From positions 186,001-250,000 of the forward strand of contig NZ_JAUXOD010000051.1 of the NCBI RefSeq assembly GCF_030682515.1: a DNA stretch of 64,000 nucleotides, given 5' to 3'. Shown piece after piece: positions 1-64,000 of the stretch (position 1 is its first letter; each line of letters begins with the position of its first letter). The notes below the pieces were generated by a model. It searched no databases, was not told the DNA's origin, and saw only the letters and a program-made list of their open reading frames with translations. Source of the stretch: Hoeflea sp. Its GTDB lineage: Bacteria > Pseudomonadota > Alphaproteobacteria > Rhizobiales > Rhizobiaceae. Position numbers and translations under genes: made by a program.

Positions 1-1466
1 CGGCAGATCATCGGCAGGAGCCAGCGCGGCTCGGCCGATTGCTTGCGGCCGAGCGACAGCGAGAACCAGACGGCGCCCTTGATCGCCACATGTTCGCGCG
101 GCGCGCGCTCGACATAGGTTCCGCCGGCGGCGGCGCCGGGTGCGGAGACCGGGCCGTCGTCGATCAGCTCCTCGGGCGAGGAGCGACCGGCCCGGTGCAG
201 ACGAACGAGCGCTGCGGCCACCTTGTCCGCCCCGTGCCGCTCCAGGAGAGCGGCGACCATGGCGGCCTCGTCCTCGGCAACATCGGCCACGAAGGAGGCG
301 TCGGCCATCAGGCGTTCATCGTCGCGGGCGAGAATTTCATCCGACGAGGGCGGACGCGCCCAGTTGGCGGCGATGCGGGCGTCGGCCAGCAGCCGCTCGG
401 TGCGGCGGCGGGCATTGTAGGGCACAATCAGGGCCGAGACGCCCTTGCGCCCGGCGCGGCCGGTGCGGCCCGACCGGTGCAGCAGGCTTTCGGGGTTCTT
501 CGGCAGATCGGCGTGAATGACGAGCTCGAGATCGGGCAGGTCAAGCCCGCGGGCGGCCACGTCGGTGGCGACGCAGACCTTGGCGCGGCCATCGCGCAGG
601 GCCTGCAGCGCGTGCGTGCGCTCGTTCTGGCTCAGTTCGCCCGACAACGCCACGACCGAAAAGCCGCGGTTGGAGAAGCGCGCGGTGAGATGGTTGACGG
701 TGGCACGGGTGCCGCAGAACACGATGGCGTTCTTGGCGTCATAATAGCGCAGCACGTTGATGACGGCGTTCTCGCGATCATTGGGCGCGACCGACAGGGC
801 GCGGTACTCGATGTCGAGATGCTGCTTCTGGTCACCCGCCGTGGTGACGCGGACGGCCTTGTTCTGATAACGCTTGGCGAGATTGGCGATGCCCGCGGGC
901 ACGGTCGCCGAGAACATCAGGGTGCGGCGCTGGTCGGGCGCTGCATCCAGGATGAACTGCAGATCGTCGCGGAAGCCCAGATCGAGCATCTCGTCGGCTT
1001 CGTCGAGCACCACGGCACGGATGGCCGAGAGATCCAGCGAGCCGCGCTCGATGTGATCGCGCAGCCGGCCGGGCGTGCCGACCACGATATGGGCGCCGCG
1101 CTCGAGCGTGCGCCGCTCGGTCATCATGTTCATGCCGCCCACGCAGGTGGCAATGCGCGCGCCGGCCTCGTCGTAGAGCCAGGCCAGCTCGCGCTCGACC
1201 TGCATGGCGAGTTCGCGCGTCGGCGCGATGGCGATGGCGAGCGGCGCCGCGGCGCGCGGCAGAGTTTCTTCCTCGCCCATCAGCGTCGGCGCCAGCGATA
1301 TGCCAAAGGCCACCGTCTTGCCCGAACCGGTCTGGGCGGAGACCAGAAGGTCGGCATCGCGCAGTTCGGGCGCAAGCACGGCCTCCTGCACCGGAGTGAG
1401 CGTTTCATAGCCGCGTTTTGCCAGAGCCCGGGCTATCGCCGGCTGGATGGTCGCAAGGTCTGTCAT
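1..1466 (-). CDS. DEAD/DEAH-box ATP-dependent RNA helicase (C-terminus outside the window)
   Basis: Minus-strand translation from ATG at 1466: MTDLATIQPAIARALAKRGYETLTPVQEAVL..., SAQTGSGKT (Walker A), LDEADEML (DEAD), HRSGRTGRAG. Open at the window edge, so absent from the ORF track. Confidence 0.93.
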   Translation of the reverse strand, partial: MTDLATIQPAIARALAKRGYETLTPVQEAVLAPELRDADLLVSAQTGSGKTVAFGISLAPTLMGEEETLPRAAAPLAIAIAPTRELAMQVERELAWLYDEAGARIATCVGGMNMMTERRTLERGAHIVVGTPGRLRDHIERGSLDLSAIRAVVLDEADEMLDLGFRDDLQFILDAAPDQRRTLMFSATVPAGIANLAKRYQNKAVRVTTAGDQKQHLDIEYRALSVAPNDRENAVINVLRYYDAKNAIVFCGTRATVNHLTARFSNRGFSVVALSGELSQNERTHALQALRDGRAKVCVATDVAARGLDLPDLELVIHADLPKNPESLLHRSGRTGRAGRKGVSALIVPYNARRRTERLLADARIAANWARPPSSDEILARDDERLMADASFVADVAEDEAAMVAALLERHGADKVAAALVRLHRAGRSSPEELIDDGPVSAPGAAAGGTYVERAPREHVAIKGAVWFSLSLGRKQSAEPRWLLPMIC

Positions 1467-1585
1467 GTCGGATCTTTCGGACTTCGTGTTTGAGCCCGCT
1501 CAAGCGGGCGCAATGTGCGGGCGCCATGCGCGGGGGATGTCCGGCCACGGCTTTGGGGCTTCATAAAGCACATTTAAGCAATATG

Positions 1586-1620
1586 AAACGGGGCCGGGCA
1601 AGAAAGTTGCCCGGCAGCCC
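1586..1620 (-). terminator. Hairpin downstream of the MFS gene
   Basis: CCGGGCAA-GAAAG-TTGCCCGG (1594-1614), flanked by GGGG/CCCC; short T stretch on the minus strand. Confidence 0.5.
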
Positions 1621-1643
1621 CGCGTCAAGGCGCTGCCGGCAGC

Positions 1644-3122
1644 CTATCCGGCCGGATCCGCCCCAATCGGCGGCTGGAGGAAGAACACCGCCAGCGCCGT
1701 CAGGCCAAAGGCGAACACCGCATAATACACGGCCGCATCCAGCGCCGCGATGTAGGCCGCCTTGTCGGCAACCGCGCCGTTTGCCGGCATCAGGCGGCTG
1801 AAAAACAGATGTCCCATGATGGCCACGCCCATGGCGCCGCCCACCTGCTGGAAGGACTGCACGCCGCCCGAGGCCGATCCCGCGTCGCGATCGGGCACCT
1901 TGGCGAGCGCCAGCTGAAACAGCGGCGAGACGGCCGCGCCAAGCCCGAGGCCGGCGATCAGCAGGGGCGGCAGGAACAGCATCGTGTCCAGCGCGTCGCC
2001 CAGCCCCCCGACCAGCGCCTGCAGCCACAGCATGGCGCCCGACAGCATGAGCGAGCCGATGAAGATGCGTTCGCGCTGCCGCCTCTGGCCGAGTTTTCCC
2101 GACAGCATCGAGGATAGGAACACGCCGAGCGAAAACGGCACTGTCGTCAGCCCCGATTGCAAGGGCGTCAAGCCGTAGCCGCTCTGCAGGAACACCGCGA
2201 GCACCAGGAAGAAGCCGGGAACGGCGGAGAAGAACAGGCTGGTGACGAATGTTCCGCCCATGAAGCTGACATTGGTCATCAGACCGACCGGCAGCAGTTG
2301 CGGCGCGCCGGCTGCGGCCTGGCGGAACTGCCAGCGGGTGAACAGCCAGGCCGCCGGAGCCGCCGCGATCATCATCGCGAAGGTCCAGACGGGCCAGCCG
2401 AGTTCGCGGCCCTCGATCAGCGGGAACACCACCAGCAGCAGGGCGAGTGCTGCGAGCGCGATGCCGCCGGTGTCGATGCCCACGTCGCGGTTGCCGTCCA
2501 TGACGGGAATGAACCGGAGGCCGGCGACAATGGCGAACAGGCCCACGGGAATATTGACCAGGAAGATCGGCCGCCAGGTCAGCCCCATCAGGTCGGCATC
2601 GATCAGAAGACCGCCGATCAGCGGCCCTGACACGGCGGCCAGGCCCGCCGTCACGCCGAACAGGGCGAAGGCCGCTGCCCGCTCCCTGGGCGGGAAAATC
2701 ACCTGGGCGATGGCCAGCGTCTGCGGCGTCATCATCGCCCCGCCGACGCCCTGCAGCACCCGAGCGGCAATCAGCGTGTTGATGTCCGGCGCCAGGCCGC
2801 ACAGGGTGGAGGCCAGCGTGAAGGCGCCGACGCCCACGAGAAAGATCCTGCGGCGGCCCAACATGTCGCCCAGGCGGCCGAACGGCAGCAGGCCGATGGC
2901 GAAGGCCATGATATAGGCCGCGACCACCCACTCGATCTGGGCGCTGGTGGCGCCCAGGCCCGATTGCAGGCTGGGCAGGGCCACATTGACGATGGTCACG
3001 TCGATCAGGTTCATGAAGCCCGCGATCAGCAGCACCGCCATGGCGATCCAGCGGCGATCATGGTGCTCGTGACGCCCGTCATGCCCATCATGGCCGTCAG
3101 CGGTCTTTGATTCCAGGGTCAT
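1644..3122 (-). CDS. MFS drug-efflux transporter, DHA2 (EmrB/QacA) family
   Basis: 492 aa, multiple hydrophobic segments, LDVTIVNVALPS-like motif (LIDVTIVNVALPSLQ), GRLGDMLGRRR. Confidence 0.9.
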   Translation of the reverse strand: MTLESKTADGHDGHDGRHEHHDRRWIAMAVLLIAGFMNLIDVTIVNVALPSLQSGLGATSAQIEWVVAAYIMAFAIGLLPFGRLGDMLGRRRIFLVGVGAFTLASTLCGLAPDINTLIAARVLQGVGGAMMTPQTLAIAQVIFPPRERAAAFALFGVTAGLAAVSGPLIGGLLIDADLMGLTWRPIFLVNIPVGLFAIVAGLRFIPVMDGNRDVGIDTGGIALAALALLLVVFPLIEGRELGWPVWTFAMMIAAAPAAWLFTRWQFRQAAAGAPQLLPVGLMTNVSFMGGTFVTSLFFSAVPGFFLVLAVFLQSGYGLTPLQSGLTTVPFSLGVFLSSMLSGKLGQRRQRERIFIGSLMLSGAMLWLQALVGGLGDALDTMLFLPPLLIAGLGLGAAVSPLFQLALAKVPDRDAGSASGGVQSFQQVGGAMGVAIMGHLFFSRLMPANGAVADKAAYIAALDAAVYYAVFAFGLTALAVFFLQPPIGADPAG

Positions 3123-3297
3123 GCGCGGCTTGGCTCCAAATCAGGCTCACGAAGAGCTAAGGCCTCCTCCGACGCACGGCAAGCTCCGAATGAAAGTCGC
3201 CTGGAGCATCCGCGAGTCGGAACCGCCCGTCGCGCCCAGGTGATGGAAACCCCGACACGAGACCTTCGCCGAGACCCACAGCCGGCGCTGCCCGGAG

Positions 3298-3322
3298 GGA
3301 ACCAAGGCGACACTGCGGCGTT
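3298..3322 (+). promoter_or_regulatory. Candidate EcfG/RpoE2-type promoter, GGAAC-N16-CGTT
   Basis: GGAAC at 3298-3302, exactly 16 nt, then CGTT at 3319-3322, in the intergenic region 5' of the CDS starting at 3331. Confidence 0.55.
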
Positions 3323-3330
3323 GATGCGGC

Positions 3331-3636
3331 ATGAAAAAGATCATCATCATCACCGCTTCTGTCCTCGCTTTGGGCGCGGCCTCTATCGCCGCCGGCGCGG
3401 ACGGTGCAACCCCGCTTCCCGCAACCGCGGACATCGCGCTCAACTCCCTTGCGCCGCAGGCCTCGGCGGCAACCACAGTGTCCAGCAGAAGCTCCGGACC
3501 TGTCGGGGGCTCCATGATCGAGCGGGACATCAGGCTGGTGACCACCGGCATCGCCCCGGTCAAGTCCTGTGACGCGGCCAACTGGCCCTACTATCCGGCG
3601 GATTGCCTGAAAAGGATCGAGAGTGCGGGCCTCTAA
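3331..3636 (+). CDS. Small secreted hypothetical protein with two C-terminal Cys
   Basis: 101 aa; MKKIIIITASVLALGAASIAAGADG signal peptide; C-terminal CDAANWPYYPADCLKR. Confidence 0.75.
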   Translation: MKKIIIITASVLALGAASIAAGADGATPLPATADIALNSLAPQASAATTVSSRSSGPVGGSMIERDIRLVTTGIAPVKSCDAANWPYYPADCLKRIESAGL

Positions 3637-3764
3637 CCGACTCCTGGCCGCTGATCGGGCTGCGCGGAACCGAAGCCGGGCGAGCCCTGGTGCAGCGCCT
3701 CTCAGATACCCGACCAGACTCTGATCCCTGTTGTCAGCCGCGTCGAATGCTGCTTGTTTGCGCC

Positions 3765-4673
3765 ATGGCCTTCACGATCCGCCAGTTGCAGTATTTCGTC
3801 GCCGTCGCCGCCCAGGGCACTGTCTCGGGGGCGGCGCAGAACCTTTCGATTTCCCAGTCGGCGGTGACCGAGGCGATCAAGGAACTTGAGGGCGACCTTG
3901 GCGTCGAACTGTTCGAGCGGCACTCGCGCGGGCTGGCGATCACCCACAAGGGCCACCAGTTCCTGCGCCACGCCACCAAGATCCTGTCCGACGTCTCCGA
4001 CGCCCGACGCACCTTCTCGGGCGACAAGGAAACCCTCACGGGCACGCTCAACCTGGGCGTGACCTCGCTGGTGGCGGGCTACGTGCTGTCGGACCTGCTG
4101 GCGCGCTACCGCCGCGCCTTCCCCAGCGTCACCGTGTCGGCGATCGAGGACAATGGCGATTATCTCGAACATCTGCTGATCGGCGGCGAACTCGATGTCG
4201 CCGTGATCGTGATCTCGAATTTGCGCAACCGCATGGCGCTGCAGACAGAGATCCTGGAGGTCTCGCCCTACCGGCTGTGGCTGCCGCTCGGCCATCGGCT
4301 GGCATCGGCCGAAAGCATCACCGTTGCCGATGTGGCTGAGGAGCCGGTGATCATGCTGACCATCGACGAGATCGAGGAAAGCACGGCGAAACTCCTGAGC
4401 GCCATCGGGTCGCGGCCGAAGATCGCCTTCAGGACCCGGTCGGTGGAAGCGGTGCGCAGCCTGGTCGCCACCGGCGCCGGGGTGGCGCTGCTGCCGGACC
4501 TTGTCTATCGGCCATGGTCGCTGGAAGGCGACCGAATCGAAAGCCGCGATGTGTCGGGGAGCCTGCCCATGGTCCAGGTGGGCGTTGCCTGGCGGCGCGG
4601 CAGCGAGCTCACGCAAGCTGCGCGCGATTTCATCGGCCTCTCGCAGGCGCAAAGAGCCATCCGCCAGCGCTGA
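3765..4673 (+). CDS. LysR-family transcriptional regulator
   Basis: MAFTIRQLQYFVAVAAQGTVSGAAQNLSISQSAVTEAIKELEGDLGVELFERHSRG wHTH, followed by a substrate-binding domain. Confidence 0.92.
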   Translation: MAFTIRQLQYFVAVAAQGTVSGAAQNLSISQSAVTEAIKELEGDLGVELFERHSRGLAITHKGHQFLRHATKILSDVSDARRTFSGDKETLTGTLNLGVTSLVAGYVLSDLLARYRRAFPSVTVSAIEDNGDYLEHLLIGGELDVAVIVISNLRNRMALQTEILEVSPYRLWLPLGHRLASAESITVADVAEEPVIMLTIDEIEESTAKLLSAIGSRPKIAFRTRSVEAVRSLVATGAGVALLPDLVYRPWSLEGDRIESRDVSGSLPMVQVGVAWRRGSELTQAARDFIGLSQAQRAIRQR

Positions 4674-4797
4674 GTTTTTCCGCAGCCGGTGTCTTGTGCT
4701 GTCATATAAATCGGATATTCTTGATATATTGATGTGATAATGGGCGTCGGCCAGCCGGCGATGCCATGACGCGACATTGAGGACAAGCGAGACAATC

Positions 4798-5313
4798 ATG
4801 ACCGACAAGATCTACAACGTGCTGTTTCTGTGCACCGGCAACTCCGCCCGCTCCATCCTCGCGGAAGCCATCATGAACCGGGCTGGACAAGGACGCTTCA
4901 AGGCCTTTTCGGCCGGTTCCCAGCCAAAGGGGGAAGTCCACCCCTACACGCTCGACCTGCTGCGGCAGACCAATTTCGACACCGGCTTCGCCCGCTCGAA
5001 GGACTGGGATGAGTTCGCAAGGCCGGGGGCGCCGGAGCTGGATTTCGTGTTCACCGTCTGCGACAACGCGGCCAATGAAAGCTGCCCGGTCTGGCCGGGG
5101 CAGCCGATGACCGCCCATTGGGGCGTGCCCGACCCGGCTGCCGCCGAGGGAACGGAAGCCGAAAAGCACCTTGCATTTGCAGAGGCTTACAGGATGCTCA
5201 CTTCCAGGATCTCGATCTTTGTCAGCCTGCCGCTCGCGAGCATCGACCGGCTTTCCCTGCAGAAACGGCTCGATGCGATCGGCCAGTCGTCCGACATGGA
5301 CGGCGCGGCCTGA
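4798..5313 (+). CDS. arsC: Arsenate reductase / low-molecular-weight phosphatase (ArsC, thioredoxin type)
   Basis: FLCTGNSARSILAEAIMN contains CX5R; TVCDNAANESCPVWPG. Confidence 0.88.
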   Translation: MTDKIYNVLFLCTGNSARSILAEAIMNRAGQGRFKAFSAGSQPKGEVHPYTLDLLRQTNFDTGFARSKDWDEFARPGAPELDFVFTVCDNAANESCPVWPGQPMTAHWGVPDPAAAEGTEAEKHLAFAEAYRMLTSRISIFVSLPLASIDRLSLQKRLDAIGQSSDMDGAA

Positions 5314-5353
5314 CCGCCACGCCGCCGGGAAAGCTGGGCGTCGATTCACTTGG

Positions 5354-5416
5354 TATCGGTTTTTCCGATAATGCCAATCTGATAAAAGTATTTGTGGTCT
5401 CAAGGTGATCGTATCA
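5354..5416. promoter_or_regulatory. Two palindromes upstream of the putrescine-type binding-protein gene
   Basis: TATCGG-TTTTT-CCGATA (5354-5370; its core TCGGTTTTTCCGA fits the LysR T-N11-A rule) and GTGAT-CGT-ATCAC (5404-5416). Confidence 0.4.
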
Positions 5417-5475
5417 CTCTTGGTCTCCGACGCTGGCCGCCATCTCGGCGGCCGCATCCAGGGGAGCTCAAGCAG

Positions 5476-6642
5476 ATGAAAAAAGTCTTGAATACATGTA
5501 CGGCGATGGCATTGGCGCTTTCGGTCATGGCGCCGGGAATGGCGTCAGCCGAAATGATCACGGAAGTCGGTCCCGGCGAAGGCCAGGTCAATATTGTCGC
5601 CTGGCCGGGCTACATAGAGCGCGGCGAGACCGTGAAGGAATTCGACTGGGTGACCAAGTTCGAGGAGTCCTCGGGCTGCAAGGTCAACGTCAAGACCGCC
5701 AACACATCCGACGAGATGGTGGCGCTGATGAACGAAGGCGGGTTCGACCTGGTCACCGCTTCGGGCGACGCCTCACTCCGGCTGATCGCCGGCAAGCGCG
5801 TGCAGCCGGTCAATGTCGACCTGGTTCCGAGCTGGCCTGAGGTGGACGACCGCCTGAAGAACGCTCCCTGGCACACGGTCGACGGCGTGCATTACGGGAT
5901 TCCCTACATGTGGGGCCCGAACGTACTGATGTACAACACCGAAACCTTCAAGGACGCTGCGCCAACATCGTGGAACGTCGTGTTCGAGGAAATGGATCTG
6001 CCGGACGGCAAGACCAACAAGGGCCGCGTGCAGGCCTATGATGGACCGATCCACATCGCCGACGCCGCGCTCTATCTGATGACGCACAAGCCCGAGCTCG
6101 GCATCAAGAGCCCCTATGAACTCAATGAAGCCCAGTACAAGGAAGCGCTCGATCTGCTGCGCGTGCAGCGGACTCTGGTCGGCCGCTACTGGCACGACGC
6201 CTTCATCCAGATCGACGACTTCAAGAACGAAGGCGTTGTAGCGTCTGGAACCTGGCCGTTCCAGGTCAATCTGCTCAAGGGCGACAACCAGCCTGTGGCC
6301 TCGGTGTTTCCGGAAGAAGGCGTGACAGGCTGGGCCGACACCACCATGATGCATGTCGATGCGGCCAATCCGAACTGCTCCTACATGTGGATGGAACACA
6401 CGCTGTCATCCAACCTGCCGAGCGACCTCGGCGTCTGGTTCGGCGCCAATCCGCCGGTCCCCGCCGCCTGCACGGACGGACGCGGCATGATGACAGCGGA
6501 AACCTGCACCAACAACGGCTTCGACAATTTCGAGAAGGTCCGCTTTTGGACCACGCCCGTGACCCAGTGCGAAAGCCAGGGTGAGTGCGTGCCCTACTAT
6601 CGCTGGGTCTCGGACTATATCGGCGTCATCGGCGGACGTTGA
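5476..6642 (+). CDS. ABC transporter substrate-binding protein, spermidine/putrescine type (PotD/YdcS-like)
   Basis: Signal peptide MKKVLNTCTAMALALSVMAPGMASA; NIVAWPGYIERGETVKEFDWVTKFEESSGCKVNVK; upstream of PotABC-type genes. Confidence 0.88.
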   Translation: MKKVLNTCTAMALALSVMAPGMASAEMITEVGPGEGQVNIVAWPGYIERGETVKEFDWVTKFEESSGCKVNVKTANTSDEMVALMNEGGFDLVTASGDASLRLIAGKRVQPVNVDLVPSWPEVDDRLKNAPWHTVDGVHYGIPYMWGPNVLMYNTETFKDAAPTSWNVVFEEMDLPDGKTNKGRVQAYDGPIHIADAALYLMTHKPELGIKSPYELNEAQYKEALDLLRVQRTLVGRYWHDAFIQIDDFKNEGVVASGTWPFQVNLLKGDNQPVASVFPEEGVTGWADTTMMHVDAANPNCSYMWMEHTLSSNLPSDLGVWFGANPPVPAACTDGRGMMTAETCTNNGFDNFEKVRFWTTPVTQCESQGECVPYYRWVSDYIGVIGGR

Positions 6643-6668
6643 TCCGGACGATCGGCCTCACCGAGCCA

Positions 6669-6696
6669 CCTCCCTCCCCGCGTCCGGGGAGGGAGG
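6669..6696 (+). other. Intercistronic hairpin between binding protein and ATPase genes
   Basis: Perfect 12-bp inverted repeat CCTCCCTCCCCG-CGTC-CGGGGAGGGAGG. Confidence 0.7.
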
Positions 6697-6780
6697 CCTC
6701 GCGCCACCCTGCTATGATGATCTTTGCTCCCTTGGACCGGTGCCTGTAACAGGGCGCTTCTGGACTGATCTGGATTTCCC

Positions 6781-7770
6781 ATGCCGCACGCCGTCACATT
6801 CCAAAAAGTTTCCCGACATTTCGGGAACGTCCGTGCCGTCGACGCGGTCGACCTCGAAGTCGAGGTGGGCGAATTCTTCGCCATGCTCGGACCGTCCGGA
6901 TCGGGCAAGACCACCTGCCTCCGGCTGATCGCCGGCTTCGAGCAGCCAACCGCGGGACATATCGAGATTTTCGGGGAGACTGCGGAAGGCGTGCCGCCCT
7001 ACCGGCGCAACGTCAACACGGTGTTCCAGGACTACGCTCTGTTTCCGCATCTCAATGTGGCGGACAATGTGGCCTACGGGCAGATGATCCGCGGCGTGGC
7101 CAAGGCCGAGCGCCTGCGGGACGCCGAGGCCGCGCTCGAGATGGTTAAGCTGCCGGGCTACGGATCGCGCAAGCCCGGACAGCTTTCGGGCGGCCAGCGG
7201 CAGCGCGTGGCGCTGGCCCGCGCGCTCGTCAACAAACCCAAGGTGCTGCTGCTCGACGAACCGCTCGGCGCTCTCGACCTCAAGCTGCGCGAGCAGATGC
7301 AGGAAGAACTCAAGGCGCTGCAACGGGCGCTCGGCATCACCTTTGTCTTCGTCACCCATGACCAGGGCGAGGCCCTGTCGATGGCCGACCGGATCGCGGT
7401 GTTCGATCACGGCAAAATCATGCAGACCGGCACGCCCGAGGAGATCTACCGCCGTCCGAAGACCCGTTTCGTGGCGGATTTCGTCGGCTCCTCCAACGTT
7501 CTCTCCCCGGACTTAACCCGGCGGCTGGGCGGGCCGGCCGAATGGGCGAGCCTCCGTCCCGAGGATATCCGTCTTGGCGGCGAAGCCCGGCACGAAGCCC
7601 AGGTCACGAGCCTTAGCTTCCTTGGCAGCGCCACACGCGTCACGCTGGATCTGGCCGGTGAGAAGCTCACCGTGCTTTTGCCGGCAGGAACCGACGTGCC
7701 TGCGCAGGGAGCAAGCGTCCGCTTCTCCTGGGACCCGTCGGCGCTGCACCTGATGGGACCCCAGGCATGA
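6781..7770 (+). CDS. ABC transporter ATP-binding protein (PotA/YdcT-like)
   Basis: GPSGSGKTT Walker A, LSGGQRQRVALARAL signature, LLLDEPLGALD. Confidence 0.93.
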   Translation: MPHAVTFQKVSRHFGNVRAVDAVDLEVEVGEFFAMLGPSGSGKTTCLRLIAGFEQPTAGHIEIFGETAEGVPPYRRNVNTVFQDYALFPHLNVADNVAYGQMIRGVAKAERLRDAEAALEMVKLPGYGSRKPGQLSGGQRQRVALARALVNKPKVLLLDEPLGALDLKLREQMQEELKALQRALGITFVFVTHDQGEALSMADRIAVFDHGKIMQTGTPEEIYRRPKTRFVADFVGSSNVLSPDLTRRLGGPAEWASLRPEDIRLGGEARHEAQVTSLSFLGSATRVTLDLAGEKLTVLLPAGTDVPAQGASVRFSWDPSALHLMGPQA

Positions 7771-8723
7771 GCACGGCAACGATCCGGGCCGGCGCCATCC
7801 TGCCCGGACGAGGCGGCGTGGGCGGCGCGCTGTCGGATGCGTTCTGGCGCAACCCGAAGCTCCTGCTGTTCGTGATGCTGACGCCGCCGCTGCTGTGGCT
7901 CGGCATCATCTATCTCGGCAGCCTGTTCGCGCTGCTGCTCCAGAGCTTCTTTTCGATCGACGAATTTTCGGGACTGGTCAATCGCGAGTTTACGCTGAAG
8001 ACCTATGGCGAGCTGCTGCGCCCCTCCAATCTCGACATCATCGTGCGCACCGTCACCATGGCAGGCCTGGTGACCATAGCCTCGGCGATCATCGCCTTTC
8101 CGATCGCCTATTTCGCGGCGCGCTATGCAAAAGGCCGATGGAAGGCGGTGTTCTACCTCGGCGTGATGCTGCCGCTGTGGTCGAGCTATCTGGTCAAGGT
8201 CTATGCGTGGAAACTGATCCTGGCCAAGGAAGGCATCCTCAACTGGGTGTTTGACAAGCTGCACCTGACCTTCCTGATCGACGGCTGGCTCGCCTTGCCG
8301 GTGGTTGGCGGCAACTCGTTGTCGGTGAGCCTCACGGGCACGTTCCTCGTCTTCGTCTATGTCTGGCTGCCGTTCATGATTCTGCCAATGCAGGCAGCGC
8401 TCGAACGGGTTCCAGGCAATCTGCTGGAAGCCTCCTCCGACCTTGGCGCTTCGCCACGTCAGACATTCACCCATGTGTTGCTGCCCCTGGCGCTGCCGGG
8501 CGTCATCGCAGGTTCGATCTTCACCTTCTCGCTGACCCTTGGCGACTACATCATCCCGCAGATCATCGGCACGTCGCACCGTTTCATCGGCATGGCGGTC
8601 TATGCCCATCAGGGAACGGCAGGCAACATTCCACTCGCAGCCGCCTTCACCGTGGTGCCGGTTGTGATCATGGGGATTTACCTCTGGCTTGCCAAACGCG
8701 CGGGAGCCTTCAATGCACTCTGA
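7767..8723 (+). CDS. ABC transporter permease (PotB/YdcU-like)
   Basis: Binding-protein-dependent permease motif [29 protein letters not shown]; 4-nt overlap with the ATPase gene. Confidence 0.92.
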
Positions 8724-9528
8724 CCGTCAAAGCCGCACCCCGATGGGCTTGAAGATCGCAGCAGGTTTGGGCCTGGCCTTCCTGCATCTGCCCATACTGC
8801 TGATTTTCCTCTATGCGTTTACCACCGAGGACAAGAGCTACCAGTTCCCGCCGCCGGGCCTGACGCTCAAATGGTTCGCTGTGACCTGGAACCGGCCGGA
8901 TGTCTGGGAAGCGCTGGGGCTGTCGGTCCGCGTCGCCTCGATCTCGACCGTGGTGGCCCTGGTGCTCGGCACCCTGTGCGCGGCGGCAATTTCGCAGACC
9001 CGGTTTTTCGGCCGCGAAACGATCTCGCTCTTGGTGATCCTGCCGATCGCCCTGCCCGGCATCATCACCGGCATATCGCTGCGCTCCGCCTTCAATCTCG
9101 CCGAGATCCCGTTTTCGTTCTGGACCATCGTGCTCGGTCACGCGACCTTCTGCGTGGTCGTGGTCTACAACAACGCCGTGGCCCGGTTCCGTCGGATGTC
9201 CGGATCGCTGATCGAAGCCTCGATGGATCTCGGCGCCGACGGGTTCCAGACGTTCAGATATGTGATCCTGCCCAATATCGGCACGGCGCTGCTGGCCGGC
9301 GGCATGCTCGCCTTCGCGCTGTCGTTCGACGAAGTCATCGTCACCACCTTCACCGCCGGCCAGCAGTCTACGCTGCCCATCTGGATGCTTCAGGAACTGG
9401 TCAGGCCGCGCCAGCGCCCGGTCACCAACGTGGTGGCGATGGTGGTGGTGCTGGTCACCTTCCTGCCCATTCTTGCCGCCTATTACCTCACCCGGGACGG
9501 AGATCAGATTTCCGGACAGGGCAAATAA
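8713..9528 (+). CDS. ABC transporter permease (PotC/YdcV-like)
   Basis: [32 protein letters not shown] motif; overlaps the preceding CDS by 11 nt. Confidence 0.92.
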
Positions 9529-9545
9529 CTTACGGGAGAAACACC

Positions 9546-10973
9546 ATGGATACCCAAATGCTGATCGGCAACCGTTTCGAGGCCGGGACGGAAGCGGAGG
9601 AGAAGATCTTCAACCCGCGCACCGGAGAAACCATTCTCAACCTGCCCGAAGCCTCCTCGGCCCAGATCGAGGCCGCGGTCAATGCCGCCGAGAAGGCGTT
9701 TGCCACTTGGTCGCGCACCACGCCGGCGCAGCGCTCGGGCTACCTGCTCAGGATCGCCGACCGGATCGAGGCCGAGGCCGACGGCTTCGCGGCCCTTGAG
9801 GCGCTCAATTGCGGCAAGCCGATCAATGCGGTGAAGAACGACGAGATCCCGGCGATTGTCGACTGCTACCGGTTCTTCGCCGGCGCCGTGCGCTGCATGC
9901 CCGGCAATGCGGCGGGCGAATACATGGAGGGGCACACCTCGATGATCCGCCGCGACCCGGTCGGCATCATCGCCTCGATCGCGCCGTGGAACTATCCGCT
10001 GATGATGATGGCCTGGAAGCTGGCGCCGGCGATCGGCGGCGGCAACACGGTGGTGTTCAAGCCGTCCGAGCAGACGCCGCTGACGGCTTTGAAGCTCGCC
10101 AGGATCATGGCCGAGATCCTTCCCGAAGGCGTGGTCAATGTCGTGCTCGGCCGGGGTGAAAGCGTCGGCAACGCGCTGATCAACCATCCCAAGATCAACA
10201 TGATCTCCATCACCGGCGATGTCGCCACCGGCAAGAAGGTGCTGCAGGCCGCGGCCAAGTCGGTCAAGCGCACCCATCTCGAACTGGGCGGCAAGGCGCC
10301 GGTGATCGTGTTCGACGACGCCGACCTCGACGCCGTCGTCAACGGCTTGCGCGCCTTCGGCTACTACAATGCCGGCCAGGACTGCACCGCCGCCTGCCGG
10401 ATCTACGCCGGCCCGAAGATCTATGACAAGCTAGTGGCCGAACTCACCAGCGCGGTCTCGAGCATCCGCTACAACAAGGCCGATGATTCCGACAACGAGA
10501 TCGGGCCGCTGATCTCCAAGCGCCAGCGTGATCGGGTGGCGAGCTTCGTCGAACGCGCGTCGGAAATGAAGCACATGGAAATCACCACCGGCGGCAAGAC
10601 GGGCGATGGCAACGGCTTCTACTACCAGCCGACCCTGATCGCGGGCGCGCTGCAGACCGACGAGATCGTCCAGCGCGAGGTCTTCGGCCCGGTCGTGTCC
10701 GTCACCCGGTTTACGGACGCGGAGGAAGCGGTCACCTGGGCCAATGATTCCGAATACGGGCTCGCGTCCTCGGTCTGGACCAAGGATGTCTCCAAGGCCA
10801 TGCAATGCGCCGCGCGGCTTCAGTATGGCTGCACCTGGATCAACACCCACTTCATGCTGGTCAATGAAATGCCGCATGGCGGCATCAAGCAGTCGGGCTA
10901 TGGCAAGGACATGTCGCTTTATGCCCTTGAGGATTATACCGCAGTGCGGCATGTAATGATTGCCCACGGCTGA
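9546..10973 (+). CDS. Aldehyde dehydrogenase, probable gamma-aminobutyraldehyde dehydrogenase (PatD/YdcW-like)
   Basis: [68 protein letters not shown] catalytic Cys; context matches ydcSTUV-patD. Confidence 0.85.
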
Positions 10974-10989
10974 GAGGCCAATTACCCAG

Positions 10990-11017
10990 TCCCGGGACGG
11001 GCTTGACCGTCCCGGGA
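10990..11017 (+). terminator. GC-rich inverted repeat after the aldehyde dehydrogenase gene (no T tract)
   Basis: TCCCGGGACGG-GCTTGA-CCGTCCCGGGA. Confidence 0.45.
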
Positions 11018-11079
11018 GGATGCTGCAAAGCCGCGGGAGAATGGCCGGCCGTCAAGGCCATCATCAACCGGAGACTGTC

Positions 11080-11934
11080 ATGGCGCATCCGCATTTTGTC
11101 ATCACCATTGCCTGCGCCGATCAGCCCGGCATCGTCGCGGCGATCACCACCGAACTCGCCGCGATCGGCGCCAACATCGCCGAATCCAGCCAGTTCTGGG
11201 ACCGCCAGACCAACCGGTTCTTCATGCGGATCGCCATCGAAACACCCGAAGGCGTGGACGCTGAAGCCGTCAAGCGGGCGCTCAAGGCGCCGGTGGCGCG
11301 CTTCGAGATGCGGCTTGAGATCAATGACATGGCCAAGCGTCCGAAGATCATCATCATGGTGTCGAAATTCGACCATGCGCTTCTGCACCTGATCTACCAG
11401 ATCCGCGTCGGCTGGCTCGACGCCGAGGTGGTCGGCATCGTCTCCAATCACGAGGACAGCCGCAGAACCGCCGAGATCGAGGGCATTCCCTTCCATTACT
11501 GGCCGGTCACCAAGGACACCAAGGACGCACAGGAACAAAAGCTGCTCGACCTCGCCACCAAGAGCGGCGCGGACCTGGTGATCCTGGCGCGCTACATGCA
11601 GGTACTGTCCGACACCCTCTCCCGCCGGCTGTTCGGCAAGGTGATCAACATCCATCACTCGTTCCTGCCGAGCTTCAAGGGCGCCAAGCCCTATCACCAG
11701 GCGCATGAGCGCGGCGTCAAGCTGATCGGGGCGACGGCCCACTATGTCACCGCCGATCTCGACGAAGGCCCGATCATCGAGCAGGAGACCGAGCGGGTGA
11801 CCCATTCCATGACGGCGGACGATTTCGTCGCCGCCGGCCGCGACATCGAGGCGCGCGTGCTGGCGCGGGCGGTGAAGATGCATGTCGAATCGCGCGTCAT
11901 GCTCAATGGCCACAAGACCGTGGTGTTCGGATAG
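11080..11934 (+). CDS. purU: Formyltetrahydrofolate deformylase
   Basis: N-terminal ACT domain (FVITIACADQPGIVAAITTELAAIGANI) plus formyltransferase domain (NIHHSFLPSFKGAKPYHQAHERGVKLIGATAHYVT). Confidence 0.93.
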   Translation: MAHPHFVITIACADQPGIVAAITTELAAIGANIAESSQFWDRQTNRFFMRIAIETPEGVDAEAVKRALKAPVARFEMRLEINDMAKRPKIIIMVSKFDHALLHLIYQIRVGWLDAEVVGIVSNHEDSRRTAEIEGIPFHYWPVTKDTKDAQEQKLLDLATKSGADLVILARYMQVLSDTLSRRLFGKVINIHHSFLPSFKGAKPYHQAHERGVKLIGATAHYVTADLDEGPIIEQETERVTHSMTADDFVAAGRDIEARVLARAVKMHVESRVMLNGHKTVVFG

Positions 11935-11939
11935 GCGGC

Positions 11940-12833
11940 GTGAACTGGGACGATATCAGGGTCTTTCTGGCTGTCGCCCGCGCCGGGCAGATCCTGGCCG
12001 CGGCCAAGCGGCTGGGGATCAACCATGCCACCGCCGCAAGGCGGATCACCTCGCTCGAGACCGCACTCGGGGCACAGCTCGTGGTTCGCCGCACCAATGG
12101 CTGCGGGCTCACCGGCGAAGGCGAAGCCTTCCTCGCGCACGCCGAGCGCATTGAAGCCGAGATGCTGGCGGCGCAGGCCAATCTCGGCCGCACCGACAGC
12201 GCCATTTCGGGCACGGTGCGGATCGGCGCGCCGGACGGCTTCGGCGTCTCGTTCCTGGCGCCGCGACTTGGCGCCCTGATCGCCCGGCATCCCGATCTCA
12301 GGCTGCAGCTGGTGCCGGTTCCAAGGAGCTTCTCACTGCCGCAGCGGGAGGCCGATATTGCCATCACCGTCGAGCGGCCCGCCGAGGGACGGCTGGTGGC
12401 GCGCAAGCTGGTCGACTATTCGCTGTCGCTCTACGCCTCGCGGGCCTATCTGGCCCAGCACGGAACGCCCACCCGGACGGAGCAGCTCAAGGACCACCGG
12501 CTGATCAGCTATGTGGAAGACCTGATCTTCTCGCCGTCGCTGCATTTCACCCGCGACATCCTGCGCAACTGGACGGCGCAGTTCGAGATCTCGAGCGCCA
12601 CCGGCCAGACCGAGGCGGTGCGCTCGGGTGCGGGCATCGCGGTGCTGCATGACTATATCGCAGGCCTTGATCCCGACCTGATCCGGCTGCTGCCCGAGCA
12701 TCGCATCGAGCGATCCTACTACATGGTCTATCACGAATCCGCCCGGGATCTCGCGCGGGTGCGCACCGTGGCCGATCACATCTCCACCGTGGCGCAGGCG
12801 CACAAGGCGCATTTCTTCCCGATTGACCGATAA
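11940..12833 (+). CDS. LysR-family transcriptional regulator (GTG start)
   Basis: MNWDDIRVFLAVARAGQILAAAKRLGINHATAARRITSLETALGAQLVVRRTNG. Confidence 0.9.
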   Translation: MNWDDIRVFLAVARAGQILAAAKRLGINHATAARRITSLETALGAQLVVRRTNGCGLTGEGEAFLAHAERIEAEMLAAQANLGRTDSAISGTVRIGAPDGFGVSFLAPRLGALIARHPDLRLQLVPVPRSFSLPQREADIAITVERPAEGRLVARKLVDYSLSLYASRAYLAQHGTPTRTEQLKDHRLISYVEDLIFSPSLHFTRDILRNWTAQFEISSATGQTEAVRSGAGIAVLHDYIAGLDPDLIRLLPEHRIERSYYMVYHESARDLARVRTVADHISTVAQAHKAHFFPIDR

Positions 12834-12906
12834 GCTCTCGTGCCGCTGACAGGCGGTCCGGAGGGCGTCCCGTCATCCCCCTTCAGCTTTCGCGCCCGCA
12901 GCCCCT

Positions 12907-12947
12907 GAAAAACAAAGCGCCTGCCGGGTCAGACCCGACAGGCGCTT
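12907..12947 (-). terminator. Intrinsic terminator of the candidate sRNA
   Basis: AAGCGCCTGTCGGGT-CTG-ACCCGGCAGGCGCTT stem with one internal G-T position (12915-12947), then TGTTTTT on the minus strand. Confidence 0.85.
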
Positions 12948-13056
12948 GTACTTCGTCGTGACTTCCAAACCGGTGCTTGGGAGGAGGATCCCGGTGCAGA
13001 GTGTCCCGACTACTGCCATGCCGAACTGGGAGGAGGAGGTGTTCGACGTGGCGTTG
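12907..13056 (-). ncRNA. Probable alpha-r14 / suhB / cuckoo-type trans-acting sRNA with anti-Shine-Dalgarno motifs
   Basis: Minus strand reads CACCTCCTCCTCCCAGTTCGGCATGGCAGTAGTCGGGACACTCTGCACCGGGATCCTCCTCCCAAGCACCGG...GCGCCTGTCGGGTCTGACCCGGCAGGCGCTTTGTTTTT. Two CCTCCTCCC motifs (12979-12987 and 13028-13039) and a strong intrinsic terminator in a non-coding gap. The 5' end is estimated from a weak TTGCAA-N16-CCATAT promoter. Confidence 0.75.
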
Positions 13057-13211
13057 AAAGAGATATGGTACAGTTGATGCTGCATTGCAATAGGATATTT
13101 CAAGAATCTTTATCTTTTGGTAAATTCGCTCAAACCACTGTAACTTTAGGTGTTTTGGCTTTGAACTAGTTTTCCTCGGAGGGCTCTCATGGGCAAAAAT
13201 GCGGCACCGCA

Positions 13212-13243
13212 ACAAAAAAACCGGGGCCCATGACCCCGGTTTG
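13212..13243 (-). terminator. Intrinsic terminator of the xylose-type ABC operon
   Basis: Minus strand AACCGGGG-TCATGGG-CCCCGGTTTTTTT. Confidence 0.9.
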
Positions 13244-13273
13244 TGAGTGCTCAGCCGAATTTCGTTGGCGTGC

Positions 13274-14050
13274 TCAGGCGAACTGGATCGCCCCGGGCCC
13301 CGGGATGCCGCTGGGCGGGCATTTCCCGGCGATGATCATGCCGAGCAGATCGTCCTCGGAGACATCGGCCACCTTGACGGTTCCGACGAGCTGGCCGTTC
13401 TTCATGACATTGGCCCGGTCGCACATCGCCTTGACCTGGTGAATGTCGTGATCGATCAGGAAGATGCCGATCCCCTCGGATTTGAGCTGCTCGATCAGTT
13501 CGGCCACCATCCGGGTCTCCTGCACGCCAAGCGCGGCAGTGGGCTCATCCATGATCAGGATCTTGGCGTTGAAGTAGACCGCGCGGGCGATGGCGACCGA
13601 CTGACGCTGGCCGCCCGAAAGCCCCGACACCGGCGTGTGGAAGCGCCGGAAGTTCGGATTGAGGCGCTTCATGATCTTGCGGGTCTCCGCCTCCATCAAG
13701 GCGTCATCGACAAAGCCGAGCGGCGTCGTCAGCTCACGCCCGAGAAACAGGTTGGACGCGGCGTCGAGATTGTCGGCCAGCGCCAGATACTGGTAGATCG
13801 TCTCGATCTGATGGTTGCGGGCGTCGCGCGGGTTGTTGATGCCCGCCTTCTGGCCGTTGATGAAGATCTCGCCGCCATCGCGCGGAAGAGCTCCCGACAG
13901 CATTTTCATCAGCACGGACTTGCCGGCGCCGTTGTGACCCAGAACGCCGACGACCTCGCCGGGATACAGATCGATGGTGACGTGATCGACGGCCTTGATG
14001 CCGCCGAACGACTTCTGCATGTCGCGCATTTCAACGAGAGGCGTGGTCAT
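13274..14050 (-). CDS. Sugar ABC transporter ATP-binding protein, single ABC domain (CUT2, xylose/fructose type)
   Basis: MTTPLVEMRDMQKSFGGIKAVDHVTIDLYPGEVVGVLGHNGAGKSVLMKML; SGGQRQSVAIARAV; 258 aa. Confidence 0.9.
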   Translation of the reverse strand: MTTPLVEMRDMQKSFGGIKAVDHVTIDLYPGEVVGVLGHNGAGKSVLMKMLSGALPRDGGEIFINGQKAGINNPRDARNHQIETIYQYLALADNLDAASNLFLGRELTTPLGFVDDALMEAETRKIMKRLNPNFRRFHTPVSGLSGGQRQSVAIARAVYFNAKILIMDEPTAALGVQETRMVAELIEQLKSEGIGIFLIDHDIHQVKAMCDRANVMKNGQLVGTVKVADVSEDDLLGMIIAGKCPPSGIPGPGAIQFA

Positions 14051-15348
14051 GTCTTGTCTCCCGTCCGGCGCCTGTAGACGATGTCGATGAAGACCGCGAG
14101 AACCAGCACGGAGCCCACGACCATGTTCTGGTAGGGCGCGTCGACGCCGACCATGGCCATGCCCGATTGCAGGCTCTGCATGATCAGCGCGCCCAGGATG
14201 GCGCCGTAGATGGTGCCCATGCCGCCCGCCAGCGCCGTGCCGCCGATGACCGCGGCCGCGATGACGCGCAATTCGTCGAGCGTGCCGATGTCGTTGGAAT
14301 GGAAGGTCTGGCGCGAGGAAGCGACCACGGCGGAAATGGCGCACAGAACGCCCATGATGGCAAAGACCTTGACCGTGAGCAGACGCGTGTTGATGCCCGC
14401 CAGCGCCGCAGCTTCAGGGTTGCCGCCGGTGGCGAAAATATAGCGTCCAAGCCGGGTGCGCTGCGCGACGACCGTCATGATAATGGCGATCACGATCAGC
14501 ACCAGCACCGAGATCGGCAGTCCATAACCCTGGACGAAGCCCTCGGGCATGATCTCGCCGCGCGCCTCGAACATCCGCTGCAGACGCGCCCTGGGGATCT
14601 CATAGGAATTGAGGATCGCCACGAAGCCGACAATCGCCCCTGCGATGATCAGACCGATGATCGCTTCGGCCCAGACCGGCTTGACCGGGAATTCGTGCAG
14701 AACCTTGTTCCTGCGCGAGCGGAACAAGGCGTAGAAGGAGGCCAGGATGGCCAAACCGGCGAAAATCCAGCTCCAGGTCTCGCCGAGCGTGCCGTTGATG
14801 CCGCCGAACAGCTGGAAATTCTCGTCGAGCGGACCGATCGTCTGGCCCTTGGTCAGGTGCCAGGAAACATTTCGCCACACCAGGAAGCCGCCCAGCGTGA
14901 CGATGAAGGCCGGTATGGTGAGATAGCCGATCAGCCAGCCGTGGAAGGCGCCGATCACCAGGCCTGTCATCACCCCGACCAGGATCGCGATCGGCATGGT
15001 CAGCGGATGGTTGAGCCCGAGGCCCAGCCATTCCGGCGTGACCACGGTCTGCGTCATCGCCATCACCGCCGAGCAGGTGGCGAGCAGCGAGCCGACCGAG
15101 AGGTCGATATTGCGGGTCACGATCACGAACACCATGCCCGTCGCCATGATCGCGACTGACGCGGTCTGGATCGACAGGTTGAAGATGTTGCGCGGGGTCA
15201 TGAAACGCCCGTCGGTGAGGAAATTGAAGATCAGGCAGATGACGACGAAAGCGCCGATCATGCCGATAAGACGGGTGTCGAGCTCAAGCGCTGCAAAGAA
15301 ATTGCGTGGCTTCGCCGGCACACTCGTTGCTGGGGACGTCTCGGTCAT
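14047..15348 (-). CDS. xylH: Sugar ABC transporter permease (XylH-like)
   Basis: 433 aa hydrophobic; ARNIDLSVGS-like motif (TRNIDLSVGSLLATCSAVMA); GGTALAGGMGTIYGAILGALIM. Confidence 0.82.
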   Translation of the reverse strand: MTETSPATSVPAKPRNFFAALELDTRLIGMIGAFVVICLIFNFLTDGRFMTPRNIFNLSIQTASVAIMATGMVFVIVTRNIDLSVGSLLATCSAVMAMTQTVVTPEWLGLGLNHPLTMPIAILVGVMTGLVIGAFHGWLIGYLTIPAFIVTLGGFLVWRNVSWHLTKGQTIGPLDENFQLFGGINGTLGETWSWIFAGLAILASFYALFRSRRNKVLHEFPVKPVWAEAIIGLIIAGAIVGFVAILNSYEIPRARLQRMFEARGEIMPEGFVQGYGLPISVLVLIVIAIIMTVVAQRTRLGRYIFATGGNPEAAALAGINTRLLTVKVFAIMGVLCAISAVVASSRQTFHSNDIGTLDELRVIAAAVIGGTALAGGMGTIYGAILGALIMQSLQSGMAMVGVDAPYQNMVVGSVLVLAVFIDIVYRRRTGDKT

Positions 15349-15376
15349 GGCCGTAATCCAGGTGATGTGCAGTCAC

Positions 15377-15404
15377 ACGTCCCCAACCCGAAGGATGGGG
15401 ACGT
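15377..15404 (-). other. Intercistronic hairpin between binding protein and permease genes
   Basis: ACGTCCCCA-ACCCGAAGGA-TGGGGACGT. Confidence 0.65.
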
Positions 15405-15435
15405 TATTAAGGTATTTTGCAACAGAGCCTGGAGC

Positions 15436-16470
15436 TTAGTTACAGGGAGCCGGGCCTGCGGTGACGCCCTGGCACAGGGCTTCCTTGCTGATCCAGCCGG
15501 CATCGACGACGGTCGCCAGATTGTCCTTGGTGATCGGAACCGGAGCCAGGAACATGGCGGTCATCGTGGTGCCGCCGGGCGACGTCCACTCGACGGTGCC
15601 TTCGACAGCCGACATGGCGGTGCCGTCAGCCAACTGGGCGGCGATTTCGCCGGCAGCCTTGCCGAGCGCGCGGGCGTCCTTCCAGACGCTGACGGTCTGG
15701 GTGCCATTGGCAACGCGGTTGAGCGCAGCGTGGTCGCCATCCTGGCCGGAGACCGGGATGCCTTCCATGCCCTGGCCCGTCAGCGCCGCGACGACGCCGC
15801 CGGCGGTGCCGTCATTGGACGCAACCACCGCATCGACCTTGTTGTCGGCTGCGGTCAGGATCTGTTCCATGTTGCGCTGGGCATTGGCCGGAAGCCAGCC
15901 GTCGGTGTAGGCCTCGCCAACGATCTTGATGTCGCCGGAATCGATCGCTGCCTGCAGGATTTCCTGCTGGCCGCCGCGAAGGAAGTCGGCGTTCGGATCG
16001 GTCGGCGATCCCTTGATCATCACATAGTTGCCCTTGGGCGCGGCGGCAAAGACGGCGCGTGCCTGCATGCGGCCGACTTCGACGTTGTCGAAGGTCAGAT
16101 AGAAGGCGCGGCTGTCTTCGATCAGACGGTCATAGGCGATGACCGGAATGCCTTCATCGGCGGCAGCGGTCACGGCCGGGATCACCGCCTGGGTGTCCTG
16201 GGCGAGAATGATCAGGGCGTTGACGCCCTGGGCCATCAGGCTTTCCACATCGGAGAGCTGCTTGGCGGCGGACGACTGCGCGTCGGTCGACACATAGGTG
16301 TCGCCAGCGGCTTCGATCGCTGCCTTCATTGCGGCTTCATCGGTCTTCCACCGCTCTTCCTGGAAGTTCGACCATGAGACACCAATGATCTTACCTTCCG
16401 CCATCGCGGCGCCGGCCATTGCAGCAGTCATGACGACGCCAGCAACGAGCGTGCTAACTAACTTTTTCAT
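15436..16470 (-). CDS. xylF: Sugar ABC transporter substrate-binding protein (XylF-like)
   Basis: MKKLVSTLVAGVVMTAAMAGAAMAEGKIIGVSWSNFQEERWKTDEAAMKAAIEAAGDTYVSTDAQSSAAKQLSDVE. Confidence 0.85.
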   Translation of the reverse strand: MKKLVSTLVAGVVMTAAMAGAAMAEGKIIGVSWSNFQEERWKTDEAAMKAAIEAAGDTYVSTDAQSSAAKQLSDVESLMAQGVNALIILAQDTQAVIPAVTAAADEGIPVIAYDRLIEDSRAFYLTFDNVEVGRMQARAVFAAAPKGNYVMIKGSPTDPNADFLRGGQQEILQAAIDSGDIKIVGEAYTDGWLPANAQRNMEQILTAADNKVDAVVASNDGTAGGVVAALTGQGMEGIPVSGQDGDHAALNRVANGTQTVSVWKDARALGKAAGEIAAQLADGTAMSAVEGTVEWTSPGGTTMTAMFLAPVPITKDNLATVVDAGWISKEALCQGVTAGPAPCN

Positions 16471-16614
16471 GTAATCCTCCCGGGTGCATAATCACACATG
16501 CCCGGCATTCAACAGCCGGACAAGCCTCTGAAGCCTATTAATTCAAGCCTCAAAAAAAATCGTGACTCAAAAGCGCTTGCATGTCAACATGAAACGCAGT
16601 TGTGACAAGTTACC

Positions 16615-16640
16615 GCAATGCAACAATAATTTTGCATTGC
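16615..16640. promoter_or_regulatory. Inverted repeat, candidate ROK-regulator operator in the divergent xylF/ROK region
   Basis: GCAATGCAA-CAATAATT-TTGCATTGC, perfect 9-bp arms, 31 nt before the ROK start codon. Confidence 0.5.
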
Positions 16641-16670
16641 ACCCGGATTGTGAGGAGGCATCCCGGGACC

Positions 16671-17897
16671 ATGACCCTAATCCTTCGCTCAGATGACATG
16701 CGAAGACGCAACCGGCTGCGCATCATCCAGATCGTGCGGCGCGGAGGCGAGATCAGCCGTGGGGAAATCGCCCAGGCGGCCGCGCTCAGCCCGGCCACCG
16801 TGTCGACGATCTCGAGCGAACTGATCGCCGAAGGCGTCCTCATCGCCCGCAGTGCCGAAACCGGCGGCAACGCAGGACGCGGCCGGCCAAGCGCCGGGCT
16901 GTCGGTCAATCCGCAGTTCCGTCATGCGGTCCTCATCATTCTCAAGATCGGCGCGGTCAACGTCGCCATCGTCGATTATGCCGGCACGGTGATCGCCCGC
17001 CAGCAGTTCGACCTCGACATGGCCAATGTCACCATGGAGGCTTTCAGGGTCACACTGATCACCGAGATCCGCCAGACCTGGGATGCCTCCGGCCTTGCCG
17101 CAGAGCAGCTCGGCCGCATTTCGATCGGCGTCCAGGGCACGACCGACATTGCCGGGCTGAAGCTGCTGCGCTCGCCGATGACGCCGCTCACCGACATCCC
17201 GCTGGCCTCATGGCTGGAAACGGAATTCGGCGTGCCGGTGCGGCTGGCCAATGACTGCGACCTGATCGCCCGGGCTCTGAACTGGCGCGATCCGGAGCGC
17301 TACAGCGACAATTTCGCCGCCATCCTGCTCGCCCACGGCGTCGGCATGGGCCTGTTCCTGCGCGGCCAGATCATCAACGGGACGCGCTCGTCGGGAACGG
17401 AGTTCGGCCACATGCTGCACCAGACCGGCGGCGCCCTGTGCCGCTGCGGATCGAACGGATGCATCGAGGCCGACGCGGGCGATTACGCCATCATGCGCCG
17501 CTTCAGCGGCAAACCCGTGAGCGCCAAGCCGCAAAGCCATGTCGAGCCGCGCGAGATCTCCGACATTGCCGAGGCCGCCCGCTCGGGCGACAGACTTGCC
17601 CGCGACACCTTCGCCTCCGCGGGCCGGGCGCTCGGATCCGGCCTTGCAGGAATCTTCGCGCTGGTGGATCCTTTCAGGGTCGCCTTCGTCGGTCACGGCG
17701 CGGCGGCCTTCGACCTGATGGAGCCGGCGTTGCGGGAGGTTCTCAAGAACTCGAACGCGTCCGCCGCCAGCAACATCCCGATTGATCTCTATGTCGACGA
17801 GATCCCGCTGGTGTTCGAGGGCTGCGGCATTGACGCCCTGTCGGAGATCGACGCGACGCAGGCCGACCGGGTCGGCGAATCCATGAGGAACGCATGA
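16671..17897 (+). CDS. ROK-family transcriptional regulator (XylR/NagC type)
   Basis: N-terminal wHTH (NRLRIIQIVRRGGEISRGEIAQAAALSPATVSTISSELIAEG); zinc motif CRCGSNGCIE. Confidence 0.9.
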   Translation: MTLILRSDDMRRRNRLRIIQIVRRGGEISRGEIAQAAALSPATVSTISSELIAEGVLIARSAETGGNAGRGRPSAGLSVNPQFRHAVLIILKIGAVNVAIVDYAGTVIARQQFDLDMANVTMEAFRVTLITEIRQTWDASGLAAEQLGRISIGVQGTTDIAGLKLLRSPMTPLTDIPLASWLETEFGVPVRLANDCDLIARALNWRDPERYSDNFAAILLAHGVGMGLFLRGQIINGTRSSGTEFGHMLHQTGGALCRCGSNGCIEADAGDYAIMRRFSGKPVSAKPQSHVEPREISDIAEAARSGDRLARDTFASAGRALGSGLAGIFALVDPFRVAFVGHGAAAFDLMEPALREVLKNSNASAASNIPIDLYVDEIPLVFEGCGIDALSEIDATQADRVGESMRNA

Positions 17898-19390
17898 CAA
17901 CAGTTCGGCAGTCGACCAGCGCCTCCAATCTCCAAGCAGGGTGGAAACGCAGCAAGGGCCCAGCCCCCGGGATGCTTCGGGCGGCAAGCCTCGCCCTTGT
18001 CCTCGGGCTGCAAGCCGGAGGAACGGCGCCAGCGCTTGCGGATGAGCCCTGGGCGGAGCGGACCCGGGCGCTGGGCGCCATCGCCGAGATGCCATCCGGA
18101 GTCCTGTCCAGATCCCAGCTCAAGGACCTCACGGACATCGGAGAAGCGCTGTTCAGCGCGAACTTCACCACCCAGGACGGCGTCGGACGGCCACAGGCGA
18201 CCCAGGCGATCGATCCGACCCGGCGGAAGCATCCGCGCGAGCAGGTGTTCTTCCGCACAGCGGGGCCCGACGCGGGATCGTGCGCCGCCTGCCACAACCA
18301 GCCGGCCATCGGCGGCGCGGGCGATTTTGTCGCCAACGTCTTCACCTCGGAAGGCTTCGAAAGCGCGGATTTCGATTCGCTCGATCCTCAGTTCTCCAAC
18401 GAGCGCGGCAGCAACCACCTTTTCGGCTCCGGCCTGGTCGAGATGCTGGCGCGCGAGATGAGCCGTGATCTCCAGTCGATCCGGGGCGAGACCCTGGCCC
18501 AGGCGCGCACCGAGGGCGTTGAAGTGCGGCGCAAGCTCGAGACCAAGGGCGTGGAGTTCGGCTTCATTTCCGCCGAACCCGACGGTTCGGTCAATCTGAA
18601 CGAACTTGATGGCGTCGACACCGATCTCGTCATCCGCCCCTTCAGCCAGAAGGGCGTGATGACCTCGCTCAGGCAGTTCACCGTCAACGCCATGAACCAC
18701 CACCATGGCATGCAGCCGGACGAGCGTTTCGGCGCGCGCTGGACCGGATCGGATGATCATGACGGTGACGGGAAATCCAATGAAATGTCGGCGGCCGACG
18801 TCTCTGCGCTGGTTGCCTGGCAGGCGACGCTGCCTGCTCCGGTGCAGATGATTCCGGAGGTGGAAGGCTGGGCCGAGGCGGCGGCGCGCGGCGAAAAGAA
18901 CTTCTCGGATTTCGGCTGCGCCACCTGCCACCGCCCCGCCCTGCCGCTTGACAGCCTGGCCTTCGCCGACCCCGGCCCGTTCGACCTGGCCGGCACGCTG
19001 AACGACCGGCAGGTCGCCCAGAAGGCGATCTATGATTTCACCTTGCTGGAATGGGCGGCACAGCTGCCGCGCGACGACCAAGGCAGCGTGCTGGTACCGC
19101 TGTTTGGTGACCTGAAGCGGCACGTGATGACCGACAACCAGATCGATGCGCTGGGCAACGAGCTTCTGTCGCAACGTTTCGTCGAGCGCAACATCTTCCA
19201 GACCGCAGAATTGTGGGGGGTCGGTTCGACAGGACCCTATGGCCACCGCAATGATTTCACCACTCTGGACGAGATCATCCTCGCCCATGGCGGCGCCGGC
19301 CGCCAGGCCCGCGACGCCTATGCCGCAGCCGAAGACGCCGACAAGTCGTCTTTGATCGCGTTTCTCAAGACCCTGGTGATCATTCCATGA
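17894..19390 (+). CDS. Di-heme oxidoreductase family c-type cytochrome (DHOR/thiol-oxidoreductase-like), exported
   Basis: CAACHNQPAIGGAGDF and CATCHRPALP heme-binding motifs; hydrophobic export segment MLRAASLALVLGLQAGGTAPALADE. The true start may be 17972. Confidence 0.85.
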   Translation: MTTVRQSTSASNLQAGWKRSKGPAPGMLRAASLALVLGLQAGGTAPALADEPWAERTRALGAIAEMPSGVLSRSQLKDLTDIGEALFSANFTTQDGVGRPQATQAIDPTRRKHPREQVFFRTAGPDAGSCAACHNQPAIGGAGDFVANVFTSEGFESADFDSLDPQFSNERGSNHLFGSGLVEMLAREMSRDLQSIRGETLAQARTEGVEVRRKLETKGVEFGFISAEPDGSVNLNELDGVDTDLVIRPFSQKGVMTSLRQFTVNAMNHHHGMQPDERFGARWTGSDDHDGDGKSNEMSAADVSALVAWQATLPAPVQMIPEVEGWAEAAARGEKNFSDFGCATCHRPALPLDSLAFADPGPFDLAGTLNDRQVAQKAIYDFTLLEWAAQLPRDDQGSVLVPLFGDLKRHVMTDNQIDALGNELLSQRFVERNIFQTAELWGVGSTGPYGHRNDFTTLDEIILAHGGAGRQARDAYAAAEDADKSSLIAFLKTLVIIP

Positions 19391-21036
19391 TGCCTGTGCG
19401 TTCCCTGGCTTCCATCGCCGCCGCCTGGCTGGCGGCCGTCGCTCCTCCCACGATGGCGCAAACCGTGTTCACCTCCGACGTCCCGATCCTGCACGAGGAA
19501 GCGGCGAGCGCCGGCATCGTCCACAGCTATACGGGCGGCTGGGAGTTCTTTGTCGGCGGCGGCGTGGCGAGCTTTGACTGCAATGGCGACCGCCTTCCCG
19601 ACCTGGTGATCGCCGGGGGCGCGTCGCCGGCCGGATTCTATGTCAACGAGAGCCCGACCGGCGGGGCGCTGGCCTTCAGGGCGCTGGACACCGGCCTTGA
19701 TGAAGAGGATCTCATCGGCGTGCTCGGCGTCTATCCGCTCGACATCGACAACGACCGGCACATGGATCTGGTGCTGCTCAAGCTTGGCCGCAACCTGGTG
19801 CTCAAGGGCGGGCCCGACTGCCGGTTCGAGAAGGCCAACCGGGAGTTCGCGATCGATGGCGGACGGGCCTGGTCGACCAGCATGTCGGCGATCTGGGAGA
19901 AAGGCAGCCGGTTTCCGACCATCGCGATCGGCAATTATGTCGACCGCTCGGCGCCCGGAACGCCATTCGGAACCTGCGAACCCAATCAGCTGCTCAGGTC
20001 ACGCCCGGGCGAGGCGCCCGATTATTCGGAGCCGCTGACGCTGGAGCCCGGCTATTGCGCCCTGTCGATGCTGTTCACCGACTGGAACCGGTCGGGACAG
20101 CCGGATCTCAGGATCACCAACGACCGGCAATATTACCGCGAGGGCCAGGAGCAGCTGTGGCAGATGTCACCGGAGCGCCCGCCACGGCTCTATTCGGCGT
20201 CGCAGGGCTGGCAGCGCCTGACCATCTGGGGCATGGGAATCGCCGAAACCGATTTCGATGCGGACGGGCTTCCCGAATATGCGCTCACCTCCATGGGCGA
20301 CACCAAGCTGCAGAAGCTTTACGAGGAAGCGGGAGAGGACCGACCGACCTACCGGGACATCGCCTTCGAGAAAGGCGTGACCGCGCAGCGGCCCTACACG
20401 GGCGGCGACCACAAGCCCTCGACCGGCTGGCACAGCCAGTTCGCCGATATCAACAACGACACGCTCACCGACCTGTTCATTGCCAAGGGCAACGTCCAGG
20501 CGATGCCGGATTTCGCGAGTTTCGACCCCGACAATCTGCTGCTTGGCGGGTTTGACGGCAGCTTCCACGAAAAAGGCCTGGAAGCCGGGATCGCGCTCGA
20601 GACGCGCGGGCGCGGCGCGGTTTTGGAAGACTTCAACATGGACGGCATGCTCGATCTCCTGGTCGTCAACCGTGAGCATCCTGCCAGCCTGTTCCGCAAT
20701 CTCGGCGCGGAAACGGACTGGGGGCACAGGCCGATGGGCAATTGGATCAAGATCGAGCTCGACAATGGCAAGGTCAATCCCAGCGCGGTGGGCGCGCTCA
20801 TTTCCGTGCGCACCGGCACCCGCACCCAGACGCGGAGGATCCAGGTGGGCGGCGGGCACGCTTCGGGCAAGGCAGGCTTTGTCCATCTCGGCGTGGGCGT
20901 GTCCGAACGCGCGACCATCCGCGTGCAATGGCCGGACGGCGAGTGGAGCCACCCCTACCGCGTGTTCGCCAACCAGCATGTGCGGATCATTCGTGGCGAG
21001 GAGAACGCCCGGTACTGGTATCCCGCGACACAGTGA
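19387..21036 (+). CDS. CRTAC1-family exported protein (FG-GAP repeats plus ASPIC/UnbV C-terminal domain)
   Basis: FDCNGDRLPDLVIAGG, DIDNDRHMDLVLLKLG, DINNDTLTDLFIAKGN, FNMDGMLDLLVVNRE; C-terminal VGGGHASGKAGFVHLGVGVSERATIRVQWPDG. Confidence 0.85.
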   Translation: MMPVRSLASIAAAWLAAVAPPTMAQTVFTSDVPILHEEAASAGIVHSYTGGWEFFVGGGVASFDCNGDRLPDLVIAGGASPAGFYVNESPTGGALAFRALDTGLDEEDLIGVLGVYPLDIDNDRHMDLVLLKLGRNLVLKGGPDCRFEKANREFAIDGGRAWSTSMSAIWEKGSRFPTIAIGNYVDRSAPGTPFGTCEPNQLLRSRPGEAPDYSEPLTLEPGYCALSMLFTDWNRSGQPDLRITNDRQYYREGQEQLWQMSPERPPRLYSASQGWQRLTIWGMGIAETDFDADGLPEYALTSMGDTKLQKLYEEAGEDRPTYRDIAFEKGVTAQRPYTGGDHKPSTGWHSQFADINNDTLTDLFIAKGNVQAMPDFASFDPDNLLLGGFDGSFHEKGLEAGIALETRGRGAVLEDFNMDGMLDLLVVNREHPASLFRNLGAETDWGHRPMGNWIKIELDNGKVNPSAVGALISVRTGTRTQTRRIQVGGGHASGKAGFVHLGVGVSERATIRVQWPDGEWSHPYRVFANQHVRIIRGEENARYWYPATQ

Positions 21037-21066
21037 GCAGGATGGCCCCGGCGGCCGGACTAGTCC

Positions 21067-21801
21067 TCAGTCGATATAGCCGTTGCGCATGGCATAGGCC
21101 ACGGCCTGGGTCCGGTTGACGGCGCCGACCTTGCGGGCGACGTTGTTGAGATAGTGATTGACCGTGTGTTCGGACAGATCGAGAATCCGTCCGATTTCCA
21201 CCGATGTCTTGCCCGCAGCGGTCCAGAACAGGCACTCCCGCTCACGCTCGGTCAGCGGAGAGGCTGATTTCGCCGGCTTGGCCGAGACCTGACGCAGCTT
21301 GTGGTGCATCAGGTGGGCGTAGAGCGTCATTTCAGCGGTTTCGCAGGCGCTCATCAGCGGGCGCTCGCCCAGGAAGCACACCGCTGCGGCGCCATGGTCC
21401 GGATCGTAGACCGGAACGATGAACCAGCAGTCCAGGACAGGATCCCCGGGGGCCGCAACCGCGAGCGCCTCGAGGCCCGCAGCCTCGGATGACGCAGACT
21501 CGTCACGCCGGTATTCAAAGGGCGTGCGGGTCTCGCGCAGCATCGCGGCCAGGGGATTGACCGCCATCAGGCCGTTGCTCTCATATCCCTGGATAAGATC
21601 GGAAGGGGCGGAGGTGATCACCATCGCCTGGGAAAAGGTCCCGCTTCCCGAGCCCGAGGTGTTGGCGACAAGAAAATACTTGAAACCGAACAGCCCGGTG
21701 ACATCCCGAAGCAATCTGAATACGTCGAACTGGGAAGCACATTGTTCAAGGCGGTGGCGGATGAGTTGCATGTCCTGCTCGCGCGAGGTTTGCCCGGTCA
21801 T
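21067..21801 (-). CDS. LuxR-family regulator with autoinducer-domain-like N-terminus
   Basis: C-terminal LTERERECLFWTAAGKTSVEIGRILDLSEHTVNHYLNNVARKVGAVNRTQAVAYAMRNGYI; N-terminal FGFKYFLVANTSG... region. Confidence 0.87.
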   Translation of the reverse strand: MTGQTSREQDMQLIRHRLEQCASQFDVFRLLRDVTGLFGFKYFLVANTSGSGSGTFSQAMVITSAPSDLIQGYESNGLMAVNPLAAMLRETRTPFEYRRDESASSEAAGLEALAVAAPGDPVLDCWFIVPVYDPDHGAAAVCFLGERPLMSACETAEMTLYAHLMHHKLRQVSAKPAKSASPLTERERECLFWTAAGKTSVEIGRILDLSEHTVNHYLNNVARKVGAVNRTQAVAYAMRNGYID

Positions 21802-22034
21802 CGGCACTGCGCCTCCATGAGTTGTGCCCGGCTCACAATCGCGCATTCGCGAGACCCCGCCCTGACGGGTCTGACTTCCTTTTGACACGGCAATCGATGC
21901 ATGAAACCCCAGATCTTCTCTGCCACCGACTTTGGAGGCTTGCTCCAGCCCGGATCGGTCCCACGCCCATGGCCGATTCCGGAATGTCCATTTTTAAGAT
22001 TATACTAAAAAAGTAGGGATGCAAAACAATGATC

Positions 22035-22059
22035 GCCGGATAGTTTCGTATTGTCCGGC
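22035..22059. promoter_or_regulatory. Palindrome upstream of the acyl-CoA ligase gene
   Basis: GCCGGA-N13-TCCGGC. Confidence 0.4.
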
Positions 22060-22114
22060 AAGCCCCAAAAGTTTTAGTGTCGCCCCAGGACGAGGAAAAC
22101 CCAAAGGGAATAAA

Positions 22115-23743
22115 ATGCTTGGAATGATGCAGGACTGGCCGTTGCTTTGCCACAAGGTCATTGACCATGCGGCCACCTATCACGGCCAGCGGGAGGTGGT
22201 TTCGCGGTCGGTGGAGGGAGCTTTTCACCGGACGAACTACCGGGAAATCCGTGCCCGTTCGCTCAAACTCGCGCAACGGCTGGATCGGGATGGTTATCGG
22301 CTCGGCGACCGGATTGCGACGATGGCGTGGAACACCTGGCGTCATCTTGAGACCTGGTACGGAATCCTCGGCGTGGGCGCGGTCTATCACACCCTCAATC
22401 CGCGCCTTTTCCCGGACCAGATCGCCTGGATCATGAACGACGCCGAAGACCGGATGCTGTTCGTCGATCTCACCTTCGTCAAGCTGGCCGAGATGATCGC
22501 ACCGAAAGTGCCGAGCCTCGAGCGGATCGTCATCCTGACCGACGACGCGCACATGCCCAAGACCTCTCTCAAGAACGCGGTGTCCTACGAGAGCTATATC
22601 GCCGATGCCGACGGCGATTTCGCCTGGGCGGACTTCGACGAGAGAACGGCTGCCGGCATGTGCTACACCTCGGGCACCACGGGCGATCCGAAGGGCGTGC
22701 TGTACTCCCACCGGTCCAATGTGCTGCATGCCATGGCGGCCATCCAGCCGGACATGCTCAACCTGTCGTCGCGCGACCGGCTGATGCCGGTGGTTCCGCT
22801 GTTCCATGCCAATGGCTGGTCGACGGCGTTTTCCGGCCCGATGTCCGGCTGCGCGATGGTGATGCCCGGCGCCGGCATGGACGGCGCATCGATCTACGAG
22901 ATCCTGACGAAAGAGAAGGTCACGATCACGGCCGCGGTGCCGACGATCTGGCTGATGCTGCTCCAGCACATGGAAAAGCATGGCGGGGCGCTTCCGGATC
23001 TCACCCGCGTGGTGATCGGCGGTTCGGCCTGCCCGCGCGCCATCACAAGAGCGTTCCAGGACGATTACGGCGTCGAGGTGATCCATGCCTGGGGGATGAC
23101 GGAAATGAGCCCGCTCGGAACCCTGTGCTCGCTCAAGCCGGAGTACAGCCATCTCACCGGCGAGGCGAAGCTCGATATCCAGGCCAAGCAGGGGCATCCG
23201 CCGTTCACGGTCGAGATGAAGATCACCAATGACGAAAACGAGGAGCTTCCCTGGGACGGCAAGACCTTCGGCCGGCTCAAGGTTCGCGGTCCGGCGGTCT
23301 CGTCTTCCTACTACAAGGGCCGCGGGACCGACCAGTTCGATGCGGAGAACTGGTTCGACACCGGCGACGTCGCCCATGTCGACGCCCATGGCTACATGCA
23401 GATCACCGACAGGGCCAAGGACGTGATCAAGTCGGGCGGAGAATGGATCTCCACCATCGAGATCGAGAACCTGGCGGTCGGGCATCCGGACGTGGCCGAA
23501 GCCGCCGTGATCGGCGTCGCGCACCCGAAATGGGACGAGCGGCCGCTGCTGGTGGTCGTGGTCAAGGAAGGGCGCTCGCCCTCCAAGCAGTCGCTGTTCG
23601 ACTTTCTTGAAGGAAAGATCGCCAAGTGGTGGATGCCCGACGACGTGGTGTTCGTCGAGGAAATCCCGCACACGGCCACCGGCAAGATCCAGAAGACCGC
23701 CTTGCGGCAGGCGCTCAAGGACTACCATCTGCCGACCGCCTGA
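22115..23743 (+). CDS. Acyl-CoA synthetase / fatty-acid CoA ligase (AlkK/FadD-like)
   Basis: CYTSGTTGDPKGVLYSHRS AMP-binding motif; HAWGMTEMSPLGT; WFDTGDVAHVD; TATGKIQKTALRQAL. Confidence 0.92.
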   Translation: MLGMMQDWPLLCHKVIDHAATYHGQREVVSRSVEGAFHRTNYREIRARSLKLAQRLDRDGYRLGDRIATMAWNTWRHLETWYGILGVGAVYHTLNPRLFPDQIAWIMNDAEDRMLFVDLTFVKLAEMIAPKVPSLERIVILTDDAHMPKTSLKNAVSYESYIADADGDFAWADFDERTAAGMCYTSGTTGDPKGVLYSHRSNVLHAMAAIQPDMLNLSSRDRLMPVVPLFHANGWSTAFSGPMSGCAMVMPGAGMDGASIYEILTKEKVTITAAVPTIWLMLLQHMEKHGGALPDLTRVVIGGSACPRAITRAFQDDYGVEVIHAWGMTEMSPLGTLCSLKPEYSHLTGEAKLDIQAKQGHPPFTVEMKITNDENEELPWDGKTFGRLKVRGPAVSSSYYKGRGTDQFDAENWFDTGDVAHVDAHGYMQITDRAKDVIKSGGEWISTIEIENLAVGHPDVAEAAVIGVAHPKWDERPLLVVVVKEGRSPSKQSLFDFLEGKIAKWWMPDDVVFVEEIPHTATGKIQKTALRQALKDYHLPTA

Positions 23744-23776
23744 CAGGCCGGGAGCAGAGCCCCAAGGCTGCGACAA

Positions 23777-23806
23777 GGTCCCGGACGTGATCAGCCGGCC
23801 GGGACC
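23777..23806. terminator. Inverted repeat between convergent genes
   Basis: GGTCCCGG-N14-CCGGGACC. Confidence 0.4.
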
Positions 23807-23827
23807 AAGCGTCTCACACCGAACCGG

Positions 23828-24913
<1,086 letters not shown>

Positions 24914-24931
24914 TTTCTCTCCCTTTCCTCC

Positions 24932-24950
24932 ACCCCGCATCCTTCGGGGT
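24932..24950 (-). other. Short hairpin between IclR and ATPase genes
   Basis: ACCCCG-CATCCTT-CGGGGT. Confidence 0.5.
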
Positions 24951-24988
24951 CAGTTGTTCGCGCCGGGGTCGCCGGCGGGGTCCTGGCG

Positions 24989-25804
24989 TCAGGTGCGCGG
25001 CCCGAGCCGGGGCGCCATGTCGTCCATGATCGCGTTGGCCGCTTCCCGGACCAGGCCGGCCCAGGATTGCAGCGCCTCCATCGAGACCCGGTAGGCCGGG
25101 CCGGTGACCGAGAGCCCGGCAACAAAGCTGCGGTCGGCCGAATAGACGGGCGCTGCCACGCAGCGAATGCCGATCTCGTGCTCCTCGCGGTCGTAGGCGT
25201 TGCCCGTGGCGCGAATGTCGGCAATCTCGGCTTTGAGATCCTGGGCCGTGACGATGGTGTGTTCGGTGAACCTGCGAAACGCGATCTGTCCGATGAGCGT
25301 CTCCAGCGCCTCGTCGTTCAACGCTGACATCGCCGCCTTGCCGACGCCGGTGCAGAACACCGGCGAGGCATTGCCGATCTGGGAATACATGCGCACGGCC
25401 TGGCGGCTTTCCACCTTGTCGAGATAGATCATTTCGGTGCCGCGCAGGACGCTCAGATGCACGGTCTCGCCGGTCTGCTCGTGCAAGGTCCTCAGATGCG
25501 GTTCGGCGATGGTGCGGAACTTGTTTCCGGCCCAGGCCTTGGCGGCGAACTTGAGCAGGCGCAACCCCAGCGAATAGGAATGATCGCGGTTCAGCGTCAA
25601 CAGCCCCTCTTCGACCAGGTTGCTCAATTGCCGGTGCAGCGTGCCGCGCGGCTGGTCACAGCGATCGAGGATTTCGGTGAAGCGCATGGGCTCCTCTGCG
25701 GAGGCAACGATGTCGAGCACCGTGATCGCCTTGCCGAGCGTCCCCGTATCCGCGTGCGCCCTTGCCTGCGGTGTGACGCTGTCGCTGGTCTGCGCTTTGT
25801 CCAC
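24989..25804 (-). CDS. IclR-family transcriptional regulator
   Basis: AITVLDIVASAEEPMRFTEILDRCDQPRGTLHRQLSNLVEEGLL wHTH plus IclR effector domain (GNAYDREEHEIGIRCVAAPVY). Confidence 0.93.
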   Translation of the reverse strand: MDKAQTSDSVTPQARAHADTGTLGKAITVLDIVASAEEPMRFTEILDRCDQPRGTLHRQLSNLVEEGLLTLNRDHSYSLGLRLLKFAAKAWAGNKFRTIAEPHLRTLHEQTGETVHLSVLRGTEMIYLDKVESRQAVRMYSQIGNASPVFCTGVGKAAMSALNDEALETLIGQIAFRRFTEHTIVTAQDLKAEIADIRATGNAYDREEHEIGIRCVAAPVYSADRSFVAGLSVTGPAYRVSMEALQSWAGLVREAANAIMDDMAPRLGPRT

Positions 25805-25894
25805 ATTCCCTCCCCCGGCAGCACAAGTGCGATCGTGTTTTGCCGCTTGACATTCAGTACACCATAGTTCGATAATTCTGAATAGTCAAATTGT

Positions 25895-25920
25895 GTTCCA
25901 AATAGTGGAATTATTGGAAC
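25895..25920. promoter_or_regulatory. Candidate IclR-type operator in the divergent promoter region
   Basis: GTTCCAA-N12-TTGGAAC with nested TTCCA-N5-TGGAA. Confidence 0.5.
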
Positions 25921-26045
25921 GCCATCTGGCTTAGCTTGAGGATCCTGGGAGGGTGTCCTTCGGCCCAGACCAGAACGCCGGCGCCGCCGGTCGATTTGCC
26001 TCTGGGCGGGATTCTCGGAAGTCAACCATTGGGAGGATGACCCGA

Positions 26046-27284
26046 ATGAAACTCTTGAAAACGGCGCTGCTCGGATCAGCGGCGGCTGCCATCATGGCCA
26101 GCTCCGCACTGGCCCAGGCGCGTGTTGTGAAATATTATGCCGATTTCGATCCTGCGCCGCTCGCAGCCTTCGAAGCGGTGATCGCCGATTTCGAAGCCGC
26201 CAACCCGGACATCGACATCGTGCTGCAGAACTTCGACCACGAAGGCTACAAGACCTCGATCCGCAACTTCCTGTCGGCGGATTCACCCGACCTTGCCAAC
26301 TGGTACGCCGGCAACCGCATGGCGCCCTTCGTCAATGCGGGCCAGTTCATGGATATCTCCGACGTCTGGACCGACAACAACCTCGGCGAGACGCTGGCTT
26401 CTGCCGAGGGCTCGATGACCATCGACGGCAAGCAGTGGGGCGTGCCCTACACCTATTACCAGTGGGGCATCTACTACAACAAGGACGCCTACAAGCAGGC
26501 CGGCGTCGAAGTGCCCACGACCTGGGCCGAGTTCATCGACAATTGCGCCAAGTTCAAGGAAGCGGGCATCGACTGCGTGACCACCGGCACCAAGGCGCTG
26601 TGGCCCGGAGCCGGTATCTTCGACTACATGAACCTGCGCACCAACGGCTATGATTTCCACATGGAACTCACCGCCGGCAAGGTGGCCTGGACCGACGACC
26701 GGGTGAAGAACACCTTTGCGGAATGGGCCAAGCTCGTCGAACCCGGCTATGTCACCGCCAATCACGCGGCCATTGACTGGCAGGATGCGGCTGCGCTCCT
26801 GGTGCAGGGCAAGGCTGCGAACTATGTCATGGGCAACTTCGCCGTGGCCGTGTTCAAGGACGGCGGCATGACCAACGACACGCTGGGCTTCATGGTGTTC
26901 CCGGAAATCACGCCCGGAATCCCGCGCGGCGAGGAAGCACCGACCGACACGATCCACATCCCGGCCGGCGCGAAGAATGTCGAGGACGCCAAGAAGTTCC
27001 TGGCCTACATCGCAACGGCCGACGTGCAGACCAAGCTCAACGAGGCGCTTGGCCAGTTGCCGGTCAACAACCAGTCCAAGGTCGGCGACGATCCGTTCCT
27101 GCAGGCAGGCTTCGAGATGCTCTCGACGGCTGACGGCGGCATCGCCCAGTTCTTCGACCGGGATGCTCCCGCCGAAATGGCCAAGATCGGCATGGAAGGC
27201 TTCCAGGAGTTCATGGTCAAGCCGGGCAATGTCGATGCGATCCTCGATCGCCTGGAGAAGGCGCGCCAGCGCATCTACAAGTAA
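26046..27284 (+). CDS. Sugar ABC transporter substrate-binding protein (CUT1 family)
   Basis: Signal peptide MKLLKTALLGSAAAAIMASSALAQA; GVPYTYYQWGIYYNKDAYKQAGVEVPTTWAEFID. Confidence 0.92.
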   Translation: MKLLKTALLGSAAAAIMASSALAQARVVKYYADFDPAPLAAFEAVIADFEAANPDIDIVLQNFDHEGYKTSIRNFLSADSPDLANWYAGNRMAPFVNAGQFMDISDVWTDNNLGETLASAEGSMTIDGKQWGVPYTYYQWGIYYNKDAYKQAGVEVPTTWAEFIDNCAKFKEAGIDCVTTGTKALWPGAGIFDYMNLRTNGYDFHMELTAGKVAWTDDRVKNTFAEWAKLVEPGYVTANHAAIDWQDAAALLVQGKAANYVMGNFAVAVFKDGGMTNDTLGFMVFPEITPGIPRGEEAPTDTIHIPAGAKNVEDAKKFLAYIATADVQTKLNEALGQLPVNNQSKVGDDPFLQAGFEMLSTADGGIAQFFDRDAPAEMAKIGMEGFQEFMVKPGNVDAILDRLEKARQRIYK

Positions 27285-27289
27285 ACCCT

Positions 27290-27321
27290 ATGGCCGGGCG
27301 GCGCGTGCGCTGCCCGGCCAT
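27290..27321 (+). other. Intercistronic hairpin between binding protein and permease genes
   Basis: ATGGCCGGGC-N12-GCCCGGCCAT, perfect 10-bp arms. Confidence 0.7.
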
Positions 27322-27371
27322 GTTCCATGACCTGACAAGACCGGCGCCAAACGGCAAATCGGGAGAGCATC

Positions 27372-28304
27372 ATGACGGGGTCAGCGACGACGGCCATCGC
27401 CGGAACCAGGAGCGGCAAGCCCAAATTCTGGAAGACGAACCAGCGCGCGCTTGCGCCATGGATCTTCCTCGCGCCCGGCATCGCCATGTTCTCGCTCTAT
27501 GTCATCTACCCGATCATCGCCTCGATGTGGCTCAGCTTCTATGACTGGGACGGCCTTGGCGAGAAGGTCTGGCTTGGCACCCAGAACTACGTCGAACTTT
27601 TTGACGACGACGCCTTCTACACCTCGCTCAAGAACAACATCATCTGGCTGGCGCTCTACATGCTGGCGGTGCCCGCAGGGCTGTTCATCGCGCTGTTCCT
27701 GAACCAGACGGTCACCGGCATCCGGATCTACAAGTCGCTGTTCTTCTTCCCCTTCGTCATCAGCCAGGTGGTCGTGGGCCTGATCTTCTCCTGGTTCTAT
27801 GCGCCCAATTTCGGCCTGTTCTACAATCTGATCGAATGGATCACCGGCACCGGCGTGGCCGTGCTCGCCGATGACCGCTACGTCACCTACGGCATCATCG
27901 CCGCCGGTCTCTGGCCGCAGATCGCCTATTGCATGATCCTCTACCTCACCGGGCTCAACAATGTCTCGCCCGACCAGATCGAGGCGGCGCGGCTTGACGG
28001 CGCGCGCGGATGGCGGATGCTCTGGCACGTGATCCTGCCGCAGCTCCGGCCCGCCACCTTCATCGCCGTGGTCGTGACCGTGATCGGCGCGCTCCGCTCC
28101 TTCGACCTGGTCTCGATCATGACCGATGGCGGCCCCTACGGTTCGAGCCGGGTGCTGAGTTTCTACATGTTCGAGCAGGCGCTGTCGGAATATGGCTTCC
28201 GCATGGGCTATGGCGCTGCGATCGCGGTGATCCTGTTTGCGATCATGATGGTGTTCATCTCCGGCTTCATCTGGAAGATGATCCGCGACGAGAGGGGCAT
28301 GTGA
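27372..28304 (+). CDS. Sugar ABC transporter permease
   Basis: EAARLDGARGWRMLWHVILPQLRPATF EAA motif. Confidence 0.93.
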   Translation: MTGSATTAIAGTRSGKPKFWKTNQRALAPWIFLAPGIAMFSLYVIYPIIASMWLSFYDWDGLGEKVWLGTQNYVELFDDDAFYTSLKNNIIWLALYMLAVPAGLFIALFLNQTVTGIRIYKSLFFFPFVISQVVVGLIFSWFYAPNFGLFYNLIEWITGTGVAVLADDRYVTYGIIAAGLWPQIAYCMILYLTGLNNVSPDQIEAARLDGARGWRMLWHVILPQLRPATFIAVVVTVIGALRSFDLVSIMTDGGPYGSSRVLSFYMFEQALSEYGFRMGYGAAIAVILFAIMMVFISGFIWKMIRDERGM

Positions 28305-29152
28305 TGTTTCCCATCGCGATACAAAAGACCTCGGTCCCGACCCAGATCCTCTACAAGATCGCGCTGCCGGTGGCGCTCATCCTCTGGCTGCTGCCGCTCT
28401 TGGGCGTCGCCATGACCTCGCTCAAGCCTTCGAGCGATCTCGCGGCCGGCAACATCTTCGGGCTGCCGAGCTATCTCGCCTTCTCGAATTATGCCGACGT
28501 GTTCCGCAATTCGCCGATCGCCGGCTATATCCTCAATTCCTTCAAGGTGACGATCCCGACCGTGATCGGCGCGGTCGCCATCGCCTGCATGTCGGGCTTC
28601 GCGCTCGCGGTCTACCGCTTCCGCTTCAACCTCCTGATCTTCTTCCTGTTCGTGGCGGGCAATTTCGTGCCTTTCCAGATCCTGATGGTGCCGGTGCGGG
28701 ATCTGACTGTGTCGACCGGGCTCTACAACACCATCACCGGGCTCGCGCTGTTTCACATCGCCTTCCAGTCGGGGTTCTGCACGCTGTTCATGCGCAACTT
28801 CATCAAGGGCCTGCCGTTCGAGCTCATTGAATCGGCGCGCGTCGAGGGCGTGTCGGAATTCCGCATCTTCTGGTTCATCGTGCTGCCATTGATGCGACCG
28901 GCGATCGCGGCGCTGTCGGTGCTGGTGTTCACCTTCATCTGGAACGACTATTTCTGGGCCACGGTGCTGACCACCAGCGCCGCGACGCAGCCGGTGACCG
29001 CCGGGCTCTATTCGCTCAACGGCCAGTGGATCGCGCAGTGGCAGCTGGTCTCGGCCGGCTCCATCATCGCCGCCATGCCGCCGGTGCTGATGTTCTTTTT
29101 GATGCAAAAACACTTTATTGCCGGGCTGACACTCGGCGCGACAAAGGGTTGA
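28304..29152 (+). CDS. Sugar ABC transporter permease
   Basis: MFPIAIQKTSVPTQILYKIALPVALILWLLPLLGVAMTSLKPSSD; ESARVEGVSEFRIFWFIVLPLMRPAIA. Confidence 0.92.
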   Translation: MFPIAIQKTSVPTQILYKIALPVALILWLLPLLGVAMTSLKPSSDLAAGNIFGLPSYLAFSNYADVFRNSPIAGYILNSFKVTIPTVIGAVAIACMSGFALAVYRFRFNLLIFFLFVAGNFVPFQILMVPVRDLTVSTGLYNTITGLALFHIAFQSGFCTLFMRNFIKGLPFELIESARVEGVSEFRIFWFIVLPLMRPAIAALSVLVFTFIWNDYFWATVLTTSAATQPVTAGLYSLNGQWIAQWQLVSAGSIIAAMPPVLMFFLMQKHFIAGLTLGATKG

Positions 29153-29153
29153 A

Positions 29154-31307
29154 ATGAAGCTTTCCGACATGCCAGACTTCGCCGTTACCGATGTGGTCCG
29201 GCTGGATGGAGGAGGCCGCACGGCCGCCTTCGCCAGTTTCGACCACGGCGTGCCCTGCCTCGTCCATTTCGGCGCGCGCCTGCCGCAAGGGGATGATATC
29301 GCCGGGCTTGCTATGGCCACGATCCCCAATGTCGGCGCCGGGCAGATCGACCCGTTCCAGCCGCTGACGCTCTGCCCGCTGGCGATCACTGGCTGGCAGG
29401 GCCATCCCGGCATGATCCTTCAGACGGCTGACGGGCCGGACTACCTCGCCAATCCCAGGCTCGCCGGCATGGACATCGACGGAGCCCACGCGGTGCGCTT
29501 CACGCTCTCCGATCGCGGCAACGCGGATGGCGTCCGGCTCGTCATTTCCGCCCAGCTCGATCCCGCCACCGGCATCCTGCATCTGGCGCAGAACCTGACA
29601 TTGCCCGACGGCATGAGCTGCAGCTGGCTTGGCGCACCGGCTGTTCCCGCGCCCGCAGGCATGAGCCGGATCCTCGATCATTCCGGCCGCTGGTGCGGCG
29701 AGTTCCGCCGTCAGGAGACCGTGTTCCTCACCGGCGCACATGTCCGCGAAAGCCGCGAGGGCCGCCCCGGGCACGCGCATTTTCCGGGCGTGACGCTGGC
29801 CACTGCCGCAACCGGGGAGCATTCCGGCGCCTGCCTGGCGGCGACGCTTGGCTGGAGCGGCGGACACAGGATGCTGGCCGAGGAACTGCCCGACGGGCGG
29901 CGGCAGCTCCAGTTCGGCGTGCTCGACGACGGTCTGGCGCGCGGCGAGATCGCTTCGCCCCCGCTGATGCTGGCCTGGTCGGATGCCGGGCTGAACGGCC
30001 TGAGCCAGGCCTTCCACCGCCGTCTGCGCGCGCTGCAGGCGCCGGTCAATCTGAGGCGCGGCCGCGAGCCGCATCCGGTGCACTACAATTGCTGGGAGGC
30101 GATCTATTTCCGCCACGATCTCGACGAGCTCAAGGCCATCGCCACGCGCGCGGCCGGTCTCGGCGCCGAGCGCTTCGTGCTCGACGACGGCTGGTTCAAG
30201 GGCCGCAACGACGACACCTCGAGCTTGGGCGACTGGGAGATCAACCGGGCCAAGTTCCCCGACGGCCTTACGCCGCTGATCGAGCATGTGCATGCGCAGG
30301 GCATGCGCTTCGGCCTCTGGTTCGAGCCGGAGATGGTCAACCGAGACAGCGAGCTGTTCCGCGCCCATCCCGACTTTTTGCTCGGCCCAGACGACCAGCC
30401 GAGCGGCCGCAACCAGCATGTGCTCGACATGGCGCGCAAGGATGTGCGCGACCATCTGTTCACTCAGATCAGCGCGATCCTGTCAGCGCATGCCATCGAT
30501 TATGTCAAATGGGACCACAACCGACCGCTGACGGGCGGCAATCCGGATCAGGCGCGCGGCTTTCACGCGCTGCTCGGAGATCTGGTGCGCGCCCATCCGG
30601 ATGTCGATTTCGAAAGCTGCTCGTCGGGCGGCGGCCGCATCGATTTTTCCGTGCTGGAGCTTGCGAGCCGGGTCTGGCTGTCGGATTCCAACGACGCCCT
30701 CGAACGGCTCAGAATGCAGCATGAGGCGAGCCGCTGGATCGCGCCCGAAGTGCAGGGCTCCCATGTCGGTCCGCGCCACTGTCACACCTCGGGACGGGAG
30801 CTGTCGATGGCGTTCAGGGCCTGGGTGGCGGCGCAGCGCCACATGGGCTTCGAGATGGACCCCCGCGAACTCACCTCCGAAGAGGCCGCGACGTTGAGCC
30901 GGGTGACCGCCTGGTGGAAGGAGAACCGTGGCTTCCTGTTTTCGGGATCGCTCTACAGGCTGGAGACCGATGATGCGGAAGTGTTTGCCGAGATGACGGT
31001 GAACCCGGAGAAGAGCCGGTTCATCCTGTTTGCCGGACAGGCGGGCGCCTCGGCGCAGATATCCCAACGGCCTTTGCGGACGGCCGGGCTCGATCCAAAA
31101 GCGATCTACGAGATCCGGCTCGTCAATCCCGACGATGTCAGCCGCCGCGCCAACCGGCGGATCGTCAACGCCCTGCCCGAGGGTGGAACAATGCGCCTGT
31201 CGGGCGCGTTCCTGATGTCGAGCGGTCTGCGCTTGCCGAACGCCGCGCCTGCGTCCATGACAGTGGTGGAAGGATACCGGATCGGAGCGGGAGCCAGCGA
31301 TGAGTGA
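29154..31307 (+). CDS. Alpha-galactosidase, GH36
   Basis: RFVLDDGWFKGRNDD; FGLWFEPEMVNRDSELFRAHPDF; IDYVKWDHNRP nucleophile region; ESCSSGGGRIDF; VWLSDSND. Confidence 0.92.
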   Translation: MKLSDMPDFAVTDVVRLDGGGRTAAFASFDHGVPCLVHFGARLPQGDDIAGLAMATIPNVGAGQIDPFQPLTLCPLAITGWQGHPGMILQTADGPDYLANPRLAGMDIDGAHAVRFTLSDRGNADGVRLVISAQLDPATGILHLAQNLTLPDGMSCSWLGAPAVPAPAGMSRILDHSGRWCGEFRRQETVFLTGAHVRESREGRPGHAHFPGVTLATAATGEHSGACLAATLGWSGGHRMLAEELPDGRRQLQFGVLDDGLARGEIASPPLMLAWSDAGLNGLSQAFHRRLRALQAPVNLRRGREPHPVHYNCWEAIYFRHDLDELKAIATRAAGLGAERFVLDDGWFKGRNDDTSSLGDWEINRAKFPDGLTPLIEHVHAQGMRFGLWFEPEMVNRDSELFRAHPDFLLGPDDQPSGRNQHVLDMARKDVRDHLFTQISAILSAHAIDYVKWDHNRPLTGGNPDQARGFHALLGDLVRAHPDVDFESCSSGGGRIDFSVLELASRVWLSDSNDALERLRMQHEASRWIAPEVQGSHVGPRHCHTSGRELSMAFRAWVAAQRHMGFEMDPRELTSEEAATLSRVTAWWKENRGFLFSGSLYRLETDDAEVFAEMTVNPEKSRFILFAGQAGASAQISQRPLRTAGLDPKAIYEIRLVNPDDVSRRANRRIVNALPEGGTMRLSGAFLMSSGLRLPNAAPASMTVVEGYRIGAGASDE

Positions 31308-32070
31308 ACAGACAATGATATTTCCAGACCTCAAGGGCGCCTCGGTGCTGATCACCGGCGGCGGCTCCGGCATTGGCGCCGCACTGACGGAAGGCTTTGC
31401 CCGCCAGGGCGCGCGCGTCGCCTTCATCGACATCGCGGTCGAGGCCAGCACCGCGCTGGTGGACAGGCTTGCGGGCGAGGTCGACCACACGCCGCTGTTC
31501 CTTGCAGCCGACCTCACCGATCTCAACCAGTTGCGCAATGCCTGCGCAAAGGCCGACGAGGCGCATGGCGCGGTCACGGTGCTCGTCAACAATGCCGCGC
31601 TCGACGACCGGCACGAGTTTCTCGAGATGAGCGGCGACTATTGGGACGACAACCACGCCGTCAATTTGAGGCCCGTGGCCTTTGTCGCCCAGGCAGTAGC
31701 GCCCGGGATGATCGCCGCGGGTCATGGCGCGATCGTCAATTTCACCTCGACATCCTACATGCTCAACATCGGCTCCATGCCCGCCTACACCGCCGCCAAG
31801 GCAGGCATCGTCGGCCTCACCAAGGGGCTCGCCGGCCGGCTTGGCCCCGACGGAATCCGCGTCAACGCGATTGCGCCGGGCTGGGTGATGACCGAGCGGC
31901 AGAAGCGGCTCTGGGTCACCGACGAGGGCCTGGCGGCGATGATCGACCGGCAGTGCATCAAGCGGGCGATCGATCCCGAGGACATGGTCGGGCCCTGCCT
32001 GTTCCTCGCCTCCAAGGCCTCCGCGATGATCACCGCGCAGGTGCTGATCGCCGATGGAGGCATGATGTGA
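31300..32070 (+). CDS. SDR-family oxidoreductase, probable galactose dehydrogenase
   Basis: VLITGGGSGIGAALTEGFARQGARVAF; YTAAKAG catalytic motif; located between GH36 and dgoK. Confidence 0.8.
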   Translation: MSEQTMIFPDLKGASVLITGGGSGIGAALTEGFARQGARVAFIDIAVEASTALVDRLAGEVDHTPLFLAADLTDLNQLRNACAKADEAHGAVTVLVNNAALDDRHEFLEMSGDYWDDNHAVNLRPVAFVAQAVAPGMIAAGHGAIVNFTSTSYMLNIGSMPAYTAAKAGIVGLTKGLAGRLGPDGIRVNAIAPGWVMTERQKRLWVTDEGLAAMIDRQCIKRAIDPEDMVGPCLFLASKASAMITAQVLIADGGMM

Positions 32071-32999
32071 GCACCGCGCCTGCCATCATTGCCGTCGATT
32101 GGGGCACGTCGAGTTTCCGGCTGTGGCTGATGTCCAATGACGGCACGGTTCTGGCCGAACACCGCAGCCACGAGGGCATGAGCGAGGTCGCCGAGCGCGG
32201 TTTCGAGACGGTGCTGGAGAGCCATCTCAAGGCGCTGTCCATTCCTGACAGCTTGCCGGTGGTCATCTGCGGCATGGCCGGGTCGCGGCAGGGATGGGTG
32301 GAAACCGGCTACATCAACACGCCGGCGGATGTAACGACCATTGGAGAGAACGCGGTCCTCGTTCCGGGCGTCGCCCGCCGTACCATCATCATTCCGGGCC
32401 TTGCGGTGCGTTCGCACAACGAGCCCGACGTGATGCGCGGCGAGGAAACCCAATTGCTCGGCGCACATCTGGAACTGCCCGGCGGCGAGCGCTACTGCAT
32501 GCCCGGAACCCATTCGAAATGGGTGAGCATGAACGGCGCCATGGTCACCGGGTTCGAAACCTTCATGACCGGCGAGTTGTTCGCCACCATCAGCGCCCGC
32601 ACCATCCTGGTGCATTCCACCGGCGGCGAAGGCCCGGTCGATGCCCAGGATCCCGCCTTTCTGACCGGTGTCCGCGACGGCTGGACCCGGCCCGAGAAGA
32701 CAACGCATCACCTGTTCTCGATCCGCGCCGGGCAACTGCTGCACGGTCGCGGGCCTGACGAAAACCGCGCGCGGCTTTCAGGGCTGCTGATCGGCGCCGA
32801 ACTGGCAGGCGCCGGCGTTCGCGGCGGCGAGCAGATCGGACTGGTGGCCAGCGGCGCCTTGCAGCGACTTTACCACGCGGCGCTGTCGGAATGCGGGGTC
32901 CAGGTGCGCGACATCGACGCCGATGTGGCGGTCAGACGCGGGCTCGTGGACTCCTGGCATTCATTCTCAAACCTCAACGGGGATCTCAAGCGCGCATGA
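32067..32999 (+). CDS. dgoK: 2-dehydro-3-deoxygalactonokinase
   Basis: AIIAVDWGTSSFRLWLMSNDGTVLAEHRSHEGM; VICGMAGSRQGWVETGY; MRGEETQLLGA; MPGTHSKWV. Confidence 0.92.
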   Translation: MSTAPAIIAVDWGTSSFRLWLMSNDGTVLAEHRSHEGMSEVAERGFETVLESHLKALSIPDSLPVVICGMAGSRQGWVETGYINTPADVTTIGENAVLVPGVARRTIIIPGLAVRSHNEPDVMRGEETQLLGAHLELPGGERYCMPGTHSKWVSMNGAMVTGFETFMTGELFATISARTILVHSTGGEGPVDAQDPAFLTGVRDGWTRPEKTTHHLFSIRAGQLLHGRGPDENRARLSGLLIGAELAGAGVRGGEQIGLVASGALQRLYHAALSECGVQVRDIDADVAVRRGLVDSWHSFSNLNGDLKRA

Positions 33000-33634
33000 T
33001 ACGGATCAGGTTTCCCTCCATGAAACGCGGCCTCGTCGCGATCCTGCGCGGCATCAGGCCCGACGAGACCGAAGCGATCGTCGACGGCCTGATCGAGACC
33101 GGGTTCACCGCGATCGAAATCCCGCTCAACTCGCCAGATCCCTTCAAGTCCATCGACATCGCCGCCCGGCGCGCGCCTAAAGACGTGTTGATCGGGGCCG
33201 GCACCGTGCTCACGGCCGACGATGTCGACCGTCTCAACGATGTGGGCGGCCGGCTGATGGTCAGCCCCAATGTGGACGCTCAGGTGATCGGCCAGGCCGT
33301 GTCGCACGGGATGGTGACGATGCCCGGCGTGTTCACGCCGACCGAAGCGCTGGCTGCCTGTGCGGCTGGCGCCTCGGCGCTCAAGTTCTTCCCCGCGAGC
33401 GTGCTCGGACCCGCGGGGATCAACGCCATCCGCGCGGTGCTGCCCCGGGACGTGCCCGTGGGCGCGGTAGGCGGCGTCTCCAACGCGGATTTCGCCGCCT
33501 ATGCGAAGGTCGGCATCCGCACCTTCGGGCTCGGATCGAGCCTTTATGCCGCCGGCATGGAGCCGGGCGAGGTCAAGCGACGCGGCATGGCCGCGATCAA
33601 GGCCTATGACGCGCTTGAGGAGGACGGGCTGTGA
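32996..33634 (+). CDS. dgoA: 2-dehydro-3-deoxy-6-phosphogalactonate aldolase
   Basis: LVAILRGIRPDETEAIVDGLIETGFTAIEIPLNSP; IGAGTVLTADDVDRL; ALKFFPASVLGPAGINAIRAVLP. Confidence 0.92.
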   Translation: MIRIRFPSMKRGLVAILRGIRPDETEAIVDGLIETGFTAIEIPLNSPDPFKSIDIAARRAPKDVLIGAGTVLTADDVDRLNDVGGRLMVSPNVDAQVIGQAVSHGMVTMPGVFTPTEALAACAAGASALKFFPASVLGPAGINAIRAVLPRDVPVGAVGGVSNADFAAYAKVGIRTFGLGSSLYAAGMEPGEVKRRGMAAIKAYDALEEDGL

Positions 33635-34518
33635 GCAACGACCAGATCGCCTATTCCGGATCGATCCTGAATGCGCCGGCCTGCATGCTCGGCGAGGGGC
33701 CGACCTATGACCGCCACACCGGGACGGCCTGGTGGTTCGACATTGTCGGCCGGAAGCTTGTCGAATACGCGCTTTCGGACAACACCGCCACACTCCACGA
33801 CCTGCCGGTGATGGGCAGCGTGCTGGCGCGGGTCGATGCCCAGCGGCAGGTGATCGCCACCGAGACCGGTCTGCATCTGCGCCAGACCGCCACCGGCAAG
33901 CTCGAGCTGGTCACCCCGATCGAGGCCGACAATCCCGTCACCCGCTCCAATGACGGACGCGTCCACGCCTGCGGGGCCTTGTGGATCGGCACCATGGGCA
34001 AGAACGCCGAAAAGCACGCCGGCGCGATCTACCATGTGGCGCGCGGCGTGGTGACGACGCTCTATCCGGACATCACCATCCCCAATGCGATCTGCTTTTC
34101 GCCCGATGGGACGGTCGCCTATTTCGCCGACACCGACACCAAACGGATGATGCGGGTGGACATCGATCCGCTGACCGCCCTGCCCCGCGGCGAACCGGCG
34201 GTCTTCATCGACCATCGTGGCCAGGGCGGGCTCGACGGGTCGGTCTGCGATGCGGACGGGACGATCTGGAATGCGCGCTGGGGGGCGGGGTGCGTCGATG
34301 CTTATTCGCCCCAGGGCAAGCGCGTCATCTCGCTTCAGGTGCCCGCCGGCCAGACCAGCTGCCCTGCCTTCGTCGGCAAGGACGCGAGCCGGTTGCTGGT
34401 GACATCGGCTAGGCAGGGTCTCACGGCGAACCAACTGGCCGATGACCCGAATGCCGGATCGACCTTCCTGCTCGATCACACGGTCAAGGGCCGGTTCGAG
34501 CCGGACTACATTCTCTGA
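33631..34518 (+). CDS. SMP-30/gluconolactonase/LRE family protein (probable sugar lactonase)
   Basis: MLGEGPTYDRHTGTAWWFDIVGRKL; SNDGRVHACGALWIGTMG; PNAICFSPDGTVAYFADTD. Confidence 0.9.
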   Translation: MSNDQIAYSGSILNAPACMLGEGPTYDRHTGTAWWFDIVGRKLVEYALSDNTATLHDLPVMGSVLARVDAQRQVIATETGLHLRQTATGKLELVTPIEADNPVTRSNDGRVHACGALWIGTMGKNAEKHAGAIYHVARGVVTTLYPDITIPNAICFSPDGTVAYFADTDTKRMMRVDIDPLTALPRGEPAVFIDHRGQGGLDGSVCDADGTIWNARWGAGCVDAYSPQGKRVISLQVPAGQTSCPAFVGKDASRLLVTSARQGLTANQLADDPNAGSTFLLDHTVKGRFEPDYIL

Positions 34519-34539
34519 TCTTTCTGAAAGCGCGCGACG

Positions 34540-36513
34540 ATGCAACGGACACTCGGTGTTTGCTACTATCCCGAACATTGGCCGGAAGCCCGCTGGGCCG
34601 ATGACGCAAGCCGCATGGCAGGCCTCGGCCTCACCCATGTGCGCATCGGCGAATTCGCCTGGTCACGGCTCGAGCCCCGGCGCGGACAGTTCGAGTTCGA
34701 CTGGCTCGCCCGCGCCATCGACACGCTGCATGCGGCGGGCCTGAAGGTTGTGCTCGGCACGCCGACGGCGACGCCGCCCAAATGGCTGGTCGACGAGATG
34801 CCGGATATGCTGCCGGTGGGCGCCGACGGCGCCGTGCGCGGGTTCGGCTCGCGGCGGCATTATGATTTCTCCCATCAGGGCTATCTCGAGGAAAGCAAGC
34901 GGATCACGCTGAAGCTCGCCAAGGCGTTTGGCGCACATCCCGGCGTCACCGCCTGGCAGACCGACAATGAATATGACTGCCACGGCACGACGCTGTCTTA
35001 TTCGCCCGCCGCACGCGCCGGGTTCCAGGCCTGGCTGCAGCGGAAATACCAGTCGCCCGACGCGCTCAACCGCGCCTGGGGAAACGTGTTCTGGTCGATG
35101 GAGATCTCCGACTTCAGCGAGATCGGGCTGCCGAACCTGACCGTGACCGAGCCAAATCCGGCGCATGTAATGGATTTCCGCCGCTACGCGTCCGAGATGG
35201 TGGTGCGCTTCAACCGGGCGCAGGCCGACATCATAAGGGCGCATTCGCCCGGCCGCGACGTGATCCACAATTTCATGGGCAGGACGCTGGCCTTCGATCA
35301 TTTCGACGTGGGCCGCGATCTCGACATTTCGAGCTGGGATTCCTATCCGCTCGGCTTTCTCGAGGATCGCTCCGACCAGGGCGACGACTGGAAGCGGCGG
35401 TTCGTGCGCGCCGGCGATCCGGATTTCCAGGCGTTCCACCACGATCTCTACCGCGCCACCTCGAAGGGCCGCTGGTGGGTGATGGAGCAGCAGCCCGGCC
35501 CGGTGAACTGGGCGCCGCACAATCCCGCGCCGCGCGACGGCATGGTGCGGCTGTGGAGCTGGGAGGCCTTCGCCCATGGCGCCGAGACGGTGAGCTATTT
35601 CCGCTGGCGCCAGGCGCCGTTCGCCCAGGAGCAGATGCATGCGGGCTTGCTCCGGCCGGACTCGACCGAAGCCGAAGGGTTCGCCGAGGCGGCGCAGGTG
35701 GCGCGGGAGCTCCGCGCGCTCGACGGGACGCTCGACGAAAGCGCTGGCCGCGCCGATGCGGCGATCGTCTTCGACTACCCTTCCGCCTGGGCCTGGGAGA
35801 TTCAGCCGCAGGGCCACGAATTCGACTATTTCCGGCTGGTGTTCGATTTCTACCGCTCGCTCAGGCGGCTGGGCCTGTCGGTGGACATCGTGCCGGCGAG
35901 CGCACCGGAGCTGGACGGCTATCCGATGGCCCTGATCCCCGGCCTGTTCGCCTGGACGCCGGAGCTGATCGAGGCCATCCGGGGCTTCCAAGGCCAGTTG
36001 CTGATCGGCCCCCGGTCGGGCTCGAAGACAGACGATTTTGCCATACCCGACACGCTGCCCCCTGCCCTGCAGAAGGACCTTCTCGACCTGCGCGTCAGCC
36101 GGGTTGAATCGCTCCGAGCCGATACGCCGGTGCCGATCTCGGGCGGCGGGACGTTCCAGTTCTGGCGGGAGTTCCTAGAAGCCGGCGCGGATGTTGAAAC
36201 CGTGCTATCGGCGGAGGACGGCGTACCGGGGCTCGCCAAGCAGGGCTTCCTCCACTATCTCGGCGGCTGGCCCGACCCCGAGCTGATGCGCATCGTCCTG
36301 CAGCGCCTGGCGGCCGACGCCGGCCTGAAGACCAGGGATCTGCCGGACGGCGTGCGGCTCCGGCGGCACGGCTTGCATGTGTTCGCGTTCAATTACGGCG
36401 AGACAAGCTTCGACCTGGCGGAGCTGGGCTGGACCGGGGAGCCGGTGCTGGGCGCGCGTGTGCTGCAGCCTTCGGGGGTTGCGATCGTGGCGGTTGCGGG
36501 GGCGGGGTCCTAA
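34540..36513 (+). CDS. Beta-galactosidase, GH42
   Basis: LGVCYYPEHWPEARWADDASRMAGLGLTHVRIGEFAWSRLEP; WQTDNEYDCHG acid/base; VMEQQPGPVNW nucleophile. Confidence 0.94.
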   Translation: MQRTLGVCYYPEHWPEARWADDASRMAGLGLTHVRIGEFAWSRLEPRRGQFEFDWLARAIDTLHAAGLKVVLGTPTATPPKWLVDEMPDMLPVGADGAVRGFGSRRHYDFSHQGYLEESKRITLKLAKAFGAHPGVTAWQTDNEYDCHGTTLSYSPAARAGFQAWLQRKYQSPDALNRAWGNVFWSMEISDFSEIGLPNLTVTEPNPAHVMDFRRYASEMVVRFNRAQADIIRAHSPGRDVIHNFMGRTLAFDHFDVGRDLDISSWDSYPLGFLEDRSDQGDDWKRRFVRAGDPDFQAFHHDLYRATSKGRWWVMEQQPGPVNWAPHNPAPRDGMVRLWSWEAFAHGAETVSYFRWRQAPFAQEQMHAGLLRPDSTEAEGFAEAAQVARELRALDGTLDESAGRADAAIVFDYPSAWAWEIQPQGHEFDYFRLVFDFYRSLRRLGLSVDIVPASAPELDGYPMALIPGLFAWTPELIEAIRGFQGQLLIGPRSGSKTDDFAIPDTLPPALQKDLLDLRVSRVESLRADTPVPISGGGTFQFWREFLEAGADVETVLSAEDGVPGLAKQGFLHYLGGWPDPELMRIVLQRLAADAGLKTRDLPDGVRLRRHGLHVFAFNYGETSFDLAELGWTGEPVLGARVLQPSGVAIVAVAGAGS

Positions 36514-36531
36514 AATGAGATTTAAGTCATG

Positions 36532-36561
36532 ACCCCGACCGGAAACTGGCAGCGCCGGGGT
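36532..36561 (+). terminator. Possible terminator of the galactoside operon
   Basis: ACCCCG...CGGGGTTT with a long loop, between convergent genes. Confidence 0.35.
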
Positions 36562-36585
36562 TTGACACGAGAATTCGAACCCTAC

Positions 36586-36879
36586 TCAAGCCGCGTAGGG
36601 CTCGATCGTCTTCAGTTCGTCGCCGATTAACCTGCGGCGCTCCATCATGTCGAAATCGGCTTGGAGCCCAAGAAAGAAGCCCTCGGACATGCCGAAATAC
36701 CGCGCAAGCCTTAAATCCGTGTCTGCGGAGACAGCCCGCTTGCCGAGGACAATTTCATTTATCCGCCGCGGCGGGACGTGAACCGCGCGCGCGAGTGCGT
36801 TCTGGCTAAGTCCCATTGGCTTGAGGAAATCCTCCATCAGGATTTCTCCCGGATGCGGGTTGGGCAGCAGATCAGTCAT
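36586..36879 (-). CDS. higA: HigA-family antitoxin (XRE HTH)
   Basis: MTDLLPNPHPGEILMEDFLKPMGLSQNALARAVHVPPRRINEIVLGKRAVSADTDLRLARYFGMSEGFFLGLQADFD. Confidence 0.92.
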   Translation of the reverse strand: MTDLLPNPHPGEILMEDFLKPMGLSQNALARAVHVPPRRINEIVLGKRAVSADTDLRLARYFGMSEGFFLGLQADFDMMERRRLIGDELKTIEPYAA

Positions 36880-37156
36880 GGTAGTCGACGATTTTGACAT
36901 CCGCGGGTCCTCTCTTTTCCCATCTAAAGCAAATGCGCCATTGGCTGTTGATCCGGATGCTGTACCAACCCAACCAGTTTCCCCTCAACGCTTCGAGGCG
37001 ATTGCCCGGAGGTATTCGAAGGTCCGTCAGATCCACAGCCTGATTGAGCAAACGCAACTTCCGCAATGCAGTGGCCTGGATATCGTAAGGAAGGCGGCGG
37101 CTGCGATGGCCCGCCCAAATCAATTCAGCTTCCGGATCATCAAAGCCAAGGATCAT
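36872..37156 (-). CDS. higB: HigB-family toxin (RelE superfamily)
   Basis: ALRKLRLLNQAVDLTDLRIPPGNRLEALRGNWLGWYSIRINSQWRICFRWEKRGPADVKIVDYH; overlaps higA by 8 nt. Confidence 0.92.
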   Translation of the reverse strand: MILGFDDPEAELIWAGHRSRRLPYDIQATALRKLRLLNQAVDLTDLRIPPGNRLEALRGNWLGWYSIRINSQWRICFRWEKRGPADVKIVDYHD

Positions 37157-37163
37157 GCGGAAA

Positions 37164-37199
37164 TATAACGTCCCGCGCTATATAACGCAATACGTTATA
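37164..37199. promoter_or_regulatory. Candidate HigA/HigBA operator
   Basis: TATAACG at 37164-37170, plus palindrome TATAACG-CAATA-CGTTATA at 37181-37199, immediately upstream of higB. Confidence 0.6.
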
Positions 37200-37201
37200 G
37201 A

Positions 37202-39262
37202 TCACAAGTCCTTCACCAACCGCAACGCATCATAGATCGCCGCATGGGTGTTCCTTGCCGCCACCGCGTCGCCGATGCGGAAGAGCTGGAAGCCGTTCGA
37301 GCCGTCCGGCGAAGACGAGGGGCCGGCGTTCAGCGCTTGCGGCTTGCCTGCAATGAAGGCCTCGTAATCGACCTGGCCGAGATTGGACGAGTGCGGCTTC
37401 AAGTCGAAATAGAGCGCGTCCAGCGGCAGGGTGCCGTGGTTGATGACGATCTGGTCGAAATGGCGGGTCTTGGCGAGTTTCATGTAGTCGCTACCAATGA
37501 TGGCCTTGAGACGGTTGCCCTCGCGCTCCACCGCGTTGAGCCGGTAGGTCACGGTGAAGGTCACATCCTTGTCCTGCAGCGAGCGCATGTAGGGAACCAG
37601 GTTCATGGCCATCACATCGGGCGCGAAGCTGCGGTCGGGCGTCATGATCTCGACGCTGGCGCCGGCCTTCGCCGCCACTTCCGCCGCCTGCAGCCCGGCA
37701 TGATCGCCGGCGTCGTCATAGATCAGCACCGATCTGCCCGGCTTGACGTCGCCCGAGATCAGGTCCCAGCTCGACACCACCAGTTCGTTGCCGTGCTCGA
37801 GCACCTCGGTGTGCGGCAGGCCGCCGGTGGCGACGATCACCACGTCCGGGTTCTCCGCGATCACATCGGCCGCCTCGGCCCAGCTGTTGAAACGGAACTC
37901 GACGTCGCGCGCGGCGCATTGGGCCATGCGCCATTCGATGATGCCGATCATCTCCTTGCGGCGCTGGTTCTGGGCGGTGAGGCGGATCTGTCCGCCCGGC
38001 TCGGGCTGCGCCTCGAACACCGTGACCCGGTGTCCCCGTTCGGCCGCAACGCGCGCGGCTTCCAGGCCCGCAGGTCCCGCGCCGATGATGACCACGCGCT
38101 TGCTCACCGGCGCAGGCTCGATCGTGTGCGGCATGGTCAGTTCGCGGCCGGTGGCGGGATTGTGGATGCACAGCGCATCGCCCGCCTGGTAGATCCGGTC
38201 GAGGCAATAGGTGGCGCCGACGCAGGGCCGAATATCATGCTCCCTGCCCTCGATGATCTTTTTGACCAGATGCGGATCGGCCATGTGGGCGCGGGTCATG
38301 CCGACCATGTCGAGCTTGCCGCTGGCGATCGCATGCCGGGCGGTGGCCACATCGGGGATGCGGGCGGCATGGAAGGTCGGCAGGCCGACCTCGGCGCGGA
38401 TGCGGCCGGCGAAATCGAGATGCGGCGCCGACTTCATGCCCTGCACCGGGATGACGTCAGTCATCGCCGGGTCGGTGTGAATCTGGCCGCGGATGACATT
38501 GAGGAAATCGACGTTGCCGGACGCCTTGAACATGTGGCCGATGGCGACGCCTTCCTCCTCGGTGATCCCGCCCGGGGCGGTCTCGTCGGCGGTGTAGCGC
38601 ACGCCGATGAGCAGCCTGTCGCCGACCCGCGCCTTGATCGCGGCGACCACATCGAGCGCGAAGCGGGCGCGGTTTTCGAGGCTGCCGCCATAGGGCGCGT
38701 CGAGCTCGTTGGTCAGCGGCGACATGAACTGGTCCATCAGATGGCCGTAGCATTCGAGCTCGACGCCATCGAGGCCGGCTTCGGCCATGCGTTCGGCCGC
38801 GTCGGCATAGTCCGTGATCACCCGGGCGATGTCCCAGTCTTCCATCTTCTTGGGGAAGGCCCGGTGGGCCGGTTCGCGCTGGTGACTGGTCGACAGCGCC
38901 GGCAGCCAGTCGCCCTTGTTCCAGTGGGTGCGGCGGCCCAAATGGGTCAGCTGGATCATCACCGCGCAGCCATGCTCGTGGCACTCATCGGTGAGCTTCC
39001 GCATCCAGCCGACGACCTCGTCGCGGTAGGCCAGCACATTGTTGAACACCGGCGGACTGTCCTTCGACACAGCCGCCGAACCCGCGGTCATGGTCATGGC
39101 AATGCCGGCGCGCGCGCGCTCGACATGATAGGCCCGGTAGCGGTCCTTGGGCATGCCGTCTTCGGGATAGGCCGGTTCATGACTGGTGGTCATGATCCGG
39201 TTCTTGAGCGTCAGGTGCTTGAGCTGATAGGGCTTGAGCAGCGGATCGTTGACGTGCACCAT
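37202..39262 (-). CDS. NADH:flavin oxidoreductase / FAD-dependent N-demethylase (DgcA/StcD/TMADH-like)
   Basis: LLKPYQLKHLTLKNRIMTTSHEPAYPEDGMPKDRYRAYH; GVELECYGHLMDQFMSPLTNELDAPYGGSLENRARF; CVGATYCLDRIYQAGDALCIHNPATGRE; VVIIGAGPAGLEAARVAAERGHRV. Confidence 0.88.
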   Translation of the reverse strand: MVHVNDPLLKPYQLKHLTLKNRIMTTSHEPAYPEDGMPKDRYRAYHVERARAGIAMTMTAGSAAVSKDSPPVFNNVLAYRDEVVGWMRKLTDECHEHGCAVMIQLTHLGRRTHWNKGDWLPALSTSHQREPAHRAFPKKMEDWDIARVITDYADAAERMAEAGLDGVELECYGHLMDQFMSPLTNELDAPYGGSLENRARFALDVVAAIKARVGDRLLIGVRYTADETAPGGITEEEGVAIGHMFKASGNVDFLNVIRGQIHTDPAMTDVIPVQGMKSAPHLDFAGRIRAEVGLPTFHAARIPDVATARHAIASGKLDMVGMTRAHMADPHLVKKIIEGREHDIRPCVGATYCLDRIYQAGDALCIHNPATGRELTMPHTIEPAPVSKRVVIIGAGPAGLEAARVAAERGHRVTVFEAQPEPGGQIRLTAQNQRRKEMIGIIEWRMAQCAARDVEFRFNSWAEAADVIAENPDVVIVATGGLPHTEVLEHGNELVVSSWDLISGDVKPGRSVLIYDDAGDHAGLQAAEVAAKAGASVEIMTPDRSFAPDVMAMNLVPYMRSLQDKDVTFTVTYRLNAVEREGNRLKAIIGSDYMKLAKTRHFDQIVINHGTLPLDALYFDLKPHSSNLGQVDYEAFIAGKPQALNAGPSSSPDGSNGFQLFRIGDAVAARNTHAAIYDALRLVKDL

Positions 39263-39328
39263 TGATGACGGCTCCTCGGAATTGGGGGGGGCCGGAGACG
39301 GCGCTTCCGACTCCGGTCGATCATCGTT

Positions 39329-39772
39329 TCATTCGCAGCTCATCTGAGAGACGCGCCAGTCATTGGCGAGCGACGCAATATCGGAGACGAGCCACCCGTT
39401 GCCCGAGTTCCGGAGCGTCCATTCGACTTGCGTCGGCTGCCCGAAGTTGACGAAACTCGCCGTCACAGTTGCGGTGTCGCCGTCGACCACCTCGTCGAGC
39501 TTCAAGGTCGACGCGAGTTCCGCATCATCGAAATCCTGGCCGTCCACCGCGAAGCTGAAGCTGATGCAGTTGGTCTCGTCGCGCTCCCAGGCGGCGTCGG
39601 CGGCCGTGAGATAGTCCAGCGCCGGGCCGGTGTAGCGGTGGCGGTGGCCAGGGGCGAATTCGCCGCCAAGGTTGTCATAGAAATACTTCACCGCATCGGC
39701 CGCATCGCCGGCGTGGGCGTGCGTTGCAGCGGTGGTCAGGAATATGGACAAAACAGCAAGGGATTTCAGCAT
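39329..39772 (-). CDS. Small secreted hypothetical protein
   Basis: 147 aa; MLKSLAVLSIFLTTAATHAHAGDAADAVKYFYDNLGGEFAPGHRHRYTGPALDYLTAADAAWE; 29 nt downstream of the MttB-like gene. Confidence 0.7.
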   Translation of the reverse strand: MLKSLAVLSIFLTTAATHAHAGDAADAVKYFYDNLGGEFAPGHRHRYTGPALDYLTAADAAWERDETNCISFSFAVDGQDFDDAELASTLKLDEVVDGDTATVTASFVNFGQPTQVEWTLRNSGNGWLVSDIASLANDWRVSQMSCE

Positions 39773-39801
39773 GGTGCGACTCCGACGTGGAACAATGGCT
39801 C

Positions 39802-41373
39802 TCAATACCATGCGTCGGCCATCTGCGCCTTTGTCCGGTCGACAAAATCCACAAGCGCCTCGTCGACCGCCACGTCCATCGGCGGCGCCTGGTATTCGGC
39901 GAGAGTCCGCTTCCAGCGGGCGTTGGCCCTCGTGGCGGCGTCGGTGCGGCCGGCGATGTCCCACTTCTCGAACGGCTCGTTGTCGGCGATCTCGGAATCC
40001 CAGAACGCCGTCGTATAGTTCTCCATGGTGTGGGCGCAGCCCAGGAAATGCTTGCCGACGCCGACTTCGCGGAAGGCGTCGAGGGCAAGTGTGTTGTCGT
40101 CGACCACGACGCCCGCGAGATAGGAATGCAGCGCGCCGCAGAAATCGGCATCCATCACGAACTTCTCGTAGGACATCGACAGCAGGCCATCGAGGAAGCC
40201 CGCCGAATGGAGAATGAAATTGGCCCCGCAATGCACCGCCGAGAGCATCGACATGGTGCCCTCGTTCATGGCCTGCGCGTCGGGCAGTTTCGAGTTGGAG
40301 AAATTGCCGGCGCATCTCAGGGGCAGGTTGAGCCGGCGGGCCAGTTGCCCGATCACCATCGAGCCGATGGCGGGCTCAGGCGTGCCGAAGGTCGGAGAAC
40401 CTGACCTGAGTGACATCGAGGACAGGAAATTGCCGAAGATCACCGGCGCGCCCTTGCGCTCGAGCTGGGTGAGCGCGCAGCCGGCCATGGTTTCGGCCAG
40501 GGATTGGGCAATGGCGCCGGCATTGGTGACCGGTCCCATGGCGCCGCCCAGGATGAACGGCACGATGACGGCCGCCTGGTTGGCGCGGGCATAGGCCCGG
40601 AGCGCGTTGGTCATGGTGCCGTCCCAGACCAGCGGCGAGTTGACGTTGACATTGCCCAGGATCACGCAGTTCCGGTCGACGAAATCACGGCCGAAGACGA
40701 TCCGGGCCATCTCGATGTTGTCCTCGGCCCGGCTTTCCGCCGTCACCGAGCCCATGAAGCAGCGGTCGGAATATTTGAGATGCGAATAGACCATGTCGAG
40801 ATGGCGCTTGTTGACCGGCACGTCGACCGGTTCGCAGATGGTGCCGCCGGAATGGTGCAGCCACGGACTCGACTGGGCGAGCTTGATGAAGTTGCGGAAG
40901 TCCTCGATGGTGCCGTAGCGGCGGCCCTTGTCGAGATCCATGACGAAAGGGGAGCCGTAGGCGGGCGCGAAGACGACGCTCTTGCCGCCGATTTCGACAT
41001 TGTTGGCCGGATTGCGCGCATGCTGGGTGAAGCTGGGCGGCGCCGATTTCAGGATCTCGCGCAGCATGCCGGGCTCGAACTTGACCAGCAGATCCTCAAC
41101 CCGGGCGCCGGCCTGCTTCCAGAGCGCGAGCGCCACCGGATCGTCGCGGAACTCGATGCCGACTTCGGCCAGGATGCGGTCGGCCACGGCCTCGATCTTG
41201 AGCAGGTTCTCCTCGCCCAGAATGTCATAGGTCGGGATGTTGCGGATGATGTAGGGCGCCGTGCGGTGCGGCGGCGTCGCCCCCTGGCCGGACCTGCGGC
41301 CATCGCGGCCGCCTGCCCTCTCCCGCCTGCGCGGGGCTGCGGCTGCGGGGTCGATGATGTCTGCAACGTCCAT
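39802..41373 (-). CDS. Trimethylamine methyltransferase (MttB) family protein, no in-frame amber codon (non-pyrrolysine)
   Basis: 523 aa; ILAEVGIEFRDDPVALALWKQAGARV; GGTICEPVDVPVNKRHLDMVYSHLKYSDRCFMGSVTAESRAEDNIEMARIVFG; SLAETMAGCALTQLERKGAPVIFGNFLSSMSLRSGSPTFGTPE. Confidence 0.88.
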   Translation of the reverse strand: MDVADIIDPAAAAPRRRERAGGRDGRRSGQGATPPHRTAPYIIRNIPTYDILGEENLLKIEAVADRILAEVGIEFRDDPVALALWKQAGARVEDLLVKFEPGMLREILKSAPPSFTQHARNPANNVEIGGKSVVFAPAYGSPFVMDLDKGRRYGTIEDFRNFIKLAQSSPWLHHSGGTICEPVDVPVNKRHLDMVYSHLKYSDRCFMGSVTAESRAEDNIEMARIVFGRDFVDRNCVILGNVNVNSPLVWDGTMTNALRAYARANQAAVIVPFILGGAMGPVTNAGAIAQSLAETMAGCALTQLERKGAPVIFGNFLSSMSLRSGSPTFGTPEPAIGSMVIGQLARRLNLPLRCAGNFSNSKLPDAQAMNEGTMSMLSAVHCGANFILHSAGFLDGLLSMSYEKFVMDADFCGALHSYLAGVVVDDNTLALDAFREVGVGKHFLGCAHTMENYTTAFWDSEIADNEPFEKWDIAGRTDAATRANARWKRTLAEYQAPPMDVAVDEALVDFVDRTKAQMADAWY

Positions 41374-41483
41374 GGCGCATCCTCCGGACCGGCTCCAGGC
41401 CGGCAGTTCAGGGAGGCCAGTCTAGGAGCGGAAAAACTGCATGTAACGCTGGAAAATTTCAGGGCTTTGAATAAGGTGGGCTT

Positions 41484-42401
41484 ATGGATAACCTTCGCCA
41501 CCTGTTGCCGTCGGCGGGCAACCTGATCGTCTTCGAGGCGGCCGGACGGCAGCTGAGCTTCACCCGCGCCGCGCAGGAACTGGGGATGACCCAGGCTGCG
41601 GTCAGCTACGCCATCAGGTCGCTCGAGCGCCAGCTTGGCGCCTCGCTGTTTCATCGCGCCCACCGCGCCGTGTCGCTCACCGAAGCCGGCCGGAGGTTCC
41701 ACGCCGATGTGACGCTTGGATTGAGCCATATCCGCAAGTCAGCCGAGGATATCCGCGCCCGCGGGCGCGCCAACAGCGTGACGCTGGCGGCGTCCACGGC
41801 CTTTGCCTCGCTGTGGATGCTGCCGCGGCTGCACCGGTTGCGCGACGAACTGCCCGACATCGACCTGAGGATCCAGACCGCCGACCGGGACCTCGACATC
41901 CGCAACGAGCCCATCGAGCTAGGCGTGCGCGGCGGGCGGCCGGAAGACTGGCCCGATTATGACAGCGCGCTGATTGCGCCCGAAGTGATCGAAGCCGTGG
42001 CGAGCGCTGCCTACATCGAAAAACACGGCATGCCGGACAGCGTCGCCCATCTGACGCAGCACCGGCTCATTCATCTCGAGGAGCCGTTCCGCACCGCCTG
42101 CGACTGGCAGCAATGGTTCCTGAGCGCGGGCGTCAACGGGGTGACGGCCAACCGCGGCCTCGCCATCAACGATTATGTCCTGGTGATCCAGGCGGTGATG
42201 GAAGGGCAAGGCATTGCGCTGAGCTGGCGGCATCTGACCGGGCGGCTGATCGAGACGGGACTGCTGTGCAAGGTGACCGGCCACCGGCTGGAAACCGGTG
42301 CGGCGTTCCATGTCATCTGGCCGAAAGGCCGGCCGCTGACGCCTCAGGCCCAGAAGGTCCTGAGCTGGCTGACGAAGGAAGGCCGCCAGATCAACGGTTG
42401 A
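41484..42401 (+). CDS. LysR-family transcriptional regulator (GcvA-like)
   Basis: LRHLLPSAGNLIVFEAAGRQLSFTRAAQELGMTQAAVSYAIRSLERQLGASLFHRAHRAVSLTEAG; divergent from the MttB-like gene. Confidence 0.92.
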   Translation: MDNLRHLLPSAGNLIVFEAAGRQLSFTRAAQELGMTQAAVSYAIRSLERQLGASLFHRAHRAVSLTEAGRRFHADVTLGLSHIRKSAEDIRARGRANSVTLAASTAFASLWMLPRLHRLRDELPDIDLRIQTADRDLDIRNEPIELGVRGGRPEDWPDYDSALIAPEVIEAVASAAYIEKHGMPDSVAHLTQHRLIHLEEPFRTACDWQQWFLSAGVNGVTANRGLAINDYVLVIQAVMEGQGIALSWRHLTGRLIETGLLCKVTGHRLETGAAFHVIWPKGRPLTPQAQKVLSWLTKEGRQING

Positions 42402-43758
42402 CGAGGAAGCCTCTGGCGTTGCGGGAGCCGGCCAGTTCCTGGGCTTCGATCAGGTTGAAGGTGGCGGCCGCGTCCACGGCCTTGCCATAGAGCCAACCCT
42501 GGCCGGACTTGCATCCCAGGGATCTGAGTTTCTCGGCCTGTTCTTCGGTCTCGATGCCTTCGGCCACGACCTTGAGGTTGAGCCCCTCGCACATCGTCAG
42601 GATGGCGCGCACGATATGCTCGGCCGATTTGTCGATGGTGATCTCGCTCACGAAGCTGCGGTCGATCTTGACCTTGTTGAAGGCGAAATCGCGCAGCCGG
42701 CCCAGGCTCGACTGGCCGGTGCCGAAATCATCGAGCGACACCTTTATGCCGACACTGTGCAATTCGTTGACCACCTTGGCCGCGACCTCGGGATCGCTCA
42801 TCATCGCGGTCTCGGTGATTTCCAGCTCGAGGCGGCGCGGGTCGAGACCGATACGGTTGATAATGGCCAGGACATTGAACGCGGTCGCCGGATCGATCAA
42901 CTGCGCCGAGGAGAGATTGAAGGACAAGAACAGGCCCGCCGGCCAGTGCTTGGCGGTCTCGGCAGCCTTCATGAGAAGGGTCTCGGTAAGCGAATCGATG
43001 AAGCCGCGTTCCTCGGCGAGCGGAATGAACAAGCCCGGCGAAATGACGCCCAGCTCCCGGTCGGTCCATCGCGCCAGCGCCTCGAACCCCTGGATCGATC
43101 CGTCGGCGAGATTCACGATCGGCTGGAAATGGCAGGCAACCTCGTCGGCGATGATGGCCCTGCGCAGCGCCTGCTCGATCTGGGTGCCGCGCCGCATCTC
43201 CTCGGCGATTTCCTCGGAATAGACGGTGATCTGGCCACGGCCGCGGCGCTTGGACCGGTACAGCGCCGTGTCGGCGCTTTTCAGGAGTTCGGCGAACTGT
43301 TCGCCCGCAAAGGGATAGACTGCGAAGCCGAAGGACGCCGACAGACGCACATTGCGGTCGCCGAGATCATAGGGCGCCGAGAGAACGTCCTTGAACATGC
43401 GGCCCATTTTCTCAGCGCCCTTCTTTTCGAACACCAAGGGCAGGACAAAGGCAAATTCATCGCTCTCGATGCGGGCAACGAAGCCGCCGTCCGGCAGGCA
43501 GGCGCGCAACCGGTGCGCCACCTGGCACAGGATCTCGTCGCCCGCGGCATGGCCGAAGAGATCGTTGATCGGCTTGAATCCGTCAATATTGGCAATTCCG
43601 ATGGTGAACGGCGCGGGGTCGTCCGCCCGTTCGGACGCGAGCTTCCTGATCTTGTCCATCAGCCTGCGGCGATTGCCCAGACCGGTCAAGGGGTCGGTAT
43701 AGGCCACCGCTTTCGGGTTCTGGGACAACTCGTCCATGGTCTCTTCTTCTGGGGTCAT
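42391..43758 (-). CDS. GGDEF-EAL protein, probable c-di-GMP phosphodiesterase
   Basis: DPLTGLGNRRRLMDKIRK; RIESDEF replaces GGDEF; GFEALARW, ELEITETAMM, DDFGTGQSSLGRL, KIDRSFV, VVAEGIETEEQ. Confidence 0.93.
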   Translation of the reverse strand: MTPEEETMDELSQNPKAVAYTDPLTGLGNRRRLMDKIRKLASERADDPAPFTIGIANIDGFKPINDLFGHAAGDEILCQVAHRLRACLPDGGFVARIESDEFAFVLPLVFEKKGAEKMGRMFKDVLSAPYDLGDRNVRLSASFGFAVYPFAGEQFAELLKSADTALYRSKRRGRGQITVYSEEIAEEMRRGTQIEQALRRAIIADEVACHFQPIVNLADGSIQGFEALARWTDRELGVISPGLFIPLAEERGFIDSLTETLLMKAAETAKHWPAGLFLSFNLSSAQLIDPATAFNVLAIINRIGLDPRRLELEITETAMMSDPEVAAKVVNELHSVGIKVSLDDFGTGQSSLGRLRDFAFNKVKIDRSFVSEITIDKSAEHIVRAILTMCEGLNLKVVAEGIETEEQAEKLRSLGCKSGQGWLYGKAVDAAATFNLIEAQELAGSRNARGFLVNR

Positions 43759-43874
43759 GAAATCATTTGGATCCGCACGCAATAATATAGGCATAAGGAT
43801 GCGGCAGATATCTTAAGATTGTCCTATAACGGGACCCATGAGAAACCATTGAAGGATTTCGAGGCATCGCGGCC

Positions 43875-45626
43875 TTACCCGGCCGCGAGCAGCCTTCCTG
43901 GCTGGTCGATCCACTTTTTGATGATGGATTCAAGCTTTTCCGGACTGACCGGCTTTGACAGGTAATCATCCATCCCGGCCGAGAAACACCGCTCCTTGTC
44001 ACCGCTCATCGCATGGGCGGTGACCGCAATGATGGGGACGTGGGAGTGGTCGCCGGCGTCAGCCAGTTCGGCATCGCGGATGGCCTGGGAGGCCTGCAAT
44101 CCGTTCATCACCGGCATGGAGACATCCATCAGGATCAGGTCCGGCGCCGAGGCCTTCCAGGCGGCCACGGCTTCCTGGCCGTTGGACACGATGCGGAAAT
44201 CCACGCCGATCCCCTCGAGGATCTGTTCGAACACGATCTGGTTGACGTCATTGTCCTCGGCGACGAGCACACGGATGCGGTCCCGGCGGGGAGCGGCGGG
44301 GATTTCCCGCACCGGCTCGCGCGCCACGAACGGCGGCGCGTAGGCCGGGGACGGGTCGTCGGCCCGAGCCGCGGAGCCACGATCCTGGCGGGGCCGCTCC
44401 TCGTGGCGGACAGCGGGCGCCGGGGCCTCATCCGGGTGGCTCAACGATGACGGCGACTGCCGCGACAGACAGGCCTCGATGGCCTGCCTGAGGCCTTCGT
44501 GATCTCCAGAGAGCGCCGCACCGGACAGGTGTTCGGCCATTTCGGGGGTGATCTCGATGTCGCTGATGGTGAGGTCGAGCGACTTGACCGCGTCGAGAAA
44601 CGCCACCGCCTCGTCCGCGCCGGCGATGGCGACGGCATCCGACCCCGCCTTGATCAGGGCGGCGACGCGGCGCGCCGAGCGGTCCCGGTCCTCATCAAGG
44701 ATCAGGATCCGTCCCACAGGCGCGGATTGCGAGGGCGAGGCGTCCCGGTCTTCAGCCGCGCTTCCGGCCTCGCCCGGATCGGCATCATATCTCGATGTGA
44801 TGTCCGCACGGTACTTTCCGTTTTCGGCAAATGTGCTGACATCGTCAAACGAGACCGTCACATAGTAATGTCCCGGCGTTCCGGAGCGGCGGGCACGGGT
44901 TATGGCGTGCATGACCGAGCCGTCGGCCCGGTAGATGTCCTCATGGGCATCAAAGGGCACCCCGGTTTCAAGCACACGCCTCTCGACCGCCTCGAACCGG
45001 GAGGCAAGGTCAGGATCGACGAGTTCCCTGGACGTGCGCCCGATCACCTGCTTGGGGTGCAGCCCCGGAATCCGGCAGAACGCGTCATTGACGATCACGT
45101 AGCGAAGCTCCGAATCCTTGACGATGACCGGATTGACCAGATTGTCGAGAATATGCTGGGCGAGTTCGGCCTGGTGCCGGATCCTCGCCAGTTCCTCATC
45201 CCTGCGCTTCTGCTCGGACACATCCTGGATCGTGGCGATCAGGACTCCATCGGGCAATCTGCGCTTGCGCAGCCTGATCCATCGTCCATCGGGGAGCTGT
45301 TCGACACTTTCATAACGTTCGCGCCAGTGGATGGCGATCCGTTCGGCGACCCAGTCCTCGCGCGAGATCGTCCGCGGGTTGCCGTTCAAGGAGCCCAGCA
45401 CGCCCGCGCCGGCGTCATAGGTGGCGTTGAGCAGGTCCCGCAGCCGGGCGCCGGGCGTCAGCAATTCCGGCGGAACGCTGAAAAAACTGAGATACTGGGT
45501 GCTGACGGCGATCAAGGTGTCGTTTCGATCAAAAATGACGATCGCGATCTCAAGCGTCGACGCCAGTCCCTCGATGGTTCTGGCTTCGCAACAATATTTG
45601 TGCAACTCGGCTTCGCTCAATGCCAT
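43875..45626 (-). CDS. PAS-PAS-receiver protein lacking a histidine kinase core
   Basis: PAS-like N-terminus (STLEIAIVIFDRNDTLIAVSTQYLSFFSVPPELL), second PAS (ILDNLVNPVIVKDSELRYVIVNDAFCRIPG), C-terminal receiver (RVLVAEDNDVNQIVFEQILEGIG...LILMDVSMPVMNGLQ...KPVSPEKL); no HisKA/HATPase motifs. Confidence 0.85.
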   Translation of the reverse strand: MALSEAELHKYCCEARTIEGLASTLEIAIVIFDRNDTLIAVSTQYLSFFSVPPELLTPGARLRDLLNATYDAGAGVLGSLNGNPRTISREDWVAERIAIHWRERYESVEQLPDGRWIRLRKRRLPDGVLIATIQDVSEQKRRDEELARIRHQAELAQHILDNLVNPVIVKDSELRYVIVNDAFCRIPGLHPKQVIGRTSRELVDPDLASRFEAVERRVLETGVPFDAHEDIYRADGSVMHAITRARRSGTPGHYYVTVSFDDVSTFAENGKYRADITSRYDADPGEAGSAAEDRDASPSQSAPVGRILILDEDRDRSARRVAALIKAGSDAVAIAGADEAVAFLDAVKSLDLTISDIEITPEMAEHLSGAALSGDHEGLRQAIEACLSRQSPSSLSHPDEAPAPAVRHEERPRQDRGSAARADDPSPAYAPPFVAREPVREIPAAPRRDRIRVLVAEDNDVNQIVFEQILEGIGVDFRIVSNGQEAVAAWKASAPDLILMDVSMPVMNGLQASQAIRDAELADAGDHSHVPIIAVTAHAMSGDKERCFSAGMDDYLSKPVSPEKLESIIKKWIDQPGRLLAAG

Positions 45627-45853
45627 GTACTCAATCCGACTCCGGCAACACTCCCGGCAGGGTCAAAATTCGTGCCGCAGACGCAGCAGCCAGACGCGTT
45701 CTTCGGATCATCCCACAGGAGAGTTAACCCGCATTTAACCACGACGCATCAGCGTCCTGCCGAAAACGGCCCTGGGGACCCTGAAGCCAAGATTTATCCG
45801 GGTGCGGACAAGCCAGCCGTTGCGCTTGCCTCCGAATCCGCCAACATGGCGGC

Positions 45854-47689
45854 ATGCGCATCCATCAACTGCCCGAGACCCTGATCAACCAGATCGCCGC
45901 CGGTGAAGTCATCGAGCGGCCGGCAAGCGTCGTGAAGGAACTGGTCGAAAACGCCATCGACGCCGGCGCGCGCCGGATCGAGATCGCCACCGCGGCGGGC
46001 GGCAAGGCCCTGGTCCGGGTGATCGACGACGGCGCCGGCATGGACGCCGAGGATCTTGCGCTCGCGGTGCGCAGGCACTGCACCTCCAAGATCGATCAGC
46101 GGCTCGATGACATCAGGACGCTCGGCTTCCGGGGCGAAGCCCTGCCCTCGATCGGCTCGGTGGCGCGGCTGACGCTGAGATCGCGTCCCAAGGGCGCGGC
46201 CCACGCCAACGAGGTGTCGCTGGCAGGCGGCGTTCCCGCGCCGCTCCGGCCGGCGGCCGCCAACCAGGGGACTACGGTCGAGGTCCGCGACCTGTTCTTC
46301 GCCACGCCTGCGCGGCTGAAGTTCCTCAAGTCCGACCGGGCGGAAACCGCGGCGATCACCGAGGTCGTGCGGCGAATCGCCATTGCGTTTCCCTCCGTGC
46401 GGTTCACGCTGTCGGGGCCGGATCGCTCCACCCTCGACCTGCCCTCGACCGGCGAGGACAGGCTGGCGCGGATCGCCCAGGTGCTGGGCGACGAATTCGC
46501 CGCCAACACGATCGCGCTCGACGCGATGAGGGAAGATGTGGGCCTCGCCGGCCATGTCGGGCTGCCGACCTGGAACAAGGCCAACTCGCTTGCCCAATAC
46601 GCTTTCGTCAATGGCCGCCCGGTGCAGGACAAGCAGATCCTGTCGGCCATTCGCGCCGCCTATTCCGACACAATGCCGCGCGGACGCTATCCGGTGGCGG
46701 TGTTGTGGATCACGCTTGATCCGGCGCTGGTGGACGTCAATGTGCACCCGGCCAAGGCGGATGTGAGGTTCAGGGATCCGGGTCTGGTCCGGGGCCTGAT
46801 CATCGGCGCCATCCGCCAGGCGCTGACCGCGGGCGGCGATCGCGCCTCGCCCTCGGCCAGCACCGGCCTGGCTGAGGCCTTCCGGCCGGCGGCGGCATTT
46901 ACGGGGGCGCCGACAAGCCGTCCCGCGCAATGGTCCTTCGGCGCCGCCCTGGGGCCCGGACGCGGCGGATGGCAGGCCGGCCAATCCCCGGCACGGCCGC
47001 TCGGGGGTTTCACGCCAGGGTTTTCCGAGCCGGGACAGTCGGAGATCACGGGCGCCGTGATGCCCACGGCGCGGATGGGGGAAATGGAGAGCGACCCGTT
47101 GCTCGAGTCCCATCCGCTGGGCGCGGCGCGGACGCAGATTCACGAAAACTACATAGTCGCGCAGACCCGGGACGGGCTGGTGATCGTCGACCAGCATGCG
47201 GCCCATGAACGGCTGGTGTTCGAGCGGTTGAAGACAGCACTCCGTGCCGGGCGGGTTCCGTCGCAGATCCTGCTGCTGCCGGAGATCATCGACCTGCCGG
47301 AAGAGGATTGCGACAGGCTGGCCGAACGGGCCGATGATCTGGCGGAGTTCGGCCTGGTGCTCGAACGCTTCGGGACGGGCGCCATCGCTGTGCGGGAGAC
47401 GCCCTCCATGCTGGGCGAGACCGATGTGAGCGGCCTGGTGCGCGACCTCGCCGATGAACTTGCCGAATGGGACAGCGCCGGCAGCCTCAAGGACCGGCTC
47501 GAGGCTGTGGCCTCGACCATGGCCTGCCACGGGTCGGTGCGGTCCGGACGAAGGCTCGTTCCCGAAGAGATGAACGCGTTGCTGCGGGAGATGGAACGCA
47601 CGCCCGGATCGGGACAATGCAATCACGGGCGGCCGACCTATATCGAGTTGAAACTCGCCGACATCGAGAGACTGTTCTCGCGGCGATGA
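45854..47689 (+). CDS. mutL: DNA mismatch repair endonuclease MutL
   Basis: [89 protein letters not shown]. Confidence 0.95.
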
Positions 47690-47780
47690 CCGGACGGGTG
47701 CGGCCGCGGCCGTGCGGAATCTTGCATTTTCGGCAACGAGGCCGCATACAGCGGTGTGAGGCAAACGGGAGCAGTTCACC

Positions 47781-48011
47781 ATGAACCGTTTTGAAGGCCC
47801 CGGCGCACGACCGGCAAAAGTCCGCTATCTCGATGGGGATTTCCAGATCCTCATGCCGGGCAGCCATGTCGTGTGCGCGGTGACCGGCGACATCATCCCG
47901 ATCGAAGAGCTCAAATACTGGAGCGTGGCGCGCCAGGAGCCCTATGTCGACATCCACGCCTCGGTGGCTGCCGATCAACGTGCGGGCATCCTGCCAGGCA
48001 CAAGCACCTGA
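47781..48011 (+). CDS. DUF2093-family small protein
   Basis: 76 aa; GARPAKVRYLDGDFQILMPGSHVVCAVTGDIIPIEELKYWSVARQEPYVD. Confidence 0.8.
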   Translation: MNRFEGPGARPAKVRYLDGDFQILMPGSHVVCAVTGDIIPIEELKYWSVARQEPYVDIHASVAADQRAGILPGTST

Positions 48012-48065
48012 CCGAGACCTGTCGTCCGGCGCGCGCAGGGGACCGGCTTTCTCCCCGTCTCCGTT

Positions 48066-48089
48066 GAAAAGGCCCGCCGAAGCGGGCCT
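48066..48089 (-). terminator. Intrinsic terminator for the minus-strand gene at 48161-48532
   Basis: Minus strand A-GGCCCGC-TTCG-GCGGGCC-TTTTC. Confidence 0.75.
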
Positions 48090-48160
48090 CGTCGTGAGTG
48101 GCGTAGCCGGAGGGCGCGCGCTGCGGATCCGACCGATGTGCCCGAGGAAGGGCCGAGCCG

Positions 48161-48532
48161 CTATTTGGACCGGCAGCGGCCGGTCTTGGTCTTTTCCTTG
48201 TCTCCGTCATCATAGGCAATGCCGATCTTCTCGCCTGCCAAGGATGCGATCTTGCCGGAATACCACTCCCCGGCGCCCTTGAAATTACACTCGACTTTCA
48301 TGCCGATCATCCAGTCATAGGGCCGGACCGCCTTCTTGCCGAGGGTCTCGCGTTCACCATCGTCGTAACGCACGGTGACTGTTCCCTTTCCGATACTTTC
48401 GACCACGCCTGGGAACCAGTAGGCACCACCCTGGTATTTGCCGAGCACCCAGTCTCCCACCGTCTGTGCGCCAGCGGAGGTCACCAGCGAAGCAATGATG
48501 CCGGCCGCCATTACAAAAATCTTCGAATTCAT
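48161..48532 (-). CDS. Exported protein with two tandem Tudor/Agenet-like repeats
   Basis: Signal MNSKIFVMAAGIIASLVTSAGAQ; VGDWVLGKYQGGAYWFPGVVESIGKGTVTVRYDDGERETL / IGMKVECNFKGAGEWYSGKIASLAGEKIGIAYDDGDKEKT. Confidence 0.75.
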   Translation of the reverse strand: MNSKIFVMAAGIIASLVTSAGAQTVGDWVLGKYQGGAYWFPGVVESIGKGTVTVRYDDGERETLGKKAVRPYDWMIGMKVECNFKGAGEWYSGKIASLAGEKIGIAYDDGDKEKTKTGRCRSK

Positions 48533-48727
48533 GGAAATAAGAACCCATGGGAGCAAGCCTCCCGAGCCTGCACCACAGGGTGTTGGCTCACCTTTGTATA
48601 TCGGGTGGATGTTGCCGACAATGCGTGAAATTTCAGCATGTTGGGCAGCGCGCATGGGATTTTGTCGATGTTTCTCATCGACCTCTGCAGCCCGTCGCCT
48701 CAACCAGACCTTCGCCAGGAAGGCTGC

Positions 48728-49762
48728 TCAGGTCGACAGCGTCACCTGGCGGCGTTTGAAGGCAGCCACGGCGAGATCGATGATGCCGCCGGGGACATGG
48801 GGGCTGTCGAATTCCAGTTCGATGTCCAGAACGGCGGTTTTCTTCACCAGGTCCAGTGCCCGGCCATGGCCTGACTGCAGTCGGACATAGTCCTTTGACG
48901 TGGTGATCAGATCGAGGCCGTAGAGTTCGGACTGGGTCAGCAGGTCCTCGATCTCGTCGCTGGTGAAATGATGATGATCGGGGAACCCCCGGCGCTGTGC
49001 AAGACGGACACCGGCGTCTTCCAGCGTTGCGAAGAACTTGTCCGGATCGCCGATGGCGGCGAAGGCCAGGCAGTTGCGATCCCGGAACCGGGCGGCATTG
49101 AGCGGCTGCAAGCGCGCCAGGTGAATGGGCTTGGCGGCGCGCGCCGCCAGTCGGATCATCGGGTCGGCGCCATCGCCCTCGCCCACGACAATCAGCGCAT
49201 CCGCGTGCCGGACCTGGTCGATCACCGGAGCCCGAACCGGGCCCGCGGGAAACACGCAGCCATTGCCGATGCCGCGGCGCGCATCCACAACCAGCAGCGC
49301 CTGATCGAACACGAGGCGCGCACTCTGGAACCCGTCATCCATGATGATGAGATCGGCCCCTTCGCGCACCAGCAGTTCAGCGCCCTCGACGCGCTTAGCC
49401 GACACCACCGTCAGCGCGCGGGCAGCCAAGAGCATGGGCTCGTCGCCCACAAGGCGCGCCGTGTCCTTCACAGGATCGACGACGGTGGCGTGGCGGACGC
49501 CGCCGCCATAGCCGCGCGACAGAAATCCGGGCTTGAGGCCGCGGGCGATCGCAGCCTCGGCAAGGGCCAGCGCGGTCGGGGTCTTGCCGGATCCGCCAAC
49601 GGTGAAATTGCCGACGCAGATCACCGGCACGGGAACCCGCGCGCGCACCCGGCGATCCATGATCCGGCGCGCGACGCGGCCATAGGCCCAGGCGAAGGGA
49701 GACAACAGCGCCGACTGGACGCCGGGGGACTGCCACCAGAACGGCGGGGCCTCGCTTACCAC
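48728..49762 (-). CDS. lpxK: Tetraacyldisaccharide 4'-kinase
   Basis: VPVICVGNFTVGGSGKTPTALALAEAAIARGLKPGFLSRGYGG; LIIMDDGFQSARL. Confidence 0.95.
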   Translation of the reverse strand: MVSEAPPFWWQSPGVQSALLSPFAWAYGRVARRIMDRRVRARVPVPVICVGNFTVGGSGKTPTALALAEAAIARGLKPGFLSRGYGGGVRHATVVDPVKDTARLVGDEPMLLAARALTVVSAKRVEGAELLVREGADLIIMDDGFQSARLVFDQALLVVDARRGIGNGCVFPAGPVRAPVIDQVRHADALIVVGEGDGADPMIRLAARAAKPIHLARLQPLNAARFRDRNCLAFAAIGDPDKFFATLEDAGVRLAQRRGFPDHHHFTSDEIEDLLTQSELYGLDLITTSKDYVRLQSGHGRALDLVKKTAVLDIELEFDSPHVPGGIIDLAVAAFKRRQVTLST

Positions 49763-51099
49763 TGCCCCCCCGCCCGGTGCTCCATGTTCTCGTTGTCGCG
49801 CGGCAGCAGCCGGGCTTTGACGGTCAATGGGTTGATGTAGGGTTCAAGCGCCCGAATGGTCGATTGCAGCGCGCCGCGCATGTCGCCCAGGGTTTTCTCG
49901 CCGCCCGCCGCCATGGTCTGGCGCGCCTGCGGATTGGACAGGAGGTAGTGCACCCCCTTGGCCAGCATCTCGCCGTCGCGGACAAAGCGCGCCCCGCCGT
50001 TCTTGATCAGCTTGGCATAGCTTTCGCGGAAATTCTCGACCTGGCTTCCCGCCAGGACCGCGCAGCCGAGCATGGCCGGTTCCAGCGGGTTCTGTCCGCC
50101 GCCGCCCTTCAGGGATTTGCCGACGAAGGCGATTTCGGTGAGATTGAGATAGAGCCCCATCTCGCCGATCGTATCGCCCAGATAGACGTCGGTCGAGGGC
50201 TCGATCCGGTCTCCGCGCGAGCGGCGCGCGACGTTCAATCCCCTGGCCGCGAGCATCGCCTCGATGGCGTCGGCGCGATCGGGGTGGCGCGGCACCAGGA
50301 TGGTCAGTTGGTTGTGGCGCGGCTTGAGCGCGCGATGCACGGCGGCGGCGATTTCGTCCTCGCCCTCGAAGGTGGAGATGGCCGCCCAGGTCGCGCGGTT
50401 GCCGATCTGGATCTGCAGCCTGGCAAGCTCCTCCTCGTCCCATGGCGGCGCCGAGGTGTCCACCTTGAGATTTCCCGACACCGAAACCGGCCGGGCGCCC
50501 AGCGCCAGGAAGCGCTCGGCGTCGAGATCGGACTGGGCTATGACGTGCGAGAGGTTTTCGAACAGCGCGTCGGCAAGGCTCGGGCGCTTGCTCCAGCGCG
50601 CGAAGGACCGGTCCGACAGGCGGCCGTTGACCAGGACCTGCGGCGTCCGCCGTGCGCCCAGCTCAAGAATGGTCATCGGCCAGATCTCGGATTCGGCGAT
50701 GATCGCCAGATCCGGCTGCCAATGGTCCAGAAAGCGCGAGACTGCCGGCTTGAGATCGAGCGGCACATATTGGTGGATGACCGTGTCGCCCAGGCGTTCG
50801 CGCGCCACGCCGGCCGAGGTGACGGTGCCGGTGGTCAGCACCACCCAGATGCCGCGGCGGCGGACTTCCCGGATCAGCGGCACGACCGCCGCGGTTTCGC
50901 CGACACTGGCAGCATGGAACCAGACGAGCGGGCCGACCGGCCGATCGATCCTGGACCGGCCATAGCGTTCATTGCGGCGGGAGCGTTCTTCCTTGCCCTT
51001 GGCGGCGCGGATGGCGAGGTAGGGGCCGAGCAGCGGATAGAGGCCCGCGCCGAACCAGCGGTAGCCGAAAAGCGCCCAGCGTGCCCATCCGCGACTCAT
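49756..51099 (-). CDS. waaA: 3-deoxy-D-manno-octulosonic acid transferase
   Basis: RPVGPLVWFHAASVGETAAVVPLIREVRRRG; IIAESEIWPMTILELGAR; VPRHPDRADAIEAMLAARG; FVGKSLKGGGGQNPLEPAMLG. Confidence 0.95.
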   Translation of the reverse strand: MSRGWARWALFGYRWFGAGLYPLLGPYLAIRAAKGKEERSRRNERYGRSRIDRPVGPLVWFHAASVGETAAVVPLIREVRRRGIWVVLTTGTVTSAGVARERLGDTVIHQYVPLDLKPAVSRFLDHWQPDLAIIAESEIWPMTILELGARRTPQVLVNGRLSDRSFARWSKRPSLADALFENLSHVIAQSDLDAERFLALGARPVSVSGNLKVDTSAPPWDEEELARLQIQIGNRATWAAISTFEGEDEIAAAVHRALKPRHNQLTILVPRHPDRADAIEAMLAARGLNVARRSRGDRIEPSTDVYLGDTIGEMGLYLNLTEIAFVGKSLKGGGGQNPLEPAMLGCAVLAGSQVENFRESYAKLIKNGGARFVRDGEMLAKGVHYLLSNPQARQTMAAGGEKTLGDMRGALQSTIRALEPYINPLTVKARLLPRDNENMEHRAGGQW

Positions 51100-51860
51100 G
51101 TGCTGATCCCGACTGCGGTGTTTGCTTCGTGGGTGACGCGATTGAGTTCGGCGGTCACCCTTTGCCGCGCCTCGAGCATCTCCTCCTTGTCCGCCTTGGG
51201 CGAGACATAGATGGGCGGGGCGAGGCGGGCGCTGCGGACGCCGAACGGCAGATTGATCGTCGTCTTGTCCCAGGTCTTCTCGAGCACGATGCGGCGGCTG
51301 GTGGCCAGTGCCACGGGAATGATCGGGCGGCCCGATATCCGCGCCAAGGTGACGATCCCCTCGCCCGCCTGCCGCGCCTCGCCTTTGGATATGTCGGCGA
51401 TCATGACGACGCTGACACCGCGCTTGAGGGCGTCGCGCATGGCAAACAGGGCCCTGACGCCGCCCTTTTCCGAGACCAGGCGGACATCGCGCCCGCCCGA
51501 GCCCCGAATCACGTCATAGCCCGCCCGCTCGATCACGCGGGCATTGATCTCGGCATCGGTGCTGCGCGACACCAGGGTGACGAATTTCCGGTCACGCGGG
51601 CCGCCATAGGGAATGAGCAGGTGCTGGCCGTGCCACAGCGTGAAGATCGCAGGCCAGGCCTCATCCAGCATTGTCTCCCAGTCACTGGAGGTACCGTTGT
51701 CGCGGTTGGTGCGCCATATTCCGCTCAGCATGCCGTGGATCAGGAGCGAGCCGATCCGCTGGACCCATTCGGACTGCAAAAGCCTCTTGCCCAGACGGCG
51801 CCGGTTCAATTTTTCGCTCAGCTTTGGCCGCGGCGCGGTTTCGGCGTCCGGTTTGGTCAT
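51096..51860 (-). CDS. DUF374-type lysophospholipid acyltransferase family protein
   Basis: IFTLWHGQHLLIPYG; VSRSTDAEINARVIERAGYDVIRGSGGRD; ADISKGEARQAGEGIVTLARISGRPIIPVALATS. Confidence 0.87.
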   Translation of the reverse strand: MTKPDAETAPRPKLSEKLNRRRLGKRLLQSEWVQRIGSLLIHGMLSGIWRTNRDNGTSSDWETMLDEAWPAIFTLWHGQHLLIPYGGPRDRKFVTLVSRSTDAEINARVIERAGYDVIRGSGGRDVRLVSEKGGVRALFAMRDALKRGVSVVMIADISKGEARQAGEGIVTLARISGRPIIPVALATSRRIVLEKTWDKTTINLPFGVRSARLAPPIYVSPKADKEEMLEARQRVTAELNRVTHEANTAVGIST

Positions 51861-51880
51861 TCTTGTCTTTCGACCGGGCC

Positions 51881-52129
51881 CTAGGACGCGGATTGGCTGT
51901 CGTCGTGCGGATTGAGCATCCGGTGCATGTGAACGATGAAATAGCGCATATGGGCATTGTCGACGGTCATTTGCGCCTTGGATTTCCAAGCCTGGTGGGC
52001 CGACGCATAGTCGGGAAAAATCCCGACGATGTCGAGCGCATCGAGATCCCGGAAGTCCATCGAATCGAGGCTCCTGAGTTCGCCGCCAAACACGAGGTGC
52101 AGAAGTTGTTTCTTTTCGCCATCGGCCAT
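51881..52129 (-). CDS. DUF4170-family small protein
   Basis: 82 aa; LLHLVFGGELRSLDSMDFRDLDALDIVGIFPDYASAHQAWKSKAQMTVDNAHMRYFIVHMHRML. Confidence 0.8.
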   Translation of the reverse strand: MADGEKKQLLHLVFGGELRSLDSMDFRDLDALDIVGIFPDYASAHQAWKSKAQMTVDNAHMRYFIVHMHRMLNPHDDSQSAS

Positions 52130-52195
52130 GGTGTCGCTCCACGAATAAACGGTGCCGCCAATCTCAGCGCGGTTTGCGGCAAATCCCGAAAAAGG

Positions 52196-53002
52196 TCAAT
52201 GCCCGTCGGACGGCTGCAACAGCGCCAGCAATCCCGGCACCTGCGCGTGCGATGCCGCCAGCAAAAGCCCGCGCGAGGGATCGGGGTCATTGTAGGCCAT
52301 GCGCATCCCGGCCGCGTCGACAAGGATGTGTCCGGTTTCGGCCAGCATCACGTCGGCGGCGGCAAGGTCCCATTCGCTGGACCTCGGCCTGATGAAGACA
52401 CCGTCGAGGCTGCCGCGCGCCACCGCCGCGACCCTGAGTGCAAGCGACGGGCCTCCGGGGACCTTCTCGAGGCCTGCCCCGGCGCCGGGCCGCATGCCTG
52501 CTTCGACCATGTCCGGAACCGCCACCCGCAGGGGCGTGTCCGCGGCCTGGCCATCGCCGGGCTTCAGGCGAACCTCGTTGCGGAACGCGCCGCCGCCGGT
52601 GCGGGCATGCCAGACCTCGCCGCGCGCCGGCGCCGCCAGCACCCCGGCCACGGGCTTGCCGTCCTCCACCAGGCCGATGCTCACGCACCAGTCCGGCCGC
52701 CCCGAGACATAGGCGCGGGTGCCGTCGATCGGATCGATGATGAAGACACGGCTGTGGGAGAGCCGCTTGTCGGTGTCCTCAAGTTCCTCGGACAGCCAGC
52801 CATAGTCCGGCCTGGCCCCGAGCAGCATAGCATAGAGCAGGCGGTCGATGGCGATGTCGGCTTCCGACACCGGCGATCGCCCCTCGTTCTTGTACCAGAC
52901 CTCGGGATCCTTGCGGAAATGCGCCATGGCGATATCAGCCGCCAGGCGCGATGCCTCGAGCATCAGCGCGAGGTCGTCGGCAAAGGGCTCAGTCGCCTGC
53001 AA
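52196..53002 (-). CDS. cysQ: 3'(2'),5'-bisphosphate nucleotidase / inositol monophosphatase family (CysQ-like)
   Basis: GWLSEELEDT; VFIIDPIDGTRAYVSGRPDWCVSIGLV; SSEWDLAAADVMLAETG. Confidence 0.87.
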   Translation of the reverse strand: MQATEPFADDLALMLEASRLAADIAMAHFRKDPEVWYKNEGRSPVSEADIAIDRLLYAMLLGARPDYGWLSEELEDTDKRLSHSRVFIIDPIDGTRAYVSGRPDWCVSIGLVEDGKPVAGVLAAPARGEVWHARTGGGAFRNEVRLKPGDGQAADTPLRVAVPDMVEAGMRPGAGAGLEKVPGGPSLALRVAAVARGSLDGVFIRPRSSEWDLAAADVMLAETGHILVDAAGMRMAYNDPDPSRGLLLAASHAQVPGLLALLQPSDGH

Positions 53003-54332
53003 GCGTCATGCCTTCGACGGCAATGGTGGGCGCCGCGATTGAATATTTCCGGTCGATGTCGTCGGCAAGGATCATGCGCTTGAACATGTCCTTGAGATTG
53101 GAGGCGATGGTCACCTCGGACACCGGGAAGGAGATTTCGCCGTTCTCGATCCAGAAACCGGAGGCGCCGCGGCTGTACTCCCCGGTCACCTGGTTGACGC
53201 CCTGGCCGATCAGTTCGGTCACGTAGAAGCCGGTGCCGATCGAGGCGATCAGGTCCTTGGGCGTCTCAAGGCCCGGATTGACGATGACATTGGTCGACGA
53301 GGGCGAGACGCCGCCGCCACGGCTTGCGCGGCCGTTGCTTGCAAGTCCCAGTTCGCGGCCCACGGCGGTGGTCAGGTACCATTGCTGCAGGACCCCGTCC
53401 TCGACCATGGTCAGAGGGCCGACCGAGACACCTTCGCCATCGAAGGGCCGTGAGGCGGAGCCGCGGCGGACGAAGGGATCGTCGACGAGCGTCAGCCCGT
53501 CGATGGCGATCTTCTTGCCCATCATGTCCTTGAGAAAGCTGGTCTTGCGGGCAACGGCGGCGCCGTTGATGGCGGAGACCAGATGGCCGATCAGGCCGCG
53601 CGCGGCGCGCGGGTCAAAGACCACGGTGATATTCGAGCCGGTCTTGACCTTGCGCGGATTGACCCTGGCCGCGGCGCGCTCGCCGGCGCTGCGGCCGATC
53701 AGTTCAGCGTCATCGAGATCGGCGAAGAAGACGCGGCTGTCAAAGTCGTAATCGCGCTCCATCTTGACGCCCTGGCCGGCGATGACGCTGACCGAACGCG
53801 AAAACCCGGACCGCTCGAAGGCGCCAGAGAAACCATGGGACGTGGCCAGCACCATGCCGAACAGGCCCGCACCGGCCCCGGCGCCGATGGAACTGGCGAC
53901 GCCCGGCACCGCGAGCGCAGCCGCCTCGGCCGCGCTTGCAGCCTCGATCAGGCTTTCGGCCGGCGGCTCGGTCGGGTCGAAAAGGTCGAGATCGGGCCAA
54001 GTGCCGGCGAGCATTTCGGCATCGGCCAGGCAGGCATGCGGATCTTCGGGAGAGACGCGCGCCATGGCGACAGCGCGCTGGGCAAGGGCCGCTTCATCGG
54101 CGCCCTGGCCGGCCTGGACCACGGCCACTTTCTGGCCGACGAACACCCTGAGGCTGAAGTCATCCGATTCGGAGGATTCGGTGTTTTCGACCTGTCCGTT
54201 GCGGACGGAGGCCGACCGGGACCGGCGGCGGACCACCAGCGCATCGGCCTGATCGGCGCCGGCCGCGCGGGCACGCCCGATGAGGCGTTCCGCCGTCGCC
54301 AACAAGCCTTCGGATTGTCTGGATTCGCTCAT
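52989..54332 (-). CDS. TldD/PmbA family protein
   Basis: RSRSASVRNGQVENTESSESDDFSLRVFVGQKVAVVQAG; VVFDPRAARGLIGHLVSAINGAAVARKTSFLKDMMGKKI; GVNQVTGEYSRGASGFWIENGEI. Confidence 0.92.
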   Translation of the reverse strand: MSESRQSEGLLATAERLIGRARAAGADQADALVVRRRSRSASVRNGQVENTESSESDDFSLRVFVGQKVAVVQAGQGADEAALAQRAVAMARVSPEDPHACLADAEMLAGTWPDLDLFDPTEPPAESLIEAASAAEAAALAVPGVASSIGAGAGAGLFGMVLATSHGFSGAFERSGFSRSVSVIAGQGVKMERDYDFDSRVFFADLDDAELIGRSAGERAAARVNPRKVKTGSNITVVFDPRAARGLIGHLVSAINGAAVARKTSFLKDMMGKKIAIDGLTLVDDPFVRRGSASRPFDGEGVSVGPLTMVEDGVLQQWYLTTAVGRELGLASNGRASRGGGVSPSSTNVIVNPGLETPKDLIASIGTGFYVTELIGQGVNQVTGEYSRGASGFWIENGEISFPVSEVTIASNLKDMFKRMILADDIDRKYSIAAPTIAVEGMTLAGD

Positions 54333-54434
54333 GTTTTTTGGCCTTTCGCTTGGCTCTCATGTATTGTCCCGGCGGTCAAGCATCAAGTCCAACGTGTGCA
54401 GAACGGACCGATCGCCGGAAAAGGAGCGTTTTGA

Positions 54435-56252
54435 ATGGCCGCAGCCGAAACCAGCCTTTACACCGAAGGTCTGATCCTGTTGTGCGGAGCGATCATCGCG
54501 GCTCCCCTGTTCAAGAAACTAGGACTGGGAACGGTTCTCGGCTACCTCGCCGCCGGCATCGTGATCGGACCGCTGCTGCGCTTCATCACCGATGGCGAGG
54601 AGATCCTGCATTTTGCCGAGCTCGGCGTGGTTCTGCTGCTGTTCATCATCGGGCTCGAGCTCAAGCCCTCGCGGCTGTGGCAGATGCGAAGAGACATTTT
54701 CGGGCTCGGACTGACACAGGTGATGGTCTCCGCGCTGGTCATTCTGGCGGCGACCGTGACACTGGGCGGGCAGACCTGGGCGGCGGCGGTCATCATCGGC
54801 TTCGGGCTGGCGCTGTCCTCGACGGCCTTCGGCGTCCAGATCCTCGATGAACGCGGCGATCTCAACACGCACTACGGGCAGCAGTCGTTCTCGATCCTGC
54901 TGTTCCAGGATCTCGCCATCGTGCCGATCCTGGCGCTGGTGCCGCTGGTTGCCCCGGTGACCGCGGACAGCGGCGGCTCGCTCATCACCGACATCGCCAT
55001 CACCATCGGCGCCATCGCAGCCCTTCTCGCCATTGGCCGGTATCTGCTCAATCCGATGTTCCAGCTGATCGCAGAGGCCGGCGCGAAGGAGGCGATGATT
55101 GCCGCAGCGCTGTTCGTGGTGCTGGCCTCGGGCATGCTGATGCAGGTCGCCGGACTGTCGATGGCGCTCGGCGCCTTCATCGCCGGCGTCATGCTGGCGG
55201 AATCCTCCTACCGGCACGAGCTTGAAGCCGACATCGAGCCGTTCCGCGGCATTCTGCTCGGACTGTTCTTCATGGCGGTGGGCCTGTCCGTGGATCTTTC
55301 GGTGATCGCGGACAATATCCTGCTCATCGCCATTGCCGTGCCGTTGCTGATGATCATCAAGTCGGGCGTGATCTATGCCGCCTGCCGCGTCTTCCGATCA
55401 AGCCACAACGACAGTGTCCAGATTGCCGGATTGTTGCCGCAGGGCGGGGAATTCGGCTTCGTCATTTTCAGCGCGGCGGCCGCAGCGGGTGTTTTCAGCC
55501 CGGCGACAGCGTCGCTGCTGGTGGCGATCGTCACCCTTTCGATGGCGCTGACGCCGCTGGCCGCCGTGCTCGCCAGGCGCCTGATGCGCCAGGCCGATCA
55601 CGAGCAGATGGACGAGGACTTCGCGGGCGCTGGCTCGGATGTGCTGATGATCGGCTTCTCGCGCTTCGGGCAGATCGCCTCTCAGATCCTGCTCGCCGGC
55701 GGATCGGACGTGACCATCATCGAGAATTCCGCGGAGCGGATCCGTTCGGCATCGAAATTCGGCTTCAAGATCTATTTCGGCGACGGCACCCGTAAGGATG
55801 TGCTGATCGCCGCGGGCATCAAGCGCGCCAAGATCGTCGCCGTCTGCACCCAGAAGATGGAGGTCACCGACAGGATCGTCGACCTGATCCAGGCGGAGTT
55901 CCCCACGGTGCGCATCTTCGCGCGCGCCTATGACCGGACCCACACATTGTCGCTGCGCGCCCGGGATGTGGAGTACGAACTGCGCGAAACCTTCGAATCC
56001 GGGCTGGTGTTCGGCCGCAAGACGCTGGAAGCGCTGGGGACAACGGAGGACCTGGCGCTGGAGATCACCGACGACGTGCGCAAGCGCGACGAGGAGCGGC
56101 TGGCGCTGCAGGCGGTGGAGGGAATCCTGGCCGGCAGGGACAAGCTGATTACCCGCCCTGTCACGCCGGAACCGCTGATCACGCCCAAACGTGAATCCGA
56201 GCGACTGGACAAACCGGTCAAACCGGATATCTCCTTGTCCGATCCCGTTTGA
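54435..56252 (+). CDS. CPA2-family monovalent cation:proton antiporter with TrkA-N domain (KefB-like)
   Basis: GTVLGYLAAGIVIGP; AFIAGVMLAESSYRHELEADIEPFRGILLGLFFMAVG; VLMIGFSRFGQIASQILLAGGSDVTIIEN. Confidence 0.93.
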   Translation: MAAAETSLYTEGLILLCGAIIAAPLFKKLGLGTVLGYLAAGIVIGPLLRFITDGEEILHFAELGVVLLLFIIGLELKPSRLWQMRRDIFGLGLTQVMVSALVILAATVTLGGQTWAAAVIIGFGLALSSTAFGVQILDERGDLNTHYGQQSFSILLFQDLAIVPILALVPLVAPVTADSGGSLITDIAITIGAIAALLAIGRYLLNPMFQLIAEAGAKEAMIAAALFVVLASGMLMQVAGLSMALGAFIAGVMLAESSYRHELEADIEPFRGILLGLFFMAVGLSVDLSVIADNILLIAIAVPLLMIIKSGVIYAACRVFRSSHNDSVQIAGLLPQGGEFGFVIFSAAAAAGVFSPATASLLVAIVTLSMALTPLAAVLARRLMRQADHEQMDEDFAGAGSDVLMIGFSRFGQIASQILLAGGSDVTIIENSAERIRSASKFGFKIYFGDGTRKDVLIAAGIKRAKIVAVCTQKMEVTDRIVDLIQAEFPTVRIFARAYDRTHTLSLRARDVEYELRETFESGLVFGRKTLEALGTTEDLALEITDDVRKRDEERLALQAVEGILAGRDKLITRPVTPEPLITPKRESERLDKPVKPDISLSDPV

Positions 56253-56259
56253 GTGCCCC

Positions 56260-56694
56260 ATGGAAGACACCCCTATGACCACGCCGTTTCACCTCGCCTT
56301 CCCCATCCGCAGCATCGAGGAGACGCGCCATTTCTACGGCGACGTTCTGGGTTGCCCGATGGGGCGTTTCACCGACAGCTGGATAGACTTCGATCTGTTC
56401 GGCCACCAGATGTCGGGCCATGTCCGCCCCGATGTGGGCACAGGCGCCGCATCGGGCGTGGTCGACGGCCATGCGGTGCCGATCCCGCATTTTGGCGCCG
56501 TGCTCCAGATGGATGACTGGAAGGCGCTCGCGGCCCGGCTCGAAGCCACCGAGGGCATCGACTGGATCATGAAGCCGGCGCTGCGCTTTGAAGGCCAGCC
56601 TGGCGAACAGGCCACGCTTTTCATCCGCGATCCCTCCGGCAATGCGCTGGAATTCAAGGGATTTGCCAATCTGGGGCAGGTCTTCGCCTCGTGA
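56260..56694 (+). CDS. VOC/glyoxalase-family protein
   Basis: FHLAFPIRSIEETRHFYGDVLGCPMGRFTDSWIDFDLFGHQM; FIRDPSGNALEFKGF. Confidence 0.87.
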   Translation: MEDTPMTTPFHLAFPIRSIEETRHFYGDVLGCPMGRFTDSWIDFDLFGHQMSGHVRPDVGTGAASGVVDGHAVPIPHFGAVLQMDDWKALAARLEATEGIDWIMKPALRFEGQPGEQATLFIRDPSGNALEFKGFANLGQVFAS

Positions 56695-58154
56695 CGGCGC
56701 GTGCCCCCGAGGCACCCGGACCGGCCGCGGGTGACCGATCCCGGGGCGTGCCCGGGGTCTTTGTCACCGGCTCGACCATGAAGCATGTCGTGACCATGAC
56801 CGCGACCGGCTCCATCGGCCTGGTGGCGGTGTTCATCGTCGATGCGCTCAACCTGTTCTACATCTCGCTCCTGGGACAGCAGGAGCTGGCGGCCGCCATC
56901 GGCTATGCCGGCACGCTTTTGTTCTTCTCCACCTCGATCGCCATCGGCCTGTCGATCGCGGCAACGGCGCTGACGGCCCGCGCGCTCGGCCGGGGCGACC
57001 GCGGCGAGGCGCGCGAGATCGCCGGCGCGTCGATCGCCTACATGCTGATCCTGATGGTCGCGACCGTTGCCCTGGTCTATCCGTTCCTGGCGGATCTGGT
57101 GCAGATGATGGGGGCCCGGGGCCGCACGGCGGAACTCGCCACGGAAGTCATGCAGATCGTGCTGCCGTCCCTGCCCGTGCTCGGCACCGGCATGTGCCTG
57201 GCGGCCCTGCTGCGCGCCGTGGGCGACGCCAAGCGGGCGATGTATGTCACGCTCGGCGCGGGCGCGCTGACGGCCGTGCTGGACCCCATCTTCATCTTCG
57301 GCTTCGATCTCGGCATTCATGGCGCGGCGATTGCCACGGTGATCTCGCGGTTCGCGCTTGTGGGCATCGGTCTCCACGGGCTGATCCGGGTGCACAATCT
57401 CGTCGCCCTGCCTTCAAGGGCGGTGATCGCGCGGGAAATCCGGCCGTTCCTCGCCATCGGCCTGCCGGCGCTGATGACGCAGATCGCCACGCCGGTGGGC
57501 AACACCTTCGTGACCGCCACCATGGCCGAGCATGGCGACGCGGCGGTGGCCGGCTGGGCCGTGGTCGGGCGGCTGATCCCGGTTGCCTTCGGCGCCCTGT
57601 TCGCGCTGTCGGGCGCCATCGGCCCGATCCTCGGCCAGAACTACGGCGCCAGGCGCTATGACCGGCTGATGTCGACGATGCGCGACGCCCTGATTTTCAT
57701 CATGATCTACACGCTCGTCGCATGGGCCCTGCTGGCGCTGTTCCGCAACCAGATCGCCGACCTGTTCGGCGCCACGGGAGATGCGCGCGACGTGATCGTG
57801 TTCTTCTGCCTTTTCGTGGCGGGAAGCTTCCTGTTCAACGGCATGCTGTTTGTCGCCAATGCGGCGTTCAACAATCTGGGCTTTGCGCTCTATTCGACCG
57901 TGTTCAACTGGGGGCGCTCGACGCTCGGGGTGATTCCCTTCGTCTGGCTCGGATCGCACTGGTACGGGGCGCCGGGCGCGCTCGCCGGCTATGGCCTGGG
58001 CGCGGTGGTGTTCGGTCTTGTCTCAGTGATCGTCAGCTTCCGGGTGATTTCCAGGATCGGCGACCGGGACGGCGGCACGCCGGACGACACCGCAATCCAC
58101 ATCCCACCGGCGGGAAACTCGGCCTTCACCAGCGGCAAGGCCTCGACGCTCTGA
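56691..58154 (+). CDS. MATE-family efflux transporter (GTG start)
   Basis: 12-TM-like pattern; DALNLFYISLLGQQELAAAIGYAGTLLFF; GPILGQNYGARRYDR. Confidence 0.9.
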   Translation: MTARAPEAPGPAAGDRSRGVPGVFVTGSTMKHVVTMTATGSIGLVAVFIVDALNLFYISLLGQQELAAAIGYAGTLLFFSTSIAIGLSIAATALTARALGRGDRGEAREIAGASIAYMLILMVATVALVYPFLADLVQMMGARGRTAELATEVMQIVLPSLPVLGTGMCLAALLRAVGDAKRAMYVTLGAGALTAVLDPIFIFGFDLGIHGAAIATVISRFALVGIGLHGLIRVHNLVALPSRAVIAREIRPFLAIGLPALMTQIATPVGNTFVTATMAEHGDAAVAGWAVVGRLIPVAFGALFALSGAIGPILGQNYGARRYDRLMSTMRDALIFIMIYTLVAWALLALFRNQIADLFGATGDARDVIVFFCLFVAGSFLFNGMLFVANAAFNNLGFALYSTVFNWGRSTLGVIPFVWLGSHWYGAPGALAGYGLGAVVFGLVSVIVSFRVISRIGDRDGGTPDDTAIHIPPAGNSAFTSGKASTL

Positions 58155-58210
58155 AGCATCGCGCATGCTTGCGGATGCGCAAAGGCCGCTTTAGAGCTTT
58201 CAATTCATAT

Positions 58211-59095
58211 TCAGGCCATGTTGTGAAAGGCGAAGGCGGCATCGAGGTCACGCTTGAGCTGCTCGGCCACACCCTTGGAATCGTTGAGGATCTCCTTGGC
58301 CTTGAGGAAATCGAGAACCCGGTACTGGTGCACCTCGGGCCTCAGGAGAATGTGCGGCGGATAGGCCTGCCGTTTCATCTCGATGATCGACTGCATCATC
58401 AGCTGGCTGGCGCCAAACATCATGTCGATGCTTGACGGCGCCTGGCCCGGCGTTCCCGCCGGCAGGCCAACGACGTCGACGCCGATGATGATGTCGGCCA
58501 GGCCGCTCAGCTTGTCGAAGGGAACCGGATTGAAGATGCCGCCATCGACCATGATCCGGTCGCCGATCACGACCGGGCGGAACACGGCCGGGATCGCGGC
58601 CGAGGCGGCGATGGCGGGGCGCAGATCGCCCTTGTCGCACACCACTTCGCAATGGCCGTAGTAGTCGGTGACCATGATCTTGGTCGGAATCTTCAACTCC
58701 TCGAAGGTCCGGGCGACGGTGGCGGGCAGGAACGCCTCCAGGATGCGCTCGACATTGAACTGGCCAAGCCGGAGCCCGTTTTCCATGGCGTCCTTGACGC
58801 CCAGGGGACGGGCGGCCTTCCAGATCCGGCCGATCGCGGTGGCAGGCTTTCCGATCGTCGCCAGCGTATGGTCGCGGATTTCCTTCCCGGTCAGGCCCGA
58901 GGCCATCGCCGCGCCCATGATCGCGCCGATGGAGGACCCCGAGATCACCACGGGGCGAATGCCCATGGCGTCGAGCGTCTCGATGATGTGGATATGGGCG
59001 ACACCACGGGCGCCGCCTCCACCGAAGGCCACGGCAATGGTGGGGCTGGATGACCTGACCTCGACAGCCGGAATGCTGATATCAACTTTACCCAT
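58211..59095 (-). CDS. Patatin-like phospholipase family protein
   Basis: IAVAFGGGGARGVAHI; GSSIG (GxSxG); VDGGIFNPVPF (DGG). Confidence 0.93.
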   Translation of the reverse strand: MGKVDISIPAVEVRSSSPTIAVAFGGGGARGVAHIHIIETLDAMGIRPVVISGSSIGAIMGAAMASGLTGKEIRDHTLATIGKPATAIGRIWKAARPLGVKDAMENGLRLGQFNVERILEAFLPATVARTFEELKIPTKIMVTDYYGHCEVVCDKGDLRPAIAASAAIPAVFRPVVIGDRIMVDGGIFNPVPFDKLSGLADIIIGVDVVGLPAGTPGQAPSSIDMMFGASQLMMQSIIEMKRQAYPPHILLRPEVHQYRVLDFLKAKEILNDSKGVAEQLKRDLDAAFAFHNMA

Positions 59096-59708
59096 TGTCG
59101 CTGCTGCCTTCAGTGGTGTTTTCGGCGAGATTGAGCTCGGGCGACGACGCCGCAGCAGTATACCGGAAAAAGCGCATGACCGTGTCTCCAAATGCGCGTT
59201 CATCCAGCAGGCTGAATTCCGCGCCGGGTTCGGGCCGGGCTGCGGCCTCTTCCTCAAGCACGATCACCGCGTTCGGGGCTAGCCAACCGCCCCTTGCAGC
59301 CGACGCCAGCGCTTTTTCGCCCAGACCCTGGCCATAGGGCGGATCGGCGAAGACCAGGTCGAACTGTCCCATCGTCCCGGACGGCCCAAGCTTTGTGGCG
59401 TCGCGGCGAAACAGCCGCGCCCGGCCCTGCAGCCCGAAGCTCTCGATGTTCTTCTGGATGATCCCGCGGCCTTCGACGCCGCTTTCGACGAACAGCGCCG
59501 ACCGGCAGCCGCGCGACAGGGCTTCGAGCCCCAGCGCCCCGGTGCCCGCGAACAGATCGAGCGCGCGGGTGGCATCAAGCGCCTCGGGGTAGCCGTGGCT
59601 CAGGATGTTGAACAGACTCTCGCGGCTCCGGTCGGTGGTGGGCCGGATCGCCTGGGTCTTCGGCGCGGCAAGGCTCCTGCCGCGAAATTCACCGCCGACG
59701 ATCCGCAC
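59088..59708 (-). CDS. rsmD: 16S rRNA (guanine(966)-N(2))-methyltransferase (GTG start)
   Basis: [65 protein letters not shown]. Confidence 0.93.
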
Positions 59709-61551
59709 CTGGTCCGCGTCCCTTCCCGGTATCCGGCTTGCCGCCGCGGTTCTCACCGGCGGGCTTTCCAGATGGCTTGCCGAAACTCTTGCCCGGTCCC
59801 TTCGCAGGGCCGCCGAACGGCTTGCCGCCACGGCTTTCGCCCGCGGGCTTTCCCGAAGGCTTGCCGTAGGATTTGCCCGGACCCTTGGCGGGACCGTCGA
59901 AGGACCTGCCGCCGCGGTCATCGCCCGAGGGCCGTCCTGCAGGCTTGCCGTAGGTCTTGCCCGGCGCCTTCGCAGGACCATCGAATGACCTGCCGCCGCG
60001 GTCATCGCCCGAGGGCCGTCCCGCCGGCTTGCCGTAGGTCTTGCCCGGCGCCTTCGCAGGACCATCGAATGACCTGGCGCCACGGTCTTCGCCCGCGGGT
60101 CTTCCTGCAGGCTTGCCGTAGGACTTGCCCGGACCCTTCGCGGGACCGTCGAAGGACCGGCCGCCCGGTTTCTTGAAATCCCGGGGGGGCCTGGCCTCGT
60201 CCGTGTCGCCGGCCGGGCGCGGCTTGGCCCGGTCCTTGGGGAAGCTTCCGCGGCGGGTTTCGGCGCGCGGGTCGGCGCGGCCGGGCTTGCGTTCGGATCT
60301 TTCGCCGCCGCGCTCCGCCTCGGCCTTCTTGGCGTCGGCCACCGGGCGCGCTCCCGGCGCCATCCAGACATTGGTGGCACGGCTGCGCTGGACAAAGCTG
60401 CGCTTGGCGAGCTTTGCACCCGGTTCCTCGTTACGGCCGCCGCCCGGCTTGTCAGGCCTTGGGGCGCCGAAAGGCTTCCGCTCGCCCTTGTCGCGATCAG
60501 GCCTGTCGCGGTCGGGCGCGCGATCCCGGTCGCGGCCAAAAATCTTGCCCTCCCGTGCGGGGCCATCCCGCGATGGTCCATCACGCGATGGCCGTCCGGG
60601 CTTGGTGTCCATGCGGGCGCGGGCGCGCTCGGTCTTTTCCGAACTGGAGATCCACTCGCGCTGCGCCGGCTTGGCCGCAGGTTTCGGCTTGGCGTCCGGC
60701 TTGGGCGGAGGCAGATGCTCGCTCAGCGGCGCATCGAAATTGGCACCCGATTCCTCGATCATGCGTTCGCCCAGCTGTTCGCGCAGGATCCGGCTCTTGA
60801 TCTCGAAAACCTCGCCCTCGCGAATGTCGCCCAGCTGGAACGGTCCGAAGGAGATGCGGATCAGGCGGTTGACGTCGAGGCCGAGCGCGCCCAGCACATT
60901 CTTGATCTCGCGATTCTTGCCTTCGCGCAGGCCCATGGTGATCCAGACATTGTGGCCCTGCTTGCGGTCGAGCGTCGCCTCGATGGCGCCGTAGAGCACG
61001 CCCTCGACCGCGATGCCGTCCTTGAGTTCGTCAAGCCTGGCCTGATCGATGTCGCCATAGGCGCGCACGCGGTAGCGCCGGAGCCAGCCGGTCTGGGGAA
61101 GTTCCAGCGTTCGCGCCAGGCCGCCGTCATTGGTGAGAAGCAACAGGCCCTCGGTGTTGATGTCGAGACGGCCGACGGTCATGACGCGCGGCAGATGCTT
61201 GGGCAGCTTGTCGAAGACGGTGTCGCGGCCTTCCGGATCCTTGTTGGTGGTCACCAGGCCCGCCGGCTTGTGATAGACCCACAGCCGCGTGCGCTCGATG
61301 CCGCCGATCTCCTCGCCATCGACCTCGATCCGGTCGCTGAGCGACACCACGACGGCCGGCGTGTCGAGGATCTTGCCATTGACCTTGATCCGGCCCTCGG
61401 CGACCATGCGCTCGACGTCGCGGCGCGAGGCGACGCCCGCGCGCGCCAGGACCTTGGCGATGCGTCCGCTGTCCGCGGTAGCCTCGGCCGTTGCCGGCAC
61501 CTCCTTGGCGGATTGCGGTTTGGCGCGTTTGGGCTTGTCTTGTTCTGTCAT
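59689..61551 (-). CDS. RluB-like pseudouridine synthase with a long basic, repetitive C-terminal extension
   Basis: S4 domain [64 protein letters not shown]; about 330-aa R/K/G/P-rich tail. Confidence 0.93.
59740..60159 (-). repeat. Five tandem in-frame copies of an 84-bp (28-aa) repeat
   Basis: Unit [RSFDG]PAK[GA]PGK[ST][YF]GKP[AS]G[RK]P[AS]G[EDN][DSN]RG[AG]; residues 465-604 of the RluB-like protein. Confidence 0.95.
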
Positions 61552-61748
61552 TTGCTGTTTGCCTGCCTTGACAGCGGAAGCCGCGTTGTCTTCTGACGCG
61601 CTATGGTCGCTGATACGTTCGGTTTGCGCAGAGGCCTTGCTTCAGATTTTTCAGGTCTGTCGGGGTATGCGGTTGAATGGCTGTCTATCAGGTTGGACGG
61701 GCCGGGTTAAGAGGTTTCATCGGTGGTCAACATCAGCGCGGTTTTTTC

Positions 61749-62201
61749 ATGATCAGCAAGGGCTACATGGATCTTGCCCTTGAGGAAGCCCGCGCAGCAG
61801 CCGCCCGCGGCGAAGTGCCGGTGGGCGCGGTGATCGTGCGCGACGGCGTGGTGCTGGCCCGCGCGGGCAACCGGACCCGGGAGCTCAACGACGTCACCGC
61901 CCACGCCGAAATCCTCGCCATCAGGGAGGCCGCCCAAACCCTTGGAAGCGAGCGGCTGGTTGACGCCGATCTCTATGTGACGCTCGAACCCTGCACCATG
62001 TGCGCGGCGGCGATCTCGTTTGCCCGGCTGCGGCGGCTCTATTTCGGCGCCGAGGACGAAAAGGGCGGCGCCGTGACCAGCGGCGTGCGGTTCTTCAACC
62101 AGCCCACCTGCCACCATGCGCCCGAGATCTATCCCGGCATGGCATCGGGTGACGCGATGCGTTTGCTCAAGGACTTCTTCAAGGACAGGCGTCAGGTCTG
62201 A
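61749..62201 (+). CDS. tadA: tRNA-specific adenosine deaminase-type nucleoside deaminase
   Basis: MDLALEEARAAAARGEVPVGAVIVRDG; HAEILAIREAA; LEPCTMCAAAISFARL. Confidence 0.92.
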   Translation: MISKGYMDLALEEARAAAARGEVPVGAVIVRDGVVLARAGNRTRELNDVTAHAEILAIREAAQTLGSERLVDADLYVTLEPCTMCAAAISFARLRRLYFGAEDEKGGAVTSGVRFFNQPTCHHAPEIYPGMASGDAMRLLKDFFKDRRQV

Positions 62202-62211
62202 GGCTTCAGAC

Positions 62212-62880
62212 TTACCAGGGCCACCAGCTCCGCTTGCCGGTGCCGGCCTTCTTGGCTTCGGCGATGCGGCGGCGTTCCTTGGCCTTTTCAGGCTCGCCCA
62301 GATCGCCCACCGGGGCGGTCTCCGCCGGCTTGCGGTAGGTCAGCGGCGGATCGGAAAGATAGCGGCGCCGATCCGAATAGGCGCCCTGCTGGATCTTCCT
62401 GTTCTCCTGGAAGGTCTTCCGCTGCTGGGCGGTGTTGCTCACTTCGACCGGAGTGGGCGGACCGTCAGCCGCCCGGCCGCCGACTGCCGGGGTCGGCCCA
62501 GCCGATGAGGCCACGCGCCTGGCCAAGGGCGAGCGGAACGTGGCGCTGTCGGGGTTGGCATCAGCCTCGGCGATCAGCCGCCTGCGGGTTTCCTCGGGTG
62601 ATTCCACCCAGGCCGGATTTTCACTCACGACATTCTGCTGGGGCGTGGGAAGGCTCGCGGTATTGGTCGGCTTCACGATGTCCGGGCGGGGCTTGTACTC
62701 GATCCCCTGGGCCTTGTTGGTTCCGCTCAGCGTGGCAATATTGCCCAGGTCATCAATCAACTGCACCGTTGACGGCTTGTCAGTGCCATAGGTCGGGCCA
62801 AGGCAACCCGACAACGTCAGGCTTGCGGCAATGAGTGCGCCGATGGTCACGCCGGCGCGATACTCTGTCTTCATTGTCAT
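62212..62880 (-). CDS. Hypothetical lipoprotein
   Basis: Lipobox LTLSGC after a hydrophobic leader; low-complexity polar remainder. Confidence 0.75.
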   Translation of the reverse strand: MTMKTEYRAGVTIGALIAASLTLSGCLGPTYGTDKPSTVQLIDDLGNIATLSGTNKAQGIEYKPRPDIVKPTNTASLPTPQQNVVSENPAWVESPEETRRRLIAEADANPDSATFRSPLARRVASSAGPTPAVGGRAADGPPTPVEVSNTAQQRKTFQENRKIQQGAYSDRRRYLSDPPLTYRKPAETAPVGDLGEPEKAKERRRIAEAKKAGTGKRSWWPW

Positions 62881-63064
62881 GCACTGGGTCCCGTCTCAGA
62901 CAGTCACTGTGAATTGAGCTGCTTGTCGCCGGACAATCCGGCCTTTTTCAGGCAGGGTTTTACCGGATCAACGGCCCGAGAGCAATTGATCCGGAGAAAT
63001 TCGCTGCTGCGTCCATTGCCGCCCCTGCCCGGCCCCGGAATGTCCGGGCCGGGCAGGCCGGTGA

Positions 63065-64000
63065 TCACAGGCGGCCCAGTGCCTTGAGTTCGTGCAGGGC
63101 GGCCGCGTCGCGGGCGGAGACATCCGGAAACTCAGGATCGGAGCCGACATCGCCGGTGATCCGCCAGGAACGGGCGCATTTGGTGCCCTCGGCGAGCGCC
63201 GGAACGACGGCCACGGCGCCGACATCGTCAAGCCGGAACGCATCGTCGGGTCCGGCCGTCGTTTCAACGCGCAGCCCCGAGGTGATGCAGATCTCGGCGA
63301 AATCGCTGTCGCCGACCGCCTCGGCCAGCGCCGGATCGGTGATGTGGACAACGGGTGCCGCCTCCAGCGACGAGCCGATGCGCTTGTCGCGCCGCTCGAT
63401 CTCGAGTGCGCCCGAGACCACGCGCCGCACCGTGCGGATCTTCTTCCATTTCGCCGCCAGCGCATCATCGCGCCAGGCGCCGGGAACTTCGGGGAACTGT
63501 TCGAGGTGGACTGATTCGGCATCCGGCTTATGGGAGAGCCAGGCCTCCTCCATGGTGAAGGGCAGCATCGGCGCAAGCCAGGTCACCAGGCAATCGAAGA
63601 TGGTCCGGATCACCTGCAGCGAGGCGCGGCGGCGCAGGCTCGAGGGCGCGTCGCAGTAGAGCGCGTCCTTGCGGATGTCGAAATAGAACGCCGAGAGCTC
63701 GATGTTGGAGAAATCGGTGAGCGCGCGGGCGATGCGCTTGAAATCGAAATTGTCGTAGCCGGTGCGCACCAGCTGGTCGAGCTCCGAGAGCCGGTGCAGC
63801 ATCAGCCGCTCGAGTTCGGGCATGTCGGACGGCGCGATGGCGTCGCCCGCATCATGGGCCAGCGTGCCCAGCATCCAGCGGATGGTGTTGCGGAGCTTGC
63901 GGTAGGCGTCGATGTTGGTCTTGATCACGGTCTTGCCGAGGCGCTGGTCTTCCCAGTAGTCCGTGTTCATGACCCAGAGCCTGAGGATATCGGCGCCGGA
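63065..64000 (-). CDS. ileS: Isoleucyl-tRNA synthetase, C-terminal part (N-terminus outside the window)
   Basis: [64 protein letters not shown]; continues past the window edge. Confidence 0.95.

Follow-up and report, generated by a model that had tools for sequence, protein, structure and literature searches.

An αr14-like anti-Shine-Dalgarno sRNA gene of Hoeflea with a predicted PhaR operator in its promoter, and similar boxes upstream of αr14 genes in Rhizobiaceae

The window, the whole 64-kb stretch of Hoeflea sp. DNA that was analysed, carries between a sugar-ABC operon and a LysR gene an αr14-like anti-Shine-Dalgarno (anti-SD) sRNA gene on the minus strand (12907..13055). This gene is indicated by alignment to Rfam αr14, fold, conservation and covariation, and both ends of its ~149-nt transcript are predicted. 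Folded alone, the RNA forms three hairpins with an energy of -67.3 kcal/mol (z = -5.2). Hairpin 1 (13015..13052, minus strand) holds CCUCCUCCUCCC in its loop, and five of its ten pairs are changed on both sides. Hairpin 2 (12955..13010, minus strand), which rests on fold and covariation, has a two-part stem and GAUCCUCCUCCCAAGC in the loop. The third hairpin (12915..12947, minus strand) is an intrinsic terminator of 15 pairs with a T tract after it; it is kept in 17/17 orthologs, and its loop lacks an anti-SD motif. The two copies of the anti-SD motif CCUCCUCCC (13028..13036 and 12979..12987, both on the minus strand), recognised from sequence and fold, are unpaired and lie entirely within the loops of hairpins 1 and 2. 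The initial annotation had noted two motifs about 50 nt apart on this strand, and the spacing is indeed 49 nt; the strong GCGCCTGTCGGGT/ACCCGGCAGGCGC hairpin with a T tract that it described corresponds to the terminator stem (12947-12915), and the motifs fall in loops, as its reading supposed. The sequence CCTCCTCCC occurs only twice in the 64-kb window, both times at the sRNA locus (0.63 expected by chance); this count is weak evidence and not significant by itself, since 13 of 100 shuffles reach two or more.

Of the 18 Hoeflea genomes, 17 have the sRNA locus; its loops are invariant among them and its stems covary. The hairpin 2 loop CCGGGATCCTCCTCCCAAGCACCGG is identical in all 17 orthologs, the invariance spanning 25 bases, and the terminator loop is as bare of an anti-SD motif in 17/17 orthologs as in the window copy. 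When the structure was followed across the 17 species, paired cells amounted to 98.3%, compared with 93.4 in shuffles, and 13 pairs had both sides changed, compared with 4.7 (0/500 shuffles were as high). A covariance model built from the Hoeflea copies gives 53-60 bits on the Pseudohoeflea copies at the same site and also finds αr14 loci in other Rhizobiaceae, with lower scores. The same-site copies in Pseudohoeflea and relatives (L041, L043 and L044) keep the three hairpins and have degenerate anti-SD loops, e.g. CUCUCCCCCCUCC; the promoter box described below is absent from these copies.

The initial annotation had placed the RNA in the αr14/suhB/cuckoo group, and the αr14 part of that assignment is the part that stands. 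In a permissive search, Rfam αr14 (RF02344) aligns over the full length of the locus (12912-13057, minus strand, model positions 1-123) with 40.1 bits and E = 6e-6, and the motif loops and the terminator fit the group. This score is below the αr14 gathering score of 58.8 bits, at which the Rfam search of the window returned no matches, and suhB (RF00519) had no match at the sRNA locus, so that it was ruled out as the family. As in αr14, the loops are conserved and the stems variable but pairing. However, αr14 RNAs are described as three hairpins each with an unpaired CCUCCUCCC (PMC10746234), whereas here the motif is found in two of the three loops; a bare terminator loop also occurs at some other family loci (L132 and L140). 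We name the RNA αr14-like rather than αr14 because of its score below gathering and its motif-free third loop, and the sequence supports a divergent, genus-level αr14-like paralog rather than a strict member. The canonical αr14 of the same genome (L001, G000:C23:2839-2966, minus strand) scores 101.9 bits and lies directly downstream of a DUF1127 ORF.

Three known systems invite comparison. With αr14/NfeR1 (Smr14C2, SmelC397) the window sRNA shares CCUCCUCCC in loops, hypervariable stems, its own terminator and occurrence in Rhizobiaceae; it differs in having two motif loops instead of three, a bare terminator loop, a length of ~149 nt versus 123, and a genus-level locus downstream of a LysR gene. 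αr14 RNAs are described as Hfq-independent and as silencing substrate-binding-protein (SBP) mRNAs through the anti-SD loops; for the window sRNA such pairing is predicted in silico, and it should work like αr14. MmgR (αr8, related to suhB RF00519) is likewise an anti-SD sRNA, with a PhaR-bound promoter in Sinorhizobium meliloti (PMC12542648). It is a different RNA, of ~77 nt with a single short anti-SD stretch (PMC7143759), and the window locus has no suhB match. Finally, CcsR-like sRNAs are frequently linked to short DUF1127 genes (PMC10253847), as are CcsR1-4/cuckoo RNAs of Rhodobacter (CIN1 loci), an arrangement shared by the canonical Hoeflea αr14 with its DUF1127 partner. The window copy, in contrast, has no adjoining DUF1127 gene, and transcription of CcsR starts from an RpoHI/RpoHII promoter. 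For the window locus, a reading of its CTTG/CCATAT elements as an RpoH promoter was rejected, the spacing being wrong by eye. The gene itself would on these grounds be a variant of the known αr14 type, and the putative PhaR link described next the new, testable part.

Upstream of the sRNA we predict a sigma70-type promoter, ATTGCA-N17-CCATAT (13063..13091, minus strand), in which CATAT is present in 17/17 orthologs and the TTGCA stretch is nearly invariant. This is a reading by eye, as the promoter was not among the calls of the automatic sigma70 scan. Overlapping its -35 region is a predicted operator of PhaR (AniA), the repressor that senses PHB, with the sequence TCCTATTGCAATGCAGCATCA (13075..13095, minus strand). 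The matrix used was built from 16 EMSA-confirmed sites that PhaR binds efficiently in S. meliloti, the source species being S. meliloti and not Hoeflea, and with it this box scores 17.8 bits, the best in the 64-kb window, compared with a maximum of 17.4 bits in 20 simulated 64-kb sequences. The box fits the S. meliloti PhaR consensus WNWDDNYGCRNYGCRNHHWNW (PMC12542648) at 20 of 21 positions. It stands at the same position in 17/17 Hoeflea orthologs (13.9-22.4 bits), all with the YGCRNYGCR core, to which the observed substitutions keep. The stretch TATTGCAATGCAGCAT, directly before the -10-like CCATAT, is the most conserved outside the RNA. This PhaR-type box, which the initial annotation did not contain, is the most informative feature of the locus.

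Ranks two to four in the window also fall in this neighbourhood, and the fifth box scores 12.5 bits. A second, less conserved PhaR-like box (13197..13217, minus strand, 17.75 bits) lies just past the sugar-operon terminator, at a distance of ~145 nt upstream of the sRNA; among the orthologs examined, about three in four have it, at 12.5-19 bits. A tandem pair (16608..16647, strand unassigned, 17.7 and 17.3 bits) lies between the sugar SBP gene (16470, minus strand) and a divergent ROK regulator gene on the plus strand; at least one box is present there in 4/16 other Hoeflea, close relatives only.

The genome of the window contains a phaR gene. In S. meliloti, PhaR binds the promoters of phasin, depolymerase and mmgR (PMC12542648), and the corresponding Hoeflea sites serve as positive controls for the matrix: in the same genome it gives 27.2 bits at the phasin gene, 26.6 bits at the PHB depolymerase gene, and 26.0 bits at the promoter of a suhB-type locus with mmgR features (L024, G000:C86:100349-100419, plus strand, TTTCCTCCCT), probably the mmgR ortholog. 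The canonical DUF1127-αr14 pair L001 has a 20-bit PhaR-type box, TGATATTGCACTGCACAAATC, upstream, beside a CTATAT element.

Boxes of this type are widespread at αr14 loci. Of the 151 Rhizobiaceae genomes sampled, 143 have αr14 sRNAs, plant symbionts and pathogens among them. We scored the 400 nt upstream of αr14 in two samples (57 loci, then 40 others), removed redundant loci, sorted the rest by presence of phaR and took at least 15 bits as a box. A box occurs within 400 nt upstream at 63 of 90 αr14 loci of Rhizobiaceae with phaR, compared with 1/90 for control windows 800-1200 nt upstream, and scrambled matrices gave a mean of 0.47 loci and a maximum of 31. Among the loci lacking a box, many come second or third in a tandem series, and the distance from box to αr14 varies among loci (-24 to -345). 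In genomes in which phaR was not detected (nine genomes and one more of the same genus), a box was found at 0/30 αr14 loci; the difference is significant by locus (Fisher 8e-13) and by genus (47/61 versus 0/7, p = 1e-4), the genomes with no detected phaR representing seven genera only, several being small, and their scored regions having a GC content of 0.44 versus 0.55. Their αr14 promoters (L194, L195, L210, L212-L214 and L217) have another motif in common, TGCATnnCnGCnATGCA, perhaps the mark of a different regulator. The PhaR study in S. meliloti names mmgR as an sRNA target (PMC12542648), and our literature search turned up no paper that mentions both PhaR and NfeR1 or reports a PhaR-αr14 link. 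We think it reasonably likely that, across Rhizobiaceae, the αr14 anti-SD sRNAs make up a conserved branch of the PhaR/PHB regulon, often as DUF1127-αr14 units, that couples stored carbon to broad silencing of uptake and whose operators were lost where phaR was lost.

NfeR1 (αr14) uses its anti-SD loops to pair at the start region and silence SBP mRNAs and ntrB (PMC10746234). Among the ATG-start genes of the window, with automatically assigned starts, the strongest loop pairings are predicted for an SBP gene at 26046, an ABC ATPase at 24913, the ROK regulator at 16671 and the sugar SBP at 16470. The last, a Peripla_BP_4 gene by Pfam (15436..16470, minus strand), is a candidate target with the ribosome-binding site CCGGGAGGAUUACAUG and a loop pairing of -14.5 kcal/mol. 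GGGAGG is present in the ribosome-binding site of this gene in 15/15 Hoeflea orthologs, several of which carry CUUGGGAGGA, whose complementarity to loop 2 spans ten bases. Of the SBP genes that the initial annotation had proposed as targets, good pairing with the loops is predicted for those at 26046 and 16470, and weak pairing for the one at 5476. The choice of target is weakly constrained, because any strong Shine-Dalgarno sequence matches anti-SD loops.

Most likely, the loops of the sRNA would block the translation of mRNAs related to uptake by base-pairing with their G-rich ribosome-binding sites, beginning with the mRNA of the SBP gene in the adjacent sugar-ABC operon. The box over the -35 region is most likely a PhaR operator, through which PhaR would repress the sRNA when no PHB is present. 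PhaR leaves the DNA as PHB accumulates (PMC12542648), from which we infer that PHB accumulation would titrate PhaR onto the granules and derepress the sRNA, so that a full carbon store would lower nutrient import. Taken together, we consider it probable that the locus is an independent αr14-like sRNA gene with two unpaired CCUCCUCCC motifs, a PhaR operator over the -35 element and a role in PHB-dependent silencing of uptake. If so, PhaR operators before most αr14 genes would link the sensing of stored carbon to the control of transporters at the level of translation, and two PHB-linked families of anti-SD sRNAs, MmgR and αr14, would be joined under one repressor.

The main alternative accepts the αr14-type anti-SD sRNA and assigns the box to a LysR-type activator (LsrB) or to NtrC, leaving PhaR uninvolved. 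The description of NfeR1, the only αr14 promoter dissected, has LsrB as activator, acting through TGCA-N6-GCAT at -72 to -60, and NtrC as repressor, and does not mention PhaR (PMC10746234); the window box contains TGCA-N5-GCAT, similar enough to be confused with that motif; another regulator with a similar palindrome would also be compatible with the sequence. However, the box overlaps the predicted -35 element, a repressor position, scores as a PhaR palindrome, and is of the type found at the phasin and depolymerase genes of the same genome, while αr14 genes lack it where phaR is undetected. Moreover, some αr14 promoters have the PhaR-type box side by side with a separate motif, TGCATNGGTGC, perhaps the LsrB box, which makes the two distinguishable; with this separate motif found elsewhere, the S. 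meliloti-type LsrB motif was rejected as an identity for the window box. Control by LsrB or NtrC in place of PhaR is on balance unlikely.

Since the sRNA lies on the same strand as the sugar-ABC operon and directly downstream of it, it could also derive from the transcript of that operon, as a 3'-UTR product or a read-through tail with no promoter of its own. This origin is disfavoured because the operon ends in a separate terminator (13242-13218) and a conserved promoter follows: between that terminator and the sRNA stand the -10-like CATAT and the -35-region box, kept in 17/17 orthologs. In H. marina (L042 and L274), moreover, the SBP gene lies at another distance although the sRNA and the promoter box are retained, and we hold such an origin to be very improbable. 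That the locus encodes a small protein, by ORF 12873-13103 or 12883-13215, is suggested only by frames that are open in the window and its closest relatives. Both frames are spurious, as the initial annotation suspected, because stops or indels interrupt them in many orthologs, and changes among orthologs track base pairing, not codons; peptide coding was rejected and has next to no likelihood.

Further PhaR-type boxes were observed. At L123 (G000:C83:50906-50948), two close boxes of 22.6 and 14.8 bits sit between ORFs that by eye resemble a HAD-type sugar phosphatase and a GNAT acetyltransferase, and at L126 (G000:C91:13322) a 15.5-bit box lies between ORFs resembling, again by eye, a sugar-ABC binding protein and a LacI regulator. 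In many other Rhizobiaceae (L047-L111), tandem PhaR boxes accompany a phasin-like gene that lies nearby, ~0.8-3 kb beyond the LysR gene adjoining the sRNA.
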